Origin: Prolixibacteraceae bacterium
Lineage (GTDB): Bacteria > Bacteroidota > Bacteroidia > Bacteroidales > Prolixibacteraceae
Assembly: GCA_019459485.1 (NCBI GenBank)
Contig: JAIBEZ010000083.1
Coordinates: 1 to 64,000, forward strand
Reading direction: 5' to 3'
DNA: 64,000 nucleotides
Position 1 is the stretch's first letter; each line of letters opens with the position of its first letter. A program made the translations under genes and the position numbers. Under the pieces are notes generated by a model, which was not told the DNA's origin, did no database searches, and worked only from the letters and a program-made list of their open reading frames with translations. Shown here piece after piece: positions 1 through 64,000 of this stretch.

Positions 1-12
1 AGATAAATTCAT

Positions 13-67
13 AAACCTTATTTACCTTATTTTTTGAAGATACAATGGAATAAGGTGAATAAGGTTT
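13..67. repeat. Long AT-rich inverted repeat (hairpin)
   Basis: Two 19-base arms (13-31 and 49-67) pair with a single G/T mismatch around a 17-base loop. The arms themselves contain a repeated aaggt/acctt motif, which recurs again near 98-121. The element lies downstream of the minus-strand tRNA cluster terminator. It has no T-tract of its own, so its role (terminator, processing site or repeat element) is open. No gene is visible in bases 1-150. Confidence 0.5.
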
Positions 68-150
68 TGTACTGTAGGTTGTATTGCCCGGGCTACTAAG
101 GTGAAGAAAAAGAATAAGGTTTTAAACAGATTTCAGGAGGGCCTAAAAAC

Positions 151-176
151 AAAAAAGCACCAGTTTCCTGATGCTT
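151..176 (-). terminator. Rho-independent terminator of the tRNA cluster
   Basis: Read on the minus strand, a 9-bp stem (aagcatcag / ctggtgctt, one G-T pair) closes a GAAA tetraloop and is followed by a run of six T. It lies 9 bases downstream of tRNA-Gly, so the tRNA transcript probably ends here. Confidence 0.8.
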
Positions 177-184
177 CTTTTCTG

Positions 185-257
185 AGCGGGAGACGAGATT
201 CAAACTCGCGACCCTTAGCTTGGAAGGCTAATGCTCTATCAACTGAGCTACTCCCGC
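185..257 (-). tRNA. tRNA-Gly (anticodon TCC)
   Basis: A 73-base cloverleaf on the minus strand. The acceptor stem is gcgggag pairing with ctcccgc, the T arm contains gagtttgaatctc, and the seven-base anticodon loop is cttccaa, which gives TCC. The discriminator base is U and the CCA end is not encoded. It is the last tRNA of the Thr-Tyr-Gly run. Confidence 0.95.
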
Positions 258-345
258 AATAATAATGTTAGAATTTAGAATTTCGAATCTTGAATGTCAG
301 AAAAATTCTAATATTCATCATTCTACCATTCAAATATTCCAATTG

Positions 346-428
346 TGGGGAGAGCAGGATTCGAACCTACGAAGGCGTACGCCAGCAGAGTTACAGTCTG
401 CCCCAGTTGGCCACTTTGGTATCTCCCC
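346..428 (-). tRNA. tRNA-Tyr (anticodon GTA)
   Basis: An 83-base class II tRNA with the long variable arm expected for tyrosine. The acceptor stem is ggggaga/tctcccc. The anticodon stem gcaga/tctgc encloses the loop ctgtaac, giving GTA. The discriminator base is A and CCA is not encoded. The spacers on both sides are AT-rich with gaattt-type repeats. Confidence 0.95.
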
Positions 429-537
429 AATACAATGTTAGAACTTTTGATTTCAGAATTTCAGAATTTCCATGTTGAGCATCAGGTTGAAAAAATCATT
501 CTAATACGCATCATTTTAATCTTCCAATCTTCTAAAG

Positions 538-611
538 AGCCGAATCACAGATTCGAACTGTGGACCCCGAGATTACAAATCACGTGCTCTGGCCAACTGA
601 GCTAATTCGGC
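538..611 (-). tRNA. tRNA-Thr (anticodon TGT)
   Basis: A 74-base cloverleaf on the minus strand. The acceptor stem is gccgaat/attcggc and the anticodon loop is tttgtaa (TGT). One U-U mismatch is present in the anticodon stem. CCA is not encoded. Its 5' end directly abuts an eight-base T-run that follows the SRP RNA. Confidence 0.95.
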
Positions 612-619
612 AAAAAAAA

Positions 620-720
620 GTGGGTAAGCTACCTGCATCGCACCGCTCAACTGTTTACCCTTGCTGCCTTCCGACCCTGGGGGAATTCAACAGGAGCTAG
701 TCGTACAGGACTTACCCGGC
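620..720 (-). ncRNA. ffs: Bacterial signal recognition particle RNA (4.5S-like)
   Basis: The minus strand contains the conserved SRP helix 8 core (cagggtcggaaggcagcaag) that binds Ffh. Long outer arms pair at the two ends (gggtaag near 711-717 with cttaccca near 621-628), so the whole 100-base RNA folds into one long hairpin. A Bacteroidota promoter lies directly upstream and a T-run (612-619) directly downstream. The ends are judged from the pairing and are good to a few bases. Confidence 0.9.
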
Positions 721-722
721 GA

Positions 723-753
723 CAAAAGTAGAAAAATTTGACTTACCCGCAAA
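723..753 (-). promoter_or_regulatory. Promoter of the SRP RNA
   Basis: On the minus strand a TTTG box (750-753) is followed after 19 bases by TACTTTTG (723-730), a full match to the Bacteroidota consensus TTTG-N19-21-TAnnTTTG. Transcription would start near 716-720, exactly where the RNA hairpin begins. Confidence 0.8.
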
Positions 754-898
754 TGAAATCTTAGCCCTCCTGTAATTTTTCTGAGCCCGGACAAACTAAC
801 CATTTAGCGATCAATCAACTATTGACTAAAAAAAAGATAAACTTTATTTTTTGGCCCATAAAATGAGCGCGAATAACGGCACAATCAATAAAATCAGA

Positions 899-906
899 TA
901 TATTTG
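899..906 (+). promoter_or_regulatory. Candidate -7 box for the DUF4199/GT2 operon
   Basis: TATATTTG matches TAnnTTTG and would place the transcription start about 20 bases before the start codon at 933. No TTTG box is seen at the usual distance upstream, so confidence is moderate. Confidence 0.45.
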
Positions 907-932
907 TTTATTCACTAATCAAAAAAACTACT

Positions 933-1484
933 ATGGAACAAAAATCAACTTTTTGGAAATCAGCAATGATTTACGGACTTTATGTCGGTATCTTTTTAAC
1001 TCTTTATTCGGTTGTGATGTATGTTTTAGGACAATCGCAAAATAAAAGTCTGGCGTTTATACCATTTGTACTGTATGCTGTCTGTATTGTTTTGGCTCAG
1101 ATCTATTACAGAAACAACGAACTGGATGGATCCATATCTTATGGACAGGCAGTGGGTATTGGTGTGGCAGTCATGTTTTTCGCCGGAATAATTGCCACAT
1201 TGTATAGCCTGATAATTTTCAAGATCGATCCAAGCTTGCTCGACCAAATCAAAATTGCCCAGGAAGAGGCCTATCTCCAAAACGGAATGAGCGAAGAAAT
1301 GATTGAGAAAACGATGGAGATGTCGGCAAAAATGATGACTCCGGGATGGATGGCCATCATGGGATTATTGAGTTCTGTATTTATCGGAACTATCATATCT
1401 TTGGTCAGTGCTATCTTCATTAAAAAGCAGCCCAACGAAGATGCTTTTGAAGGTGCAATGGAAGATGTAAAAACTGAAGACTAA
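933..1484 (+). CDS. DUF4199 membrane protein
   Basis: A 183-residue integral membrane protein recognised as DUF4199, a family of unknown function confined mostly to Bacteroidota. Four hydrophobic segments are visible (about residues 9-29, 40-58, 70-98 and 137-162). A charged, Met/Glu-rich helix at about 100-135 separates the third and fourth. The C-terminus is acidic. It lies 6 bases before a GT2 glycosyltransferase, a pairing I recall as frequent in this phylum, so a shared role in envelope lipid or glycan metabolism is likely but inferred. Confidence 0.85.
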   Translation: MEQKSTFWKSAMIYGLYVGIFLTLYSVVMYVLGQSQNKSLAFIPFVLYAVCIVLAQIYYRNNELDGSISYGQAVGIGVAVMFFAGIIATLYSLIIFKIDPSLLDQIKIAQEEAYLQNGMSEEMIEKTMEMSAKMMTPGWMAIMGLLSSVFIGTIISLVSAIFIKKQPNEDAFEGAMEDVKTED

Positions 1485-1490
1485 AAACAG

Positions 1491-2444
1491 ATGGATATTT
1501 CCGTAGTTGTACCGCTTTATAATGAAGTTGATTCACTTCCTGAATTGACTGAATGGATTGACAAAGTATTAAAAACCAATGACTTTACTTATGAGGTTAT
1601 TTTGATTGATGATGGCAGCACAGATGGTTCATGGGAACTGATTGAGCAGCTTAGCCGTCAGAATCCTTGCATTAAAGGAATAAAATTCAGGCGCAACTAC
1701 GGAAAATCAGCAGGTTTGTATTGCGGTTTCAAACAGGCTGAAGGCGATGTGGTAATTACAATGGATGCCGATTTGCAGGACAGTCCGGAGGAAATACCGG
1801 ATTTGTACCGCATGATTACAGAAGAAAAATACGACCTTGTTTCCGGCTGGAAGAAAAAACGCTACGATCCGGTACTTTCGAAAAACATTCCCAGTAAGTT
1901 TTATAACTGGACTGCCCGCCGAATGACCGGAATTAAAATTCACGATTTTAACTGCGGTTTAAAAGCCTACCGGAAACAAGTTGTTAAAAGCATTGAAGTG
2001 TATGGCGACATGCACCGTTACATACCAGTGCTGGCCAAATGGGCCGGGTTTAAACGAATTGGCGAAAAAGTAGTCCAGCATCAGGAACGCAAATTCGGGG
2101 TCACCAAATTCGGAATGGAACGTTTTATTCGCGGGCCGCTCGATTTATTGTCGGTTATTTTCATTTCGAAGTTTAGCAAACGTCCCATGCACTTTTTTGG
2201 TGTATTCGGAACACTCACTTTTATGATAGGATTTGCAGCTGCAGTTTGGGTAGGAGCACAAAAACTTTATCTCACCCTCAATAACCAACTGGCGCCCCGT
2301 ATCACCGACAGTCCGTACTTTTTTCTGTCACTCGCAGCCATGATTATTGGCACACAATTGTTCCTGGCCGGATTTCTTGCTGAACTGAATTTCCGGAATT
2401 CATCCGAGCGTAACTCTTACCTGATTGACAAGACGACGACATAA
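1491..2444 (+). CDS. GT2 polyprenyl-phosphate glycosyltransferase (DPM1/GtrB-like)
   Basis: 317 residues. The N-terminal GT-A domain has the nucleotide-binding DDGSTDGSW motif (about residue 40) and the metal-binding DAD (about residue 91). It also has the NCGLKAYR segment typical of dolichol-phosphate mannose synthase and GtrB relatives. Two transmembrane helices follow near 233-255 and 278-300, as in GtrB-type enzymes that load a sugar onto undecaprenyl phosphate at the inner membrane. The sugar cannot be told from sequence. It is co-directional with the DUF4199 gene with a 6-base gap and is probably co-transcribed with it. Confidence 0.88.
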   Translation: MDISVVVPLYNEVDSLPELTEWIDKVLKTNDFTYEVILIDDGSTDGSWELIEQLSRQNPCIKGIKFRRNYGKSAGLYCGFKQAEGDVVITMDADLQDSPEEIPDLYRMITEEKYDLVSGWKKKRYDPVLSKNIPSKFYNWTARRMTGIKIHDFNCGLKAYRKQVVKSIEVYGDMHRYIPVLAKWAGFKRIGEKVVQHQERKFGVTKFGMERFIRGPLDLLSVIFISKFSKRPMHFFGVFGTLTFMIGFAAAVWVGAQKLYLTLNNQLAPRITDSPYFFLSLAAMIIGTQLFLAGFLAELNFRNSSERNSYLIDKTTT

Positions 2445-2527
2445 CGATGGAAATTGATGATTGGTGACTGATGATTCCCAAACAAAAAAACCGGCAAAGA
2501 CGTTAATTAGGGAAATGTTTATCATCT

Positions 2528-3181
2528 ATGGAAAATCAGACCCCAGAAATATACCGTGACCTTACTTCAAAAGAAGAAATAGTAAACAGCATCACCCATG
2601 GAATTGGCGCGTTACTTAGCGTTGTTGCGCTGGTAGTGCTGATCGTGGTTGCCGGTAAACACGGTGATGTATTGCACCTGGTAAGTTTCTCAATTTATGG
2701 AGTTACACTCATTCTGTTGTATTTGTCATCAACTTTATACCACAGCTTTTCGAGTCCGCGAATAAAGAACCTGTTTGCACGTTTCGACCACGTTTCAATT
2801 TTTTTGCTCATTGCCGGAACTTATACACCTATTTTGCTCACCAGTATTGGCGGAGCCTGGGGCTGGTCTTTGTTTGGGGTCATTTGGGGACTGGCGCTTG
2901 TAGGGGCGGTAATCCGCTCCATTTATCTGCACCGGTTCCGTAAATTAATGGTTGCAGTTTACCTTTTGATGGGCTGGATGTTCGTCATTGCCGGCAAGCA
3001 GGTTTATTTGAGCTTGCCCTCAATTAGCCTGACATTCCTCATTTTGGGAGGAATCGCTTATTCGGTCGGCGTTATTTTTTACATGTGGCGAAAACTTCCG
3101 TACAGTCACGGAATATGGCATTTGTTTGTTTTGGCAGGTAGTATATTTCATTTCTTTGCCATTTATTTCAGTATAAAATAA
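2528..3181 (+). CDS. Hemolysin III / PAQR family membrane protein
   Basis: 217 residues with seven predicted membrane spans. It carries the family's conserved polar residues: HGIGALLS in the first span, SSTLYHS, FDHVSIFLLIAGTYTP and SHGIWHLF. In PAQR proteins the Ser, Asp and three His form a zinc-dependent hydrolase-like site in the membrane. Bacterial members (YqfA/TrhA) have been linked to membrane lipid homeostasis, and the hemolysin name is historical. It follows the GT2 gene by 83 bases in the same direction. Confidence 0.9.
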   Translation: MENQTPEIYRDLTSKEEIVNSITHGIGALLSVVALVVLIVVAGKHGDVLHLVSFSIYGVTLILLYLSSTLYHSFSSPRIKNLFARFDHVSIFLLIAGTYTPILLTSIGGAWGWSLFGVIWGLALVGAVIRSIYLHRFRKLMVAVYLLMGWMFVIAGKQVYLSLPSISLTFLILGGIAYSVGVIFYMWRKLPYSHGIWHLFVLAGSIFHFFAIYFSIK

Positions 3182-3213
3182 CCGGGAACGTGATATTTAT
3201 TATCTGATCATAA

Positions 3214-3302
3214 AATGACGTGAAACAAATGACTACCAATGACATAAAGTTAATTGCTGTTCTTCCGGTTACTGCGACTGAACACTGAACACTGAACACT
3301 TC
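3214..3302. repeat. Intergenic repeat (caatgac family and cactgaa tandem)
   Basis: The first 31 bases, aatgacgtgaaacaaatg followed by a variable ct and accaatgaca, recur with two changes at 11224-11254. The last part contains three copies of actgaac, resembling the actgac/actgaac run at 44376-44415. It lies between two convergent gene ends. No terminator hairpin was seen here. Confidence 0.6.
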
Positions 3303-3308
3303 CTCCCC

Positions 3309-4181
3309 TTAAGCTGAAATTCTCCTGATAAAATCCTTGTTATTTTTTATTACTGCCACATTTGACGGTAGTTTTGGCTTGTGAATGGCAATTTGACGAC
3401 CTGCAATCAGGATCTTGTTCTTATTGAAAATCAACGATAAATTGGCAAGGTACAGTTCCAGTTCCGGTTTTTCGATCACATTGATAAAAGTAGTACACAC
3501 AAAATCGAATTCAGTGCTTCTTAGCAAACTGGCCAGATCGCTGAATGGCAAACTTTGGCCTAAATAAATGCATCTGAACCCGTTTTCGGCGGCAAGGAAA
3601 TTAAAATACAACAGGCCAAGTTCATGCAATTCTTCTTCACGGAGGAAAAACAATACCTTTTTTTCTGAAAGATGATTGTCGAATTTTGCTGTTTCAACAA
3701 TGAGGTGGTTTCTTATCAGGTTGGAAACAAAATGTTCGTGTGCAACAAAAATAGAACCAGCCTGCCACAACAAACCAATTCGTTCGAAAAACGGGAAGAT
3801 CACATTCTGAATGGTTTTTGAAAATCCGTTTTCCTGAATTATTTTCTTCAGTAATTGCTCAAATCCAAAAGTATCGAGGTTGACTGTGTGAAACAAAAGC
3901 TGATCAATGTTTTTTTCAGGATCCAATAAAGTTTTGTTTTGCCTTAGTACTTCTTCCTGAAGTTTTGCATCGTCGAACGCGGCAACATTGGATATTTTAT
4001 ACCCGTTTTTGATAAGCATTGACACATTCAGGATTCTCCTGACATCATCATCGGTATAAGAACGGATGTTGGTATCAGATCTGTTTGGGTCGAGCAGTTG
4101 ATACCGTTTTTCCCAAATTCGTATCGTGTGGGCTTTTATACCCGACAAATGTTCAAGGTCTTTGATGGAATAGTGCGTCAT
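3309..4181 (-). CDS. MerR-family regulator with B12-binding domain (CarH/LitR-like)
   Basis: 290 residues. An N-terminal MerR winged helix (about 1-70, with IKAHTIRIWEKRY) is followed by a helical cap and a Rossmann-like cobalamin-binding domain. The cap holds W139, then nine residues, then E149-H150. That is the W-x9-EH pattern that cradles adenosylcobalamin in CarH photoreceptors. The B12 domain has E184-L-H186-x-x-G189 in place of DxHxxG, so the lower-axial histidine is kept. In CarH, light breaks the tetramer and releases DNA; that this protein senses light is inference. It is divergent from the sigma factor operon (196 bases between starts). No carotenoid or photolyase gene is nearby. 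Confidence 0.85.
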   Translation of the reverse strand: MTHYSIKDLEHLSGIKAHTIRIWEKRYQLLDPNRSDTNIRSYTDDDVRRILNVSMLIKNGYKISNVAAFDDAKLQEEVLRQNKTLLDPEKNIDQLLFHTVNLDTFGFEQLLKKIIQENGFSKTIQNVIFPFFERIGLLWQAGSIFVAHEHFVSNLIRNHLIVETAKFDNHLSEKKVLFFLREEELHELGLLYFNFLAAENGFRCIYLGQSLPFSDLASLLRSTEFDFVCTTFINVIEKPELELYLANLSLIFNKNKILIAGRQIAIHKPKLPSNVAVIKNNKDFIRRISA

Positions 4182-4208
4182 TTCTATGTGATATTTTACG
4201 TTTCAAAC

Positions 4209-4229
4209 AAGCAAAATCTTATTTTGTTT
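4209..4229. promoter_or_regulatory. Candidate operator dyad upstream of the MerR/CarH-like gene
   Basis: A 21-base dyad (aagcaaaat / ctt / attttgttt, one mismatch between arms) is centred about 38 bases before the start of the regulator. MerR-family proteins bind dyads of about this size near their own promoters, so autoregulation is plausible but untested. Confidence 0.35.
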
Positions 4230-4304
4230 TAAGTTTCGGTCGAATAAATAAACAAAACAATTTTGACATGGATTCGTTTCATTGTATTTATTGAAAATTG
4301 CGAT

Positions 4305-4336
4305 TTTGGAACTTGGATTTTGAAATGCTATCTTCG
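4305..4336 (+). promoter_or_regulatory. Candidate promoter of the sigma/FecR/SusCD operon
   Basis: TTTG at 4305-4308 is followed after 20 bases by TATCTTCG (4329-4336), one mismatch from TAnnTTTG. Transcription would start near 4343, about 35 bases before the sigma-factor start. Confidence 0.5.
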
Positions 4337-4377
4337 TGCATCTCTTTAAATAAATCGAACTAACAGTAACCCGGGAT

Positions 4378-4995
4378 TTGGACAATACCCAACACATAGA
4401 ATCACTTTGTAAAAAGATAAGCCAGAATTCTGATCAGCAGGCATTCAAGGAATTGTACCTTGCTTATTTCGACCGGCTGTACAAGTTTGCCTTTTCGATC
4501 CTTCATTCGGCTGAATTTGCTGAAGAAGCTGTAAACGATGTTTTCCTGAATATCTGGCAAAAACGATCGACACTGAAAAACATTGCAAGTTTGTCCGGTT
4601 ACCTTTTCATTTCAACAAAAAATACTTCCTTCAATTATCTCAGCAAATTCAGGAGAGAAAGAAATACTTCGCTCGACGATGTTTTGGTAAGATTTGAGAC
4701 TGATGAGCTAACGCCCGAAACCGCTTTTTTTACTGCTGAAATCCGAAATGAAATTGAACAGGCCATTAATCAGCTTCCGCCAAAAACAAAACTTGTTTTC
4801 CAGATGGCCAAAGTGGAAGGAATGAAATACAAGGAAATTGCCGATATTTTGAATATTTCGGTCAACACCATCGACAATCACATTGCAACAGCAGTAAAAA
4901 AATTGAGTGTTATTTTAAAAAACCTTTCGGAAGAAGATAAAAATCTCATTCTTTTTCAGTTGTTTACAAAAAGTACAAATAATAATTTAAAATAA
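4378..4995 (+). CDS. ECF RNA polymerase sigma factor (FecI/SusCD-associated type)
   Basis: 205 residues. Region 2 spans about 22-90 (FDRLYKFAFSIL, EEAVNDVFLNIW) and region 4 about 125-178 (LPPKTKLVFQMAKVEG, YKEIADILNISVNTIDNHI). These are the hallmarks of sigma factors that direct transcription of SusC/SusD loci. The start must be the TTG at 4378, because an in-frame stop lies at 4351 and no ATG or GTG lies between. The gene is followed by FecR, SusC and SusD, so it is expected to be held by FecR and released when the SusC-like receptor binds its ligand. Confidence 0.9.
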   Translation: MDNTQHIESLCKKISQNSDQQAFKELYLAYFDRLYKFAFSILHSAEFAEEAVNDVFLNIWQKRSTLKNIASLSGYLFISTKNTSFNYLSKFRRERNTSLDDVLVRFETDELTPETAFFTAEIRNEIEQAINQLPPKTKLVFQMAKVEGMKYKEIADILNISVNTIDNHIATAVKKLSVILKNLSEEDKNLILFQLFTKSTNNNLK

Positions 4996-5058
4996 TAAGC
5001 CTGTCAACTGGTAGATTTTTCGCAAACACAGGTCTTTAACTATGAATTTCAGAATACA

Positions 5059-6069
5059 ATGGAAACCATTTGGAGTATAATAGGAAGAAAATTGGAGGGT
5101 GAAGTTTCCATTGAAGAGGAAATGGCACTGAATGAATGGCTGAATACATCGACCACAAACAAGCAAGTATATTTTCAATTAAAAGAACTCTGGAACCACA
5201 AACAAGATCAAACAAACAATGCGCAAGCAATTGCGGCGTACGACAAGTTGATTAACCGAATTAAATTCGCGGAAGTAACACAAACACAATCCAGGGTTCG
5301 ACAAATCTCCTTCCGGGTCAATCAATTTGTAAGGTATGCCGCAATTGTCTTTTTCCTCCTTTCGTTTGGCTATCTGGCCTCTTATTACATCTCGAACGAA
5401 AGCGCTTCTGCCGAATTCTGTACCATTTCAGTACCAAAAGGAAATAAATCGGAAGTTATATTGCCCGATGGAAGCCGCATTTGGCTGAACAACAGCAGTA
5501 AACTGGTATATCCAAAAAAGTTTAACCGCAAGTTTCGCAAAGTAGAATTGACAGGCGAAGCATATTTTGAAATCAAACCAAATGCAAAAGTGCCTTTCCT
5601 TGTCCAGACTTCTGATGTCAGCATCAGGGTTTTGGGAACAAAATTTAATGTAAGCGCTTACCCCAACGATAAATTTATTGAAACCACCCTTATCTCCGGA
5701 AAAGTTACTGTCAGATCAAACGAAAATCCTGAAGTTGAAAATACACTTGTCGCCGGTGAAAGTTTGTCTTATGACAAGGTGAGCAATCAACTTACCAAAA
5801 CCCAGGTCGATACAAAATTCTACACCTATTGGATGAAAGGCGAATTCGTTTTCAAAGACGAGAAATTTGAGACCCTTGCCAAAAGGATTGAACGCATCTA
5901 CAATGTTGAAATAACCTTTCAGGATCAATCGCTTAAAGAAAAAACCTACACCGGCGATTTCAAGGTTGACGATAACATTTATACCATTCTCGAGGTCATC
6001 AAACGATCTACCTCTGAGCCAATCGAATACATCTCCGACCGTAATAAAATCATCATCAGGAAAAAATAG
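5059..6069 (+). CDS. FecR-family anti-sigma factor
   Basis: 336 residues. A short cytoplasmic N-terminus (about 1-85) would bind the sigma factor. One transmembrane helix lies at about 93-113. The periplasmic FecR domain follows (about 120-215, SVPKGNKSEVILPDGSRIWL and GEAYFEI). A C-terminal DUF4974-type domain ends the protein (about 255-330, FKDEKFETLAKRIERIYNV). The periplasmic part is expected to contact the N-terminal STN domain of the SusC-like receptor encoded next. It lies 63 bases after the sigma gene and 64 before susC. Confidence 0.92.
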   Translation: METIWSIIGRKLEGEVSIEEEMALNEWLNTSTTNKQVYFQLKELWNHKQDQTNNAQAIAAYDKLINRIKFAEVTQTQSRVRQISFRVNQFVRYAAIVFFLLSFGYLASYYISNESASAEFCTISVPKGNKSEVILPDGSRIWLNNSSKLVYPKKFNRKFRKVELTGEAYFEIKPNAKVPFLVQTSDVSIRVLGTKFNVSAYPNDKFIETTLISGKVTVRSNENPEVENTLVAGESLSYDKVSNQLTKTQVDTKFYTYWMKGEFVFKDEKFETLAKRIERIYNVEITFQDQSLKEKTYTGDFKVDDNIYTILEVIKRSTSEPIEYISDRNKIIIRKK

Positions 6070-6133
6070 CGGAAATAGTAAAAAAAAACACATATTTACA
6101 GGAGTATTGTTTGGGTGGAAACTTCCTGTATTT

Positions 6134-9100
6134 ATGAGAGTAAAACTTCTGTTGTCCATTTTTTTGATTCTTTTCTCTGTGAATATATTTTCACAGGATA
6201 AAACCATATCACTGAATTTCAGGGATACACCGATTGAAAGAATCATTGCTGAAATTGAAAGGCAAAGCGGTTTTCGATTCTTTTACGAACAATCCAGCAT
6301 CAATCTGACACCGAAAACTTCTATTCTGGTGAAGAATGCTTCTATCCGCGAAGTACTCGACCAATTATTTTCCAATTCATCGTATTCCTACCAAATGATT
6401 GACAGGCACATCATCTTGTCACAGGACAAAGCAATTGTTCCTGAAAAATTGAAAGGCAATTTGTCTCGCACAGTCAAAGGATTTGTGACCATCAATGAAA
6501 CTGAAAATATTCCGGGAGTTACCGTAATTATAAAAAATACTTACACAGGAACAATTACCGATCGCAAAGGATATTATCAGATTGAACTTCCTGTGAATGC
6601 CGACACTTTGGTATTTTCATTTGTCGGTATGAAAACACTTGAGGTAGTGGTCGGGCAACAAACTCAGGTAAATGTAAACCTTACTCCTGAAATTTTAAAT
6701 GTTGATGAGGTGGTCGTCATCGGTTATGGCGATCAGCGTAAATCAGACCTGACCGGGGCAATTACATCCATAGAGGTTGACGGAGTTCGCCGGATGTCGG
6801 TTTCGGGCATCGATCAGGCTTTGCAGGGAAAAGCTGCCGGAGTGCTGATTACTTCCACATCGGGATCACCGGGTGGGGGTACTTCCATCCGGATTCGTGG
6901 AATTGGCACGGTAAACAACAATAATCCGTTGTTTGTAATCGATGGGATCCCGACGGATGACATCCGTTTTTTGAATGTAGGAGATATTGACAATATTGAA
7001 ATTCTTAAAGATGCCTCAGCAACTGCTATTTACGGAAACCGTGGAGCAAATGGTGTAATACTGATCAGTACAAAAAAAGGAAAACCCGGAAGTCCTGTAA
7101 TCACTGCCGATTCGTACATCGGCATAAACGATGTCTGGAGAAATCCTGAAATGGGCGACAGTAAACAGTTTGCAACCATCCACAATTTGGCTGTAGCAAA
7201 CGGGAACAACGTTGAGGGCAACAATGCATACAAATACATTGAAGATTTTAAAGATCCCAATTCATTTACGGGTGGCACCAACTGGTGGAATCTCATTACC
7301 CGCAAAGCGTTTGTACAGAACCACCATTTTTCCATTTCCGGCGGATCAGAGGTAAACCGTTATTTAATGAGCATTTCTGCACTTAATCAGGATGGGACTA
7401 TCAAAGGATCTGAATTCGACCGGATCACATTCAGGGTAAACAACGAATATCAGCTTTCTCCGAAAGTTAAAATTGCCTTTAATACAAGCATTAGTCAGGC
7501 ACGAAGGCTTACCATTCAGGAAGATGATCTCGACGGTGGAATAGTTTTTACGTCCATTGTTCTCGATCCGGTTACCTCTGGAGGCGAAAGGCCGGTGAAT
7601 GATCCGATACGCGTAAAATATGGAGAATTCTCCAGATGGTACGAGTCAATTTACAGTAACAAATACAATCCGGTAGCGCAGATCGGACGCTCGCTGAACA
7701 AATGGACACAGCTTCGCTTCTTCGGAAACATTTCATTTCAGTACGAATTATCCAAAAACCTTTCGTACCGTTCTACCTACGGAATAGACAGTCGCCGTTC
7801 CGATTTCGATAACTTTCTCCCAACTTACTGGATGGATTCTGATTCGAAAAACGACATTAATCAGGTAGTAAAAGAATCAGGCAAGAATTTCGATTGGGTG
7901 TTCGAAAATATGCTTACTTACAAGCGCACATTCAATAACAACCACGACTTTACAGCCTTGCTTGGGATGACTGCCGAGGCCGGAAACTTTGATATTATTC
8001 AGGCGTCGAAACGGAATGTTCCCGGCAACGATGATTATCTCAGGTATCTGAGCGCTGCTACTACCGATCCGAATGTTCAGGGCGACATATCCGATTATGC
8101 ATTGATTTCGTATTTGGGGCGTATCAATTATTCCTTCCGGTCCAAATACCTGTTTACAGCGTCAGCCAGGGCTGATGGCTCTTCGAAATTTACGGGTGGC
8201 GAAAAATGGGGATATTTTCCTTCGCTGTCGGTTGGTTGGAGAATTTCAAGTGAGAAATTTTTTACTGAAAGTTCCATGTCGCGAAATGTGGATGATCTGA
8301 AAATACGCCTGGGCTGGGGACAGGTCGGGAACCAGAATATTGCCGACAATGCATTCAGAACTTTGATTGCGGGAGGAAATTCCAAAAGGTATTTGTTTGG
8401 CCATTCAATCGTTCAGGGATACGCCCCCATCAATATTGGTAATCCGGGTTTAACATGGGAAACCACCGAATCGACCAACCTTGGTTTCGATTTTACTTTT
8501 TATAAGAACAAACTCTCCGGAAGTATTGATTTGTACAACAAAAAAACAAAGAACATGCTTTTGCGGCTGCCCGTTCCTTTATCAACAGGATTGCCCGGTT
8601 CGCCCTGGACAAATGCCGGGGATGTTATCAATAAAGGATTTGAGCTAAACGCTACCTACCGCAATAAATGGGAGGACCTGGGTTACAGCGTGAATATGAA
8701 TGTTTCCACTTACCACAACAGAATTGTATCGTTGGGCGGTGGAGAACCAATTATGGGTGGTGAGCAGCGGCTTGGTTATACTACCAAAACAATGGTTGGG
8801 CATCCTATCGGAGAATTCTTCGGTTATATTGTCGAAGGTGTATTTCAGAACCAACATGAAATTAACGAGGCCAACGCTCTTTCTTCCGAAGGAGAATACT
8901 ATCAGGATATACTAACCAGGCCGGGCGATTTCAAATTTAAAGATTTGAACGGCGATGGTAAAGTGACTGGCGAAGACCGTGGTTTTATCGGTTCGCCACA
9001 TCCTGATTTTACTTATGGCCTCACTTTTTCTGCCGATTATCACCAGTTCGATTTCAGCATATTTCTTCAGGGAGTTCAGGGCAACGATATTTTCAATGTC

Positions 9101-9505
9101 TTTAAATATTATACCCATCAGAATACAGGGTATTTTAATTCCCCGGCTAATATGTTGCAGGAAGCCTGGCATGGCGAAGGAACCTCCAATTCACAGTTTA
9201 TGGTTTCAGCGAGTACTGCCAATAATAACCTTCGTGCATCGTCGTGGTACATCGAAGACGGATCATTTCTCAGGGTTAAAAATCTTCAGATCGGATACAA
9301 TCCGGGAAAGGGGATTTGTCGAAAACTCTCTATTTCCTCTTGTCGTATTTATGTCGGGGCTCAAAACCTATACACATTTACGCGGTACAGCGGACTTGAT
9401 CCTGAATTAGCTGATTTAAGCGGTAGCCCGCTGAATTCTGGAATCGACTTTGCCAAATATCCGCAGGCAAGAACAATATTGACCGGATTAAGTGTAAAAT
9501 TCTAA
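6134..9505 (+). CDS. SusC/RagA TonB-dependent receptor with STN signalling domain
   Basis: 1123 residues from the ATG at 6134, chosen because it opens a clean signal peptide (MRVKLLLSIFLILFSVNIFSQ). The open frame reaches back to 5966 but would overlap FecR and lacks a signal there. Domains in order: STN (about 25-100), carboxypeptidase-regulatory-like domain (about 113-190), VVVIGYGDQRKSDLTGAI signature, plug (NRGANGVILISTKKG), then a 22-strand barrel ending LTGLSVKF. The protein imports oligosaccharides or similar ligands across the outer membrane. The STN domain signals to FecR. The substrate is unknown, since no CAZyme is adjacent. Confidence 0.93.
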   Translation: MRVKLLLSIFLILFSVNIFSQDKTISLNFRDTPIERIIAEIERQSGFRFFYEQSSINLTPKTSILVKNASIREVLDQLFSNSSYSYQMIDRHIILSQDKAIVPEKLKGNLSRTVKGFVTINETENIPGVTVIIKNTYTGTITDRKGYYQIELPVNADTLVFSFVGMKTLEVVVGQQTQVNVNLTPEILNVDEVVVIGYGDQRKSDLTGAITSIEVDGVRRMSVSGIDQALQGKAAGVLITSTSGSPGGGTSIRIRGIGTVNNNNPLFVIDGIPTDDIRFLNVGDIDNIEILKDASATAIYGNRGANGVILISTKKGKPGSPVITADSYIGINDVWRNPEMGDSKQFATIHNLAVANGNNVEGNNAYKYIEDFKDPNSFTGGTNWWNLITRKAFVQNHHFSISGGSEVNRYLMSISALNQDGTIKGSEFDRITFRVNNEYQLSPKVKIAFNTSISQARRLTIQEDDLDGGIVFTSIVLDPVTSGGERPVNDPIRVKYGEFSRWYESIYSNKYNPVAQIGRSLNKWTQLRFFGNISFQYELSKNLSYRSTYGIDSRRSDFDNFLPTYWMDSDSKNDINQVVKESGKNFDWVFENMLTYKRTFNNNHDFTALLGMTAEAGNFDIIQASKRNVPGNDDYLRYLSAATTDPNVQGDISDYALISYLGRINYSFRSKYLFTASARADGSSKFTGGEKWGYFPSLSVGWRISSEKFFTESSMSRNVDDLKIRLGWGQVGNQNIADNAFRTLIAGGNSKRYLFGHSIVQGYAPINIGNPGLTWETTESTNLGFDFTFYKNKLSGSIDLYNKKTKNMLLRLPVPLSTGLPGSPWTNAGDVINKGFELNATYRNKWEDLGYSVNMNVSTYHNRIVSLGGGEPIMGGEQRLGYTTKTMVGHPIGEFFGYIVEGVFQNQHEINEANALSSEGEYYQDILTRPGDFKFKDLNGDGKVTGEDRGFIGSPHPDFTYGLTFSADYHQFDFSIFLQGVQGNDIFNVFKYYTHQNTGYFNSPANMLQEAWHGEGTSNSQFMVSASTANNNLRASSWYIEDGSFLRVKNLQIGYNPGKGICRKLSISSCRIYVGAQNLYTFTRYSGLDPELADLSGSPLNSGIDFAKYPQARTILTGLSVKF

Positions 9506-9516
9506 AAACGAAACAA

Positions 9517-11121
9517 ATGGACAGACGAATATTTATACTTCTATTTCTTTTCCTGATTTTGGGCTGCGATCCGGCTTTCATTGACAAGCCTCAGCTTGCC
9601 ACACAAACATCCGAAAATTTCTATAAAACTGAAGCTGATGCCATCAAAGCAGTTACGGCAGTTTATAATTATTTTCAGCAATATGATTTCGAAGTCGGTA
9701 AATTCGAGTTTGGCGACATTGCTTCCGACGATGCTGAAAAAGGTGGCGAGTCAGACAATGACCGGCCGTTTGTGAAAGATCTTGAATATTTCCGCAGCCG
9801 TTCCGATAATTTATCGTGCAGGGCGATGTGGAGTATCTGTTTTACTGCCATTTACCATGTTAACAATACTGAAACACAAATTGCAAAAATAGAGATGGAT
9901 CAGCAGTTAAAAAACAGGCTGATTGGCGAAGTCCGGTTTATACGGGCTCATTTTTATTTTTATCTGATCAATATTTTTGGCGAAGTACCATTGGTTACCA
10001 AAACCCTTTCACCCAACGAATATCATTTGCCCAAAGCGACAATAACAGCCATCTGGAAGCAAATTGAAGAAGATTTAATTTTTGCGAAAGAACATCTCCC
10101 TTTAAAATCAGGATACGCAAAAGCCGATCTGGGACGGATTACAAAAGGAACTGCACAAACGTTTCTGGCAAATGCTTACCTCTTTCAAAAGAAATGGGCG
10201 CTTGCCCAAAAGGAAGCAAAAGAGGTAATCCTTTCCGGCGAATACAATCTTGAACCTGAATTTCAGGATTTGTTCCAGATTCAAAAATCGGAGTTCGGTA
10301 TAGAATCGGTTTTCGAAATTCCGCATATTTCGACCAATACCGGCTGGGGCGACGAAAACGAAGGAACTGTGATACCGGTTTTTTGTCGCAGTCGCAATGC
10401 CGGAGGTTGGGGTTTTAATTGCCCGACTCTTGATTTGCTGAATGAATTCGAACCAGGCGATCCCAGATTGGTGCATACCTTGCTGTTCGATGGTGATATT
10501 TTTGAAGGCGAAATCCAATTCAATCAGTTCAGTCCTTCACGCTTGCATTCCAGAAAAGTATTTTTAAGCCCTTCAGAACGGGTCGGTTTTGATTCTTCTG
10601 ATGCCCCGGTTAACCAGAAAGTGATCCGCTATGCCGAAGTGCTGCTTATTCATGCAGAAGCTGCCTGCGAAAATGGTGATTTAGAGGAAGCACGTTTATC
10701 TCTCAATCAGGTTCGCCGGAGGGCACGACTTAGCAGCGCCATCGATGAAAAAATAACATTCAAGAATGTCAACAAATATCAGGTCACGAAAGGACAATAC
10801 GTTCAATACGATTTCGTGAAATACGATTATTGGGAGGCTAACAGCGAAATCGCCAATCTGTTGCCCGATGTGACCACCAACGACCAGCAATTACTTCGGA
10901 ATGCAATCAGGCACGAACGACGTATTGAACTGGCAATGGAAAATAAACGGTTTTACGATATCATCCGTTGGGGCGAACCTGAAACTCATTTTCAACGTTT
11001 TGCTGCCAGATGGAATACCGGAAAAGGCGCACAATTCAGAAAAAACATCAACGAAGTTTTCCCGATTCCGCAGGATGAACTGGATTTGAACCCAAGGATG
11101 ACGCAAAATCCGGGGTATTAG
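9517..11121 (+). CDS. SusD/RagB outer-membrane lipoprotein
   Basis: 534 residues. The signal peptide ends in a lipobox with ILGC (Cys17). The fold is mainly TPR helices: an N-terminal SusD-like region (about 20-220) and a C-terminal RagB/SusD region with the conserved VIRYAEVLLIHAEAA, RLSLNQVRRRA, AIRHERRIELAMENKRFYDIIRWG and IPQDELDLNPRMTQNPGY tail. It caps the SusC barrel and binds the ligand on the cell surface. It starts 11 bases after susC. No glycoside hydrolase follows, so the locus is a minimal SusCD pair. Confidence 0.93.
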   Translation: MDRRIFILLFLFLILGCDPAFIDKPQLATQTSENFYKTEADAIKAVTAVYNYFQQYDFEVGKFEFGDIASDDAEKGGESDNDRPFVKDLEYFRSRSDNLSCRAMWSICFTAIYHVNNTETQIAKIEMDQQLKNRLIGEVRFIRAHFYFYLINIFGEVPLVTKTLSPNEYHLPKATITAIWKQIEEDLIFAKEHLPLKSGYAKADLGRITKGTAQTFLANAYLFQKKWALAQKEAKEVILSGEYNLEPEFQDLFQIQKSEFGIESVFEIPHISTNTGWGDENEGTVIPVFCRSRNAGGWGFNCPTLDLLNEFEPGDPRLVHTLLFDGDIFEGEIQFNQFSPSRLHSRKVFLSPSERVGFDSSDAPVNQKVIRYAEVLLIHAEAACENGDLEEARLSLNQVRRRARLSSAIDEKITFKNVNKYQVTKGQYVQYDFVKYDYWEANSEIANLLPDVTTNDQQLLRNAIRHERRIELAMENKRFYDIIRWGEPETHFQRFAARWNTGKGAQFRKNINEVFPIPQDELDLNPRMTQNPGY

Positions 11122-11123
11122 GA

Positions 11124-11262
11124 AGTTTCAGGTTTCAAGTTCCAGCTATGGTGGTCATTAAGTGGTCATTGATTGTCATTAAATTGTCATTGATTGTAAA
11201 ATCCGGTTTGGGTTTTGACCACCAATGACGTGAAACAAATGGCGACCAATGACAATTATCTC
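11124..11262. repeat. Intergenic repeats between susD and the outer-membrane protein gene
   Basis: The stretch opens with the tttcaagttcca-type motif (11130-11144), also seen at 22895, 27432 and 49104. It continues with repeated tggtcatt/tgattgtcatt units. It ends in the 31-base element at 11224-11254 that is nearly identical to 3214-3244. It is non-coding and lies between two convergent gene ends. Confidence 0.6.
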
Positions 11263-11275
11263 ATCTTCGAATGTC

Positions 11276-12607
11276 CTAGAAAAGATAGTTGAGTCCCATA
11301 TAGAATCCGGATTTCCCGTCTTGTTTGTCGGCTGCCATACCGTAATCCATTGCAATCACAAAGTTTTCGTTCATTGCTATAATTAACCCGCCACCGTAAG
11401 AATAGTGCATCTTTTCAGCATCTTTCTTTAAATAATCACCCGGCAATCCCAAGGTTGAATTCGGATTTACTGCGATTTTTTTGGTAACCCGTCCAAAGTC
11501 GGTAAATCCGTTCAGGCCAATGTAGAAGTTATTTTTAATAAAATTGAACCGGACAACTTTCCAGCGTGCTTCCACATTCCCATAGAAAATGCCATCACCA
11601 ATAACGCGGTTTCGAAGAATACCACGAATTGTAGAGGCTCCGCCAAGTCCTTCAGAAGTAGCGCCAGTCAACTGGGAAGTTATTACCTGTGATTGATAGT
11701 AAAACGGAACAGTTCCGCCAAGTGTAGTTTGGTAGGCCAGACGGTAAACCAGTGATAAGTTATCGGGAACAATCGTGAAATATTGCCGGTGCGTCAGGCT
11801 TAACTTTGAAAACGAACTTTCAGCGCCCAAAATCTTTGGCGATGCTTCGATAACAGCTTCCGTCCAAACGCCTTTCATCGGGTTTGGCTGATTGTCGCGT
11901 GTATCGAAAACAATCCCGCCTTTAAAAGTTGGCACAAAACCGCCGTCAACTTCATTGCCGCCAATAATTCCCCAATCCTGGTATTTCTCGAACAACCCCG
12001 GTTCCTCGGCAAGTGTTGGAAGTTTATCTTCATCGTCTTTTCCTTTGTTCAGTTTCTCGATATTGACAGATCCGACCTTGAAATTCTGAAAATTCCAGCC
12101 AGTTATCCAGCGAAAATTCTCTCCTGAAAGTTTACCCTGAATATCACCTTTAAAGCGGAACAGTTTCCGGTCGTATTTGTAAAACATCCTCGATTTATAA
12201 TCTGCAGATTCATCGTCAGTCCAATCGGCTTTGTAAACGGCATCGTAACCGTTGAATCCATAAAAATCGTAAGCCATGTCCGAAAGGTAACTCAAATCGA
12301 AAGTTGTTTGCAAGCCTTTGAAGAGCTGGTCGGAGTCGTAATAAATCCGGTTAATTCCGCTTCCTTTGGTGAATCGCGAAACTTCGAAGTAAAATTTATG
12401 ATTGTATTTCGGATAGCGGCTACCATCGCCATAATTGTAGAGATCTACCAAAGCGCCGTACTGAAATCCCAAATCGGTGTCAAAAGTAACAGCGGGCAAT
12501 GCGCCAAAATTCCAGTTTTTCTTGATCAGTTCATCTTTTTTTTCAGTTTGGGAGAACAGCCCCAGCGAAAGGAAAATGCACATTGAGGAAAGTAATAACT
12601 TTTTCAT
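11276..12607 (-). CDS. Omp85/surface-antigen-like outer-membrane beta-barrel protein
   Basis: 443 residues with a signal peptide (MKKLLLSSMCIFLSLGLFSQ). The mature protein is rich in alternating beta-strand patterns and ends with an aromatic residue (LNYLF), the usual outer-membrane barrel signature. The segments FGALPAVTFDTDLGFQYGA and the GGASTIRGILRNRV turn fit Bacteroidota proteins with a bacterial-surface-antigen (BamA/TamA-type) barrel. No POTRA domains precede the barrel. The function is not predictable; a lipid or protein export role is possible. It is divergent from the next gene. Confidence 0.65.
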   Translation of the reverse strand: MKKLLLSSMCIFLSLGLFSQTEKKDELIKKNWNFGALPAVTFDTDLGFQYGALVDLYNYGDGSRYPKYNHKFYFEVSRFTKGSGINRIYYDSDQLFKGLQTTFDLSYLSDMAYDFYGFNGYDAVYKADWTDDESADYKSRMFYKYDRKLFRFKGDIQGKLSGENFRWITGWNFQNFKVGSVNIEKLNKGKDDEDKLPTLAEEPGLFEKYQDWGIIGGNEVDGGFVPTFKGGIVFDTRDNQPNPMKGVWTEAVIEASPKILGAESSFSKLSLTHRQYFTIVPDNLSLVYRLAYQTTLGGTVPFYYQSQVITSQLTGATSEGLGGASTIRGILRNRVIGDGIFYGNVEARWKVVRFNFIKNNFYIGLNGFTDFGRVTKKIAVNPNSTLGLPGDYLKKDAEKMHYSYGGGLIIAMNENFVIAMDYGMAADKQDGKSGFYMGLNYLF

Positions 12608-12792
12608 AAGTTGAGAGTTTTGTGTAAACGAAGATAATAATATTACTCAGTTTATAATTCCACTTTAAAACGTCAATATTTTATCTTGATTACTGGTATT
12701 ATTTGTTTACAACAGCGACTTGTTTCGAATGTTTTATTCATTACTTTCATGCCGCTTTAATTGATCTTTTATTACCTTCTAAACCAATTGAA

Positions 12793-14946
12793 TTGAAATA
12801 CTTCTGCTTTTCCATGGCAGTTGTCCTGATACTGATTTCAGGAAATCAACTGATTGCCCAAACGGCTGCAAAAGCTGTCAGGGTAACTACTCCTCCAACA
12901 ATTGATGGGCGTATCAACGAACCAGTTTGGGAACAAGCCACCCAAATCGACCAGTTTGTTCAGCGCGAACCCAATCCCGGTCAGCCGGTATCCGAGCGAA
13001 CAGTTGTCTCGGTCTGTTACGATGATCATTTCCTGTACTTTGCCGTGAAATGTTACGACGACCCGAAGGAAATTACTGCCAAAGAAATGGCCCGCGATGT
13101 GAGCCTGGGAAACGATGACCGGGTACAGATTATTCTGGATACCTACCTTGATCATCGCAATGGCTATTGGTTTCAGATTGGGCCGCGCGGTTCGATCGGC
13201 GATGCGCTGGTCAGTGAAAACGGAGCTTCGTTGAACAAGGAATGGGATGCTTTGTGGACCGGAAAATCAAGCATCAACGACGAAGGTTGGGAATCAGAAC
13301 TGGCCATTCCGTTTAAAACCATCGGCTTCGATCCTGACAAAACTGTTTGGGGAATGAAGCTGATCCGCAACATCAAACGCAAGCTCGAAGCTTCTTACTG
13401 GCCGGTTGCCAACCTCAATACGCACCGTTTTCAGATTTCAGATTCAGGAACACTGGAAGGGCTGGAAGGTATTACCCAGGGAATCGGGCTCGATATTTCG
13501 CCTTATGCAATTGGCGGAATGAACACTAAAAAAGGTGAAACCAACAAATACATGGCCGATGCCGGACTGGATATGTTTTACCAGATTACACCCAGACTGA
13601 AGGCCTCTCTTTCGATTAATACCGATTTTGCTGAAACGGAAGTGGATGACCGGCAAATCAACCTGACCCGTTTCAACCTGCACTTTCCGGAGAAACGCGA
13701 CTTCTTTTTGGATGGATCGAACTATTTCAAATTCGGAATTGAGGGTGACGACAACAATCCCTACAGGAATTCAATCGTGCCGTTTTTCTCCCGAAGGCTG
13801 GGGCTCGACAACTCCGGAAACATGCTTCCGGTGCGGTATGCAGCCAAGATAACCGGTTCACAAAACAACTGGAACATCGGTATGATGCACATCAGCGATG
13901 AACGTGATTACGGCAATTCGCAACTTTCAGTCGGACGGATCAGCCGCAACATTGGCGCTCAATCATCGGTTGGCGTGATCGGCACCTGGGGAAATGCGCT
14001 TTCGACCGATCATAACATGGTTGGCGGATTCGATCTGAAACTGGCGACGTCTAAATTTCAAAAGAATAAAAACCTGGTATTAACAATGTTTGGAATGATT
14101 TCGGATACGCCTTTCAAAAACGAAGAGAATAATACTTCATGGGGAGCCGACATTGCTTTCCCGAACGATTTTTTATACTTCGGACTGGGCCATTATGAAG
14201 TGGGTGAAAACTTTGTGGCAGGCATCGGTTTTGTTCCGCGCACCAATATAAAAGCCAGCTACGGTAATTTCTCGCTCGGTCCGCGGCCTGATAAATGGGG
14301 AATCCTTCAGGTAAAAACCGGCGCAGGTTTTAATTACCTGACCAATTTCGAGAATGTGATGGTTACCCGCGTTTTGAATATTCAGCCTTTGGGAATCCGG
14401 TTTAAATCGGGCGAGGAATTTTCCTATTCGGTAAACCAGCAATACGAGTTTCTAACCAAAGATTTTAACATTTACCCCGGATTTGTTATCCCGATGAATG
14501 CCTACACTTTTTGGTATCAAAATGTTCAGTTAATTTCTGCCGGAAGCCGCAATCTGGCAGGATCGGCAAGTTTCGGATCGGGCGATTTTTACAATGGCCG
14601 CAAGCAGGACATGAAACTGACAGTGAACTACAAGGTGGCTGTTCCGTTGTTCATCGGCGCCAATTATTCCGTCAACCATGTTACTTTGCCTGAAGGCGAT
14701 TTTACCGCTAAAATTTACCAGTTAAATATGAATATTCTGTTTAGCCCGACGGTCACACTTTACAACTATTTTCAGTACGACAATGCCAGTGAAAAGATGG
14801 GTTGGCAATCACGTTTTCAATGGATTCTGAAACCCGGAAACGAAGTGATTCTGGCCTGGACATCAGGCTGGTCGCAACCGGCAGAACGTTTCATCATGAA
14901 CGAAAGCGCTCTGAGGTTGAAGCTGAAGTACAATATCAGGTTTTAA
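12793..14946 (+). CDS. CBM9-like/DUF5916 outer-membrane protein
   Basis: 717 residues from a TTG at 12793; the ATG at 12814 is an alternative. The TTG gives a better signal peptide (a Lys, then a hydrophobic run to LIAQ). The open frame continues back to a TTG at 12703, but that extension does not look like a signal. An N-terminal family 9 carbohydrate-binding-like sandwich (TTPPTIDGRINEPVWEQA; YDDHFLYFAVKCYD) is followed by the DUF5916 barrel-like region, including FPEKRDFFLDGS and a C-terminus ending in F. I recall such proteins as common in Bacteroidota but with no assigned activity. Confidence 0.75.
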   Translation: MKYFCFSMAVVLILISGNQLIAQTAAKAVRVTTPPTIDGRINEPVWEQATQIDQFVQREPNPGQPVSERTVVSVCYDDHFLYFAVKCYDDPKEITAKEMARDVSLGNDDRVQIILDTYLDHRNGYWFQIGPRGSIGDALVSENGASLNKEWDALWTGKSSINDEGWESELAIPFKTIGFDPDKTVWGMKLIRNIKRKLEASYWPVANLNTHRFQISDSGTLEGLEGITQGIGLDISPYAIGGMNTKKGETNKYMADAGLDMFYQITPRLKASLSINTDFAETEVDDRQINLTRFNLHFPEKRDFFLDGSNYFKFGIEGDDNNPYRNSIVPFFSRRLGLDNSGNMLPVRYAAKITGSQNNWNIGMMHISDERDYGNSQLSVGRISRNIGAQSSVGVIGTWGNALSTDHNMVGGFDLKLATSKFQKNKNLVLTMFGMISDTPFKNEENNTSWGADIAFPNDFLYFGLGHYEVGENFVAGIGFVPRTNIKASYGNFSLGPRPDKWGILQVKTGAGFNYLTNFENVMVTRVLNIQPLGIRFKSGEEFSYSVNQQYEFLTKDFNIYPGFVIPMNAYTFWYQNVQLISAGSRNLAGSASFGSGDFYNGRKQDMKLTVNYKVAVPLFIGANYSVNHVTLPEGDFTAKIYQLNMNILFSPTVTLYNYFQYDNASEKMGWQSRFQWILKPGNEVILAWTSGWSQPAERFIMNESALRLKLKYNIRF

Positions 14947-14950
14947 TAAA

Positions 14951-15084
14951 TTACTGCTATAACAGCAATATTGTTACATTTTAGAATTAGTTCAATAGAA
15001 ATGCCACTACTTTACCTCTATGGCAGTAATATTACATCAAAAGACTAGTTTCTGAATTTAAAATTCCATATTTTTACCGCTATA
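14951..15084. promoter_or_regulatory. Three operator-like repeats upstream of hipB
   Basis: The 11-base motif TTAC(T/C)GC(T/C)ATA occurs three times in the 149 bases before hipB: forward at 14951-14961, reverse at 15019-15029 and forward at 15074-15084, 11 bases before the ATG. The first copy is also part of a TGCT-N5-AGCA dyad (14955-14967). HipB proteins repress their own operons by binding several such sites, so these are good candidate HipB operators. Confidence 0.6.
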
Positions 15085-15095
15085 ACAATAGAATT

Positions 15096-15332
15096 ATGCT
15101 GGAACCTAAAGTATTGGCAACTGTAATAAAAAAGCATCGGAAAGCTGCAGGCCTAAGTCAGCTTCAGTTAGCGGAAATGGCAGGCGTGGGGAAAACTGTT
15201 GTCTTTGACCTTGAAAAAGGAAAAGAAACCATTCAACTGGCCACTTTGCGAAAAATACTGGTGGTATTAAACATTAAAGTTCAGCTAACCAGTCCTTTTA
15301 TGGATCAAATTGTAACCGATGAGAATAGCTAA
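15096..15332 (+). CDS. hipB: HipB-like HTH antitoxin/repressor
   Basis: 78 residues, almost entirely one XRE-type helix-turn-helix (LSQLQLAEMAGVGKTVVFDLE, then an LATLRKIL helix). It is the first gene of a three-gene operon and overlaps the next by 14 bases. Its role is DNA binding and autoregulation, probably augmented by complex formation with the HipS and HipT products. Three repeated motifs upstream are likely operators. Confidence 0.85.
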   Translation: MLEPKVLATVIKKHRKAAGLSQLQLAEMAGVGKTVVFDLEKGKETIQLATLRKILVVLNIKVQLTSPFMDQIVTDENS

Positions 15333-15633
15333 AGTTTTTGTTAACGATGTCGCAGCCGGAACGCTTACTGAATTGGAATACGGTAAAAAATACCGTTTCG
15401 AATACATTAAAGACTATACCGGAACTCCTGTTTCGCTAACATTACCTGTTAACCAATCGGTATTTGAATTTGATTCATTTCCACCTTTTTTTGATGGTTT
15501 GCTTCCTGAAGGTTACCAATTGGAAGGCCTGTTAAAATTCGGGAAAATAGATCGCAATGATGTATTCTCGCAAATCGTAGCTGTAGGTGACGATCTGGTC
15601 GGAAATGTAACAGTAAAGGAAATGACCCCATGA
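15319..15633 (+). CDS. hipS: HipS-like antitoxin (HipA N-terminal subdomain as a separate protein)
   Basis: 104 residues corresponding only to the N-terminal subdomain of HipA (the couple_hipA region: VFVNDVAAGTLTELEYG, YDYTG-like and LPEGYQLEGLLK). In canonical hipBA loci this domain is fused to the kinase. Here it ends with a TGA that overlaps the ATG of the kinase gene (ATGA, 15630-15633). That is the layout of the HipBST system described in enteropathogenic E. coli, where HipS is the antitoxin. The functional match is inferred from architecture. Confidence 0.8.
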   Translation: MRIAKVFVNDVAAGTLTELEYGKKYRFEYIKDYTGTPVSLTLPVNQSVFEFDSFPPFFDGLLPEGYQLEGLLKFGKIDRNDVFSQIVAVGDDLVGNVTVKEMTP

Positions 15634-16559
15634 ATCGCTGTACAATCATATACAATGAATTTTGCGAAGGGCTTTACAGCGAAAAAGGGCTAAAGCGTCT
15701 GTCTCCGTCATTAAAGACACTTGGTTTGCTTAATTATACCGCTGAAGAATTGCGTGTCGAAGCCATGCAAAGAGCATCCAAAATGTCCATTCAGGGAGTT
15801 CAGCCAAAACTTAGCGCTATTTTGAATATCAAAGATGGCCTATTCGAAGTTGTGGACAAAGGCGGACGATATATTTTGAAGCCCCAGCACCAAATTTTTC
15901 CTGAACTTCCGCAAAATGAAGATCTAACCATGAGGCTTGCTGAAAGCATCGGCATTGAAGTTCCACTTCACGGTTTGATTTATGCAAAAGATAATTCGCT
16001 CACCTATTTTGTCAGGCGTTTCGATAGAAAAGGGCAAAAAGATAAAGTTGCAGTGGAAGATTTTGCACAATTGGCAGGAATGAGCCGGGATACCAAATAC
16101 AATTATTCAATGGAAAAACTTGTGACATTGATAGATGATTTTTGCACTTTCCCTGCCATTGAAAAAGCAAGACTTTTTAAACTTGTGCTCTTCAACTACC
16201 TTGTGGGAAATGAAGATATGCACCTCAAAAATTATTCGGTAATCATTCATAACGGGAAAGTTGAACTATCACCAGCATACGATCTGCTCAATTCTTCCAT
16301 CGTATTAAGAGGTGATATTGAGGAAATTGCTTTATCATTGAAAGGCAAAAAGAGCAATCTGAACCGGGAAATCCTGATCAATTATTTTGGCAGGGAACGC
16401 TGTAGCTTAACCGAAAAAGTCATCGAAAAAATATTAAAGACCATTCAGGTTGAATTGCCTTCATGGTTTAAATTGATTGAGATCAGCTTTTTATCGGACG
16501 AAATGAAGGAAAAATACAGAAGCCTACTCCAAAAAAGAATCAATATTTTAGGACTTTGA
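15630..16559 (+). CDS. hipT: HipT-like serine/threonine kinase toxin
   Basis: 309 residues: the HipA kinase core without its N-terminal subdomain. Visible motifs are the Gly-rich loop S53-I-Q-G-V-Q-P-K, where S53 is the probable autophosphorylation serine, K84 (YILKP), the catalytic GNEDMHLKN with D196 and N201, and the metal-binding AYDLL with D218. HipA phosphorylates GltX, and E. coli HipT phosphorylates TrpS; the target here is unknown. It is translationally coupled to hipS. All catalytic residues look intact, so it should be active when freed from HipS and HipB. Confidence 0.85.
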   Translation: MNRCTIIYNEFCEGLYSEKGLKRLSPSLKTLGLLNYTAEELRVEAMQRASKMSIQGVQPKLSAILNIKDGLFEVVDKGGRYILKPQHQIFPELPQNEDLTMRLAESIGIEVPLHGLIYAKDNSLTYFVRRFDRKGQKDKVAVEDFAQLAGMSRDTKYNYSMEKLVTLIDDFCTFPAIEKARLFKLVLFNYLVGNEDMHLKNYSVIIHNGKVELSPAYDLLNSSIVLRGDIEEIALSLKGKKSNLNREILINYFGRERCSLTEKVIEKILKTIQVELPSWFKLIEISFLSDEMKEKYRSLLQKRINILGL

Positions 16560-16609
16560 AATCTCATTTCATCTTTCGCGTAATCCGTGTAAAATCCGTG
16601 TAATCTTTT

Positions 16610-17338
16610 TTATATCCACCCTCTCAATTTGTAGTATGCGAGCGCGGCCATTTCCCTTGCAATCAGTATTTCGTATTTCAGGTGGTTCCAGAATTGGTAC
16701 CTGACTGCGGTATTGTCGCCAATATCCGGAACTAACAATTTGTCACCGCCCAGCTTGTCGTCCTCGAAAAAGAGATCGGCTTCAATGGCATTTTCGAAAG
16801 TTGGCAATGCGCTTACTTTGGTGAAGCCGGCCTTTTTAAAAACCAATACGGCACGCCGCATGTGTTCGGGCGATGTTACAAGCAATATAGATTTGTCAGT
16901 TAATATTTCCCGATTAAAATGCTGAAGCTGAATGGCCTCTGAGCGCGTGTTGGTAGCCGTTTGCTCGAACAATATTCTTTCAGGAGAAATACCCTTTAGT
17001 ACAAGTTCGGCAGCAACCAATCGGGCAGTACTGAGCGAATCGGTCGGATTTCCGGGAATTGAAATTACGATCCGGCTATTAGGCGATTCAATTGCCGCAC
17101 GATGTACAAAAAATGCCCGCATCAGGCTCGATTCGCTGGGCATTCCGCCTCCGCCCAGCAAAACAATGTAGTCAGGCTTTCCTGAAATTTTTGACTGACT
17201 GGTTCCCAGCCAGTAATAACCCCAATAGGGCAAAGTCGTGAAACTGAGTATCAGCATCGCGATAAACAATATTCCAAAGGCAACAAGCAATGTGCGAAGT
17301 ACCGCCCAACTACGCTTAAAAATATTCGGTTTTGCCAT
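16610..17338 (-). CDS. YdcF/SanA-like DUF218 membrane protein
   Basis: 242 residues. One N-terminal transmembrane helix (about 12-32) anchors a periplasmic DUF218 domain, which begins with YIVLLGGGGMPSE and includes NTRSEA and LLVTSPEHMRRA. E. coli SanA and ElyC relatives affect envelope integrity, peptidoglycan and lipid-carrier metabolism; the exact reaction is not known. It is convergent with hipT, with 50 bases between stops. Confidence 0.8.
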   Translation of the reverse strand: MAKPNIFKRSWAVLRTLLVAFGILFIAMLILSFTTLPYWGYYWLGTSQSKISGKPDYIVLLGGGGMPSESSLMRAFFVHRAAIESPNSRIVISIPGNPTDSLSTARLVAAELVLKGISPERILFEQTATNTRSEAIQLQHFNREILTDKSILLVTSPEHMRRAVLVFKKAGFTKVSALPTFENAIEADLFFEDDKLGGDKLLVPDIGDNTAVRYQFWNHLKYEILIAREMAALAYYKLRGWI

Positions 17339-17475
17339 AGATGACTTTATCAGTAAAAGCCTAAAGTTAGGGAAATTTCAGGATTAGCTTCAGGATTGAA
17401 AATAATAGGTAGTTTTGGATTGAAATGCCTGCTAAAATGCATTTTAATGGACTATTCTATCACTTAAAAAAAAGC

Positions 17476-17862
17476 ATGAACAACGATAAAGGTGGTTTAA
17501 AAAGGCGCATGAAAAGTTTTAAGTACGCGTTTACCGGGATTTACGAACTTATCAAATCGGAACCCAATGCACGGATTCATTTGATAGCAACGATTGCTGC
17601 CGTTGCCGCCGGGTTTTTCCTTCAGATATCGAATGCTGAATGGTGCGTTATTTTAATTGTGATTGGGCTTGTGTGGGCTGCAGAAGCGTTTAATACCGTC
17701 GTTGAAAAACTTTTTGACCATTTTTTTACTGAATATCATGAAACCGCAAGGGTTGCAAAAGATGTTGCAGCCGGAGCTGTTTTGGTTTGTGCGCTGGTGG
17801 CTTTGGCTTGCGGAGTGATTATTTTCCTTCCCAAATTAATTTCAGTTATCGGTTCCCATTGA
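17476..17862 (+). CDS. dgkA: Diacylglycerol/undecaprenol kinase (DgkA family)
   Basis: 128 residues from the ATG at 17476 (MNNDKGGLKRRMKSF); an in-frame ATG at 17425 would add 17 atypical residues. There are three membrane helices. The family signature EAFNTVVEKLFD, with its catalytic and metal-binding Glu residues, is present, as is the conserved AKDVAAGAVLV helix. Members phosphorylate diacylglycerol or, more often outside Proteobacteria, undecaprenol. The basic N-terminal KRRMKSFKYAFTGI segment is typical. Confidence 0.88.
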   Translation: MNNDKGGLKRRMKSFKYAFTGIYELIKSEPNARIHLIATIAAVAAGFFLQISNAEWCVILIVIGLVWAAEAFNTVVEKLFDHFFTEYHETARVAKDVAAGAVLVCALVALACGVIIFLPKLISVIGSH

Positions 17863-17966
17863 TCATGCCTGAAACGATGCCTTTTATCTTGCCATTTTTA
17901 GCAATAATTACACCTGCCAAATGGATTACGAAAGCACACATCCTGATCGGATGAAGTTTAAATCAA

Positions 17967-17998
17967 GAAATCCCGGTTGAGCAAACAACCGGGATTTC
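17967..17998. terminator. Perfect hairpin between convergent genes
   Basis: A perfect 13-bp stem (gaaatcccggttg / caaccgggatttc) with a six-base loop sits between dgkA (+) and the DUF4382 gene (-). It lacks a strong T-tract on either side, but its position between two stops suggests a shared terminator. Its core (cccgg...ccggg with a gttg/caac flank) resembles the terminator at 19236-19263. Confidence 0.5.
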
Positions 17999-18085
17999 TA
18001 AATAAGTTTATAAGTGCTATTCCTGAAAATGGTCAATGCGATTGAATTTTCAGGATTGCCGCATTTGTTTGAATTTTGGAAACTG

Positions 18086-18949
18086 CTATTTCAGTATCAG
18101 CAGAAAATCCTGAACTGTAGTTTCTCTTACTTTTACTGTTACCAGATCAACCAGAACAGGGGTGTAAGCTTCCTTTTCACAAACCATCTTGTAGTTTCCG
18201 GCAGGAAGGCCAATCAACGCATACGATCCGGTTGCATCAGTGAGTGCAGAACTATAAACGGTATCCGCAACAATGATTTGTACGTGCGCTTCAGCAACAG
18301 GGGTTGTTTCGTTTTCAAATACTTTTCCTTCAACAATTCCGCTGTATTTCTGACACATGGCACGAATTACAGGTTTAAACATAAAACCTTTAATTCCGGC
18401 AGGAGTATTCATATTTCCCTGAACCTTAAAAGATTTGCTGACATCGAAATCGAGCAGAACTTCACTTTCAACACCACTTTCGACTACCAATTCAGGAGCG
18501 ATTTTTATTTTTAAACCACTTGCACTGCCACTCGGAATTTTCAAATCGAAACTTGTCCCATCTTTCAAAATCACTTTTGAAGAAGTAACGTGCATCCGGA
18601 TTAAATCATACGATCCGGCTTCAATGTCCATACTAAGCAAATCTGTAGTAATTCCGTTCTGTAAATCGAGCAGATCAACTACTTTTTCACCTTCGAACAA
18701 AACAGTGTAAAGTGTTTCGTTTTCAGTTTCGCCTTCGGCATTTTTTACTTCGACCGTCGATCTGATCTCAATTTTGTCGATGGTTACCAGCGCCTGATCT
18801 ACTAAACTCACAGGGAACGGAGCATCTGTAAGTTTTATAACTACTGTTCCTTTTCCGGCTTTCGCCGAGTCATCGTTTTCATTGCATGCGGTGGCAAATA
18901 TTAAAATACCCGCCAACAACATCATGCTCACCCTAACTAAATTTCTCAT
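18086..18949 (-). CDS. DUF4382 lipoprotein with carboxypeptidase-regulatory-like domain
   Basis: 287 residues. The signal peptide ends in FATAC (Cys22), a lipobox. A DUF4382 domain covers about 35-190 (GTVVIKLTDAPFPVSLVDQA; DLLSMDIEAGSYDLIRMHV). It is followed by an Ig-like carboxypeptidase-regulatory repeat (about 200-287, GIVEGKVFENETTPVAEAHV). DUF4382 proteins are surface or periplasmic lipoproteins of unknown function. It stands alone, with a 369-base leader region upstream. Confidence 0.85.
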   Translation of the reverse strand: MRNLVRVSMMLLAGILIFATACNENDDSAKAGKGTVVIKLTDAPFPVSLVDQALVTIDKIEIRSTVEVKNAEGETENETLYTVLFEGEKVVDLLDLQNGITTDLLSMDIEAGSYDLIRMHVTSSKVILKDGTSFDLKIPSGSASGLKIKIAPELVVESGVESEVLLDFDVSKSFKVQGNMNTPAGIKGFMFKPVIRAMCQKYSGIVEGKVFENETTPVAEAHVQIIVADTVYSSALTDATGSYALIGLPAGNYKMVCEKEAYTPVLVDLVTVKVRETTVQDFLLILK

Positions 18950-19318
18950 AACTTTTCTGTTTTAATTGTTTTTTGTTTTTCTGTTCGGATAGTCCTAAAA
19001 TAGGAGGTATCCTGAAATGAAAACGCACAAAAATTACTGATTATTGTCCATTTATTTCGCAAAAACCATAGTGGTCTGTGTGAATGAAGATTGAGATTGA
19101 AATTAAATGGCTGCGATTATTAATGGGTTGTACAACAAAATTGCTAAAACGAAATGTAGATTTGGCGGGTCCCTGTGTCTTTTTTATTGTCGTTGTGCTT
19201 TTGTGCCAGCCAAGTACTACAGCGTACAAAAAAAAAATCCCGGCTGCCTCAACAACCGGGATTCTACATGATATTTTCAAGGCCATTCTGTAAACTGAGA
19301 CTGACCACTGATCACTTT
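18950..19318. other. 369-base intergenic region with a GGATA...TATCC dyad
   Basis: No gene is supported here. An imperfect dyad, ggata...tatcc with an inner cct/agg (18987-19012), lies about 40 bases before the DUF4382 start and could be an operator or a leader stem. The terminator of the mutarotase gene (19228-19263) is at the far end. The stretch between about 19030 and 19225 shows nothing I recognise. Confidence 0.4.
19228..19263 (-). terminator. Rho-independent terminator of the mutarotase gene
   Basis: On the minus strand aatcccgg and ccgggatt pair around a short loop, with two further inner pairs after one mismatch. The stem is followed by a run of about ten T. It lies 55 bases past the mutarotase stop codon. 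Confidence 0.8.
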
Positions 19319-20464
19319 TTACTGCTTCACCGAAAACTTGTAAATCGTGGTCGATTTTAGGGTTTCTCCCGGTTTTAGCAATGTATTCGGAAAATTCGGG
19401 TGGTGAGGGGAGTCGGGATAATGTTGAGTTTCCAGACAAACACCGTTGCGGTAATTGTAAGCATTTCCACGTTTTCCGATGATACTTCCGGTTAAAAAGT
19501 TGCCGGTATATAACTGAACGGCTGGTTCGGTGGTGAAACATTCCATGTAACGGCCCGAAACCGGTTCGTACAAACTGGCGCAGAAAGTCATTTCGTTGCC
19601 GTTCTGATCTTTGTTCAGGATGTAATTGTGGTCGTAACCGCCACCCATTCGAAGTTGAGGCATCGGGTCTTCAATGCGCGAGCCAATGGTTTGAGGAGTG
19701 GTAAAATCCATGGCAGTTCCGCGAAGATCAACAATTTCGCCTGTGGGAATCAATGTTGAGTCGCCTACTGCTGTTGATGTGTTGGCGTCAACAACCAAAA
19801 TATGATCAAGAATATCGCCCATTCCTTCACCTTTCAGGTTAAAATAAACATGATTGGTTAAATTGAAATAACATGATTTATCAGTTGTTGCTTCGTAATC
19901 AATCTTTAAACCGTTGTCTTTGGTCAGTGTATAGGTCACTTTAACATTCTTATTCCCAGGGAATCCCCATTCGCCATCGGCACTAAAAAGTGTCATTTCA
20001 ACAGCGGGACCGTCGGCAGTCTGAACTTCTTTGGCATCGTAAACCTGGCGGTAAAAACTTTCGGGGCCTGAATGTAAACAGGCGCTGTGGTTGTTTTGCG
20101 GAAGCTGATAAACAACACTGTCAATTTCGAACTGCGCATTGGCAATGCGGTTTGCATACGGACCAACAACTGCGCCCTGTCCGGCATCGCCGGTAAGGTA
20201 ACCGTCAATCGAATTGTACCCCAGCGTAACATCTTCCAGTGCACCGTTTTTATCCGGAGCAAATACAGAAACGATTTTAGCCCCGTAGTTGGTCAGGGTA
20301 ACGATGATCCCGCCTTCATTCTTCAAGGTGAACAAAGTTGTTTGTTTGCCATTCACTTCTTTTTCGAAATCTGCTTTCGAATAAGAAGGGGTAAACTCTT
20401 TTTTAGGTGCCGAACACGAAACAATCATTCCGGCAATAAGTAACGAACCGATTAATTTTTTCAT
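19319..20464 (-). CDS. Aldose 1-epimerase (galactose mutarotase) lipoprotein
   Basis: 381 residues. The signal peptide ends in a lipobox (IVSC, Cys17), so the enzyme is probably membrane-anchored outside the cytoplasm. The catalytic histidine lies in FNLTNHVYFNL and the catalytic glutamate in VCLETQHYPDSP. The GGGYDHNYIL segment is also typical of the GalM fold. It interconverts alpha and beta anomers of hexoses, here probably those released by extracytoplasmic glycan breakdown. It stands as a single gene with its own promoter and terminator. Confidence 0.93.
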   Translation of the reverse strand: MKKLIGSLLIAGMIVSCSAPKKEFTPSYSKADFEKEVNGKQTTLFTLKNEGGIIVTLTNYGAKIVSVFAPDKNGALEDVTLGYNSIDGYLTGDAGQGAVVGPYANRIANAQFEIDSVVYQLPQNNHSACLHSGPESFYRQVYDAKEVQTADGPAVEMTLFSADGEWGFPGNKNVKVTYTLTKDNGLKIDYEATTDKSCYFNLTNHVYFNLKGEGMGDILDHILVVDANTSTAVGDSTLIPTGEIVDLRGTAMDFTTPQTIGSRIEDPMPQLRMGGGYDHNYILNKDQNGNEMTFCASLYEPVSGRYMECFTTEPAVQLYTGNFLTGSIIGKRGNAYNYRNGVCLETQHYPDSPHHPNFPNTLLKPGETLKSTTIYKFSVKQ

Positions 20465-20501
20465 ACTGATGGTGATTTGTGTGAAATTGATTTATGAGTT
20501 G

Positions 20502-20531
20502 TAAAGATAAGTGTTTCTGCAACACATCAAA
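20502..20531 (-). promoter_or_regulatory. Candidate promoter of the mutarotase gene
   Basis: On the minus strand TTTG (20528-20531) is followed after 18 bases by TATCTTTA (20502-20509), one mismatch from TAnnTTTG. Transcription would start about 30 bases before the ATG. Confidence 0.5.
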
Positions 20532-20617
20532 AACTTTGAGGAAATGAATGCAGAATCAGACATTGAAATAAGATATATTTGGTCAGCAAAAATTCATATC
20601 CAGTAACACCAGAAATC

Positions 20618-21340
20618 GTGAGATTATTATTCATTTTGTTGGTTCCTTGTTTGTTGGTTTGCATAATCAACAAATCTGCAAAATGCAAAGAGCATTGTGC
20701 CCATGAAAAGAAGGCGCTTCGCATTGCGAAAAAAAATGCTGTTTTACTTGACAGCATCAATCAGTTACTTGTTGTTTTTAACGAAATTCCTGAAAGCAGT
20801 TCGGCAGTATTGATCGCAATGGAGAAAAGAAACAAAGTGTGGCGGATAGTTTCTGCGCCAATTGCAGCTGGTGTCGGTCGTAAAGGATTTGCTGGTCCAG
20901 GTGCGAAACGCGAAGGCGATCAACAAACGCCAACCGGTTTTTTTCGTTTGGGCCAATTGTTTTGCTACGAAAAAGATGTGAAAACCCGAATGCCATTTAT
21001 TCAAACTACTGCTGATGACAAATGGATTGATGACACAAATTCAATCGATTACAACCGGCATGTCAGGGGCGAAACCCAGGCGAAATCATACGAAAAACTG
21101 AAAATACGCAGCGATGAATATAAATATTGCATGGTGATTGAATACAATACGCATCCGGTTGTAAAAGACATGGGCAGCGCAATTTTTCTTCATCTGAGCG
21201 AAGGCGAAAAACCAAACCCAAGCGCTGGCTGTGTGGTGGTAACCCATGGCGATATGGAATGGCTCCTGAGTTGGATGAATCCGGAATCAAAACCTTCGAT
21301 ATTGATGGGAAATAACAAGGTTTTGATGTCTGAGAACTAA
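20618..21340 (+). CDS. L,D-transpeptidase (YkuD-like) family protein
   Basis: 240 residues from a GTG at 20618, chosen because it opens a hydrophobic signal or anchor (MRLLFILLVPCLLVC). A longer frame begins with TTG at 20579. The YkuD-type catalytic segment is present: a histidine in FLHLSEGEKPNPSAGCVVV followed by S-A-G-C, the nucleophile. The upstream GGPGAKREGDQQTPTGFFRLG-like block (AGPGAKREGDQQTPTG) is the usual substrate-binding start of the domain. Such enzymes form 3-3 peptidoglycan crosslinks or attach proteins to peptidoglycan. Confidence 0.85.
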   Translation: MRLLFILLVPCLLVCIINKSAKCKEHCAHEKKALRIAKKNAVLLDSINQLLVVFNEIPESSSAVLIAMEKRNKVWRIVSAPIAAGVGRKGFAGPGAKREGDQQTPTGFFRLGQLFCYEKDVKTRMPFIQTTADDKWIDDTNSIDYNRHVRGETQAKSYEKLKIRSDEYKYCMVIEYNTHPVVKDMGSAIFLHLSEGEKPNPSAGCVVVTHGDMEWLLSWMNPESKPSILMGNNKVLMSEN

Positions 21341-21422
21341 AATGGGATAGGTGTTGCAAACCATGTCAGTTTCTCCATCCCGGGATTTGTTTGGAAGAGC
21401 CGAACCAAGCCGAAAAAAGTAT

Positions 21423-21430
21423 TATATTTG
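21423..21430 (+). promoter_or_regulatory. Candidate -7 box for fabD
   Basis: TATATTTG, a full match to TAnnTTTG, lies 26 bases before the chosen fabD start. This placement also argues against starts further upstream. No clear TTTG box is seen at 19-21 bases. Confidence 0.5.
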
Positions 21431-21456
21431 CCCGCTTTAATTTTAAATCAATAGAA

Positions 21457-22341
21457 ATGAACGCATTCGTATTTCCTGGACAAGGAGCACAATACCCCGG
21501 AATGGGGAAAGACCTCTATGAAAAATCGCCACTGGCAAAAGAACTTTTCGAAAGGGCCAACGAAATCTTGGGTTTCCGCATTACAGACATCATGTTTGAA
21601 GGTACTGAAGAAGATTTAAGACAGACCAAAGTTACCCAACCGGCCATTTTTTTACATTCGGTTTTACTTGCAAAAACACTCGAAAATTTCAATCCTGAAA
21701 TGGTTGCCGGACACTCTTTGGGCGAATTTTCAGCATTGGTAGCCAACGGTGCATTGAGTTTTGAAGATGGTTTGCGACTGGTTTCTAAGCGGGCTCAGGC
21801 AATGCAAAAAGCCTGCGAGGCAGAACCTTCAACAATGGCTGCCATTGTTGGGCTGGACGATGAAATTGTTGAAGAAGTTTGCGCTTCTATTGACGATGTT
21901 GTGGTTCCTGCCAATTACAATTGTCCTGGTCAGTTGGTTATTTCCGGCTCGTTTTCAGGAATCGACAAAGCTTGCGAAGCAATGACTGCCCGCGGCGCCA
22001 AACGTGCATTAAAGTTGTCAGTTGGCGGCGCTTTCCACTCACCACTGATGGAACCTGCCCGCGAAGAACTGGCTGCTGCTATTGAGGCAACTCCATTCTC
22101 AACTCCGGTTTGTCCGATTTACCAAAATGTAAATGCAGCTCCAACTTCTGATCCGGAAGTAATCAAACAAAACCTGATTTCGCAGTTGACAGCTCCGGTT
22201 CGATGGACTCAAACAACCAGAAACATGATTGCTGACGGCGCTACTTTATTTACAGAGATCGGACCAGGAAAAGTACTTCAGGGATTGATAAAAAAAGTAG
22301 ATAAAAATGCCGAAGTGGCTGGTGTAAATAGTTTTGAATAA
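21457..22341 (+). CDS. fabD: Malonyl-CoA:ACP transacylase
   Basis: 294 residues from the ATG at 21457 (MNAFVFPGQGAQYPGMG), the usual family start. A frame opening at 21391 would add 22 unrelated residues upstream of the promoter. Catalytic serine is in GHSLGEFSAL, the oxyanion glutamine in PGQGAQ, and the catalytic histidine in GGAFHSPLM. The enzyme moves malonyl from CoA to acyl carrier protein for fatty acid synthesis. It stands alone, away from other fab genes, and is followed by a clear terminator. Confidence 0.96.
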   Translation: MNAFVFPGQGAQYPGMGKDLYEKSPLAKELFERANEILGFRITDIMFEGTEEDLRQTKVTQPAIFLHSVLLAKTLENFNPEMVAGHSLGEFSALVANGALSFEDGLRLVSKRAQAMQKACEAEPSTMAAIVGLDDEIVEEVCASIDDVVVPANYNCPGQLVISGSFSGIDKACEAMTARGAKRALKLSVGGAFHSPLMEPAREELAAAIEATPFSTPVCPIYQNVNAAPTSDPEVIKQNLISQLTAPVRWTQTTRNMIADGATLFTEIGPGKVLQGLIKKVDKNAEVAGVNSFE

Positions 22342-22396
22342 AGATTTTAGTCAAGGCCCCACTTTGAGTGGGACTCTGACTATCTTATAATTTTAG

Positions 22397-22425
22397 ACTG
22401 TCGGAGAAATACCGGCAGTTTTTGT
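22397..22425 (+). terminator. Rho-independent terminator of fabD
   Basis: An 8-bp stem (actgtcgg / ccggcagt, one G-T pair) is followed by a T-rich tail. A second small hairpin (cccact-ttg-agtggg, 22357-22371) lies between it and the stop codon. Confidence 0.75.
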
Positions 22426-22462
22426 TTTTAAGAAGTTCTCCATTTATGTAAATTATTCAAAC

Positions 22463-22888
22463 TCATTCGATTCCAAGAACCTCCTTCTCAAACTCTTCCA
22501 AAATCAACTGATGGTCAAAAGCCAGCTCCGGAAGTTGGTCAATCGGAAACCATTGTGCTTTTGCAGCATCGTCGCCGGCACGGGCCATCAATTCATTTTC
22601 AGTAAAAGCATAAAAAATAACCGAAATTGTCCGGTGGCGAGGGTCTCGGTCAACCGCTCCGAAAGCCTTAAATTGCTTCAGTGATGTTATCCTGATTCCG
22701 GTTTCCTCTTCCAACTCTCGGATGCAGGCCGTTTCGAGCGGCTCGCCCATGTCGATAAAACCTCCCGGAAGCGCCCATTTTCCTTTAAATGGTTCGCGAC
22801 CACGTTCAATCAATAAAACAGAATTTTGTTTGCTGATCAAAATAGCATCAACAGTTACAGCAGGGCGGGGATAGGAGTATGTGTACAT
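22463..22888 (-). CDS. Nudix hydrolase
   Basis: 141 residues. The complete Nudix box (GX5EX7REUXEEXGU) is present around GGFIDMGEP...RELEEETGI, so the metal-dependent pyrophosphatase site looks intact. The N-terminus (YSYPRPAVTVDAILI) and RRTISVIFYAF-type strand resemble ADP-ribose pyrophosphatase-like members. The substrate cannot be told from sequence. It is a single gene convergent with fabD. Confidence 0.9.
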   Translation of the reverse strand: MYTYSYPRPAVTVDAILISKQNSVLLIERGREPFKGKWALPGGFIDMGEPLETACIRELEEETGIRITSLKQFKAFGAVDRDPRHRTISVIFYAFTENELMARAGDDAAKAQWFPIDQLPELAFDHQLILEEFEKEVLGIE

Positions 22889-22894
22889 AAAGTG

Positions 22895-23015
22895 TTTAAA
22901 GTTTCAGGTTCCAAGTTCCAAATTTCAGTCATTGATTGTCATTTAATTGTAATAAAAACAGACGCGAAGCAATTGACAATGGATGACTCTAAGTAGATGA
23001 CAACCAATGACAAGA
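22895..23015. repeat. Intergenic repeats upstream of the Nudix gene
   Basis: Contains the tttcaggttccaagttccaa motif (22903-22922), then tcattgattgtcattt and an inverted-type gacaaccaatgacaag (22996-23012). The same two motif families occur at 11124-11262. The region is non-coding. Confidence 0.5.
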
Positions 23016-23046
23016 CCCTCGCTTCGGTCTTCCGTCTCCGGACTTT

Positions 23047-23835
23047 CTAATCTTTTACGATCCGTTTCATTACCCTCATCTGATGGGTATATCTTTTTGT
23101 CTCGATGTTGAAAATTCCAAACTGGTCAACGTTATCGATGCGGACTTTACCGGAGGCGTGTATAATTTTTCGCTTTTCCCATATAATTCCAACATGTACG
23201 ATCTGCCCTTCATCATTGTCAAAGAAAGCCAAATCGCCGGGTCGGGCTTCTTCCACAAAACTAATAGCAGTTCCGCGGTGAACCTGCTGACTTGCATCGC
23301 GGGGTAAAGCAATGCCAGCCATTTTGTAAATAATCTGGGTAAAACCTGAACAATCGATACCAAGAGGAGAGCGGCCTCCCCATAAATAGGGTGCATTAAA
23401 GTATTTTAAAGCCTGGTCAATCAGTGTTTTTCGAATGTTTGCCGGTTTTCTGTATGTGAAATTTCCCGTATGACGAAAAATTTCCTGCTGAATCGAAAAT
23501 TCTTTCAGGTAAGGACGCCAGAAAGGAAGAGTGCTTCCGGCAACAATCATCATCGTTTGTTCTGCATTTACCGGAATGATGTTAAATATATCAGTTGACA
23601 CAGCAAAAGGAGCCTGTTCAATTTTTTTGTAATTTTTTTCAGTCAGGGGAGTGATCATTTTCATGTCAACCCAACCATCATAACCATCGAAAGCCAGTTT
23701 TACATGCGCCCAACCAAGCATTATTTCATTCACAACGAAATGTTCACCATATAAAATCTGTGTGATCATTTCACTTTGTTCTGAAGGTTCTTTTCGCACT
23801 GGTATGATGCTCAACCCGGAAATGCCGTAATTCAT
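23047..23835 (-). CDS. NlpC/P60 peptidase with bacterial SH3 domains (C40)
   Basis: 262 residues. The N-terminal half (about 1-120) is SH3-like (ARVKLAFDGYDGWV-type residues VKLAFDGYDGWVDMK). The C-terminal half is an NlpC/P60 cysteine peptidase with Cys in GIDCSGFTQIIY, His in IVHVGIIW and a polar third residue in KIIHASG. These enzymes cut the gamma-D-Glu-diamino acid bond of peptidoglycan stems, often during recycling. There is no signal peptide, so it may act in the cytoplasm on imported muropeptides, or be exported by another route. Confidence 0.92.
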   Translation of the reverse strand: MNYGISGLSIIPVRKEPSEQSEMITQILYGEHFVVNEIMLGWAHVKLAFDGYDGWVDMKMITPLTEKNYKKIEQAPFAVSTDIFNIIPVNAEQTMMIVAGSTLPFWRPYLKEFSIQQEIFRHTGNFTYRKPANIRKTLIDQALKYFNAPYLWGGRSPLGIDCSGFTQIIYKMAGIALPRDASQQVHRGTAISFVEEARPGDLAFFDNDEGQIVHVGIIWEKRKIIHASGKVRIDNVDQFGIFNIETKRYTHQMRVMKRIVKD

Positions 23836-23994
23836 GAGTGGTTTATTTATTCAGGAAAATTGGCGGCAGCACTTCAGGTTTCCCACTTATTGCTGTTTAT
23901 GCTTGTTTCCCGAAGATTTTATTAATTTTAGTTTTTCAAAGATAGAACTTAACAGTTACTTTCTAAATTGCAACGGTTTTAAATACCATTATTT

Positions 23995-26058
23995 ATGAAA
24001 AAAATTTTTACCAGTCTCGTTCAGTCTTATCATTGGTTTTTCCTTGCAATGGTTTTTGTCATTGGTATTGGATTGATTTTTTTAATTTTTCCAGGTGAAA
24101 GCCGCTTCAAATACGAATTTCAGAAGGGAAGCCCGTGGCGGCACGAAACGCTGATAGCTCCATTCGACTTTGCTATTATGAAAACCGAAGCCGAAATAAA
24201 GACCGAAAACGACTCTTTATTGAAAGAATACAAGCCGTATTTCACATTCGACACCCTGGTTGCAAGTGTCGAAATCAACGAATTTTCACTGGCAATTTCG
24301 AAATTTGCCGAAAGCAATGAAAAAATAAAGTCATCGGACATGTTTCTCGAATTTCCCGGGATTTTAGAAGATATATACAAAACAGGTGTTTTACAACAAT
24401 CAACTGATTCGTATAAAGAGCTTGCCGGAAAATCAGAAATCATGGTTATTAAAGGGCAGAAGGCAATCAAAACCCCTGTTAGTCAATTGTATTCAATTAA
24501 AACAGCTTATACAAAACTAAATGATACGATCCGCGCAATAACTGGCAATCTCTTCCCTGAATTTTTAAAGTCCGTTAATATCAGCGATTTTGTGGTTGAA
24601 AACCTATATTACGACGAACAGCTCAACAGAAACGAGAAGAAGCAATTGCTCGATAAAAATTCTGCAACAAAAGGAATGGTTCAGGCCGGCGAGCGGATTA
24701 TTTTTCAGGGCGACCTGGTGGGTCAGGAAAAATACATGATTCTTGAGTCGCTAAAAAAAGCCTATGAAACAAAAAGGGGCGACAACATCGAATATTTTCT
24801 GGTAATAGCAGGCCGTCTTCTTATCATTTCAATTTTTATCGTGATGATGTTTCTCTATCTGCTTTTTTACCGGCGCGACATATTCGACCACAAACGCAAA
24901 TTTACCTTCATTTTCATGATGATAGTTTTGATGGTTTTTATGGCCGGATTTGCTTCAAGTGTAAAAGCTATAAACATTTATATGGTTCCGATGGCCATAT
25001 TACCCATTCTGGTCCGGATATTTTTTGATTCGCGAACGGCCATTTTTTCACTCATGATTACCACGCTGCTCATTGGTTTTTTTGCACCTAACAGTTATGA
25101 ATATATTGTCCTTCAGATGGTTGCAGGAGTGATTGCAGTATTTAGCCTGAATAAATTACACAAACGTTCACACATTGTTTTTTCAGCATTGTGGGTATTT
25201 CTGACCTATTCAATCGTTTACCTTGCCATGGCCATGGTTCAGGAAGGCAATCTGGATACCATTAATTGGGTAGCTCTTGAATGGTTTGCGGTAAGCAGCA
25301 TTTTTATTTTTATTTCTTACCCGCTGATCTACATTTTCGAGAAAATTTTCGGTTTTGTATCAGATGTTACGCTGATTGAACTTTCAGATACCAACCAGCC
25401 TTTGCTTCGAAAGCTTGCCGAAGAGGCCCCCGGTACTTTCCAGCACTCTATCCAAATTGCCAATCTGGCCGAAGCTGTAATCCACAAAATTGGCGGAAAC
25501 CCATTCCTGATTAGGGCTGGTGCGCTTTATCATGATATTGGAAAAACGTTCGATCCTGAATTTTTTATCGAAAATCAGGCTGTCGGAATGAATCCGCACG
25601 ACCAGATTGATCATTTGAAAAGTTCCGGTATTATTATCGACCATGTAGCAAACGGCGTCAAGCTGGCACGTAAATATGGTTTGCCCGAAATTCTGATATC
25701 GTTTATCGAAACACACCACGGAACCACACAAACCGACTATTTCTATAAAATGTATCAAATTGAAAATCCGAAGGAAGACGTTGATCGGAAAATGTTTACC
25801 TATCCGGGGCCATTGCCCCAGAACAAAGAAACAGCCGTTTTGATGCTGATAGATGGAATTGAGGCTGCAACCCGCAGCCTGAAAGAAAAATCGGTTGATA
25901 ATATTCGTGAATTGATAGAGAAGATGGTGGAACAAAAAATTCAATCGAACCAATTGATTAATGCTGATCTGACTCTCAGGGAAATCACAATACTGAAAGT
26001 TACCCTGCTCGAAAAACTTGTCAACATTTACCATGTCAGAATCGAGTACCCGAAGTGA
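23995..26058 (+). CDS. 7TM-HD phosphohydrolase (PgpH-like, likely c-di-AMP phosphodiesterase)
   Basis: 687 residues. One N-terminal membrane helix (about 14-35) is followed by an extracytoplasmic 7TMR-HDED domain (about 40-265), seven membrane helices (about 268-460), and a cytoplasmic HD domain. HD motif residues are visible in FQHSIQIANLAEA, LYHDIGKTFDP and FIETHHGTT. Listeria PgpH, of the same architecture, hydrolyses cyclic di-AMP; transfer of that activity here is by homology. The HD and metal ligands appear complete. Confidence 0.9.
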   Translation: MKKIFTSLVQSYHWFFLAMVFVIGIGLIFLIFPGESRFKYEFQKGSPWRHETLIAPFDFAIMKTEAEIKTENDSLLKEYKPYFTFDTLVASVEINEFSLAISKFAESNEKIKSSDMFLEFPGILEDIYKTGVLQQSTDSYKELAGKSEIMVIKGQKAIKTPVSQLYSIKTAYTKLNDTIRAITGNLFPEFLKSVNISDFVVENLYYDEQLNRNEKKQLLDKNSATKGMVQAGERIIFQGDLVGQEKYMILESLKKAYETKRGDNIEYFLVIAGRLLIISIFIVMMFLYLLFYRRDIFDHKRKFTFIFMMIVLMVFMAGFASSVKAINIYMVPMAILPILVRIFFDSRTAIFSLMITTLLIGFFAPNSYEYIVLQMVAGVIAVFSLNKLHKRSHIVFSALWVFLTYSIVYLAMAMVQEGNLDTINWVALEWFAVSSIFIFISYPLIYIFEKIFGFVSDVTLIELSDTNQPLLRKLAEEAPGTFQHSIQIANLAEAVIHKIGGNPFLIRAGALYHDIGKTFDPEFFIENQAVGMNPHDQIDHLKSSGIIIDHVANGVKLARKYGLPEILISFIETHHGTTQTDYFYKMYQIENPKEDVDRKMFTYPGPLPQNKETAVLMLIDGIEAATRSLKEKSVDNIRELIEKMVEQKIQSNQLINADLTLREITILKVTLLEKLVNIYHVRIEYPK

Positions 26059-26126
26059 GTTAAAAGTTATAATTATTGGCCTTGCGAATTGCTGATTATT
26101 AACACATTCACACAAATGCACATTCA

Positions 26127-26606
26127 ATGAAATCACTATTATGGAGAATGACTTTGAAGCTGAAGCGAAAACCCTATTGGATTCAGATGTGTATATTTTT
26201 TGTATCAAGCTTTTTGATTGTCCTTAGCGTAATCCCATTTATTGCATTATCATTTGTACTGGAAGGTGAAAGTACAGAAGGCCCTGATTCATCTTCTTGG
26301 TTTCTAATAATAATTTTGGTTCCAATTCTGGAAACCTTCATACATCAACATTTGCCTTTTAAACTGATGCAAAATTGGAGCTGGGCAAAAAATAAATATG
26401 GACTATATATTCTTGTTTCTGCCATCGTGTTTGGTCTAGTTCATACTTATAGCTTCCAATATATAATTTTTGCTTTTTCAGTTGGATTAATTTTAGCGTA
26501 CATGTATTTCTTTTACAGTAAAAATCCCAGGATATCTTTCTGGTCAACGACCTTAATTCATGCATTGAGAAATTTAATTGCCTTTCTGGCAGCTTTAAAA
26601 CTTTGA
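26127..26606 (+). CDS. CPBP/CAAX-like membrane protein with degenerate motif 1
   Basis: 159 residues with about four membrane spans, matching the CPBP (Abi/CAAX) glutamic protease fold. Motif 2 (FGLVHTYS) and motif 3 (LIHALRNLI) are present. Motif 1, normally EExxxR, reads ILETFIHQ: the second glutamate is Thr and the arginine is Gln. The protein may therefore be catalytically weak or inactive, or use a variant site. It follows the HD gene by 68 bases. Confidence 0.7.
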   Translation: MKSLLWRMTLKLKRKPYWIQMCIFFVSSFLIVLSVIPFIALSFVLEGESTEGPDSSSWFLIIILVPILETFIHQHLPFKLMQNWSWAKNKYGLYILVSAIVFGLVHTYSFQYIIFAFSVGLILAYMYFFYSKNPRISFWSTTLIHALRNLIAFLAALKL

Positions 26607-26649
26607 TAAATTGCAATTTAAAACTTAATAATCAATCAATTGTGATAAA

Positions 26650-27384
26650 ATGACTGACCATTTTTATACCAGTATCGCCACATACTACCAGCAAATTTTC
26701 CCTTTTAATCCGGGGCAGATTAATTTTTTACGACAGGTATTGCCATACAACGGGGCCAAAGTGCTCGATGTGGGTTGTGCCACAGGTGAATTGTCGTTTG
26801 CATTAACACGTTTCGGTTTCCCGATGTGGGCATTCGATTTCGATGCCGAAATGGTTGAGATTGCCCAAAACACAAAAGAGGAAGATACGATGTTCCCGGT
26901 TTTTGAACAGTTGGATATGCGGCTGATTGGAGAGCATTATCCAGAATCTTTTTTTAACACCGTTATTTGCTTCGGAAATACACTCGTCCATTTGCTCAAT
27001 AATGATGATATCCTGAAATTTGCTGAAGGCGCATGCAAACTACTTGCTCCTGAAGGCAAACTCACGATCCAGATTTTAAATTATCAGTACATTCTTGACG
27101 ATCAATTAAAATCACTTCCTTTAATTGACAATGAACACATTTCCTTCGAACGTAATTATGCGTTTGACGAGGGTTCTGATCTTATTGATTTCAATACCAA
27201 ACTTACGGTTAAATCAACAGGTCAGGAAATTGTCAATTCAGTTAAACTGTATGCGATCAGGCAAAATAAACTTCAGGAATTGCTGGAAGAAGCAGGATTC
27301 GGAAATTTTGAATATTTCGGAAGTTTCAACGGAGAGCCATTGACCAAAACCAGTTTGCCACTGATTGTAACCTGTCAGAAATAA
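26650..27384 (+). CDS. Class I SAM-dependent methyltransferase
   Basis: 244 residues. The SAM-binding motif I is VLDVGCATGELSFAL, followed by the acidic strand end FDFDAEMVEIA and the motif IV-like VICFGNTLVHLL. A C-terminal strand-rich part (about 150-244) fits small-molecule methyltransferases. The substrate is unknown. It is co-directional with the CPBP gene, 43 bases apart. Confidence 0.85.
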   Translation: MTDHFYTSIATYYQQIFPFNPGQINFLRQVLPYNGAKVLDVGCATGELSFALTRFGFPMWAFDFDAEMVEIAQNTKEEDTMFPVFEQLDMRLIGEHYPESFFNTVICFGNTLVHLLNNDDILKFAEGACKLLAPEGKLTIQILNYQYILDDQLKSLPLIDNEHISFERNYAFDEGSDLIDFNTKLTVKSTGQEIVNSVKLYAIRQNKLQELLEEAGFGNFEYFGSFNGEPLTKTSLPLIVTCQK

Positions 27385-27387
27385 GAC

Positions 27388-27466
27388 AAATAAACAATAT
27401 CGAATATTCAATAACCAATATCCAAATTCATGGCACAACTTGAAACTTTGAACTTGAAACTAATTC
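27388..27466. repeat. Intergenic repeat before gntP
   Basis: Holds attcaataaccaatat followed by ttgaaactttgaacttgaaact. The same pieces occur in reverse orientation and order at 49104-49195. The repeat leaves almost no room for a standard promoter directly before gntP. Confidence 0.5.
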
Positions 27467-27467
27467 C

Positions 27468-28823
27468 ATGAGCACTACCTATCTTCTCCTTACCGTTGTT
27501 TTTGCAGTTGCATTTTTGCTTTTTCTGGTACTGAAATTAAAACTCAACGCCTTTATTGCACTTCTGATAACCAGCATGTTTGTTGGTGTTGCAACCGGAA
27601 TGCCGCTTGTCGGAATTCTTGAAAGCATACAGAAGGGGATGGGCGGAACCCTGGGCTTTGTGGCCACAGTGGTAGGTTTGGGCGCTATTTTTGGACAAAT
27701 GCTCGAAAGTTCGGGAGGTGCAGAGTCGATGGCGCGTTATCTGGTGAAAAAATTTGGTGAAAAGCGGGCTCCTTTTGCGATGGTGCTGACCGGATTTTTT
27801 GTTGGTATCCCTGTTTTTCTGGATGTCGGTTTCATCATACTTGTTCCCATTGTTTACGCCCTTTCTCGTGACACCAAAAAATCGGTTTTGTACTACGGAA
27901 TTCCTTTGCTGGCCGGTCTTGCTGTCACCCATTCGTTTATTCCGCCAACTCCCGGGCCGGTTGCTGTTGCCGAAATAATCAACGCCGAATTGGGTTATGT
28001 AATTCTTTGGGGGTTTATCCTTGGCTTGCCCATCGCCATAATAGCAGGACCGGTTTTTGGCCGTTACATCAGTAAAAAGATAATTGTTTTTCCTCCTGAA
28101 AATATTGACGTAATTCATCCTGAAACCCGAAAAGACTTGCCCTCTTTTGGATTGATCATCAGTATTATTGCTATCCCACTGTTTCTAATTCTGCTTGCAA
28201 CTGTCAGCGATGTTTTGGTTAAGAAACAGTTCATTTCAGCGGGTTTAATTCCTGATATTCTGGGCTTTATCGGACATCCGTTTGTCGCCTTAACTTTTGC
28301 AACTCTGATATCAATTTATTTCCTCGGAATAAAAAAGGGGTTTAACAAAAAAGAAATTCTCGAGCTCAGCACCAAAGCGCTGGGGCCTGCCGGTATCATC
28401 ATCCTGATAACCGGGGCTGGGGGAGTTTTGAAACAGATTTTGGTTGACAGCGGTATTGGCAAAATGATGGCCGAATCAATTGCAGATTCATCGTTGCCGC
28501 CGGTTTTGCTTGCATGGGTGCTGGCCGCAATTGTTCGGGTTACGCAAGGTTCAGCAACGGTTGCTATGATTACGGCAGCTGGCATTATGGCTCCGGTTCT
28601 GGAAGTTTTCAGTTTAACGCCTACCCACACAGCGCTTGTTGTACTTGCCATTGCATCGGGTGCGACTCTTCTATCACATGTTAACGACAGTGGTTTCTGG
28701 CTGGTAGGTAAATACTTCGGAATGACCGAAAAACAAACGCTCCAGTCGTGGACAGTCATGGAAAGTATCATTTCAGTTCTCGGTTTAATTTTGACTTTGG
28801 CGGTAAGTATGTTTATTTCTTGA
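27468..28823 (+). CDS. GntP-family gluconate:proton symporter
   Basis: 451 residues with about 12-14 membrane spans. Family features include GLGAIFGQMLESSGGAE, the VFLDVGFIILVPIVYAL block, FIPPTPGPVAVAEI and GVLKQILVDSGIG. GntP members import gluconate and related sugar acids (also fructuronate and serine/glycerate-like substrates) with protons. No gluconate kinase is adjacent, so the substrate is only inferred. The next gene is a D-3-phosphoglycerate dehydrogenase-like protein. Confidence 0.92.
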   Translation: MSTTYLLLTVVFAVAFLLFLVLKLKLNAFIALLITSMFVGVATGMPLVGILESIQKGMGGTLGFVATVVGLGAIFGQMLESSGGAESMARYLVKKFGEKRAPFAMVLTGFFVGIPVFLDVGFIILVPIVYALSRDTKKSVLYYGIPLLAGLAVTHSFIPPTPGPVAVAEIINAELGYVILWGFILGLPIAIIAGPVFGRYISKKIIVFPPENIDVIHPETRKDLPSFGLIISIIAIPLFLILLATVSDVLVKKQFISAGLIPDILGFIGHPFVALTFATLISIYFLGIKKGFNKKEILELSTKALGPAGIIILITGAGGVLKQILVDSGIGKMMAESIADSSLPPVLLAWVLAAIVRVTQGSATVAMITAAGIMAPVLEVFSLTPTHTALVVLAIASGATLLSHVNDSGFWLVGKYFGMTEKQTLQSWTVMESIISVLGLILTLAVSMFIS

Positions 28824-28857
28824 TAACTTTTTCGAATTCAGACCTTCCGATTTTAAA

Positions 28858-28865
28858 TAAATTTG
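28858..28865 (+). promoter_or_regulatory. Candidate -7 box for the serA-like gene
   Basis: TAAATTTG matches TAnnTTTG. The transcription start would fall near 28872, 16 bases before the ATG at 28888. The upstream TTTG box is not clear. Confidence 0.45.
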
Positions 28866-28887
28866 TGATCTTTGTCATACTTTTTTC

Positions 28888-30081
28888 ATGACAAAAAAAC
28901 CAAACATCATGTTCAAAATTCAGACATTAAATAAAATTGATCCGGAAGGATTGAGAATTTTCCCTCTTGATAAATACGAGATTGCCAGTGAATTTAATAC
29001 TCCTGATGCAATTATCGTTCGTAGTCAGGCCATGCACGACATGGAGTTGCCTTCAGGCCTGCTTTCAATTGCCCGCGCAGGTGCAGGCGTCAATAATATT
29101 CCAGTCGAAAAATGCACCGAAAAAGGCATTGTAGTTTACAACACTCCCGGCGCCAATGCTCATGGAGTAAAGGAAATTGTAATTGCCGGAATGTTGCTCG
29201 CATCGCGCGATATTGCCAATTCAATTGAGTGGGCAAAAACCTTGAAGGGTAAAGGAAGCGAAGTTGCCGGCCTGGTTGAAAAAGGCAAAGCTAACTTCGG
29301 CGGAACTGAAATCCGTGGAAAAACACTGGCTGTTATCGGACTTGGAGCCATCGGTGTTTTGGTAGCCAATGCAGCCCAGGGCCTTGGGATGAATGTGATT
29401 GGGTACGATCCTTACATTTCGGTTGCCCACGCCTGGAAATTGAGTCGTAACGTGAAGAAGGCCGAAGGACTTGATTCATTGTTGGCCAATGCCGATTTTG
29501 TTTCAATACATGTTCCTCAAATGCCCGAAACCAAAGGTTTTATCAATAAGGATAAAATAAAAATGATGAAAACAGGGGTGAAAATCCTGAATTTTTCACG
29601 AGGTGGTTTAGTGAAAAATCAGGATATGATTGAGGCCATTGGATCTGGAAAAGTTGGTAAGTATGTCACCGATTTTCCTGAAGACGAATTGATCAATGTA
29701 AAAAACATTATTGCCATTCCACATCTTGGCGCTTCTACCGAAGAGTCTGAAACCAATTGTGCAATTATGGCCGTAAATCAAACCATCGACTATCTGGAAA
29801 ATGGAAATATCGTGAATTCGGTGAATTTCCCGACTGCAGAAATGGAACGCAACGGAGGAACCCGTATTTTAGTGGCAAATAGAAATGTACCGAAAATGGT
29901 TAGCCAGATTTCGGCATTGCTCGCCCATGAAGGTTTGAATATTTCGAACATGCTTAACAAAAACAGAGACGAAATTGCCTATAACATTATTGACATTGAC
30001 GGCACTGTTCCTGAAACAATTAAAAACATGATTTCTGAAATAGAAGGAGTAGTAATGGTAAGAATCCTTCCTCCGAAATAA
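28888..30081 (+). CDS. serA: D-3-phosphoglycerate dehydrogenase-like protein with ACT domain
   Basis: 397 residues; an alternative ATG is at 28909. A D-isomer 2-hydroxyacid dehydrogenase core has the NAD-binding GLGAIGVLVANAA with Asp at the end of the next strand (IGYDPY). The catalytic Arg is in FSRGGLV, and the catalytic His in PHLGASTEESE. A C-terminal ACT domain (about 325-397, ILVANRNVPKMVSQISALLA) suggests serine feedback. It catalyses the first step of serine synthesis from 3-phosphoglycerate. serC is not in view, so assignment to serA is by domain layout. Confidence 0.85.
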   Translation: MTKKPNIMFKIQTLNKIDPEGLRIFPLDKYEIASEFNTPDAIIVRSQAMHDMELPSGLLSIARAGAGVNNIPVEKCTEKGIVVYNTPGANAHGVKEIVIAGMLLASRDIANSIEWAKTLKGKGSEVAGLVEKGKANFGGTEIRGKTLAVIGLGAIGVLVANAAQGLGMNVIGYDPYISVAHAWKLSRNVKKAEGLDSLLANADFVSIHVPQMPETKGFINKDKIKMMKTGVKILNFSRGGLVKNQDMIEAIGSGKVGKYVTDFPEDELINVKNIIAIPHLGASTEESETNCAIMAVNQTIDYLENGNIVNSVNFPTAEMERNGGTRILVANRNVPKMVSQISALLAHEGLNISNMLNKNRDEIAYNIIDIDGTVPETIKNMISEIEGVVMVRILPPK

Positions 30082-30108
30082 ATAAACGTCAGTAAAACAT
30101 TTATCTAT

Positions 30109-30158
30109 TACCCGGTAAAAATATTGCGTAATTGCTATCTTTGCCGGGTATTTTTTTA
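30109..30158 (+). terminator. Terminator of the serA-like gene, overlapping a promoter box
   Basis: A 7-bp stem (tacccgg / ccgggta) closes a 28-base loop and is followed by seven or more T. The loop end and the right arm contain TATCTTTG (30136-30143), so terminator and the next gene's promoter share sequence. Confidence 0.65.
30136..30143 (+). promoter_or_regulatory. Candidate -7 box for transketolase
   Basis: TATCTTTG matches TAnnTTTG and would start transcription near 30150, inside the T-tract of the upstream terminator, giving an 89-base leader before the ATG at 30239. No TTTG box at the usual distance. Confidence 0.45.
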
Positions 30159-30238
30159 TAAGTGGAAACGCAATAATATTACGTCCCTGCCTCATTTAAC
30201 CGAAACAGAAAATTTAATCTCTATCAAACTATATAGAA

Positions 30239-32266
30239 ATGCAAAAAAATCTAATTACAAAAGCAGCTGACAATGTTCGGATTTTGTCGGCATCAATGGT
30301 CGAAAAAGCAAAATCAGGGCATCCGGGCGGTGCAATGGGCGGTGCCGATTTTGTAACCGTTCTTTATTCTGAATTCCTGAATTACGATCCAAGTGACATG
30401 ACATGGATCAACCGTGACCGTTTCTTTCTGGATCCGGGCCACATGTCACCAATGTTGTATTCAATTTTGGCAATGAACGGCCACTATACGATGGACGAAC
30501 TGGCCAATTTCCGCCAATGGGGCAGCCCAACTCCCGGCCATCCGGAAGTAGAACCGGCCAGAGGAGTTGAAAACACATCCGGACCACTCGGTCAGGGACA
30601 TACGATGGCTGTTGGTGCAGCTATTGCCGAACGCTTTTTGGTTCAGCGTTTTGGAGAATGGATGGCACACAAAACCTACACTTTCATTTCTGATGGTGGT
30701 GTTCAGGAAGAAGTTTCACAGGGTGCCGGTCGTATTGCCGGATTTCTTGGGCTGAGCAATCTGATCATGTTTTACGATTCAAATGATATTCAGCTTTCAA
30801 CCGAAACCAAAGAGGTTACCAGAGAAGATACCGCAAAAAAATACGAAGCGTGGGGTTGGAAAGTAATCACCATTGAAGGAAACAATCCCGATGCAATCCG
30901 CGCTGCATTGAAGGAAGCAAATGCTGAAACAGAAAAGCCAACCCTGATCATTGGTAAAACCATCATGGGATTGGGCGCTTTAAAAGCAGACGGTTCAAGC
31001 TTCGAACGTCAGTGTGCCACTCACGGAATGCCTTTGGGCGAAGCAGGCGCTTCCTTCGAAAAATCAATCGAAAACCTGAATGGCGATCCTAAAAATCCGT
31101 TTGTCATTTTTGACGATGTTCAGGAGATGTTTGACCAACGTAAAAAAGAATTGATTGCCGCTGCTGCTGAGAAAAAAACAGCTCAACTGGCGTGGAGAAA
31201 TGCCAACCCTGAATTAGCTGCAAAACTTGCTACTTTCTTCAGCAACGAAGCTCCGGCATTCGATTTCGATAAAATTGTTCAGAAAGCCGGAACAGCAACA
31301 CGCGCTGCTTCGAGTACAGTATTAGCGGCATTTGCAGGCGAAGTTGAGAACATGATCGTTTCTTCAGCCGACCTTTCAAACTCTGACAAAACTGACGGAT
31401 TCCTAAAAAAAACCAAAGCATTTACAAAAGGCGATTTCTCCGGATCATTCTTTCAGGCAGGGGTTTGTGAGCTGACAATGGCTTGTGTCATGAATGGAAT
31501 GGCGTTACACGGCGGTATCGTTCCGGTTTGTGGCACTTTCTTCGTATTCTCCGATTACATGAAACCAGCAGTGCGCATGGCCGCCCTGATGCAATTGCCT
31601 GTAAAATATGTTTGGACACACGATGCTTTCCGCGTTGGAGAAGACGGTCCGACCCACCAGCCGGTTGAGCAGGAAGCCCAAATTCGCCTGATGGAAAAAC
31701 TGAAAAATCACCATGGTAAAAACTCAGTGTTGGTGCTTCGTCCGGCTGATAGCGAAGAAGCTACCGTTGCCTGGAAACTGGCCCTCGAAAATACAGATTC
31801 GCCAACGGCGTTGATTTTATCACGTCAAAATATCAAGAATCTGCCGTCAAAAGGTGATCGTTATGCCGAAGCCCAGCAGGCCGGAAAAGGTGCATACATT
31901 GTGACCGATTCGGAAGGAACTCCTGATGTGATTCTGTTGGCAAGTGGTTCTGAAGTTGCCACATTGGTTGAAGGTCAGGTTTTGCTCGAAAAGGAAGGCA
32001 TCAAATGCCGTATTGTATCGGTTCCTTCAGAGGGATTATTCCGCAGCCAAAGCAAAGAATACCAACAAAGTGTATTGCCTTCGGGAGTTAAAAAATTCGG
32101 TATGACTGCTGGTTTGCCCGTTAATCTGGAAGGATTGGTTGGCGCCGACGGCAAAGTGTTTGGTCTGGAATCATTCGGATACTCCGCTCCATATACTGTT
32201 CTGGATGAAAAACTCGGATTTACCGCCGAAAATGTTTACAACCAGGTAAAAGAAATTCTGGCGTAA
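30239..32266 (+). CDS. tkt: Transketolase
   Basis: 675 residues, full length in one chain. The thiamine diphosphate part carries GHPGGAMGGAD, the FLDPGHMSPM histidine, GPLGQGH and the SDGGVQEEVSQGAGRIAG segment with its metal ligands. The pyrimidine-binding part has the CGTFFVFSDYMKPAVRMAA and HDAFRVGEDGPTHQPVEQ regions. It moves two-carbon units between pentose and other sugar phosphates in the non-oxidative pentose phosphate pathway. It is followed by a strong hairpin shared with the convergent gntR gene. Confidence 0.96.
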   Translation: MQKNLITKAADNVRILSASMVEKAKSGHPGGAMGGADFVTVLYSEFLNYDPSDMTWINRDRFFLDPGHMSPMLYSILAMNGHYTMDELANFRQWGSPTPGHPEVEPARGVENTSGPLGQGHTMAVGAAIAERFLVQRFGEWMAHKTYTFISDGGVQEEVSQGAGRIAGFLGLSNLIMFYDSNDIQLSTETKEVTREDTAKKYEAWGWKVITIEGNNPDAIRAALKEANAETEKPTLIIGKTIMGLGALKADGSSFERQCATHGMPLGEAGASFEKSIENLNGDPKNPFVIFDDVQEMFDQRKKELIAAAAEKKTAQLAWRNANPELAAKLATFFSNEAPAFDFDKIVQKAGTATRAASSTVLAAFAGEVENMIVSSADLSNSDKTDGFLKKTKAFTKGDFSGSFFQAGVCELTMACVMNGMALHGGIVPVCGTFFVFSDYMKPAVRMAALMQLPVKYVWTHDAFRVGEDGPTHQPVEQEAQIRLMEKLKNHHGKNSVLVLRPADSEEATVAWKLALENTDSPTALILSRQNIKNLPSKGDRYAEAQQAGKGAYIVTDSEGTPDVILLASGSEVATLVEGQVLLEKEGIKCRIVSVPSEGLFRSQSKEYQQSVLPSGVKKFGMTAGLPVNLEGLVGADGKVFGLESFGYSAPYTVLDEKLGFTAENVYNQVKEILA

Positions 32267-32276
32267 TTAATTAATA

Positions 32277-32320
32277 ACTTTTCCAAAGCTTTATAAATTG
32301 TAATAAAGCTTTGGAAAAGT
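32277..32320. terminator. Strong bidirectional hairpin
   Basis: A perfect 18-bp stem (acttttccaaagctttat and its complement) encloses an eight-base loop. It is T-rich on both outer flanks and sits between the convergent stops of transketolase (+) and the GntR gene (-). It should terminate both transcripts. Confidence 0.8.
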
Positions 32321-32326
32321 TTTACT

Positions 32327-33058
32327 TTAAGAATGTTTGAAGAATTTGTTGTAAACCTGCATGTTGCGATCAATATGAGCTTGCATCTTTTCGTAGGCAC
32401 GATCAGCATCCCGCTCACGAATTGCATTCACAATTTCCTTGTGGTAACCGAGGGTAATTTCTTTTTCGCCATCAATGTTGGCATAAATAAAGTTGCGCAT
32501 CCGAGGCAGCAAATTATGAACGGGTTCCATGGTAATTATCACGAACGGATTCTCTGTTGCCCGTGCCACTGCCAGATGGAAACGGTTGTCAATATCTGAT
32601 TCGAGCTGTGTGTTGTCGGGATTGCATTTGGCAAATTCTACCAGATTGGCCTCCATGATTTTCAGATCCTCATCTGTGCGGTTAATCGCAGCCATTTTGG
32701 CAATTTCAGGCTCAAAAGCCAGTCGAAGCTCAATGATTTGGCTGATAAGGTTTTCGTCGAACTTCAAGTCGTAATACAAGTTCAGCGAACTGATGGCATC
32801 TTTCAATTCAATTTTGGTGACCACCATCCCGCTTCCTTTTTTGATTTCGATCAGGCCACGGGCACTCAGTCTTCGCAGCGCTTCGCGCAACGCAGTGCGG
32901 CTAACGGCAAACATTTCGCACAACTCGCGTTCAGAAGGGAGTTTGGCTCCGATGGGCAGCTTCTTTTCACGGATTGCACGCTCGATGTTCCGCTCAATTT
33001 TCTGACTCAAAGTTTGTGTTGTACCTATTTTCTGAAAAATATCTTCCATCGCTTCCAT
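32327..33058 (-). CDS. GntR/FadR-family transcriptional regulator
   Basis: 243 residues. An N-terminal GntR winged helix (about 15-85, LPSERELCEMFAVSRTALREAL and RGLIEIKKGSGMVV) is followed by an all-helical FCD ligand domain (about 100-235) with Asp and His metal ligands (D-x-x-FHLAVARA and HKEIVNAI). FCD regulators sense organic or sugar acids. Neighbours that fit such a ligand are GntP upstream and the GH31 gene downstream of the shared region, but the regulon is not known. A dyad 57 bases before its start could be its operator. Confidence 0.9.
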   Translation of the reverse strand: MEAMEDIFQKIGTTQTLSQKIERNIERAIREKKLPIGAKLPSERELCEMFAVSRTALREALRRLSARGLIEIKKGSGMVVTKIELKDAISSLNLYYDLKFDENLISQIIELRLAFEPEIAKMAAINRTDEDLKIMEANLVEFAKCNPDNTQLESDIDNRFHLAVARATENPFVIITMEPVHNLLPRMRNFIYANIDGEKEITLGYHKEIVNAIRERDADRAYEKMQAHIDRNMQVYNKFFKHS

Positions 33059-33114
33059 GATTAACCAGGTTTAATATCAGCTTGTTTACACAAAGAAAAT
33101 GATTTTTTGCAATT

Positions 33115-33130
33115 TGTATGCTATCATACA
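33115..33130. promoter_or_regulatory. Candidate GntR operator (TGTATG-N4-CATACA)
   Basis: A perfect inverted repeat, TGTATG, four bases, CATACA, lies 57 bases upstream of the GntR gene. It has the size and symmetry of operators bound by FCD-type GntR dimers. Autoregulation is inferred. Confidence 0.45.
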
Positions 33131-33131
33131 G

Positions 33132-33173
33132 AAAAACCTTTTTCAAAGCTTTGTTGCCTTGAAAAAGGTTTTT
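33132..33173 (-). terminator. Terminator of the GH31 gene
   Basis: A 15-bp perfect stem (aaaaacctttttcaa and its complement, 33132-33146 and 33159-33173) with a 12-base loop lies 50 bases past the GH31 stop. The distal arm read on the minus strand ends in ttttt. Confidence 0.7.
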
Positions 33174-33200
33174 TTGATGTCTAGACTGAACGATTCGTAC

Positions 33201-33224
33201 AGAGACAGGACATGTCCTGTCTCT
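33201..33224. repeat. Perfect 24-base palindrome containing the GH31 stop codon
   Basis: The sequence agagacaggaca is directly followed by its exact reverse complement. The GH31 stop codon (33223-33225) lies at its edge. Similar gagac...gtctc palindromes recur as interspersed repeats in many Bacteroidota and cyanobacterial genomes (from memory). No second copy is in this window. Confidence 0.6.
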
Positions 33225-36072
33225 ACAATGGCCTTGCTACTTCCACTGCTTTTCCGTCATAAGAAATAGTGGCATCTGCTTTTTTGCTCAAATCGAAGGC
33301 AACAGGTTTTTGTTTTCCAACCCAGACAATGTTGAAGGTTCGGGTTTTCAACATTCCCTCGAATGATCCGTTCGCATCGCCGATGGTCAGTTTTCCGGAT
33401 TCTTCATTGTATTTGAACAGAATAGTGCTGAAATTTCCTTTTTCATAATTGCAGTTGATACCCTCGTCTTCATACAATTTGAATTCAGCATCTTTTCCGG
33501 TATAAACATACAGGGTAATTGCATCAGCCTGCTTTTCGCCGGTGTATTGAATTTCAGGACCAAAAGGCACAATTGAACCTTCTTTTACAAACAGTGGCAT
33601 TCGCTCGTAAGGTGCATCAACATTGATTTTTTGTCCGCCATCAATGTATTTTCCTGAATACAAATCATACCAGCCATTGGCTTCAGGAAAGTAAACTTCG
33701 CGGGTTGTTGCCTTGTATTTGTATACCGGGGCAACCATCAGCGAAGGTCCGAACATGTACTGGTCGCCAATGTTGTTCACTTGTGCATCGCCGTTGAAAT
33801 CCATGATCAGCGCACGCATGATGGTATAATCTTCGAAATGCGTTTTTCCGGCCAGTGAATAAATGTATGGCATCAGGCGATACCGCAGTTTGTTAGAGTA
33901 TACCATGCTTTTATAGGCAGGATGATTTTCAGGAGCAATGTTGTAAACTTCGCGGTACGGGAACTGCCCATGGCTGCGGAAAAGCGGACAGAAAGCGCCA
34001 AACTGATACCAGCGGGAATTCAATTCGCGCCATTCGTTTAAATCTTCAGAACCTTCTTTGGCACGCACATAACGGTTTTCAACGCAGAAACCACCGATAT
34101 CCATTGTCCAGTATGGGATTCCGGAGATAGCGAAGTTCAATCCTGCGGAGATTTGAGATTTCATATCTTCCCAGCGGGTTCCGATGTCGCCACTCCAGGT
34201 TGCGGTTGAATAACGCTGCAGCCCTGCAAATCCTGAACGTGTCAGAAGGAAAACCCGTTTATTGGGATCTTCGCCACGCTGACCGTTGTAAATCGCTTCG
34301 GCATTCATCAGCGCATACGCGTTAAAGTATTTGGTTGATGGCCCGAGAGCTGTTGGTGTCATCAGTTCTTTGCGGTATTCAATGCTGGCATTCGAGAGAA
34401 TATCCGGTTCCGAAGCATCCATCCACCAGGCATCAAATCCTTTGGTATAAAGGTGTTCCTTCATTTGGTTCCAGAACAATTTGCGTGCATCCGGATTGTA
34501 GGCATCGTAGAACGAACCGATGTAACCCTTCCCAATCCAGTCGCGCACGCTGTCTTTTGTCGCACGTTGGTACATCCAGCCTTTGCTGTCGAATTCCTTG
34601 TAATGATCGGTGGTATGGTAAAATTTTGGCCATACTGAAATCATGATTTTGGCATTCAGCTCATGCACTTTGTCAACCATTTCGGCTGGATCGGCAAAGA
34701 ATTCAGGATTAAATTCGTGCGAACCCCATGATTCAGTGGGCCAGTAACTCCAGTCGAGCACAATGTTGTCGAGCGGAATCTGGCGTTTGCGGTATTCTTT
34801 CACTACATCAATCAGCTCGTCAGCCGACTTGTAGCGCTCGCGGCTTTGCCAGTAACCCATCGCCCATTTTGGCATGATCTGCGCTTTGCCAGTCACAGTG
34901 CGGTAACCGCTGATTACTTCATCAATATTGTTTCCACGGATAAAATAATAGTCGATCTGATCGCCCATTTCCGAAGAAAGCGACAATGCATTCTGATCCG
35001 ATTTGCTTCGTGGACTCAATGCTTTCAGTCCAATGTAGGAAGTTCCGCCATCAGGTTTCCATTCCAGACGAATAGAATACTTTTTCCCTTGTTCGAGTTC
35101 CTTGCTGAATTTGTAGGTATTTGGATTCCAGGCAGTGCGCCAGCGTTCGGCAACCACCAGCTCATCGTTGATGTATACTTTGGTATATCCGGCGTAATAC
35201 AATTTGAAATGAAATTCACCCCATTCTTTGGGTTCGATCTGACCTTTCCAAACGATGGTAGAATTGTTGAACTGAAATCCTTCAGGAAACTTTTTGATTG
35301 TTGTCAGGTTTTCGTAATCGATTGCCGATTCGTTGCGGTTTACAAAAACATTGTTTGTGTCGGAATTGGTATAGTAAAGAGCTGATAATCCGCCTTCCTC
35401 ACCTTTGTCGTTGTAAAGTTTAAACTGATCCATTTCGGCATATTCGCGCGGATCGCCAAATTTGGTGACCGAATAATTGTCCCATAAAATTCCGTAGTTT
35501 TTATTCGAAACCACGAACGGAACAGCCACTTTGGTATTGTACTGATATAGACTTTCGTTGAGCCCTTTGTAATTGAACTCATCCGACTGGTGTTGTCCCA
35601 GGCCGTAAAATGCTTCATCATCAGGCGATTCAAATACCTGTGAAAAGGAATAGCCTGTTGTGTTTTCAACAGTTACAGGAGCAAACGATTTACCATCTGT
35701 GGCTCTTTCCTGAAGGATCTTTCGGTTGTTTTCGTCGTAAAAAACCACTGCTCCGGTTGCCATAGAAACTTTGGCTTTTACTTTTGCAGTTGAAAGAATC
35801 ACGCTATCGTTTTGTTCAACGACTTCGAAACTCACAGGTTGAGCCGCATTTTCAACTACGCAAAGACTTTTAGTTTCTGTAATCAAATCAGTAGGAGAGG
35901 CCACCACCCGGATAATCTGGTCGTTAATTACCTTAAGGCTGATGGTTCGTGCCCCGTTTTCGGTTTTCGATTTTGGATGAATAAGCACTCCGTCAGAAGT
36001 TTTCTCCCAGACTTTTTGCGTGCAGGCTGTTAGAAACATTACGATGGTCGATAAAAACAGAATTTTTTTCAT
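33223..36072 (-). CDS. GH31 glycoside hydrolase lipoprotein, alpha-xylosidase-like, with PA14 insert
   Basis: 949 residues from the ATG at 36072, chosen because it opens a lipoprotein signal (FLTAC, Cys17) and lies after a promoter box at 36157-36164. A frame open to 36159 would start upstream of it. An N-terminal GH31 beta-sandwich is interrupted by a PA14 domain (about 200-340, FHFKLYYAGYTKVYINDELV). The barrel has the nucleophile Asp in WWMDASEPD and the acid/base Asp in WSGDIGTRW. GH31 enzymes with a PA14 insert include Bacteroides BoGH31A, an alpha-xylosidase acting on xyloglucan oligosaccharides. That specificity is likely but unproven. It is probably periplasmic and membrane-anchored. 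Confidence 0.9.
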   Translation of the reverse strand: MKKILFLSTIVMFLTACTQKVWEKTSDGVLIHPKSKTENGARTISLKVINDQIIRVVASPTDLITETKSLCVVENAAQPVSFEVVEQNDSVILSTAKVKAKVSMATGAVVFYDENNRKILQERATDGKSFAPVTVENTTGYSFSQVFESPDDEAFYGLGQHQSDEFNYKGLNESLYQYNTKVAVPFVVSNKNYGILWDNYSVTKFGDPREYAEMDQFKLYNDKGEEGGLSALYYTNSDTNNVFVNRNESAIDYENLTTIKKFPEGFQFNNSTIVWKGQIEPKEWGEFHFKLYYAGYTKVYINDELVVAERWRTAWNPNTYKFSKELEQGKKYSIRLEWKPDGGTSYIGLKALSPRSKSDQNALSLSSEMGDQIDYYFIRGNNIDEVISGYRTVTGKAQIMPKWAMGYWQSRERYKSADELIDVVKEYRKRQIPLDNIVLDWSYWPTESWGSHEFNPEFFADPAEMVDKVHELNAKIMISVWPKFYHTTDHYKEFDSKGWMYQRATKDSVRDWIGKGYIGSFYDAYNPDARKLFWNQMKEHLYTKGFDAWWMDASEPDILSNASIEYRKELMTPTALGPSTKYFNAYALMNAEAIYNGQRGEDPNKRVFLLTRSGFAGLQRYSTATWSGDIGTRWEDMKSQISAGLNFAISGIPYWTMDIGGFCVENRYVRAKEGSEDLNEWRELNSRWYQFGAFCPLFRSHGQFPYREVYNIAPENHPAYKSMVYSNKLRYRLMPYIYSLAGKTHFEDYTIMRALIMDFNGDAQVNNIGDQYMFGPSLMVAPVYKYKATTREVYFPEANGWYDLYSGKYIDGGQKINVDAPYERMPLFVKEGSIVPFGPEIQYTGEKQADAITLYVYTGKDAEFKLYEDEGINCNYEKGNFSTILFKYNEESGKLTIGDANGSFEGMLKTRTFNIVWVGKQKPVAFDLSKKADATISYDGKAVEVARPL

Positions 36073-36156
36073 GGTATTTGGTTTAAGAAGATTTGAGGAT
36101 TGAATGGCTGACGATTGAAATTTATTTTTCTTTATTGTAAAAACGACAATTTGAAA

Positions 36157-36164
36157 CAAAAATA
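36157..36164 (-). promoter_or_regulatory. Candidate -7 box for the GH31 gene
   Basis: On the minus strand TATTTTTG matches TAnnTTTG. Transcription would start near 36150, about 78 bases before the chosen ATG. A TTTG is present upstream, but only 14 bases away, shorter than usual. Confidence 0.45.
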
Positions 36165-36213
36165 GGATTTTTATAGATCAAAACCCTAATCTGATGTCGT
36201 AAATTGATGTAAA

Positions 36214-36482
36214 ATATGCGGATCAGGCAACACTGGGTGAAAGTCATCGGATCAAGTCGTTAATTAAATCATTTCTGTATTGAACTTTTAAAATCTCCAA
36301 AAAATCCTGATCCGATGACAGAAATTTACGATTACCAAAAATATCAGTGTTTTCGAAATCATAAAAATCCTGATCCGATGAATGGACATTCAATATTTAT
36401 GCAGTTGAATAGCTTTAATGCTTTTATGAATAACCTTCATCGGATCAGGCAACATCGGGCAAAGGTCGTCGGATCAGTTCGC
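36214..36482. repeat. REP-like array, left of the RAYT gene
   Basis: Six copies of a 10-13-base core, TCATCGGATCAGG or its complement CCTGATCCGATGA. They lie at about 36217 (degenerate), 36244, 36305 (inverted), 36368 (inverted), 36436 and 36465. Head units come as a pair about 30 bases apart with the spacer aacactgggtgaaag. The array occupies the gap between the GH31 gene and the RAYT and shares order and spacer sequence with the array at 37148-37437. Confidence 0.85.
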
Positions 36483-36494
36483 AGTGAATAATTG

Positions 36495-37106
36495 TTATTC
36501 AAATAATCCTATCTCTCTTGCAAGTTCTTTATTTACAAGTTTCCCATTTCTACCACAAAAATAGTCGCGATAGGATGAGAACTCCCAATCTTCCGGACTT
36601 TTTACCAAACGATCATTTACCGGATTCAAGTGGATATAGTTAAAGCAGACATTGGGATACTCTTTCTCTGGCATCGAAATATTGCCAATGGTTCCAAATT
36701 GGCTCTGAAAATAAGACGGTGCAAATTGAGGTACTGTCAGGCAAATGGCCTTGGTATGTTGTTGAAATAGTGAGCCATGTCTTTTGTATTTGAGATTTAT
36801 TGTTCGGGTGTATGATCTCAACATAATTGCAATAGAATCATTCAATGTACGATATTTAAAGTTTTGATTAAGCGGTAAAACTTCCTTTGAAGGATCATTT
36901 AATGTTTGAATCGTATAATTATTGACATCAATCATTAAATGAAAGTGGGTTGGCATAAGGCACCATGCAAGAATTTGCGCATGGGGTTTGATAAATTCAT
37001 TGATCTTGGCTAGAAAAAAGAGGTATTTATCCCTGTTTGGGAAGATGATCTGTGAATTATTGCTGCGATTGAAAACATGATAAATATGTCCGTTGGTAAA
37101 GTCCAT
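36495..37106 (-). CDS. REP-associated tyrosine transposase (RAYT, Y1_Tnp/IS200-like)
   Basis: 203 residues. The HUH motif is THFHLMI (about residue 53-59), preceded by the usual ILAWCLMP. The catalytic-tyrosine region reads NYIHLNPVNDRLV followed by DWEFSSYRDY, the RAYT signature rather than that of mobile IS200/IS605 TnpA. The start MDFTNGHIYHVFNRS is typical. RAYTs cut and rejoin single-stranded REP hairpins and are thought to spread them, while staying single-copy themselves. Here the gene is flanked directly by two arrays of a 13-base inverted-repeat core, the likely substrate. All key residues appear intact. Confidence 0.92.
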   Translation of the reverse strand: MDFTNGHIYHVFNRSNNSQIIFPNRDKYLFFLAKINEFIKPHAQILAWCLMPTHFHLMIDVNNYTIQTLNDPSKEVLPLNQNFKYRTLNDSIAIMLRSYTRTINLKYKRHGSLFQQHTKAICLTVPQFAPSYFQSQFGTIGNISMPEKEYPNVCFNYIHLNPVNDRLVKSPEDWEFSSYRDYFCGRNGKLVNKELAREIGLFE

Positions 37107-37147
37107 TTTTTTTGCAATTAAGTTAACCCTTTTTTATCAAAGACTAA

Positions 37148-37437
37148 CCTAATCCGATGAGTGAAAATTCAATATTATACAATTCCACCGCAAAAATGCT
37201 GATTTCATCAACCTTCATCGGATCAGGCAACACTGGGTGAAAGTCATCGGATCAAGTCGTTATTTAAATCATTTCAGTATTGAACTTTGAAACTCTCCAA
37301 AGAATCCTGATCCGATGACGGAAATTAAATAAAGAATTCGAGATCACATAAAACCTGATCCGATGAATGCAAAATCAATATTTATGCTGTTGCACAGCTT
37401 TGATGCTTTTTTGGCGAACCTTCATCGGATCAGGCAG
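37148..37437. repeat. REP-like array, right of the RAYT gene
   Basis: Six core copies at 37148 (inverted, one mismatch), 37214, 37243, 37305 (inverted), 37354 (inverted) and 37421. The block from 37212 to about 37435 repeats the left array in the same orientation with roughly 80-90% visible identity. That includes spacers such as aacactgggtgaaag and aaatcatttc. It fills the gap between the RAYT start and the DUF2339 gene. Bases 37440-37563 hold only AT-rich leader with a ttatctttcaagataa palindrome. Confidence 0.85.
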
Positions 37438-37563
37438 GCAGCACAAATGAATTGCTTACATTTAGATAGACAAACTCAAAAACCATGTTTGTTTTATCTT
37501 TCAAGATAAAAAATCAACATCTTTAAACTTTAAATTAAGTTTTTACTCAAAATACCTATAATC

Positions 37564-39921
37564 ATGGCTGAAAATCAAGACAAAATCAATCAGTTGCAGG
37601 AACGACTGGATTCTGTTTTTCAACGTCAGGAATTATTTTCAGAAGAAATTGCTGAATTGCGAAAAGAAATTCACAATCTAAAATCAGAAGATGCAAAAGC
37701 GACAGCATCACCAGTCGAGGAAAAGGAAGTTACAAAAATATTGCAGCAAAGGTCTCCGCAACAGATTCATGTTGAGGAAAATTTGAATTTGCCTTCAGAA
37801 CCAAATACTGCCAAACTTTTGGCTCCCCCTGCTTATTCAAGACCAAAAATAGAGCAACAAAAAAGAGCATCGAATCTCGAGAAGTTTATCGGAGAGAATC
37901 TGATCAATAAAATTGGTATTGTGATTACTGTAATTGGTGTTGCCATTGGTGCGAAATATTCAATCGATCATCAGTTAATCAGTCCATGGACAAGGATATT
38001 ACTCGGTTATTTGATGGGTTTTGGACTACTTGCAACAGGATTAAAACTGAAACAAAAATACGAAAACTACAGTGCCGTATTGGTAAGCGGGGCGATGTCG
38101 ATCATGTACTTTATTACCTATTTCGCCTTCAGTTTCTACGATTTGATTCCACAGATACCATCGTTTTTGCTGATGGTGATTTTTACGGTGGCGACTGTTT
38201 ATGCCGCATTGAAATACAACAAACAGGTAATTGCCCATATCGGTCTGGTTGGGGCTTATGCTGTGCCGTTTTTGTTGAGCAAAGATTCCGGGAATGCTAC
38301 GATTCTTTTCAGTTATATGTCCATCATCAACATTGGAATTCTAATTATTTCGTTCCGGAAAGACTGGAAACCGCTCTATTATGTGTCTTTTCTGCTTTCG
38401 TGGCTCATCTATTTAACCTGGCTGAATTTGAATTATCAGAGCAGCGAACATTTCGCTCTGGGACTAATATTTGCCGCAGTTTTCTTTGGCATTTTTTATC
38501 TCACCTTTCTTGCATACAATCTTCGCGGAAAAGCCAACTTTTACACCGAAGACCGTCTTCTTTTACTTGCCAATTCAGGAGTATTTTTTGGAATTGGTTA
38601 CTATATTCTGAATAATCACGAGGTTGGAACTAATTTTTCAGGTGCATTTACGGCAGGCAATGCGCTGGTTCACCTGATAGTAAGCGCTGTAATTTACAGG
38701 CAAAAACTTGCTGACCGGAATTTATTTTATTTCGTTGCAGGATTGTTCATTGTATTCATTACCATTGCAATACCTGTTCAGTTTGACGGAAAATGGGTGA
38801 CCGTTTTGTGGGTTGGCGAAGCTGCTTTGTTGTTCTGGATTGGCCGAACCAAGGCCGAACCTGTTTACGAGAAGTTATCCTATCCGCTAATGATGATTGC
38901 AACATTTAGTCTTTTGCATGATTGGATAACAGGTTATCATCAGTTCGGTGCAGATGGAAAATTACTTCAGATTACCCCAATTTTCAACCTCAACTTTTTA
39001 AATTCATTGTTGTTTATCGCTTCGTTTGGATTCATCAATATCCTGAACAGCAATAAAAACTACGCTTCGGCATTGACCGGCAGAGTCGTATTGAGACAAC
39101 TTCTCAATTTTCTTTTGCCTGCCGTATTTCTTTCAGTAATCTATTTCGCTTTCAGGCTCGAAATTGCATCCTTTTTTCAACAATTATATGAAAATTCGGC
39201 TACCGGAATTGATCCGGTGGTCAAAAATACGGAGTTGCAATCATTCAAATCACTTTGGATGACCATCTACTCTTTGGTGTTTCTCACTATTCTTTCTTTC
39301 GCCAATATCTTAAAACTGAAGTTGAAGGAATTTGGCTTCATCAATTTATCTCTTATCGTAATTGCCATTCTGGTATTTTTGATCAACGATTTGTACATTC
39401 TTGGAAATCTACGCCAAACCTACATGCAGGAAACGCTGGCGCAATTGTATCCCAGAGGGATTATTTATATCACTTTCAGATATGTGTCATTTGTTTTTAT
39501 TGCTCTTATGCTCTATACTACATATATTTACATCAGACAGCCATTTCTGAAATACAACTTCAGGATGTATTTTGATCTTTTGCTTCATGTTACAATTCTG
39601 TGGATTGCAAGCGCTGAATTGATCAATTGGATGGATCTTTCAGGATCAGACACATCGTACAAGCTCGGATTGAGTATTCTTTGGGGAGTTTATTCGTTGA
39701 TTCTGATCTCTTTGGGAATCTGGAAAAAGAAGAAACATCTCAGAATTGGAGCTATTGCATTGTTTGCTGTTACACTGATTAAACTTTTCGCGTATGACAT
39801 TTCGCACCTCGAAACCATTCCCAAAACAATCATATTTATTTCACTGGGAATATTGCTCCTGATTATTTCGTTTCTTTATAACAAGTACAAGCATATTATT
39901 TCTGAAGAAATGGAAAACTAG
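37564..39921 (+). CDS. DUF2339 polytopic membrane protein
   Basis: 785 residues. A charged coiled-coil N-terminus (about 1-45) and a linker precede more than 20 membrane spans. The first spans hold the family's NLINKIGIVITVIGVAIGAKYSID and LLGYLMGFGLLATG pieces. DUF2339 proteins are very hydrophobic and widespread in Bacteroidota, with no known function. The end overlaps closely with the next gene (2 bases between), so they are likely co-transcribed. Confidence 0.88.
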   Translation: MAENQDKINQLQERLDSVFQRQELFSEEIAELRKEIHNLKSEDAKATASPVEEKEVTKILQQRSPQQIHVEENLNLPSEPNTAKLLAPPAYSRPKIEQQKRASNLEKFIGENLINKIGIVITVIGVAIGAKYSIDHQLISPWTRILLGYLMGFGLLATGLKLKQKYENYSAVLVSGAMSIMYFITYFAFSFYDLIPQIPSFLLMVIFTVATVYAALKYNKQVIAHIGLVGAYAVPFLLSKDSGNATILFSYMSIINIGILIISFRKDWKPLYYVSFLLSWLIYLTWLNLNYQSSEHFALGLIFAAVFFGIFYLTFLAYNLRGKANFYTEDRLLLLANSGVFFGIGYYILNNHEVGTNFSGAFTAGNALVHLIVSAVIYRQKLADRNLFYFVAGLFIVFITIAIPVQFDGKWVTVLWVGEAALLFWIGRTKAEPVYEKLSYPLMMIATFSLLHDWITGYHQFGADGKLLQITPIFNLNFLNSLLFIASFGFINILNSNKNYASALTGRVVLRQLLNFLLPAVFLSVIYFAFRLEIASFFQQLYENSATGIDPVVKNTELQSFKSLWMTIYSLVFLTILSFANILKLKLKEFGFINLSLIVIAILVFLINDLYILGNLRQTYMQETLAQLYPRGIIYITFRYVSFVFIALMLYTTYIYIRQPFLKYNFRMYFDLLLHVTILWIASAELINWMDLSGSDTSYKLGLSILWGVYSLILISLGIWKKKKHLRIGAIALFAVTLIKLFAYDISHLETIPKTIIFISLGILLLIISFLYNKYKHIISEEMEN

Positions 39922-39923
39922 AA

Positions 39924-40997
39924 ATGAATCAATCTGAAATATCAAACATTCGACTTCACAATCAGCAGATTGCCGCCACCAACCTTAAAACCGCAAAAGA
40001 ACTTGCAGGCTGGATGGGTGCAATGCAGGCGCAGGATTTTAATCAGGCGAAATGGGCGATTGGTGTGCGGTTACCTCATTTTACTGAAGCACAAATCGAA
40101 TCGGCTTTTAATAACGGAGAAATAATCCGCACTCACTTGATGCGCCCAACCTGGCATTTTGTTTCGGCTGACGATATTTACTGGATGTTGGAACTCACCG
40201 CGAAACAAATCAAATCAACCACAAAATCAAGAAATCGTGATCTGGGTCTAACCGAAATCGTGCTCGGAAAAAGTAAGGAAATACTGGCGAAAATTTTGGC
40301 AGGAAACCAAGCCATGACCAAGGAAGAAATTAGCACTCGACTTAATGAATCCGGCATCAGCACCGAAGAACAGCGGTTATATCATATTCTGATGGAGGCC
40401 GAAATTGACAGCGTTATTTGCAGCGGAGCAGTGCAGGGCAAAAAGCAAACTTATGCTTTGCTTGAAGAACGGGTTCCGGTAAAACGGACTTTGACCAAAG
40501 ACGAAGCACTGGCGCTACTGGCTAAAAAATATTTTACCAGCCACGGCCCGGCGACTTTACCCGATTTTGTGTGGTGGTCGGGCCTGCCGGTTGCCGACGC
40601 CCGGCACGCACTGGAAATGAATAAACCAACATTAATTTCAGAAACCATTGACTCTGAAATATATTGGTTTGCCGAACCGGTTTCAATACCTGCCTCGTTG
40701 CCCAATTCTGTTTATTTGTTGCCGGCTTTCGATGAATACCTGATCAGTTATAAAAACCGGAGCGCTGCCATTACCATCGACCATCATAAAAAAGCCGTTT
40801 CCAACAATGGTATTTTCAGACCGGTAATTGTTGTGAACGGACAAATATCAGGACTTTGGAAACGAACCATCAAAAAAGATACAGTATGGATTGAACCTGA
40901 TCATTTCAGGCCGCACAACAAAACGGAAGAAAGCTTAATTTTGAAAGCTGCCGAATCAATCGGAAACTTCTTAGGTCTGAAAGCTAAAATAAAATAA
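39924..40997 (+). CDS. AlkZ-like winged-helix DNA glycosylase (HTH_42)
   Basis: 357 residues made of repeated winged-helix domains. The AlkZ-type catalytic pattern QxQ is present in GAMQAQDFNQAKWAI, and TRT-like IRTHLMRPTWHFV follows, as in the family. Streptomyces AlkZ opens interstrand crosslinks formed by azinomycin, and E. coli YcaQ is a relative with similar activity. A crosslink-repair role is inferred from homology. It starts 2 bases after DUF2339. Confidence 0.85.
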   Translation: MNQSEISNIRLHNQQIAATNLKTAKELAGWMGAMQAQDFNQAKWAIGVRLPHFTEAQIESAFNNGEIIRTHLMRPTWHFVSADDIYWMLELTAKQIKSTTKSRNRDLGLTEIVLGKSKEILAKILAGNQAMTKEEISTRLNESGISTEEQRLYHILMEAEIDSVICSGAVQGKKQTYALLEERVPVKRTLTKDEALALLAKKYFTSHGPATLPDFVWWSGLPVADARHALEMNKPTLISETIDSEIYWFAEPVSIPASLPNSVYLLPAFDEYLISYKNRSAAITIDHHKKAVSNNGIFRPVIVVNGQISGLWKRTIKKDTVWIEPDHFRPHNKTEESLILKAAESIGNFLGLKAKIK

Positions 40998-41008
40998 AGA
41001 TAACCTGG

Positions 41009-42631
41009 CTAAAAGCCGTTAAGTTGCATGGTTACCGTTGGTATCAGCAATAAAGCTCCCAATAAAAATAGAATTGCAATCAGCGGGAACACCCACTTCA
41101 CCCATTTTTGATACGGAATCCGGGCAACGCCAAGTACACCGATCAAAACCCCTGAGGTTGGGGTAATCATGTTGGTAAATCCATCGCCAAACTGGAAAGC
41201 CATCACGGTTGCCTGCCGCGAAATGCCAATCAGGTCGCCAAACGGAGCCATCAGGGGCATGGTAATCGCCGCTTTGGCCGATCCGCTCGGAATGATAATA
41301 TTGATCAGGGTTTGAATGCCGTACATGATTTCGACGGATGCAATTTTGCCAAACTGACCAAGTGATTTCGACAATCCGTACAAAATACTGTCAATCACCC
41401 CGCCATCTTCGAGTACGACAATGATTCCCCCGGCCAGACCAACAATCAGGGCAGCCGAATAAATATCTTTCATCCCGTCAATAAACGATTGGGCAATTTC
41501 GTTGGCGCTTTGGTTGAATGCCATTCCTGAAGCAATTCCTGCAGCCAGAAAAAGAGTGGCGATTTCCATCACATACCAATCATATCCCATCACGCCAACA
41601 ATCAGGAACAGAATAGTATAACCAAGTATCAGCAGAATGAAAAAATGGATGGATTTTTTCAGGCTAAACCAACCTATCAATGCAAAAAGCGCTGCTGATA
41701 TAGGAATAATGGGCAAACTGACAGATGAATTGCCAATTTTCAGGATAGATTCAGGATATTTTACTGCAAATGCAACGAGTACGGTGGTAATTAAGCCATA
41801 AACGACCCAGGCCATTTTCGGAGTGTAATACGTTGTCGTTTCGGCATTTTGCAGTACGTGTTCACGCCAGTGCGCGTCTTCTTCGTAAACGGGCGATAGT
41901 TTTGGGTTTCGCCTGATTTTTGCCATGTACCACAACACAAAACCAATACCCGCAACATTAATTGCCACCCAGCAAAACAGGCGGTATTCGATGCCTGAGA
42001 ACAGCGGAATCCCTGCCAATCCCTGTGCAATACCGATGGTGAACGGGTTGAGAATGGCGCCAGCGAAACCAATGTGTGCGGCAATGTAAACCATACAAAC
42101 TCCGGTGATTGAATCGTAACCCATCGAAACAGCCAATGGAACAAATATGATCGCAAAAGCAATGGTTTCTTCACTCATTCCGAAAATTGCCCCAAATGCG
42201 CTAAACAACAGCATGATAAAAACCACGACCACATTGTCGATCCCAACGTATCGCAAAAAACGCGTTTTGTCGAGTTTACGAATTCTTTTCAGGAATGAAA
42301 AAATGGCTACATCAATCGCTTTGGTTTGGTTCATTATCCAGAAAGCTCCGCCGATAACCAGGATAAAAACGATGATTCCGGCTTGTTTAACGAATCCATT
42401 AAAAAGTGCCGAAAATATCTGCCATGTTTGGGCTTCAGCAACGGTTTTTGAAGGATGCCCGTCAGGCAATTCGCCCATCTTGTGATAAACCATCAGCGTT
42501 TGTTCTTTACCGTCAATAATTTGTGTCTCTTTTACGAATTTTCCCGGCGGAATAATCCAGGTTAAAATGGCAGCAAAAACAATGATACTAAAGACAATCA
42601 CGAAGGTATGCGGAACTTTTTTTGTCATCAA
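41009..42631 (-). CDS. YfcC-family carrier
   Basis: 540 residues with about 12-13 membrane spans and a hydrophilic loop near 245-270. The start KKVPHTFVIVFSIIVFAAILTWIIPPG, the FGAIFGMSEETIAF block and the C-terminal PSGSAKAAITMPLMAPFGD are typical of the YfcC/DcuC-like carriers. Members are annotated as C4-dicarboxylate or basic amino-acid carriers; the substrate here is unknown. Seven bases separate it from mscS upstream, suggesting an operon. Confidence 0.88.
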   Translation of the reverse strand: MMTKKVPHTFVIVFSIIVFAAILTWIIPPGKFVKETQIIDGKEQTLMVYHKMGELPDGHPSKTVAEAQTWQIFSALFNGFVKQAGIIVFILVIGGAFWIMNQTKAIDVAIFSFLKRIRKLDKTRFLRYVGIDNVVVVFIMLLFSAFGAIFGMSEETIAFAIIFVPLAVSMGYDSITGVCMVYIAAHIGFAGAILNPFTIGIAQGLAGIPLFSGIEYRLFCWVAINVAGIGFVLWYMAKIRRNPKLSPVYEEDAHWREHVLQNAETTTYYTPKMAWVVYGLITTVLVAFAVKYPESILKIGNSSVSLPIIPISAALFALIGWFSLKKSIHFFILLILGYTILFLIVGVMGYDWYVMEIATLFLAAGIASGMAFNQSANEIAQSFIDGMKDIYSAALIVGLAGGIIVVLEDGGVIDSILYGLSKSLGQFGKIASVEIMYGIQTLINIIIPSGSAKAAITMPLMAPFGDLIGISRQATVMAFQFGDGFTNMITPTSGVLIGVLGVARIPYQKWVKWVFPLIAILFLLGALLLIPTVTMQLNGF

Positions 42632-42638
42632 CAGTTAA

Positions 42639-43463
42639 TTAGCTTTGGATAATATGTACATCGCGCTGTGGAAACGGGATAATTATTCCTGATTTATCAA
42701 ACTCTTTTTTTACATTTTCATTGATGGAAAAAAATACATTCCAATAATTTGGTGAGTCAACCCAGACACGTGTTACCAGATTTACTGAGCTATCGCCCAA
42801 CGAAATGACTCCGATAAAAGGTTCCGGATCTTTAAGAATCAGTTTTTCGGCATCAATTACATTTCGTATTATTTCCCGGGCCTTGTCAATATTATCGGAA
42901 TAACTGATACCAAAAGTCCAGTCAACACGCCTGAGTGGCTCAGTCGAATAATTGGTTAGTGTGCTGTTGCTCAATCCTCCGTTTGGAATAACGATTGTTT
43001 TGTTATCAACGGTTTTTAAAATGGTATGAAAGATCTGTATCTCAGCTACCGTTCCGGTTGATCCCTGCGCATCGATGTAATCGCCCACCTTAAAGGGTTT
43101 GTAAATAAGCAACATCACCCCGCCCGCAAAGTTTTGCAAAGTACCGGAGAGAGCCATTCCAAACGCCAAACCCGCAGCACCAAGTAGGGCGATGAAGGAA
43201 GTCATTTGAACACCAACCATGGTCACAACGCTGATTAAAAGCAGCACCTTGAGCGTGATTGAAATCAGATGAATTAAGAATGACTGGAGCGTTTGTTCGA
43301 ATGAACGCATTTCGAATATGCGCTTCAGAACTTTAACAAGTTTGCCAATAAGCCATAAACCAATGACCAGAGTAATAATTGCCAACAAAAGTTTTCCGCC
43401 ATAAGTGACAACAATTTCGATTAATTTGTCAGAATTTGGTAATACGTTTGTTAAATCTTTCAT
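42639..43463 (-). CDS. Small-conductance mechanosensitive channel (MscS family)
   Basis: 274 residues. Three N-terminal membrane helices end in the pore-lining helix ALLGAAGLAFGMALSGTLQNFAGG, with its alternating Gly and Ala. The beta domain (FKVGDYIDAQGSTGTVAEI) and alpha/beta domain follow, as in E. coli MscS, at a similar length. It releases solutes on sudden osmotic downshift. It is probably co-transcribed with the YfcC gene. Confidence 0.94.
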   Translation of the reverse strand: MKDLTNVLPNSDKLIEIVVTYGGKLLLAIITLVIGLWLIGKLVKVLKRIFEMRSFEQTLQSFLIHLISITLKVLLLISVVTMVGVQMTSFIALLGAAGLAFGMALSGTLQNFAGGVMLLIYKPFKVGDYIDAQGSTGTVAEIQIFHTILKTVDNKTIVIPNGGLSNSTLTNYSTEPLRRVDWTFGISYSDNIDKAREIIRNVIDAEKLILKDPEPFIGVISLGDSSVNLVTRVWVDSPNYWNVFFSINENVKKEFDKSGIIIPFPQRDVHIIQS

Positions 43464-43498
43464 GGTTTTTATTTTTTAGTTGATATGACCACAATATA

Positions 43499-44287
43499 CT
43501 ACTTTTCAACTAAATTATAATCGTCGGCATCGTTCAATACCGGAAATTTACCGCGAAAATCGACCATTTCCTGATGTGAAAGTGATGCAATCAGTACTTC
43601 CTCTGCATTGGATATTGATTTTGCCAGATGCTCACCTTTGGGATTTAAAACCTGCGAATCGCCTGAATAGTCAATTCCATTTCCATCTTTGCCAATGCGG
43701 TTCACTCCAACTACAAAAGATTGGTTTTCAATGGCCCGAGCCTTCAGCAAAGTATTCCAGACTTCATTTCTTGCGTTTGGCCAATTTGCCGAGTACACCA
43801 GTAAATCGTATTCGTTCCGGTTGCGGCTCCATACTGGGAAACGTAAATCGTAGCAAATCAACGGGCAAATTCTCCAGCCTTTATACTGAACAATCAATCG
43901 TTCAGTGCCTTTTTGAAAATGGCTTTCTTCTTCGCCCATTGTAAAAAGGTGGCGTTTGTTGTAAAAATGTATTTCTCCGGAAGGTTCAACAAACACCGAC
44001 CGGTTATAAAAATCACCATTTTCCTGAACAATCAAACTTCCGCAAAGGGCAAGCTGATGTTCTGAACTGCGTTTCTTCATCCATTGCACTGTTACTCCGT
44101 CCATTGTTTCGCCCAGTTCCGAAACATTCATCGAAAAGCCGGTTGTAAACATTTCGGGCAAAAAAACGACATCGGTATTGGTGTTTATATCCTGAAGCAA
44201 TTCATCAATTCTTGCACGGTTCGCCTCATGATTTTCCCAAACCAAATCGAGCTGAAACACGGCGATGTTTAAAAGGTCTTGTGGCAT
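43499..44287 (-). CDS. Omega-amidase / nitrilase-family hydrolase (YafV-like)
   Basis: 262 residues from the ATG at 44287 (MPQDLLNIAVFQLDL); a frame open to 44320 would add 11 unlikely residues. The nitrilase triad is Glu in FLPEMFTTGFS, Lys in NKRHLFTMG and Cys in PLICYDLRFPVW. The MNVSELGETMDG and Trp-rich parts match YafV/omega-amidase, which hydrolyses 2-oxoglutaramate or 2-oxosuccinamate to clear transaminase by-products. Specificity is inferred. Confidence 0.88.
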   Translation of the reverse strand: MPQDLLNIAVFQLDLVWENHEANRARIDELLQDINTNTDVVFLPEMFTTGFSMNVSELGETMDGVTVQWMKKRSSEHQLALCGSLIVQENGDFYNRSVFVEPSGEIHFYNKRHLFTMGEEESHFQKGTERLIVQYKGWRICPLICYDLRFPVWSRNRNEYDLLVYSANWPNARNEVWNTLLKARAIENQSFVVGVNRIGKDGNGIDYSGDSQVLNPKGEHLAKSISNAEEVLIASLSHQEMVDFRGKFPVLNDADDYNLVEK

Positions 44288-44322
44288 AAATGAAGTTTTT
44301 GGGTTCAATAATTTAGTCAATA

Positions 44323-44415
44323 ATTGTCATTGTTGTCATTGTTGTCATTGTTGTCACCGTTGTCACTGTTGTCACTGCGACTGACCACTGAACACTGGTC
44401 ACTGTGACTGACCAC
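44323..44415. repeat. Nine-base tandem repeat (gttgtcatt) and actgac run
   Basis: Six tandem nine-base units (gttgtcatt, the later ones gttgtcacc or gttgtcact) occupy 44323-44376, followed by actgacc/actgaac units to 44415. The units belong to the same gtcatt/cactgaac family as the intergenic repeats near 3214 and 11124. The region lies between two minus-strand genes. Confidence 0.75.
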
Positions 44416-44424
44416 TTTTTTAGC

Positions 44425-44979
44425 CTAATCTTCCGCAGTAAATTTCTCCGGGTGACGGCCAATTGCTGCATATTCGCGGTAAAAAGCTTTCATGCGGCGA
44501 ATGTCGGCTTCTGCGTCGTCGGTCAGTTCAAAAGGTTTTACCCATCCTATTTCTTTGCGTCCGAAGTCGAAGACTCCCAGGCAAACTGTCGCTCCGGTGG
44601 CTTTTGCAATGGTATGAAATCCAGCTTTCCACTTTTTTGTCAAGTTCCGTGTACCTTCCGGCGTGATGGCCAAATGCATCGTTTCGCGACTGTTCATTTC
44701 CTGAATGATTTGCTTGGTAATTGATGCACCCTTTGCACGGTCGATGGGTATTCCGCCCATCTTTTTCAGGATTGGACCAACCGGCCAAAAGAAAAATTCT
44801 TTTTTGATCATTGTATTTGCCACTCCGCCCAAAGAGGTGTAAAACAAGTACGAAAGCACAAAATCCCAACCGCTGGTATGGGGAACCCCGATGATAATGG
44901 CTTTTTTATATGGAATCACTCCATTTTTCGGTTTCCAGCCGAAAAGTTTTAGTAACAGTTTACAGATTGATCTCCACAT
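44425..44979 (-). CDS. 1-acyl-sn-glycerol-3-phosphate acyltransferase-like (PlsC family)
   Basis: 184 residues. The HX4D motif is present as PHTSGWDF, the substrate-binding block as GGIPIDRAKG, and the third motif as ITPEGTRN. The protein is short for PlsC and lacks a long N-terminal membrane region. It could acylate lysophosphatidate or another lyso-lipid. It is preceded by the B3/4 gene with only 2 bases between, so they are co-transcribed. Confidence 0.88.
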   Translation of the reverse strand: MWRSICKLLLKLFGWKPKNGVIPYKKAIIIGVPHTSGWDFVLSYLFYTSLGGVANTMIKKEFFFWPVGPILKKMGGIPIDRAKGASITKQIIQEMNSRETMHLAITPEGTRNLTKKWKAGFHTIAKATGATVCLGVFDFGRKEIGWVKPFELTDDAEADIRRMKAFYREYAAIGRHPEKFTAED

Positions 44980-44981
44980 AA

Positions 44982-45644
44982 TTAGTTGATGTTAAATTCG
45001 ATGATGTTCGTTGCCCGACAATATTTTTTCAATAAACTGATTGCCATTTGTTTGGCTGTTTCCAACTGATCGTCACCGCCAAAATCAATAAGGATCATCA
45101 GAAACCGACTGGTTTGCCCGGAAACTTCGCTTCGTTGCGAATCGCTGGTTGGTGTGCCGAATGCTCCCAAGCTGTCCCGAAACACAGGTAATCCCTCAAT
45201 GTTCAGTTCTCCGCGGCCAATGCCCTGATAGGGTTCTCCGGCAAGACCAATCCCAAAACTGATATCTCCCTGAATCTTTGCCGCATCGTAACCACCAATT
45301 GAAAATCCGGATGTTATCGAGACCAGATTGAGCTGATCGACCACATTGTTGATTTGATAAAGTTCTTTTCCTGAAACAACCCGGCGAAGCAATGCTTCAG
45401 CAGACAAACGATAGCGTGCCGGATCTTTTCCACAGGCTTTGTACGCCTTGCGCGCCGCATCAATGACAGAAATTTTGGAGATATCTTCAACAACCAGCGT
45501 TTGCCTGATTTGTGTGATTTTGGAAATAATTTCAGCAATAAGTTCATCAATCGATTCTGCAACAATTACATCAGCCATTATGCAGCCCAGCCGAAGTTTT
45601 GGACAAAGCGATTTTAGATTTTCACTGATACAAATATTGACCAT
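44982..45644 (-). CDS. B3/B4 tRNA-binding domain protein
   Basis: 220 residues. The whole protein is a B3/B4 domain like that of the beta chain of phenylalanyl-tRNA synthetase (ARKAYKACGKDPARYRLS; LYQINNVVDQLNLVS; GYDAAKIQGDI). The opening ISENLKSLCPKLRLGCI is part of the family, supporting the ATG at 45644. Free-standing B3/4 proteins may edit misacylated tRNA, but the function is not settled. It precedes the acyltransferase gene. Confidence 0.85.
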   Translation of the reverse strand: MVNICISENLKSLCPKLRLGCIMADVIVAESIDELIAEIISKITQIRQTLVVEDISKISVIDAARKAYKACGKDPARYRLSAEALLRRVVSGKELYQINNVVDQLNLVSITSGFSIGGYDAAKIQGDISFGIGLAGEPYQGIGRGELNIEGLPVFRDSLGAFGTPTSDSQRSEVSGQTSRFLMILIDFGGDDQLETAKQMAISLLKKYCRATNIIEFNIN

Positions 45645-45718
45645 ATACAGAAGGTGATTGACTCTTTTGTTATAAACCGACCCTGCAAATGTAGAAATTT
45701 AGTCTGCAACAACTATTT

Positions 45719-48307
45719 TTAAAAATGGATTAACTTTTTGCTTACACTTAGTCCGTTCAAATTAACTTTCAGAATATATATTCCTTTTGGATATCCGACT
45801 AAATTGAAGTTGAATTGGGTGGAATGCATATTAATATCGTATTCTTTTGAAAACAATATCCTGCCATTTAAGTCAGTAACAAATGCTTCAGCAATTCCAA
45901 AGGCAGGATGAAAAATATTAATATTGAAGATGCCATTTGACGGATTCGGAAATACAAACGCTTCCAGCGAACTGCCCACAAGATCGATTGTAACATTCCC
46001 AAAAGAACCATTATTTCCATCAACCTGAAGCCAATATTGTCGTCCGGGTTCGAGAACCAAATTTTCGATGAGTGCAGTTTTATCGCTGTTCGACCGGTTG
46101 TCGTTGGCTGCAACCATTGAATATTGTTTTTTATCGTTTGATAAAATTCCCTGGTAATCAGTTGCTTCATAAACCGCAATCTGGTTGTCAAATCCGTAGG
46201 TATTGATTGTAATTATACCATTTTCCGGAGCAGCGAACGTAAACCAAATGGAGTTATCCAGTAAACTTTTGGTAGGCTTGAAGTCGGGACACCAGCTATT
46301 TTTTGCCAAACATCCCGATGATGGAGGATTCGGTTCGTTTATTTCAACTGTTGCACATTTGTTCGAATATTCGGTATTTCGTCCCAAAAACAATTTTGCC
46401 GCATTGGCTATTTGGTCGTTTTCCTGAATTATAACATGAAGCAAAATACTATCGGAAGCAATGCAGCGCCCGTTTGTTCCGGTGACCTTTACCCAGGTAT
46501 CAAACGATTTGTTATTATTTGAATATCTGTTCAGTGTCAGGTATAAGGTGTTGGAACGAATCGTAGTATCAATTAGTTCAGGGTTTCCAATTTTAAAACT
46601 ATAGTTTACAGCACCACCCGCGATAAGCGGAAACCCTTTCAGGTCGCCTCCGCAAATTGTACTGTCCCTTTGGGCTTTTAGAAATCTGACATCCAGCTTA
46701 CTTTGGGCAATAATATAATTATTCTGAAGAAGTTCGTGGGTTCCATATTTGTTTGATGTTCTTAATTTCACTGAATATGTTCCATCTTTCAGGAAAAGTA
46801 TTTCCGGATTCTGAGAAGTACTGTCGGTACCATTCGCAAAGCTGTACGTTGGTGGATCAATTTGCCAATGCCAATCGGTTGGTCTGTGCGTGGTTCTGTC
46901 GGTAAACAAAACAGGTGAATTCACACATACTTCCTGCAATTCGGCACGAAAATTAGTTTTTGGTGGCATTTTCCAAATCCCGTCAAGCGTTTTTCTCGAC
47001 TTCGCGGGATCGAGCCAATAAGCAAGTTGTTTGGTGTTGTCTAAATTAAAGTCCCAGGATACTGACAGTTTTCCATAAAGTAAAACCGAATTGACTCCTC
47101 CGTGAAGTTGGCCAACAATTCGTTTATTCTGATCAAAAAGGGGAGCTCCGGACGATCCGGCCTCAGGTAGCCCAGCATTGAACAACGAATACCAATGTGT
47201 TCCCGGCAACGTTGTTGAAACCAATACCAGCTCCTCTGAAAACCACTGTATTTTTTCAGGGTAACTGAAAGAAGTGTTGTTGGCTGTTGCAATGCTTTTT
47301 GGCGCTCCGTCGGGATGATGGATGCAGGCGCTGGTTCTGGGATTTTCGCCGCTGACATCCCAACCGGCATAAAACGGATTGTATTCATCGGGCGGATATT
47401 CATTCAGTAGCAACAAGGAAAAATCGGAATCCTGACTTCCAGATTTTAGTGTTGCACCTGACAGCGTCTGCGAGTACGATGCATCTTCCGATTCACAAGT
47501 TAAGTTTTCGAAATTGAAATAGGTAACAAGTGTATTTGCTACCAACTCGTTATTGATGCAATGGTTGGCAGTCAGGAAATAAGGTGTCTCATCATCTTTT
47601 ACATTGTTTATCAGCGACCCGGTACAAAAATAGGAATTCTCAAAATTATGAAATGTCATCATGCATACCGCGTGTTTTATGATTTGCCAATCTGCACCTT
47701 CTCCGCAATTAATACCAATACGGTTTTCTGCTTTTTGCTGAATATCGATATAAGCCTGCGACACTGAACCTAAAATCAGTTCGCCTGAAAATTCAGCCGA
47801 CATTGGCTCAAAATATTCGATAATCATGTCCATTCCCGGAAATTCGGCAACGGGTAAAATCTTATCAGGGTTGTTGTTTTTGTGTGTGAATGCACCCCGC
47901 AATTGGGTTTTGGAAGCATTGTAAATAAACACTTTGGCATTTGGAGGAAGGTGATATTTACTGAAGAATATCCCTAGTGACAAGGCATTTTCAGATTCAA
48001 TTTTGTATCGCCAGATTGTTCCTTTATCCGTAATTTCAGTACCAATTCCTGATTCTTTTATGTTGATCTCACATGTTTGAACGACTCCATAGCGGTTATC
48101 AATCCTGAATTTTTTGTCATCCTCCAGCATTTCTCCGAAATGAACCGAATCAAGTTTCATTGCTGGAATAATCACTGCTTGTTTTTGCTCAACGAGAAAG
48201 CTTTCAGGCAAACCTTTTTCACTTACCTGAGCTTTCGATTCGAAGCAATTAATACCAATTCCAAAAGTCAGGCTGACGACAAACCAACGGTAAATTAAGC
48301 GTCTCAC
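45719..48307 (-). CDS. Secreted trypsin-like serine protease with T9SS sorting domain
   Basis: 862 residues with a signal peptide. The catalytic triad is visible: His in LTANHCINN, Asp in SDFSLLLLNE and Ser in GSSGAPLFD. This resembles lysyl-endopeptidase-like S1 proteases. A PKD-like domain follows (about 455-540, VLFTDRTTHRPTDWHW). The last 80 residues are a type A T9SS sorting domain (FVFPNPSNGIFNINI to SKKLIHF), so the protein should be exported by the type IX system and processed at the surface. It shows that the organism has a T9SS encoded elsewhere. Confidence 0.92.
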   Translation of the reverse strand: MRRLIYRWFVVSLTFGIGINCFESKAQVSEKGLPESFLVEQKQAVIIPAMKLDSVHFGEMLEDDKKFRIDNRYGVVQTCEINIKESGIGTEITDKGTIWRYKIESENALSLGIFFSKYHLPPNAKVFIYNASKTQLRGAFTHKNNNPDKILPVAEFPGMDMIIEYFEPMSAEFSGELILGSVSQAYIDIQQKAENRIGINCGEGADWQIIKHAVCMMTFHNFENSYFCTGSLINNVKDDETPYFLTANHCINNELVANTLVTYFNFENLTCESEDASYSQTLSGATLKSGSQDSDFSLLLLNEYPPDEYNPFYAGWDVSGENPRTSACIHHPDGAPKSIATANNTSFSYPEKIQWFSEELVLVSTTLPGTHWYSLFNAGLPEAGSSGAPLFDQNKRIVGQLHGGVNSVLLYGKLSVSWDFNLDNTKQLAYWLDPAKSRKTLDGIWKMPPKTNFRAELQEVCVNSPVLFTDRTTHRPTDWHWQIDPPTYSFANGTDSTSQNPEILFLKDGTYSVKLRTSNKYGTHELLQNNYIIAQSKLDVRFLKAQRDSTICGGDLKGFPLIAGGAVNYSFKIGNPELIDTTIRSNTLYLTLNRYSNNNKSFDTWVKVTGTNGRCIASDSILLHVIIQENDQIANAAKLFLGRNTEYSNKCATVEINEPNPPSSGCLAKNSWCPDFKPTKSLLDNSIWFTFAAPENGIITINTYGFDNQIAVYEATDYQGILSNDKKQYSMVAANDNRSNSDKTALIENLVLEPGRQYWLQVDGNNGSFGNVTIDLVGSSLEAFVFPNPSNGIFNINIFHPAFGIAEAFVTDLNGRILFSKEYDINMHSTQFNFNLVGYPKGIYILKVNLNGLSVSKKLIHF

Positions 48308-48452
48308 AGTTAATCTTTAATTTTATTCCGATTGCTATTCTACAGAATACAGACACTTTGACCAGAAAATAACCCTATGTCGTTGTAGGTCTGTTAAGCC
48401 AAAATGAATTACCGAAGGTGATAAATATTTGCTGTTTTTCTTTTTCTGACTA

Positions 48453-49103
48453 TCAGAAAAATACTTCGGTTCGGATATTTTCCGGCGGAAGCCCGTATTT
48501 TTCGAGTATTGCAGTTACTTCTTCAATCATTTCCGAATTTCCACAGAGGTAACAAATGGTATCCGGATCAACCGCATTTTCCTTCAGGTAATAGGTTACC
48601 CGGCCAAAATAATCGCCCTGGTCAAGCCGTGAAGTACAAAGTACATACTTTTCAGGATTAAATGCTTCTCTTCCGTAGGCTTCATCAGCAAAATGTACAC
48701 CATGCAATACGCTGTAATTCAATGCAGGATATGATTTTACATAGGAATGGAAAGGGGATATTCCGGTTCCGGAGGCAATCATCAAAGTCGGATGACCCTG
48801 TTTCGTTTTTTCGTTCAGAATGAAATAGCCTTTCGGACCTTCAAGGTCCAATTCTGAACCAGGAGTCAGGTGACGCAAATAACGGGAAAATTCACCTGCC
48901 GGAATTTCACGGATTAAAAAGTCAAGATATTCATCGTTCGTTGAACTGAATATTGAATATTCGCGCCCTTTTTTCTCATCCGGAATGCGGATAACTACAT
49001 ATTGACCGGGTTCAAATTGTAGCCCATGACGGTCGAGCCTGAGAATAAATGTTTCGGGAGTTAAGTTTATAATTTCCAGTACTGTATGTTTTCTTCGTTT
49101 CAT
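48453..49103 (-). CDS. Ferredoxin-NADP reductase-like FAD oxidoreductase
   Basis: 216 residues. The FAD-binding signature is GREYSIFSS, the NAD(P)-binding motif GTGISPFHSY, and the C-terminal end has CGNSEMIEEV and an aromatic tail EVFF. The FNR fold is complete but has no ferredoxin or globin domain. The partner is unknown. It lies 114 bases downstream of lipA in the same direction, with a repeat-rich spacer. Confidence 0.9.
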   Translation of the reverse strand: MKRRKHTVLEIINLTPETFILRLDRHGLQFEPGQYVVIRIPDEKKGREYSIFSSTNDEYLDFLIREIPAGEFSRYLRHLTPGSELDLEGPKGYFILNEKTKQGHPTLMIASGTGISPFHSYVKSYPALNYSVLHGVHFADEAYGREAFNPEKYVLCTSRLDQGDYFGRVTYYLKENAVDPDTICYLCGNSEMIEEVTAILEKYGLPPENIRTEVFF

Positions 49104-49195
49104 ATGTAAGTTTCAAGTTCCAGGTTTCAAGTTCCAGGTTTTTGCCGTTTTCTTGAGACTTGGTTATTCAATATTGGTTATTGTATATTAAAAAT
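49104..49195. repeat. Intergenic repeat between lipA and the flavin reductase gene
   Basis: Two copies of tttcaagttccagg in tandem (49110-49138) are followed by ttggttattcaatattggttat. The same elements, inverted, occur at 27388-27466 and in part at 11130 and 22903. Non-coding. Confidence 0.6.
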
Positions 49196-49217
49196 GGTAG
49201 TTTTTTTAGGTACTTTT

Positions 49218-50081
49218 TCACCCGTTCACATGCCGTTCCGCATGATACGACGAGCGAACCAGCGGACTGCTTTCGACGTAAGAAAATCCTCGTTTCATGC
49301 CTTCTTCGCGGTACTTTTCAAAAATCTCAGGTGTAATGTATTCCAGAACGGGTAACAAATTAGTGTCTGGCTGAAGATACTGGCCAATGGTTAAAACCTT
49401 GCAGCCTGCTGCGCGAAGATCGTCCATCGCCTGCAACATTTCTTCTTCTGTTTCACCAAGGCCAACCATAATTCCTGATTTTGAAACGATCCCGGCTTCA
49501 GAAATAGTAGAAATGGTTTTCAGGCTTCGGTCGTAACGAGCCGTGCTGCGAACTTTTGGTGTCAATCGCCGGACAGTTTCCATGTTGTGCGAAATCACAT
49601 CGGGAGCGGCGTCAATCACTTTCTGTATGAGTTCTGGGTTGGCATTAAAATCCGGGATCAGCGTTTCGATGGTCGTTTCAGGGTTCAGTTCCTTTATTTT
49701 CCGGATGGTTGTGGCCCAGAATTCGGCTCCTCCATCAGCCAGATCGTCGCGTGTAACCGAAGTGATTACGCAGTGTTTCAATGCAAGCGTTTGTATTGTT
49801 TTGGCCAGTCGCAGCGGTTCAAACCAATCGACCGGATCGGGAACATCGTTTTGCACGTAGCAAAAACGGCAGTTACGGGTACATTTATCGCCCAGAATCA
49901 TAAAGCTGGCAGTTCCGGCATTCCAGCATTCCCCTTTATTGGGACAGTTTCCGCTGGTACATATTGTATTTAAATGGTGGTCGGCAATTAAACGCTTAAC
50001 TTTCATGTAATTTTCACCTTTCGGAAGAGGTGATTTCATCCAACGCGGCAATCGCTCCCGCTCTGTTTTTAATTCAGTCAT
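49218..50081 (-). CDS. lipA: Lipoyl synthase
   Basis: 287 residues. The auxiliary cluster motif CTSGNCPNKGEC (CX4CX5C) and the radical SAM motif CTRNCRFC (CX3CX2C) are both intact. The conserved C-terminal RSSYHAE supplies the serine ligand of the auxiliary cluster. It inserts two sulfurs into octanoyl groups on the lipoyl domains of 2-oxoacid dehydrogenases. It marks the edge of the chromosomal backbone: the next gene upstream is hsdR. Confidence 0.97.
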   Translation of the reverse strand: MTELKTERERLPRWMKSPLPKGENYMKVKRLIADHHLNTICTSGNCPNKGECWNAGTASFMILGDKCTRNCRFCYVQNDVPDPVDWFEPLRLAKTIQTLALKHCVITSVTRDDLADGGAEFWATTIRKIKELNPETTIETLIPDFNANPELIQKVIDAAPDVISHNMETVRRLTPKVRSTARYDRSLKTISTISEAGIVSKSGIMVGLGETEEEMLQAMDDLRAAGCKVLTIGQYLQPDTNLLPVLEYITPEIFEKYREEGMKRGFSYVESSPLVRSSYHAERHVNG

Positions 50082-50182
50082 CTTACAAAATTGAGTACAG
50101 CCGTATTAACAGAAATGAGGAAATGAAGTTCATGCAACAGAAAATTTCATCCAATAATTCTCAATTAAAACCTACCGGCTCA

Positions 50183-53020
50183 TCAAACCATGCCATTTAT
50201 AAACGTATCAACAAAACCCAGTATTTTATTTAGGATACGGTCACCTACTGTTTTACGTTGCAGTACACTAGGCTTCTCACCTTCTATCAAATCAAGTACG
50301 TCATCACGTAACGGTTCACGTTCGGCAAAAAGATAGCCGTCGATTATTTTATCTACTTTTTCGGCTGTTAGGTTTTCATCAGAACACAACTTTTCAAACG
50401 CTGCAATCTGTTCTTCATTCCAGAATTTTTCAAATGCTTCCGGAATATCATCAGCATCTTCAACCTGTGGTAAGTTTTCGAGTATAAATTTTTCAATCAA
50501 TTCCCGTTTACTTCTCAGGTGTGCTTCACCAGCAATCAAATCAATAATTTCCTTTCGTTTCTTATCCTGATCACTACCTTTTAGGTTTGCCAGTAGTTTA
50601 AGAATGTATGTTACATTTATTTCGTCACGATGAATCAATTCCAGTTCAAAATCTACGTCTTCCAATATCGAAACCTTTTCCTTCTGGTGGTTGGTTTTAA
50701 CCTTCTGCCACAAATCCAGATATTTTGATTTGTAGTCTTCAAACAACTGTTCATTCATCACCAAATCATCAAAACTAAAATCGGCGAAGGTGGTTAACAC
50801 ATTTTTCAGCCTCATCAGTTCACGGAATGCCTTTATAAATTCCAGCTCATCTTCTTCACTTACCAGACTGTTAACGCTGTTTACTGTTGGTGCAACGTTC
50901 AGCAATCCAATAAATGCCTTTGTAAATTTCTTTACATACTCTTCGTATGGTTCGAGCATGATAATATCTTTGGCATCTTTATTTGAAAATAGTGCCACGG
51001 CATCATCAGTAGCTTTTTTTAGGTTGCGGAATACAACGATGTTACCCTGTGATTTCTGTTCGTTTAAAATACGGTTGGTTCTGGAATAAGCCTGTATCAG
51101 TCCGTGATACTTCAGGTTCTTGTCAACATACATGGTGTTGAGGGTCGGACTATCAAACCCAGTCAAAAACATGTTTACCACAAGCAAGATATCAATCTTT
51201 CGTTCCTTAACTTTCTTTGAAATATCGTTGTAATAGTTGTAAAACGATTCACTGTCCCGGGTTGAAAATTTGGTTTCAAACATCTGGTTATAATGCCCAA
51301 TAAATTCATCCAGTTTTTCACGGCTATGCACCTGCAACCCATATAACGCTTTGGCATCCTCAACAACCGATAATTCTTCGGGAATAAAACCATTGGCTTC
51401 CTTGTCGTCTTCGTTGGTGGCATAGCTGAAAATGGTGGCGATGCGCAAGTTGTGCTGACCCGCTTCTTTTTTCGCCTGAAACAGTTCGTAATACTTAATC
51501 AGTGTTTCAACACTATTAACGCAAAACATGCCTGTAAATTCACGGTTGTATGTTTTACGGTTGTGATTATCCAGTATGTAATTGGCTATCTTGTCCAGAC
51601 GTTGAGACGATTCCATCAGTTCCTTCGTGTCGATGTCTTCAACCTCAATATCAACATTGGTTTTACTATCCTTTTGCTTGTACCGTCCAACATACTCAAC
51701 CGAAAATTTCAGCACATTTTCGTCTTTGATGGCATCAGTTATCACGTATTTGTGCAAACAGTCACCAAACAATTCGGTGGTGGTACGTTTACCTAGTTCA
51801 TTCTTAACGGCATTTTCAACAAAAATAGGCGTACCAGTAAAACCAAACAGTTGTATGTTGCTGAAGAAAGATTTGATTCGGGCATGGGTTTCACCAAACT
51901 GTGAACGGTGGCATTCATCGAAGATAAACACGATCCGTTCATCCTTCAGTTTCTCCATACGAGCCAGATACAGTTTTTTACTGATAGCGGTGTTTAGCTT
52001 CTGGATGGTGGTAACGATTAATTTGGTACTATCGGCAAACTGTTTTACCAAAGCATTGGTGTTATCTGTACCATCAATACTGCCCTTGCTGAAGCTGTTA
52101 AATTCTTTGGTGGTCTGGAAATCCAAATCTTTACGGTCAACCACGAACACCACTTTTTTAACATGTGGCAGGTTCATCAGGATTTGGCTGGCTTTAAAAG
52201 ATGTCAGCGTTTTTCCTGAACCTGTGGTGTGCCAGATGTAACCGTTTTTGGTGGTGTTTTTAACCCGATCAATCAACGCTTCAACAGCATAGTACTGATA
52301 CGGTCGTAAAACCATGAGTATTTTATATGCTTCGCTAAGTACCACGTATTTGCAAATCATTTTAGATACATGGCAGGTGTCAAGAAAGCAGAAAGCAAAT
52401 TGTTCGAGTTGGGTAATGGTTTTGTTATCGGTGGCACTCCAATAAAAGGTTTGTTTAAACGATTGGTATTTGTTGTTTGCGTAATATTTGGTATTAACAC
52501 CATTGCTGATAACGAATATCTGAACGTACTGGAATAATCCGATGGACGCACCAAACGAATGTCGTTGATAACGATTGATCTGGTTGAATGCCTCTTTTAA
52601 CTCGATACCCCTGCGTTTCAGTTCAATCTGAACCAGTGGCAACCCATTAACCAAGATGGTCACATCGTAACGATTCTTGTATGTTCCTTCAGCGCTTACC
52701 TGATTGGTAACCTGAAACTGGTTTTGACACCAGTTTTCCTGTTCTATAAATTCGAAGTACAAGCTTTCACCGTTGTCTCGGGTGATGTGTTGTTTCTCGC
52801 GTAGTGTTTTGGCTTTCTCGAATACCGAACCTTTGCTCAGGATATTCAGCACCCGGTCAAATTCTTTGGCGGTAAACTCAATGCCGTTGTGCTTTTCCAG
52901 TTGGATTTTCAGGTTCGCCAGCAAATCACGTTCATCGTTGATGGTAATGAATGCATAACCCAGGGTTTGCAGTTGAATGACCAGATTGTCTTCGAGTACT
53001 TGTTCAGGTTGTTTGGACAT
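50183..53020 (-). CDS. hsdR: Type I restriction enzyme R subunit
   Basis: 945 residues. The N-terminal PD-(D/E)xK nuclease has Asp in RYDVTILVNG and the ELK pair in QIELKRRG. The helicase motor has Walker A (TTGSGKTLTSF), the DEAD-box variant DECHRSQ, and FTGTPIF as motif III. A C-terminal helical region binds the methylase core. It translocates and cuts unmodified DNA. It is the last gene of the minus-strand hsd locus and starts 3 bases after a small ORF; hsdS and hsdM lie further upstream beyond inserted cargo. Confidence 0.96.
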   Translation of the reverse strand: MSKQPEQVLEDNLVIQLQTLGYAFITINDERDLLANLKIQLEKHNGIEFTAKEFDRVLNILSKGSVFEKAKTLREKQHITRDNGESLYFEFIEQENWCQNQFQVTNQVSAEGTYKNRYDVTILVNGLPLVQIELKRRGIELKEAFNQINRYQRHSFGASIGLFQYVQIFVISNGVNTKYYANNKYQSFKQTFYWSATDNKTITQLEQFAFCFLDTCHVSKMICKYVVLSEAYKILMVLRPYQYYAVEALIDRVKNTTKNGYIWHTTGSGKTLTSFKASQILMNLPHVKKVVFVVDRKDLDFQTTKEFNSFSKGSIDGTDNTNALVKQFADSTKLIVTTIQKLNTAISKKLYLARMEKLKDERIVFIFDECHRSQFGETHARIKSFFSNIQLFGFTGTPIFVENAVKNELGKRTTTELFGDCLHKYVITDAIKDENVLKFSVEYVGRYKQKDSKTNVDIEVEDIDTKELMESSQRLDKIANYILDNHNRKTYNREFTGMFCVNSVETLIKYYELFQAKKEAGQHNLRIATIFSYATNEDDKEANGFIPEELSVVEDAKALYGLQVHSREKLDEFIGHYNQMFETKFSTRDSESFYNYYNDISKKVKERKIDILLVVNMFLTGFDSPTLNTMYVDKNLKYHGLIQAYSRTNRILNEQKSQGNIVVFRNLKKATDDAVALFSNKDAKDIIMLEPYEEYVKKFTKAFIGLLNVAPTVNSVNSLVSEEDELEFIKAFRELMRLKNVLTTFADFSFDDLVMNEQLFEDYKSKYLDLWQKVKTNHQKEKVSILEDVDFELELIHRDEINVTYILKLLANLKGSDQDKKRKEIIDLIAGEAHLRSKRELIEKFILENLPQVEDADDIPEAFEKFWNEEQIAAFEKLCSDENLTAEKVDKIIDGYLFAEREPLRDDVLDLIEGEKPSVLQRKTVGDRILNKILGFVDTFINGMV

Positions 53021-53023
53021 AAT

Positions 53024-53170
53024 TTATTTCCAAATAGGTTCGTTTTGCCAATTCAATAGTTTGTCTTTTCCATCAGAAGGAATTCCCATATATTGAATGG
53101 GAATATTTGGATGTCTTTCGAACAACCCTTCAAGTTTAGCTTTTAAACTATTACTGGGATTTTTACTCAT
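53024..53170 (-). pseudogene. Short ORF resembling the C-terminus of an Abi_2 protein
   Basis: 48 residues from the ATG at 53170, ending 3 bases before the hsdR start. The product has SLKAKLEGLFERHPNIPI, then YMGIPSD and a final NWQNEPIWK. This resembles the last 40-45 residues of Abi_2 (AbiD/F-type) abortive-infection proteins, which I recall ending in a MGFP...W...PLW pattern. An in-frame stop directly before the ATG and the absence of any Abi core upstream suggest a leftover tail. It could also be a small coupled protein. The match is from memory and needs a search. Confidence 0.4.
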
Positions 53171-53366
53171 GGCCTAAAAAGAAAAGACCCCCCAAGTGTG
53201 CATCAAGGAGAGGCATGGGAGGTGTATTATCATTAGGAAATATACTTTCTTTTAGGAAAGACCCGTATGCAGTTCTAATGGTATGCAAAACGGGTACTGT
53301 TGCCGCAAAAATAGAGCAATTGTGTGATTGTGCAATAAGTCTCAGTAATATTTCTTCGCTTCTCAT
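53163..53366 (-). CDS. Small hypothetical ORF, doubtful
   Basis: 67 residues (starts MRSEEILLRLIAQSHN, ends GGLFFLGHE). It overlaps the start of the next small ORF by 8 bases. I recognise no family. It occupies the otherwise empty 250 bases between the hsdS-tail copy at 53391 and the Abi-like fragment. It may be a chance frame or a fragment of a lost gene. Confidence 0.2.
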   Translation of the reverse strand: MRSEEILLRLIAQSHNCSIFAATVPVLHTIRTAYGSFLKESIFPNDNTPPMPLLDAHLGGLFFLGHE

Positions 53367-53390
53367 GGTTGCCTGATATTATTGCACGTT

Positions 53391-53417
53391 ATACAAACAT
53401 TTGTTGCAACTGTCCTT
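53391..53417 (-). repeat. hsdS 3'-end copy C (decayed)
   Basis: About 26 bases (acaaacatttgttgcaac, one change, gtcctt on the plus strand) match the last codons of hsdS. They encode a remnant of LQQMFV and a stop. It lies 4 bases downstream of the HigA-like stop, bounding the toxin-antitoxin cargo on its far side. Confidence 0.7.
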
Positions 53418-53421
53418 GAAA

Positions 53422-53745
53422 CTATATTTCATGAATTGCATCCGCTTTATAATCTACTACATTGATTAATTCAATGTGCAATGCATCTTCCAATTTTGAA
53501 ATTGTTTCGATTGTAAGGTTTTCGGTGCCTTTCAACCATTTGTTAACTTGTTGTGGCGAAACGCTCATGTTCTTTGCCAGCTCCTTTTGTGAAATGTTTA
53601 ACTCGTCGATTCGGGTTAATATTCTGACTGCTATTGCCTTTGAGCGGTTTAGCCAGGTTCTGTTTTCCTTTCTCCAATTTATTTGTTCCAAAACAGAATC
53701 ATCCTGTTCGGATACCAAGGCTAAAAATTTATCTTTTTTTGTCAT
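53422..53745 (-). CDS. HigA-like XRE antitoxin
   Basis: 107 residues. A helix-turn-helix spans about 48-100 (ISQKELAKNMSVSPQQVNKWLKG then NLTIETISKLEDAL). The N-terminal helical arm (RKENRTWLNRSKAIAVRILTRI) is typical of antitoxins partnered with RelE/HigB-like toxins in Bacteroidota. It begins 2 bases after the toxin gene (toxin first, as in higBA). The pair is inserted between hsdS and hsdR. Confidence 0.8.
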   Translation of the reverse strand: MTKKDKFLALVSEQDDSVLEQINWRKENRTWLNRSKAIAVRILTRIDELNISQKELAKNMSVSPQQVNKWLKGTENLTIETISKLEDALHIELINVVDYKADAIHEI

Positions 53746-53747
53746 AA

Positions 53748-54263
53748 CTATTCATTTAAAAATTCATAAAACGAATCGATGTCGAAGACTCCGTTTTCAA
53801 TTAAAAATTGTCTAGCTCTTTCGAGTTTTTTTAATTCATTGTTTGTATGCACTCTTTCTTCCATTAAATGAGTGAATTTTATAGCTCCTCCAGTAATTAC
53901 AAAACAATTTTCATCAATTTTCAAGGCATAAATTCTTAAATAGTTCTTTCTTCCTTTGTTCAATGATAATTTGCGAAATTGATATTCAGTATTGTGTAAT
54001 TGTTTGAAAAATGTATCTAATTTTTTATCATTGTTTGTTGAAAGTCGGTATAGTATATCATCTATTTCGTTGGCATCAATGCTGATTAGATCAAGTAACA
54101 GATCAATGGATGAATTTCCAATGTCTTGTTTGTTGGCTTTAATAAATTGAAACAAATAAGGTATGTCATTCCACAAATTCAACAATCGTTTTAATTCGTT
54201 TTCTTTTTCATTGTCGTAATGAAAAGAGAATAATTTGCTTCCAAATATATGCACAATTTTCAT
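53748..54263 (-). CDS. HigB/RelE-like toxin candidate
   Basis: 171 residues, with no close family I can name. The C-terminal half (LRIYALKIDENCFVITGGAIKFTH, then a helix with RARQFLIENG) has the strand-helix pattern and Lys/Arg/His content of RelE-superfamily mRNA interferases. The N-terminal half is an extra helical region. The strongest evidence is the directly following XRE antitoxin gene, 2 bases away. It lies between two hsdS-tail copies. Confidence 0.65.
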   Translation of the reverse strand: MKIVHIFGSKLFSFHYDNEKENELKRLLNLWNDIPYLFQFIKANKQDIGNSSIDLLLDLISIDANEIDDILYRLSTNNDKKLDTFFKQLHNTEYQFRKLSLNKGRKNYLRIYALKIDENCFVITGGAIKFTHLMEERVHTNNELKKLERARQFLIENGVFDIDSFYEFLNE

Positions 54264-54309
54264 AAAATCAGCTTATAAGTTTACATTCATTTTAGAAATT
54301 CATTTCACT

Positions 54310-54417
54310 TTACACAAACATTTGTTGTAACAGTCCTTTTTTGTATGCTTCGGTTTTAGCGATCAAGATACACTCCAAATGTACACGTTGGATAACCAAT
54401 ATTTTCTTCTTGTACAT
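54310..54417 (-). pseudogene. hsdS 3'-end copy B (fragment)
   Basis: The last 18 residues of this 35-residue frame (LIAKTEAYKKGLLQQMFV) match the end of HsdS (LISKTEAYKKGLLQQMFV) with one change, and the DNA is nearly identical for about 55 bases. Upstream of that the sequence diverges. It is therefore a detached gene tail, in the same orientation as the intact hsdS, and it marks the boundary between two cargo blocks. Confidence 0.85.
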
Positions 54418-54461
54418 GTTAATGTTGTCGGGCTCAGTTTTTTTTGATTTTATTCCATTCC

Positions 54462-54770
54462 TTATTTATCACCGAAAAAACTATTGATCCATGCCCCTAT
54501 AAGTAACAAAATCACTGCATAAAGCAATCCTACTAACCATTTTGGAATATTTATCTTATAAATCAACTTTTCTACGAAATTACAATTGTCGAGCTCTTTC
54601 CAATCAAGCAATGATGTTTCAGTTAAATAATCAGGGGAACTATATTTCAATTTATTCTTCTGTACTTCATCCTTATGACTAAGGAAAACTATTGGGTCAT
54701 TAAAATCGTAATTGACACTTTTCCCATTCTTTATATAGGCTTTAAACCGTATTAATTTATTTTTTTTCAT
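54462..54770 (-). CDS. Small tail-anchored membrane protein of unknown function
   Basis: 102 residues from the ATG at 54770, two bases after the hsdS stop; a TTG at 54779 is less likely. A basic, strand-rich N-terminal part is followed by one C-terminal membrane helix (WLVGLLYAVILLLIGAWINSFF). I recognise no family. Its position between the intact hsdS and a copied hsdS tail suggests it was acquired as cargo. Confidence 0.6.
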   Translation of the reverse strand: MKKNKLIRFKAYIKNGKSVNYDFNDPIVFLSHKDEVQKNKLKYSSPDYLTETSLLDWKELDNCNFVEKLIYKINIPKWLVGLLYAVILLLIGAWINSFFGDK

Positions 54771-54771
54771 T

Positions 54772-55998
54772 TTACACAAACATTTGTTGCAACAGTCCTT
54801 TTTTGTATGCTTCTGTTTTACTGATCAGGTTGTTGCAACCATTAATCTTTTCATCAATAGCTGTAAGAAAATTAACGATTTTGGTTTGTTCAGTTATGCA
54901 CGGTAATTCAATTAAAATGGTTCTTATATCACTACCGCTGACTGCTGTAAATGTGCTACCCTGCTCTAATCTTACCCATTTGGGTTCATAGCTTAAAAGG
55001 AATTGATATAAAAAACCAATATTGCTTTTTTTATTATTCCTAATACTGCAAACACCCCTTCCAATACAAGCATTGTGAACTGATTTTGCAACAGAACCAA
55101 CAGGTGCTCTAACAGTTAAAATTACATCTCCAATTTTACATTTTTTTGTTGGTTCACTTGTCCAGTTTCTTGGATTTGATTTTCTATCCGATAAATCAGC
55201 ATTTCCTTGAATTAGTAATTCACCAATACCTTCAGTATTGTATGATCTTGAATCTGGTGATTGACCCATAATAACATCAGAAACATCACCCAATTCCTTT
55301 TCTTCCCATTCAGGAAATTCATTACCATCATCATCTTTAAATCTAATTTCCTGATCAAAGATTTTTTGCATCACCCCTTTTTTGTATTGTTCCAATAGGG
55401 TTTTCTTCTGTTTCAGTTGGTTTAATCGTTCATCAACGGCAGTTAGAAATGTGGCGATTTTGGTTTGTTCCGGAAGGGTTGGAAGCAATAATTGCATACT
55501 TTTCAAATCTTCAGTACTCACATTACTTTGATTTCCTGTGCCGCCTTTTGAATTGGCGAAAAAATGAAATAAGAATCGTTCGTGAGAAATTAGATATGAG
55601 ATGAAGCTATTGGTTGTTTTATTCCTTTTTTCTCTTAGTCGAACTAATCTTTGATTCAATAAATATTTATCACTTTCATTAATCATTACTGAATATCCAT
55701 AGTCTTCCTTCCCCACAGTTCCAGTTAATGTTAAAACCGTATCTCCGCTATTTAATAAAAAATCCATGTGTTTATCATGAAGAGTTGACCAGAATGTAGG
55801 ATTTCGATCAAGCCTTAACTCATTTTTATATACGTTTGACATTTTTATCAATTGATATTTCGAAGGTTCATTCAGCATATAGCTACTATTAAAGGCATAT
55901 CCAGATAAAAATGATATTTCTTCACCCAATTGTTTCAATTCCCATTCGCCTGTAAATTCAGGAAAACGCAAGGTTGGTATGTTATTTTGCTTTGTCAT
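54772..55998 (-). CDS. hsdS: Type I restriction-modification specificity subunit
   Basis: 408 residues with two target-recognition domains. Each half opens with FPEFTGEWELKQLGE-like or FPEWEEKELGDV sequence and ends with a conserved helix (LPEQTKIATFLTAVDERL; EQTKIVNFLTAIDEKI). The C-terminus is SKTEAYKKGLLQQMFV. It sets the bipartite DNA target for both methylation and restriction. Its ATG overlaps the stop of the truncated Bro-N gene (ATGA). Its 3' end is present twice more downstream. Confidence 0.95.
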   Translation of the reverse strand: MTKQNNIPTLRFPEFTGEWELKQLGEEISFLSGYAFNSSYMLNEPSKYQLIKMSNVYKNELRLDRNPTFWSTLHDKHMDFLLNSGDTVLTLTGTVGKEDYGYSVMINESDKYLLNQRLVRLREKRNKTTNSFISYLISHERFLFHFFANSKGGTGNQSNVSTEDLKSMQLLLPTLPEQTKIATFLTAVDERLNQLKQKKTLLEQYKKGVMQKIFDQEIRFKDDDGNEFPEWEEKELGDVSDVIMGQSPDSRSYNTEGIGELLIQGNADLSDRKSNPRNWTSEPTKKCKIGDVILTVRAPVGSVAKSVHNACIGRGVCSIRNNKKSNIGFLYQFLLSYEPKWVRLEQGSTFTAVSGSDIRTILIELPCITEQTKIVNFLTAIDEKINGCNNLISKTEAYKKGLLQQMFV

Positions 55999-56288
55999 TG
56001 TTGTATTAACCTGAAAAGTTGCTCGGTATCGGCTACATCGGTCAATCGCATTTTACCATCTTCGGCCAATAATTTCAAACGGTTACAATTTGTAACCGTT
56101 TCATTTCCTTCTTTCAGAAGTCTGAATTTTAATACTTTCCAATAATTTCGTGCCCCCTGATAATCATTTTTGTCTGTTAGTACGGCAATGACATCCACAA
56201 TTGAAAAATACCATTGTTCCTTCTCAGTATCCCAAAGTGTACGAACTTTTCTATCATCAAATAATTTGATCGCTTCTTTTTTTGTCAT
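55995..56288 (-). CDS. Truncated Bro-N/antirepressor-like protein
   Basis: 97 residues. The sequence AIKLFDDRKVRTLW, YFSIVDVIAVLTD and GARNYWKVLKFRLLKEG is the Bro-N domain of proteins I recall as about 280-300 residues and often found next to hsd genes in Bacteroidota. Here it stops right after TEQLFRLIQQ, where longer relatives continue. Its TGA overlaps the hsdS ATG, so the two are translationally coupled. Either a deletion joined the gene to hsdS or a short form is in use. Confidence 0.75.
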   Translation of the reverse strand: MTKKEAIKLFDDRKVRTLWDTEKEQWYFSIVDVIAVLTDKNDYQGARNYWKVLKFRLLKEGNETVTNCNRLKLLAEDGKMRLTDVADTEQLFRLIQQ

Positions 56289-56298
56289 ATTTCAGGAT

Positions 56299-57903
56299 TT
56301 AAAACGGGGTTGAAATACTTAGTTCTTTGCAAAATCCGGCAATGGTATTCTTTGTTTCAGCCATTTGCCGGTCCAGTTCGACAAGCTCACTGGCCAACTT
56401 GTTTATATCAATGCTGTCCGCAACTTCAAAAGTGTCAACATATCGAGGTATGTTGAGGTTGTAATCATTATCAGCAATGGTTTTTAATGATGCAATTTTA
56501 CTGTATTTATTAGCCTCAGTTCGGTTTCGGTAAGTTGATATGATCTTTTCTATATGCTCAGGTAACAGAATATTTTGAGTTTTAACCTTGTCGAAGTGCT
56601 GGCTGGCATCAATAAACAGCACATCATCAGGATTTTCACGACACTTTTTAAACACCAGAATACAGGTCGGAATACTTGTTCCGTAAAAAATATTGGAAGG
56701 TAACCCAATCACGGCATCCAGATAATTACGATCTTCAATCAGGTATTTGCGTATGTGTTGTTCTGCGCCTCCACGAAATAAAACACCATGAGGTAATACG
56801 ATGGCCATAGTTCCATTGTCGGCCAAATGGTGAATCATGTGTTGCACAAAAGCAAAATCGGCTTTACTTGATGGTGCAAGCCGCCCGTACTGGCTAAACC
56901 TATCATCAGACATAAACAACGGACTGGCACTCCATTGTGCTGAAAATGGTGGATTGGCTACAATCGCTTCAAATTTATGGTTGAGGTGTTGAGGGTGTTC
57001 CAGCGTGTCTTCTTGTTTTATATTGAACTTACGGTAATGCACATCATGCAAAATCATGTTCATTCGAGCCAAATTGTAGGTAGTACGATTCATTTCCTGA
57101 CCGTAAAAATTACCCACTTCCTTTACTTCTTTAGCAACACGTAACAACAACGAACCAGAACCACATGTAGGATCATAAACTGAACGAAGCTTTGTTTTAC
57201 CAGTAGTAACCAGTTTTGCCAATACCATACTAACCTGTTGCGGAGTATAGAACTCACCAGCCTTTTTACCTGCTCCACTGGCAAACTGACCTATCAGGTA
57301 TTCGTAGGCATCACCCAAAACGTCAGCCTGTGCATTTTCCAACTGGAAATCAATTTTATCGAGGTGAAACAGCACCTTTGCTATGAGTTCATTTTTTGCT
57401 GATTCGGTTCTACCGAGTTTTGTTGAGGTGAGGTCTAAATCTTCAAAAAGGTTATCGAAATCATCCTCACTTGCTGTACCCATTGTACTCTGCTCGATGC
57501 TCACCAGAATTTTTCCAAGGTCTTCCAGAATAAAATTATTATTTGCACCGTTTCCGTTCACGTCAATTTCGTTGCTGTCAACCGCAATTGAAGACCCACG
57601 TTTGGCAATCTGGCTGAAAAGTTCCGAAGGTTTCAGGAAATACCCCAATTTTAATAATGCTTCTTCTTTAATGGCTTCGATGTATTGTTTTCCAAGTTCA
57701 GTATTTTCATCAATGTCGTTGTATTTAACACGATCCTGTTTCAGTATCGAATCGGCATAACGAACCATCTTTTCCGACAGGTACTTGTAAAAAATAAAGC
57801 CAAGGATATAATCACGGAATTCATCAGCATTCATTTTGCCACGTAGCGTATTGGCAATATTCCATAACTGTTGTTCTAACAGTCGTTTCTGTTCCTCACT
57901 CAT
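56299..57903 (-). CDS. hsdM: Type I restriction-modification methyltransferase subunit
   Basis: 534 residues. An N-terminal HsdM helical domain (about 5-150, LWNIANTLRGKMNADEFRDYILGFIFYKYL-like pieces) precedes the adenine methyltransferase core. That core has SAM motif DPTCGSGSLLL and catalytic NPPF in IVANPPFSAQW. It methylates adenine at the HsdS target. It is the first gene of the minus-strand hsd operon, with a promoter box and an inverted repeat just upstream. Confidence 0.96.
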   Translation of the reverse strand: MSEEQKRLLEQQLWNIANTLRGKMNADEFRDYILGFIFYKYLSEKMVRYADSILKQDRVKYNDIDENTELGKQYIEAIKEEALLKLGYFLKPSELFSQIAKRGSSIAVDSNEIDVNGNGANNNFILEDLGKILVSIEQSTMGTASEDDFDNLFEDLDLTSTKLGRTESAKNELIAKVLFHLDKIDFQLENAQADVLGDAYEYLIGQFASGAGKKAGEFYTPQQVSMVLAKLVTTGKTKLRSVYDPTCGSGSLLLRVAKEVKEVGNFYGQEMNRTTYNLARMNMILHDVHYRKFNIKQEDTLEHPQHLNHKFEAIVANPPFSAQWSASPLFMSDDRFSQYGRLAPSSKADFAFVQHMIHHLADNGTMAIVLPHGVLFRGGAEQHIRKYLIEDRNYLDAVIGLPSNIFYGTSIPTCILVFKKCRENPDDVLFIDASQHFDKVKTQNILLPEHIEKIISTYRNRTEANKYSKIASLKTIADNDYNLNIPRYVDTFEVADSIDINKLASELVELDRQMAETKNTIAGFCKELSISTPF

Positions 57904-57914
57904 TTTTGCTTTTT

Positions 57915-57933
57915 GTTTGAAAGCTCAAACATA
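57915..57933 (-). promoter_or_regulatory. hsdM promoter box overlapped by an inverted repeat
   Basis: On the minus strand TATGTTTG (57926-57933) matches TAnnTTTG and starts transcription about 16 bases before the hsdM ATG. A perfect inverted repeat, GTTTGA-N4-TCAAAC (57915-57930), covers most of the box and the start region, the usual place for a repressor. Confidence 0.55.
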
Positions 57934-58063
57934 CATAATTCAGACAATTCATCCGACAGGATGCACATTTTTTTAATTTTTTATCCGGAAAAGTTGGTTA
58001 TTATAATTTATTGTCTGAACTTAGTTGACGATAATCTTAATTTTAACCAAAAATCATTTAATC

Positions 58064-58768
58064 ATGTCAATTAGAATTTACAGCTACAAAGATGTTGTGA
58101 TGCTCATGGCTGCAAAAAGCATTCTGCAAAGTATGCAGGCCAATCTGGGCGAGTTGTCAATGGTTCGTTCCAACTGGACGGAAGCCTATGTGATGGATCT
58201 GATCACAAGAATTGAAAACGCCATCGAAAACTTTCTGGGGCTGGACAAGAAACAACCCCTTCGGGAAGCCACCGATCTGTTAAAAAAAATTGTTGCACCG
58301 GCTTTACGCGACCTGAGTTTTATTAAAACACAAGTCGAAGTTGACTTTGCCGAAAACGCCGCTGAGATTTTGAAAACACTGGGCATCAATAAAAATCTGC
58401 GCAACATTGATCAGGAAGAATTGATTGAGGTGCTTTACAGTTTTAAAAAAGGAATAGCTCCCACGCTGCAAAACGAAATAACTCAAAAAGGCACCAATCC
58501 AGCTTTAATTGAAAATATAATTGGTTACGCCACCCAACTTGAGCAAGCAAACCTGAGCCAGGAAGGCATGAAAACAGCCACTCAAAACGTTTCGCAGGAA
58601 GCAGTTGACGCGTTTAACGAGATTTACACCGAAGTGATCGGTATCAGTAAAATAGCTTCCAAATTCTATCAGGATGACAAACTGAAAAAGGAACAGTTTA
58701 CCTTTACCAAGGTGGTTAAGAAAATGGGATCTGCCAACAAAAAGGACGACGATCCTCAGGTTGATTAA
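58064..58768 (+). CDS. Conserved helical protein of unknown function
   Basis: 234 residues from the ATG at 58064 (MSIRIYSYKDVVMLM). Helical throughout, with a highly charged C-terminus (KKDDDPQVD). There is no signal peptide or membrane segment. I recall similar proteins in several Bacteroidota but no domain name or function. It is divergent from hsdM, carries its own terminator and does not overlap with the island genes. Confidence 0.75.
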   Translation: MSIRIYSYKDVVMLMAAKSILQSMQANLGELSMVRSNWTEAYVMDLITRIENAIENFLGLDKKQPLREATDLLKKIVAPALRDLSFIKTQVEVDFAENAAEILKTLGINKNLRNIDQEELIEVLYSFKKGIAPTLQNEITQKGTNPALIENIIGYATQLEQANLSQEGMKTATQNVSQEAVDAFNEIYTEVIGISKIASKFYQDDKLKKEQFTFTKVVKKMGSANKKDDDPQVD

Positions 58769-58780
58769 TCATTTCCAAAG

Positions 58781-58816
58781 AAATCCGGCGCTTCCATTCA
58801 AAGGCCGGATTTTTTT
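58781..58816 (+). terminator. Rho-independent terminator
   Basis: Stem aaatccgg / ccggattt (plus one inner C-G pair) followed by seven T, 12 bases after the stop of the helical protein gene. Confidence 0.85.
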
Positions 58817-58854
58817 ATGCGCTGAGACAATTTGAATGGGTAATTTTCAAACAA

Positions 58855-58892
58855 AACTCACCCCGTCGCACCTGCGGGGTTGGGGGTGAGTT
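58855..58892. repeat. Palindromic element (aactcacccc...ggggtgagtt)
   Basis: Ten-base perfect arms flank a G/C-rich middle (cgtcgcacctgcgggg-like) that can pair further. It is much richer in G+C than its surroundings. It resembles a small interspersed repeat; no second copy is in the window. Confidence 0.5.
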
Positions 58893-58949
58893 AAAAAAAG
58901 AATGATATAGATAGATGCACAAATATCAACCGTGCGCTGCACCTAAAAC

Positions 58950-59213
58950 ACATAGTTAAGTCCGAAGCACACATAGCCATCCATTCAGCGCCGATAGCCA
59001 GACCCTCAGCACACATAGCCAGCCATTCAGCGTACATAGCCAAGTCCGCAGCATAGATAGTCATTCATTTAGCGCCGATAGCTAAGACCACAGCACACAT
59101 AGCCATTTATTTAGTGCCGGTAGCCATGTCCACAGTATACACAGCTATTCATTTAGCGCCGATAGTTAAGTCCTCAGCATACATAGCCAGGCATTTAGCA
59201 CCGGTAGCCATGT
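58950..59213. repeat. 42-base tandem repeat built of 21-base half-units
   Basis: About six 42-base units run without gaps. Each unit has two related 21-base halves sharing an atagcca core near the centre and tcag/gcag at the end. The period is exact, with diverged bases. 21 bases equals seven codons, and several frames read as heptads (for example SAYIARH, LAPVAMS), but stops interrupt them (in-frame TAG at 59054 on the plus strand, TGA on the minus strand). It is either a decayed coding repeat or a non-coding array. Confidence 0.85.
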
Positions 59214-59297
59214 CAGAGTTAGCTTCGGACAAGCGATTCACTGCAAAAGATTTAATTTTCTTTTTAGTACATTTGTGCATATATAAAATGGATGATT

Positions 59298-59516
59298 ATG
59301 AAAACATTAACATTAAAGATACCAGATTCAGTCGACGAGATGGATATTAAAATGCAATTGGCAGCTCATTTATTTGAGAAAGGCATAATGTCTTCAGGAC
59401 AAGCTGCTGATTTAGTCGGTGTTTCAAAACGAGTGTTTCTTGAAAACGTTGGAAAATATGGAGTTTCCATATTTGGAGAGGGTATAGATGATATTGAGCA
59501 CATCATCAATGGATAA
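59298..59516 (+). CDS. UPF0175 family protein (antitoxin candidate)
   Basis: 72 residues from the ATG at 59298 (MKTLTLKIPDSVDE); an in-frame ATG two codons earlier is possible. It has the short strand then helix-turn-helix pattern of UPF0175 (LAAHLFEKGIMSSGQAADLVGVS, KRVFLENVGKYGVSIF). These proteins are usually partnered with DUF3368/PIN-like proteins. The stop overlaps the start of the next gene by 8 bases. Confidence 0.85.
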   Translation: MKTLTLKIPDSVDEMDIKMQLAAHLFEKGIMSSGQAADLVGVSKRVFLENVGKYGVSIFGEGIDDIEHIING

Positions 59517-59967
59517 AATAATTATTTCTGATACCAGTTGTCTGATCTCACTTAGCAATATTGGACTACTCCACATAATTAGAGACTTATATAGTGAGAT
59601 AATAATTACCCCGGAAGTGAAAGCTGAATTTGGTGATGCGTTGCCAGATTGGGTAATCGTGCTTCAGGTTAAAGATAAAGTAAGACAAGCGGACATAGAA
59701 CACCGACTAGACAGAGGTGAAGCAAGTTCAATCGCATTGGCACTTGAAATTCCAAACTCAACATTAATTATCGATGAAATAAAGGGACGAAATATTGCAA
59801 AATCACTAAATATTGAGATAATTGGAACTATCGGGATACTTCTGCTTGCAAGCAATAAGGGAATAATTAAGGATGTTATTGGTGTTATATTAAAACTGGT
59901 CAATAATGGATTTCGTGTATCCGATAAGCTATTGGATAAAATAATTGAAAAGCATGAAAGAAAATAA
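59509..59967 (+). CDS. DUF3368/PIN-like nuclease (toxin candidate)
   Basis: 152 residues from the ATG at 59509; a frame opening at 59488 would add seven residues. A PIN-like acidic set is visible: Asp in ISDTSCLISL, Glu in LDRGEASSIALAL and Asp in LIIDEIKGRNIAK. The family is treated as the toxin partner of UPF0175. The target RNA is unknown. Translation is coupled to the antitoxin gene by overlap. Confidence 0.85.
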   Translation: MDKIIISDTSCLISLSNIGLLHIIRDLYSEIIITPEVKAEFGDALPDWVIVLQVKDKVRQADIEHRLDRGEASSIALALEIPNSTLIIDEIKGRNIAKSLNIEIIGTIGILLLASNKGIIKDVIGVILKLVNNGFRVSDKLLDKIIEKHERK

Positions 59968-60060
59968 TTGTCTGCCATTCTTGCCCCCAATTCTTCGCTA
60001 AAACAGCAATTCAGGAAAGATCCTTAATTTACATCCGAAATTAACCAATCAAACAAAATC

Positions 60061-61050
60061 ATGAGCAAAACATACAACTGGGCCATCCTTGGATGCGGAA
60101 AAATTGCCCGAAAATTCGTTGGTGACCTGAAATTATTACCCAATGCACGACTTTATGCCGCGGCAGCAAGATCGCTCGAAAATGCACAAACTTTTGCTTC
60201 TGATCTTGGTTTTGAAAAGGCTTATGGCAGCTACGAAGAAATGGTGAACGACCCCGAAGTGGATGTGGTGTACATTGCCTCGCCACATTCGCACCATTGT
60301 GAGCATACTTTGCTGTGCCTGAACCATCAAAAAGCGGTGCTGTGCGAAAAAGCTTTTGCAATGAATTCGCGTGAAGTGAATTTAATGATCGAGGCAGCCC
60401 GAAAAAACAATGCTTTCCTGATGGAAGCTTTCTGGACAAGGTTTCAGCCCAGCTTTCAGAAAGTAATGGAAATCATCCGTTCAGGAGAACTTGGAGCGCT
60501 GAAAATGGTTCGTGCCGATTTTGCTTTTAATGCGGAGTATAATCCTGATAAACGATTGTACAATGTAGATTTGGGCGGTGGTTCGTTGCTGGATATCGGA
60601 ATTTACCCGATTTTTATGTCGCTGACAGCTTTTGGTAAACCTTCGGAAATTAAAACAATGGCTCAATTTTGTGCAACCGGCGCCGAGGAAACTATCCTGA
60701 TGTCGTTTCGATATCCGGGTGGGGAAGTGGCTTCGCTGGTTTCCAGTTTTGCATCGCACTCCTCCACACAAACAGAGTACAATTTCGAAAACGGGTTTGT
60801 AAGGCTGAACAGACGTTTTAACTGCCCAACATCTGTAACTTACTGGAAAGCGGGGGAGGAAGAAAGAATCATCACTTTTGAAAAGGGAATTGGCGCTGGC
60901 TATGAACTGGAAGCCGCGCATGTAATGGAATGTCTGGATGCCGGAAAAACGGAAAGCGACCTGTTGCCATTGTCGCATTCAGCTGATCTGATGGAAATTT
61001 TGGATTGGGTCAGAAAAGATGCCGGGATCGTATTTCCCAAACACGATTGA
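60061..61050 (+). CDS. Gfo/Idh/MocA-family oxidoreductase
   Basis: 329 residues. The N-terminal Rossmann fold has the NAD(P) motif ILGCGKIARKFV and the cofactor contact CEKAFAMN with the conserved Lys. The C-terminal strand-rich domain has GGGSLLDIGIYPIF, where Asp and the later His-containing region complete the active site of this family (dimeric dihydrodiol dehydrogenase-like). It oxidises or reduces a sugar or cyclic alcohol, exact substrate unknown. Single gene, convergent with anmK. Confidence 0.92.
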   Translation: MSKTYNWAILGCGKIARKFVGDLKLLPNARLYAAAARSLENAQTFASDLGFEKAYGSYEEMVNDPEVDVVYIASPHSHHCEHTLLCLNHQKAVLCEKAFAMNSREVNLMIEAARKNNAFLMEAFWTRFQPSFQKVMEIIRSGELGALKMVRADFAFNAEYNPDKRLYNVDLGGGSLLDIGIYPIFMSLTAFGKPSEIKTMAQFCATGAEETILMSFRYPGGEVASLVSSFASHSSTQTEYNFENGFVRLNRRFNCPTSVTYWKAGEEERIITFEKGIGAGYELEAAHVMECLDAGKTESDLLPLSHSADLMEILDWVRKDAGIVFPKHD

Positions 61051-61057
61051 ATCTTTT

Positions 61058-62116
61058 TCAGGGAAGGTAAATGATTCCTCCAGAATGGTCGTGGTCGGCT
61101 CCGGTCACAGATTTCAGGCAATTAGTTTCATTTCTGAAACGAAGGACACCAAGAAATGCGAATACAATGGCTTCCTTGAAATCAATGATTTGTGCTGAAG
61201 GCAGGATGGTTTTGTGTTTTGTTTTTTCGCTGAAAAGTTCCATCAGGAACACATTGTTGGCGCCGCCACCGGTAATAAGTATTTGCCCTTTCTGATAGTG
61301 GTCAACAGCAATTGTCAGCTGATCAGAAACGTGTTCGTACAATGTTCTGAGTGCATCTTCAGGAGGAAGTTGAAAAGAATAAATCAGCGGCAGAAATTCA
61401 GTTTCAAACCATTCGCGCCCCAACGATTTTGGCCCGTCCAGCTGATAAAAATCCAGTGAATTCAACAGGTTCAGCAATTCGGCATGAACTGTTCCGGAGC
61501 GACCAAAACTTCCGTTGAGATCGTATTCGTAGCCCAGTTCTTTTGTAAAATGATTGAAAGCCATGTTTGCCGGACAAATGTCAAATGCTTTTCTTTCATC
61601 GTTTTCTCGAAACGAAACATTGGCAATCCCACCAAGGTTCAGGCAAAATTCATATTCGCCAAACAACAGTTCATCGCCAATTGGAACGAGCGGAGCGCCT
61701 TGTCCGCCAAGCGCCACATCCAGCGACCTGAAATCGCAGATGGTTTGTATTCCTGTCGTTGCCGCAATGCTGGCGCCGTTGCCAATCTGAACCGTCAGTT
61801 TCATATCGGGCTGATGGAAAATGGTATGACCGTGTGATGCGATCATTTCAGGTTTTTCAGGAAGGTCGGCACAAAAATCAACGATTTGTTTGCCGATAAA
61901 CTTACCGTATTCGTTGTGAAGAAAAGCAAAATCAAGTGCATTCAGTTCCGCAGCAGTCGTGAGTTTGTTCACCCATTTGTGCGAATACGAGATGGTATTG
62001 GCTTTCATAATTTCAAAATTCCACTTCGTGTCGAAAGTAAACCTGCAGGCCACCAAATCAAGTCCATCAATTGATGTGCCCGACATACAACCTATGCATA
62101 CGTAACTTTTTGTCAT
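61058..62116 (-). CDS. anmK: Anhydro-N-acetylmuramic acid kinase
   Basis: 352 residues. The phosphate-binding GCMSGTSIDGLDLV motif is at the start. The conserved LNLGGIANVSF and FDICPANMAFN follow, and the C-terminal ITGGGANNVFLMELF ends the ATPase fold. It opens and phosphorylates anhydro-MurNAc, recycling peptidoglycan fragments. Its ATG overlaps the stop of the M23 peptidase gene (ATGA), so the two are coupled and share a cell-wall theme. Confidence 0.95.
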   Translation of the reverse strand: MTKSYVCIGCMSGTSIDGLDLVACRFTFDTKWNFEIMKANTISYSHKWVNKLTTAAELNALDFAFLHNEYGKFIGKQIVDFCADLPEKPEMIASHGHTIFHQPDMKLTVQIGNGASIAATTGIQTICDFRSLDVALGGQGAPLVPIGDELLFGEYEFCLNLGGIANVSFRENDERKAFDICPANMAFNHFTKELGYEYDLNGSFGRSGTVHAELLNLLNSLDFYQLDGPKSLGREWFETEFLPLIYSFQLPPEDALRTLYEHVSDQLTIAVDHYQKGQILITGGGANNVFLMELFSEKTKHKTILPSAQIIDFKEAIVFAFLGVLRFRNETNCLKSVTGADHDHSGGIIYLP

Positions 62117-63837
62117 TTGTAGAAGTTTGCCTTGTAAGTACTTGAATTGTTTCTGAAATCGGTGACAATTAAGTTCAATTCATGATTTTTACCGAACTGA
62201 ATCCTACTTTTATCAAACGTATAACTGATTAATTTGTTTTTCAGGTCGTATTCGAACAGCACCCACTGGCCGTCAATGGTTCCGCGTATGGTTTCAATTC
62301 CGGAAAGATTGTCGGTAATTGTGAACCTGATTCTTGTGGTTTCTGTCAGTGTCTTTTTACCGGTAATGCTTAACGGAACAATTTTGGGAGCAACCGTGTC
62401 AACTGCCAGTGCATAATTTCCCAATACCCGGATGTTTCCTTCCACCCAGCCGTCAACGTATTTTCCTGTGGCCGAGAAAATTTGTCCTGTAGCCGGGTCA
62501 ACCTGGGCAAGCATCACTTTCGATTCCAGATTCTTTGGAAGGTTCACTGCTTTTATCCTCAATGGGCAGGCAAAATGCAGCGGAGTATATGGATTGTGTA
62601 GTTTATAAATGGGTGAATAGAATTTCGCAGTTGACGGTTTCTTTTCGTACAAAAAATCAACATCATTGTACAAAGCTCCCTCCGGAACTGTGAATTCAAT
62701 GTCATCGTTCCTGATATGATTGTTCCGATTGAATTTGAAATGTTCCCCTTTCGGTTCTGATACTGCAAATGTCGCCTCCTTCGATTGAATTTTAAAGGAA
62801 AGAGAAGTGGCATTGCCGTAAACATCTGTTATTTCATATTTTACCTGGTGAAGTTTCCCGTCGGTAGCTTTAAATATCCCGCCTTTTTCATTTTTGTCGT
62901 AGATGTTCAGTTTGTTGCCCGGTTCAATCCAGGTACGGTATAGCCTGCGTTTTGAGCGGATGGCCTGTTCGTAATCCATGTGCGAATTAATGTATTTCGA
63001 CTCTTCGATGGCAAATTGATCCATCGCAAATGAATAAACCAATTCGTTGTCGATGCTCAGTTTTAAACTGTAAATACCGCAATGATTAAGGCTTCCGTCG
63101 AGCAAATCAATGGACTGAATCCCAAAGCCGACTTTTCCCCAAACCGTGATAGGCTGATTGACTTTTAGCTGATAAACGTTGCCAGTCAATATGGTTTCAA
63201 ATCGCTGCGGAAGTTGTTTTCCTGAAACACCTGCATCGTCGGAAACCGGATAAACCATCAGTGACTGGATGACTGGTTTGGTTTTGTCTTTTACCGGCAT
63301 GTTGAATTGTAAGGGGTTCAGCATCATGGTTTGGTCTTTAACCTGTCGGATTTCGAAATGCAGATGCGGCCCTCCTGAACTGCCTGAATTACCGCTTTTT
63401 GCAATTTGTTGACCTTTTTTTACTTTCAAGGTATCAGCAGGAACAGAATGGTCGATGGCAAATGATTCTTTTTCGTACTGAATTTTTCGGATGTAATTTT
63501 CAATTTCAGGAGCGAAACTATGGAGGTGGCCATAAAGAGTTGTTGTGCCGTTCGGATGTCCTATGTACAATGCATTGCCGTATCCTGACGGAGAAACCAC
63601 AATCCGCTCGATATTTCCCTCGGCGGCAGCATAAACAGGCAATCCGGTTCTTCCCTGGGTTTTTATGTCGATGCCACCGTGAAAATGATTGGGTCGTAAT
63701 TCGGCAAAATTTCCGGACAGCAGAAAGGGGATTTTCATTGGCGCCTCATAATAATTCGGATCTGGTTTATCCAAAGGTTGGGCGCTGACAGAGATTCCTG
63801 TGATAAGAAAAAGTATAATTTTAAAAAGTCGTTTCAT
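62113..63837 (-). CDS. M23-family metallopeptidase
   Basis: 574 residues with a signal peptide (LFLITGISVSAQ). The LytM-type domain (about 30-180) has zinc ligands in FHGGIDIKTQ and HLHFEIRQ. The rest (about 200-574) is a long strand-rich, Ig-like region with no family I can name. Most such enzymes cut peptidoglycan crossbridges or, if inactive, activate amidases. It is the first gene of the M23-anmK pair. Confidence 0.93.
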   Translation of the reverse strand: MKRLFKIILFLITGISVSAQPLDKPDPNYYEAPMKIPFLLSGNFAELRPNHFHGGIDIKTQGRTGLPVYAAAEGNIERIVVSPSGYGNALYIGHPNGTTTLYGHLHSFAPEIENYIRKIQYEKESFAIDHSVPADTLKVKKGQQIAKSGNSGSSGGPHLHFEIRQVKDQTMMLNPLQFNMPVKDKTKPVIQSLMVYPVSDDAGVSGKQLPQRFETILTGNVYQLKVNQPITVWGKVGFGIQSIDLLDGSLNHCGIYSLKLSIDNELVYSFAMDQFAIEESKYINSHMDYEQAIRSKRRLYRTWIEPGNKLNIYDKNEKGGIFKATDGKLHQVKYEITDVYGNATSLSFKIQSKEATFAVSEPKGEHFKFNRNNHIRNDDIEFTVPEGALYNDVDFLYEKKPSTAKFYSPIYKLHNPYTPLHFACPLRIKAVNLPKNLESKVMLAQVDPATGQIFSATGKYVDGWVEGNIRVLGNYALAVDTVAPKIVPLSITGKKTLTETTRIRFTITDNLSGIETIRGTIDGQWVLFEYDLKNKLISYTFDKSRIQFGKNHELNLIVTDFRNNSSTYKANFYK

Positions 63838-63856
63838 TCTAATTTTATTTGGTCTG

Positions 63857-63864
63857 CGAAAATA
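63857..63864 (-). promoter_or_regulatory. Weak candidate -7 box for the M23-anmK operon
   Basis: On the minus strand TATTTTCG, one mismatch from TAnnTTTG, about 20 bases before the M23 start codon. No clear upstream TTTG. Confidence 0.3.
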
Positions 63865-63928
63865 TAAAACTTATCCGTTTCAACCGTCAGATCCCGGTTT
63901 CGGTAAAAACGAAATAATCGGTCGCAAA

Positions 63929-63959
63929 TTTCATCTATTGACCAAAAATGTTAATTTTG
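63929..63959 (+). promoter_or_regulatory. Candidate promoter at the right edge
   Basis: TTTC (63929-63932) is followed after 19 bases by TAATTTTG (63952-63959), a full -7 match. Transcription would start near 63966, just before a possible start codon at 63979. Confidence 0.5.
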
Positions 63960-63978
63960 TCGATGAAAGTAAAATGAA

Positions 63979-64000
63979 ATGACTGATCCGGAGAAAAACC
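63979..64000 (+). CDS. Start of a gene cut by the window edge
   Basis: The codons read Met-Thr-Asp-Pro-Glu-Lys-Asn and run off the end. The only support is the good promoter just upstream and the open frame. The product cannot be named. Confidence 0.3.

Follow-up and report, generated by a model that had tools for sequence, protein, structure and literature searches.

A gene resembling a REP-associated tyrosine transposase (RAYT) lies between two sets of repeats in a 64-kb stretch of Prolixibacteraceae DNA (the window), which raises the question of whether enzyme and repeats form one system and, if so, of which kind. The evidence given below makes it very probable that the locus is a REPtron, i.e., a class-2 TnpA_REP (RAYT) gene enclosed by arrays of the repeat cognate to it. 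Transposase genes bordered on both sides by their partner repeat are already known from other bacteria, and the window copy alone is modest; the interesting part is its family.

The RAYT gene and its flanking arrays

A sequence-only reading of the window had described the RAYT gene as intact-looking, and this description held, as the frame is open, the catalytic residues are kept and the predicted fold is closest to that of a known RAYT (Table 1). H54, F55 and H56 of the HUH motif are conserved in 90, 89 and 90 of 92 aligned relatives and Y157 in all 92, the window gene being included in these counts. The protein combines an HUH motif, here HFH, with a single Tyr followed by ---NP (Y157-IHLNP), as class-2 enzymes do. 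An AlphaFold2 model was obtained with a pLDDT of 85.7 and a pTM of 0.82, the pLDDT dropping to 51 at residues 71 to 80 in a loop. A Foldseek search of a PDB library returned 4er8_A as the best match (E value, 3.9e-7; TM score, 0.55 by query and 0.66 by target; rmsd, 8.0). This entry is the Escherichia coli RAYT bound to a REP hairpin. Scores for NCBIfam NF047646 (REP_Tyr_transpos; 8.4e-11, 42 bits, cut-off 80) and Y1_Tnp were under the curated cut-offs, and a Pfam scan of the protein gave no match at 0.001. The model thus predicts a RAYT fold with the conserved HUH motif and tyrosine.

TABLE 1 Coordinates of the locus in the window and of fusion genes in relatives
Feature	Position	Strand	Content	Basis
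RAYT / TnpA_REP gene, 203 aa	36495..37106	minus		ORF, profile match, fold
HUH motif codons H54-F55-H56	36939..36947	minus		alignment of relatives
Catalytic tyrosine codon Y157 within YIHLNP	36636..36638	minus		conserved Y; catalytic role by homology to known RAYTs
Flexible loop, ~residues 69-83	36858..36902	minus	REP in frame in many relatives, none here	
Left (3') REP-like array	36215..36478			core matches, repeats, alignment
Right (5') REP-like array	37148..37434			core matches, repeats, alignment
Degenerate extra core adjoining RAYT stop codon	36466..36478	plus	2 mismatches	
Inverted doublet type 2, left	36243..36319		GTCATCGGATCA, 53 nt, TGATCCGATGAC	repeat I18; ssDNA fold z -2.9 / -2.7
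Inverted doublet type 1, left	36369..36449		CCTGATCCGATGAA, 53 nt, TTCATCGGATCAGG	repeat I7; ssDNA fold z -6.2 / -5.8
Inverted doublet type 1, first right copy	37148..37227			repeat I25; fold z -3.0 / -2.9
Inverted doublet type 2, right copy	37243..37319			repeat I20; fold z -2.7 / -3.4
Inverted doublet type 1, second right copy	37354..37434			repeat I10; fold z -5.3 / -5.5
RAYT-HPPK fusion genes	L128:1066-2073, L137:1244-2251, L144:1211-2221			

The core TCATCGGATCAGG occurs at 13 places in the window with at most two mismatches, 11 of them between positions 36244 and 37434, compared with a mean of 1.34 and a maximum of 4 in dinucleotide-shuffled windows. The matches at 17942 (one mismatch) and 60473 (two mismatches) are about the number expected by chance. 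Array alignment revealed a degenerate left unit at 36215-36227. The six units proposed for each side were thereby confirmed, starting at 36215, 36244, 36306, 36369, 36437 and 36466 on the left and at 37148, 37215, 37244, 37306, 37354 and 37422 on the right. Five units of each array pair up in the same order and orientation, which leaves one additional unit at the start of the right array and one, degenerate, at the end of the left array. The proposed duplication as modules also stood, the arrays being direct copies that align over 233 columns (36219-36451 and 37219-37436) with 82.8% identity and 15 gap positions.

Ten of the 12 units are arms of inverted pairs whose 11-mers start 64 to 66 nt apart, forming five modules of 77 to 81 nt. 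Type 1 doublets, CCTGATCCGATGAA-53 nt-TTCATCGGATCAGG, account for three modules, one of which has a 54-nt spacer and altered bases, and type 2 doublets, GTCATCGGATCA-53 nt-TGATCCGATGAC, for two. Their single-stranded DNA folding z scores range from -2.9 to -6.2 and from -2.7 to -3.4, respectively. As the sequence-only reading had noted, there is no GTAG on either strand of either array; neither GTAG nor GTGG was found at any arm, and the single CCAC of the arrays, at 37185, lies away from the arms. A scan of positions 35000-39000 with Rfam gave no RNA family match.

Dispersed copies and change among sister genomes

The core was found at 28 places in the host genome with at most one mismatch (reversed control, 1). 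For the arm TGATCCGATGA/TCATCGGATCA, 35 exact TCATCGGATCA 11-mers were detected genome-wide (reversed control, 0), nine at the RAYT locus and 26 elsewhere; the outcome that had been named as refuting, a core present at this locus alone, did not occur. Eighteen of the 26 have a partner at 18, 28, 48 or 65 to 66 nt, in a search that allowed up to two mismatches and accepted either orientation, and they make up nine sites, seven of which have both arms exact and on opposite strands. All but one of these 18 paired 11-mers lie outside ORFs of at least 150 aa, which supports an intergenic bias. The other eight comprise six 11-mers without a partner and two with a partner at 21 or 44 nt; six of the eight are inside ORFs and just two outside, as expected of chance matches. 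The arm is thus dispersed as pairs at nine other, mostly intergenic sites. The 18-nt spacing corresponds to a compact palindrome, ACTGATCCGATGACTTGAGTTCATCGGATCAGT, e.g., at C110:86103. The locus therefore has the REP family of its own that flanks the gene and is dispersed between genes. Its copy number is low: typical REPs exceed 100 copies per genome according to the available part of PMC2817692, compared with nine dispersed sites for the window arm.

The window RAYT is single copy in the host genome. A second host RAYT (L068:7006-7808, i.e., G000:C64:65005-65807) is 58% identical to it and carries another palindrome, TACTCAGCAGGTGACTCAAAGTCACCTGCTGAGTA, on both sides, with a diverged copy (74%) of that palindrome inside the gene.

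Comparison with sister genomes indicated that the repeats change in number. In G022 the locus is syntenic at 93 to 94%, with seven exact 9-mers in the 3' flank and five in the 5' flank, versus four and six in the window; array unit number thus differs between two sister species. The L080 record likewise holds the window RAYT at 99%, with flanks 93 to 94% identical. In G017 both flanks are present (89 to 92%) about 88 nt apart, with neither RAYT nor arrays, and the junction of this empty site falls short of a clean excision. Arrays lacking a RAYT in a close relative had been listed as a second refuting outcome, and this was partly observed: at the orthologous locus of G019, array modules were detected with no RAYT next to them, although a contig end falls within this array and the gap could hide the gene. 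Away from the locus, a type 1 doublet at G000:C17:230826 is present in the host and G022, occurs twice in G019 and is absent from G017, G011, G005, G012 and G014, in a comparison of eight of the 22 genomes matching at this site. Whole doublets have thus been gained or lost, a presence/absence pattern that deletion could also produce.

REP palindromes in the flanks and genes of related RAYTs

When 140 genomes of the host family were searched with the protein, matches (E value of ≤1e-10) were obtained in at least 91. A value of 1e-20 was reached in 60 of the 140 and in 6 of 394 other sampled genomes of the class, which indicates a RAYT clade centred on one family, probably the Prolixibacteraceae. 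From among the matches listed, 110 loci were collected, including the window and L068, and removal of 11 exact protein duplicates left 99. Dropping three loci with short flanks gave 96 for the flank comparison, and dropping seven proteins of <150 aa, among them L118 and L119 (frame with a stop), gave 92 for the protein alignment. A 24-nt loop and flanks were available for 87 loci, or 79 after thinning at 90% identity. The start was set too late in L083, L084, L094, L114, L115, L132, L153 and probably L166, so that their upstream flank includes coding DNA; this touches the counts of flank sharing, loop-versus-flank matches, palindromes and 9-mers given below, and the longer ORF form was used for L083, L084 and L094 in some analyses. 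The RAYT protein of G004, a genome of the same genus, is identical to that of L082.

Flanks share exact stretches of at least 13 nt at 52 of the 96 loci (0.65 expected from shuffles), and a relaxed scan of the 79 nonredundant loci detected a palindrome in the flanks at 52 loci and in the loop at 39. Many loci have in common the skeleton ANTS-N7-SACT-NNN-AGTS-N7-SANT, with differing stems. Sites of this type are present in 106 of the 140 family genomes (0 to 74 each; reversed control, 0 to 3). Genomes with a close RAYT (E value of ≤1e-40) have a median of 13 sites (n = 50; 45 with at least three), whereas those without one (E value of >1e-20 or none) have a median of 1 (n = 80; 31 with at least three). 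This difference (p 5e-11, uncorrected for relatedness, with ten in-between genomes left out and RAYT classes taken from among the matches listed) holds without the window's genus. The host has 30 skeleton sites, none with the stem of the window gene, and the correlation therefore concerns the family and not the window repeat. The window also contains, at 22349-22381, a compact skeleton-type palindrome built on another stem, AGTCAAGGCCCCACTTTGAGTGGGACTCTGACT; it closely follows an ORF, judged FabD-like by eye, whose end is at 22341.

Four genomes without a close RAYT (G001, G012, G093 and G096) nevertheless have 32 to 46 skeleton sites. Such genomes, like the 31 of 80 with at least three sites, could be taken as relatives that keep the repeats in the absence of the enzyme. 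We rejected them as a refutation because all ten genomes tested from this set match NF047646, four of them above the cut-off; the objection stands in part, for close RAYTs.

In a quick protein tree calculated without the loop, the window gene groups with L186, L133 and L188 (SH-aLRT 99, 98 and 95), and L123 and L124 join more loosely (SH-aLRT 86). The 9-mer ATCCGATGA is present in the flank or gene of all six members. In L133 and L124 the arm is both in the flanks and inside the gene, and in L123 and L188 inside the gene. These nearest relatives carry the arm of the window as a compact hairpin: the 9-mers start 16 nt apart in all four, versus 62 to 66 nt in the window gene and L186. The arm is not strictly bound to the clade. 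It was found in the flanks or loop of 12 of the 79 nonredundant loci, plus L186 (reversed control, 0), seven carriers lying outside the six (L101, L102, L150, L112, L160, L166 and L170), and the flanks of L123 have a different stem.

In L133, L188 and L124, tandem compact REPs have their outer arms 67 nt apart, compared with 63 to 64 nt in the type 1 doublets of the window. Judging from these spacings, a type 1 doublet may descend from two compact REPs in tandem of which just the outer arms survive. This origin is possible for type 1 and not for type 2, and we rejected it as a full account of the doublets: the spacings are close and unequal, type 2 is left unexplained, the spacer bases offer no proof, and no remnant of an inner arm was seen by eye.

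In 40 of the 79 nonredundant RAYT genes, the loop that leads from the HUH strand to the following helix matches the flanks of its own gene (score of ≥14), versus 23 of 632 control comparisons with flanks of loci less than 60% identical. The REPs in this loop are read as peptides such as EQVTLSHLL, DPMTWVHRI and EGFTLSETL. No internal REP was detected in the window gene, whose own-flank score of 9 equals the background and leaves no remnant at score level, or in its G022 orthologue. L081 has two internal copies, one of them altered, in a segment predicted to be disordered (pLDDT, 39 to 58).

Of 27 internal palindromes, 25 are in one codon phase. Among 52 strand reads from 26 sample REPs, this phase is free of stops in 43, compared with 24 and 8 for the other phases, and stops therefore explain part of the bias. 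Since, moreover, related genes are not independent, we rejected the shared phase as proof that the internal copies go back to one ancestral insertion. On whether internal and flanking REPs evolve in concert, the picture was mixed. Relative to the internal copy of the nearest relative, the own flank is closer to the internal copy in 12 of 31 cases, equal in 12 and farther in seven, i.e., the internal copy follows its own flank in part; in L123 and L150, the internal stem is unlike the flanks.

Eight relatives are longer single ORFs of 326 to 365 aa (L128, L137, L141, L142, L144, L145, L152 and L154). The C-terminal part of the three that were scanned is HPPK (PF01288, 80 to 87 bits, cut-off 25.7; TIGR01498 folK also above cut-off), and a genome search placed PF01288 matches inside all eight. 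A REP-like palindrome with 12 to 15 of 15 pairs is present at each of the eight junctions, in the codon phase of the loop REPs. RAYT and HPPK would thus be joined in frame through a REP-encoded linker, as a predicted single protein. One fused gene lies in a single-contig genome (G036), which argues against an assembly error. Six of the eight fusion genomes keep a separate, longer HPPK; in the other two, which are 73 to 79% complete, the fused HPPK was the only one found. All ten genomes tested that lack the fusion have a short HPPK in its own open frame of 127 to 147 codons. We recognized no RAYT-HPPK fusion in a literature search. The RAYT-REP-HPPK genes suggest a concrete route for attaching such an enzyme to a cellular function. 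In L155 (1121-1759), L151, L113 and L108, the final codons of the RAYT gene (about codons 194 to 200) match the flanking REP as well, possibly the state before fusion.

Identity of the locus and comparison with known systems

In the REPtron that we consider very probable here, the enzyme would bind the hairpin of paired arms on single-stranded, probably lagging-strand, DNA and nick beside it through Y157, thereby copying or moving doublets. The RAYT itself would thus be the agent that moves or copies them. The gene-side arrays would serve as the source pool, expanded by local duplication, and in the window lineage long doublets would have replaced compact palindromes.

Two other identities of the locus were weighed. 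The arrays might be regulatory or chromosome-organizing sites of another protein, with the RAYT as a chance neighbour. The near-constant 64- to 66-nt spacing in either orientation and the low copy number are in keeping with this, and E. coli REPs are DNA gyrase targets according to the available part of PMC3733652. However, the arm largely follows the RAYT clade and not the neighbouring genes (L133, L124, L123 and L188), and the C64 paralogue has a different palindrome on both of its sides, so that we regard such sites as very improbable. Still less credible is an ordinary insertion sequence of the IS200/IS605 type with the arrays as its ends, a reading that would draw on the Y1 HUH transposase and the empty site in G017. 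Such elements have a class-1 Y motif and several near-identical copies, but the window gene has YIHLNP and not Y---Q, and its closest kin in the genome is the 58% identical paralogue. Furthermore, copies of the repeat lie at sites that lack the gene, the two arrays are direct copies rather than distinct left and right ends, and the G017 junction, as described above, is not clean.

A relic, with an inactive gene and decaying arrays, would still be a REPtron by descent; it shares the identity preferred above, and the two are not exclusive. The split, diverged arms, the missing internal REP, the absence of the locus from G017 and the few dispersed copies all fit this picture, which we nonetheless hold to be unlikely: the frame is open with its catalytic residues, and dN is 0.006 versus a dS of 0.042 relative to the G022 orthologue, values that come from just eight nucleotide differences.

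All class-2 RAYT features examined were found except a GTAG foot and a score above the NF047646 cut-off. The E. coli RAYT/REP system (4ER8) has the same fold, HUH motif and tyrosine, and a gene flanked by inverted REP pairs. In contrast, the window lacks the GTAG guide, has a palindrome or split doublet instead of a bulged hairpin, and is low in copy number. Published subclasses were compared through their descriptions in the available part of Quentin 2018 (PMC6006769), where a GT[AG]G foot is assigned to subclasses 2.2, 2.4, 2.5, 2.7 and 2.8, not to 2.6, and is absent from the window arms. Two Bacteroidetes TnpAREP subclasses, 2.4 and 2.6, are described there; genes of 2.6 have atypical structures that lack GTRG on their flanks.

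As described in that part, subclass 2.6 (Bertels RAYT group 5) resembles the window family in its occurrence in Bacteroidetes, its atypical non-GTRG flanks with copies elsewhere in the genome, an insertion between helix C and strand 4, an SS extension and, in part of the family, YIH[QN]NP. Its motifs are NH[LIV]H and YIH[QN]NP, and the variable residue of the Y motif among the 92 aligned proteins is Q in 27, L in 14, A in 12 and N in 11. The window family differs from 2.6 in having G-S-L-F-Q for WQ (F in 90 of 92) and HFH for H[LIV]H (F in 89 of 92), a median HUH-Y distance of 101 (n = 90) versus 82, and an extra variable loop able to hold REPs. Subclass 2.4 (Bertels group 4), by the same account, shares a variable loop after strand 3 and in-frame REPs between HUH and Y, which are found in relatives of the window gene and not in the gene itself. 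It is distinguished by a GTRG "double foot" or long canonical REPs, WQ, YIxNNP and no core extension, whereas the window arms lack GTAG and the family has LFQ and the SS extension. TIRYT (subclass 2.1) is described there with similar FQ, Y[IV]HLNP and H[YF]H motifs, but with a C-terminal HTH domain and no REPs; the 203-aa window protein gave no Pfam match and no such domain was found in it, REPs are present, and HPPK occurs in one branch of its family. Finally, intragenic REPs and Rickettsia palindromic elements, in the available part of PMC3733652, are likewise palindromes in frame inside proteins, whereas in the present case the palindrome sits within the gene for its own transposase and usually at one particular loop.

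Judged by motifs and against these published descriptions, the window family appears to fit no subclass cleanly. The sequence-only reading had placed the locus in a Bacteroidota host, which is supported, and in a possibly uncharacterized lineage, which was just partly right, because Bacteroidetes RAYTs with non-GTAG repeats and RAYT genes with in-frame REPs (in subclass 2.4) were published in 2018 (PMC6006769); in-frame REPs are thus known as a phenomenon. The near-constant site of internal REPs, their match to the flanks and the non-GTAG skeleton in this clade were not found in the literature searched, including the available part of that paper. Relative to the same part, further additions are the skeleton with interchangeable stems in 106 of 140 family genomes, internal REPs that match the gene's own flanks (in relatives of the window gene), the split doublets of the window lineage and the eight RAYT-HPPK(FolK) fusions with an in-frame REP linker.

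The family bears on how RAYTs choose their repeats and why cells keep RAYTs. We tentatively propose, as a possibility that we would not put on a par with the identity of the locus, that the REP palindrome is both a transposase substrate and a re-used protein module, which may be kept in frame at one surface loop with a stem that changes with the flanks, and which may have served to join the enzyme to a short HPPK/FolK paralogue, so that a RAYT became tied to a domain of a metabolic enzyme. On this view the window lineage would be derived, its internal copy gone and its palindrome split into 80-bp doublets. One family offers a fixed skeleton, interchangeable stems, several repeat types per genome and presence/absence sites, and the internal REP of many RAYT genes records a present or perhaps former specificity. 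Together, the skeleton, the stems, the internal copies and the presence/absence sites make specificity switching testable by stem swaps.

Elsewhere in the host genome, an IS200-like gene (PF01797; L061:5741-6994, on G000:C17) lies amid AT-rich direct and inverted repeats, e.g., CCACCTTATTTACCTTATT, that are unlike the REPs of RAYT loci.
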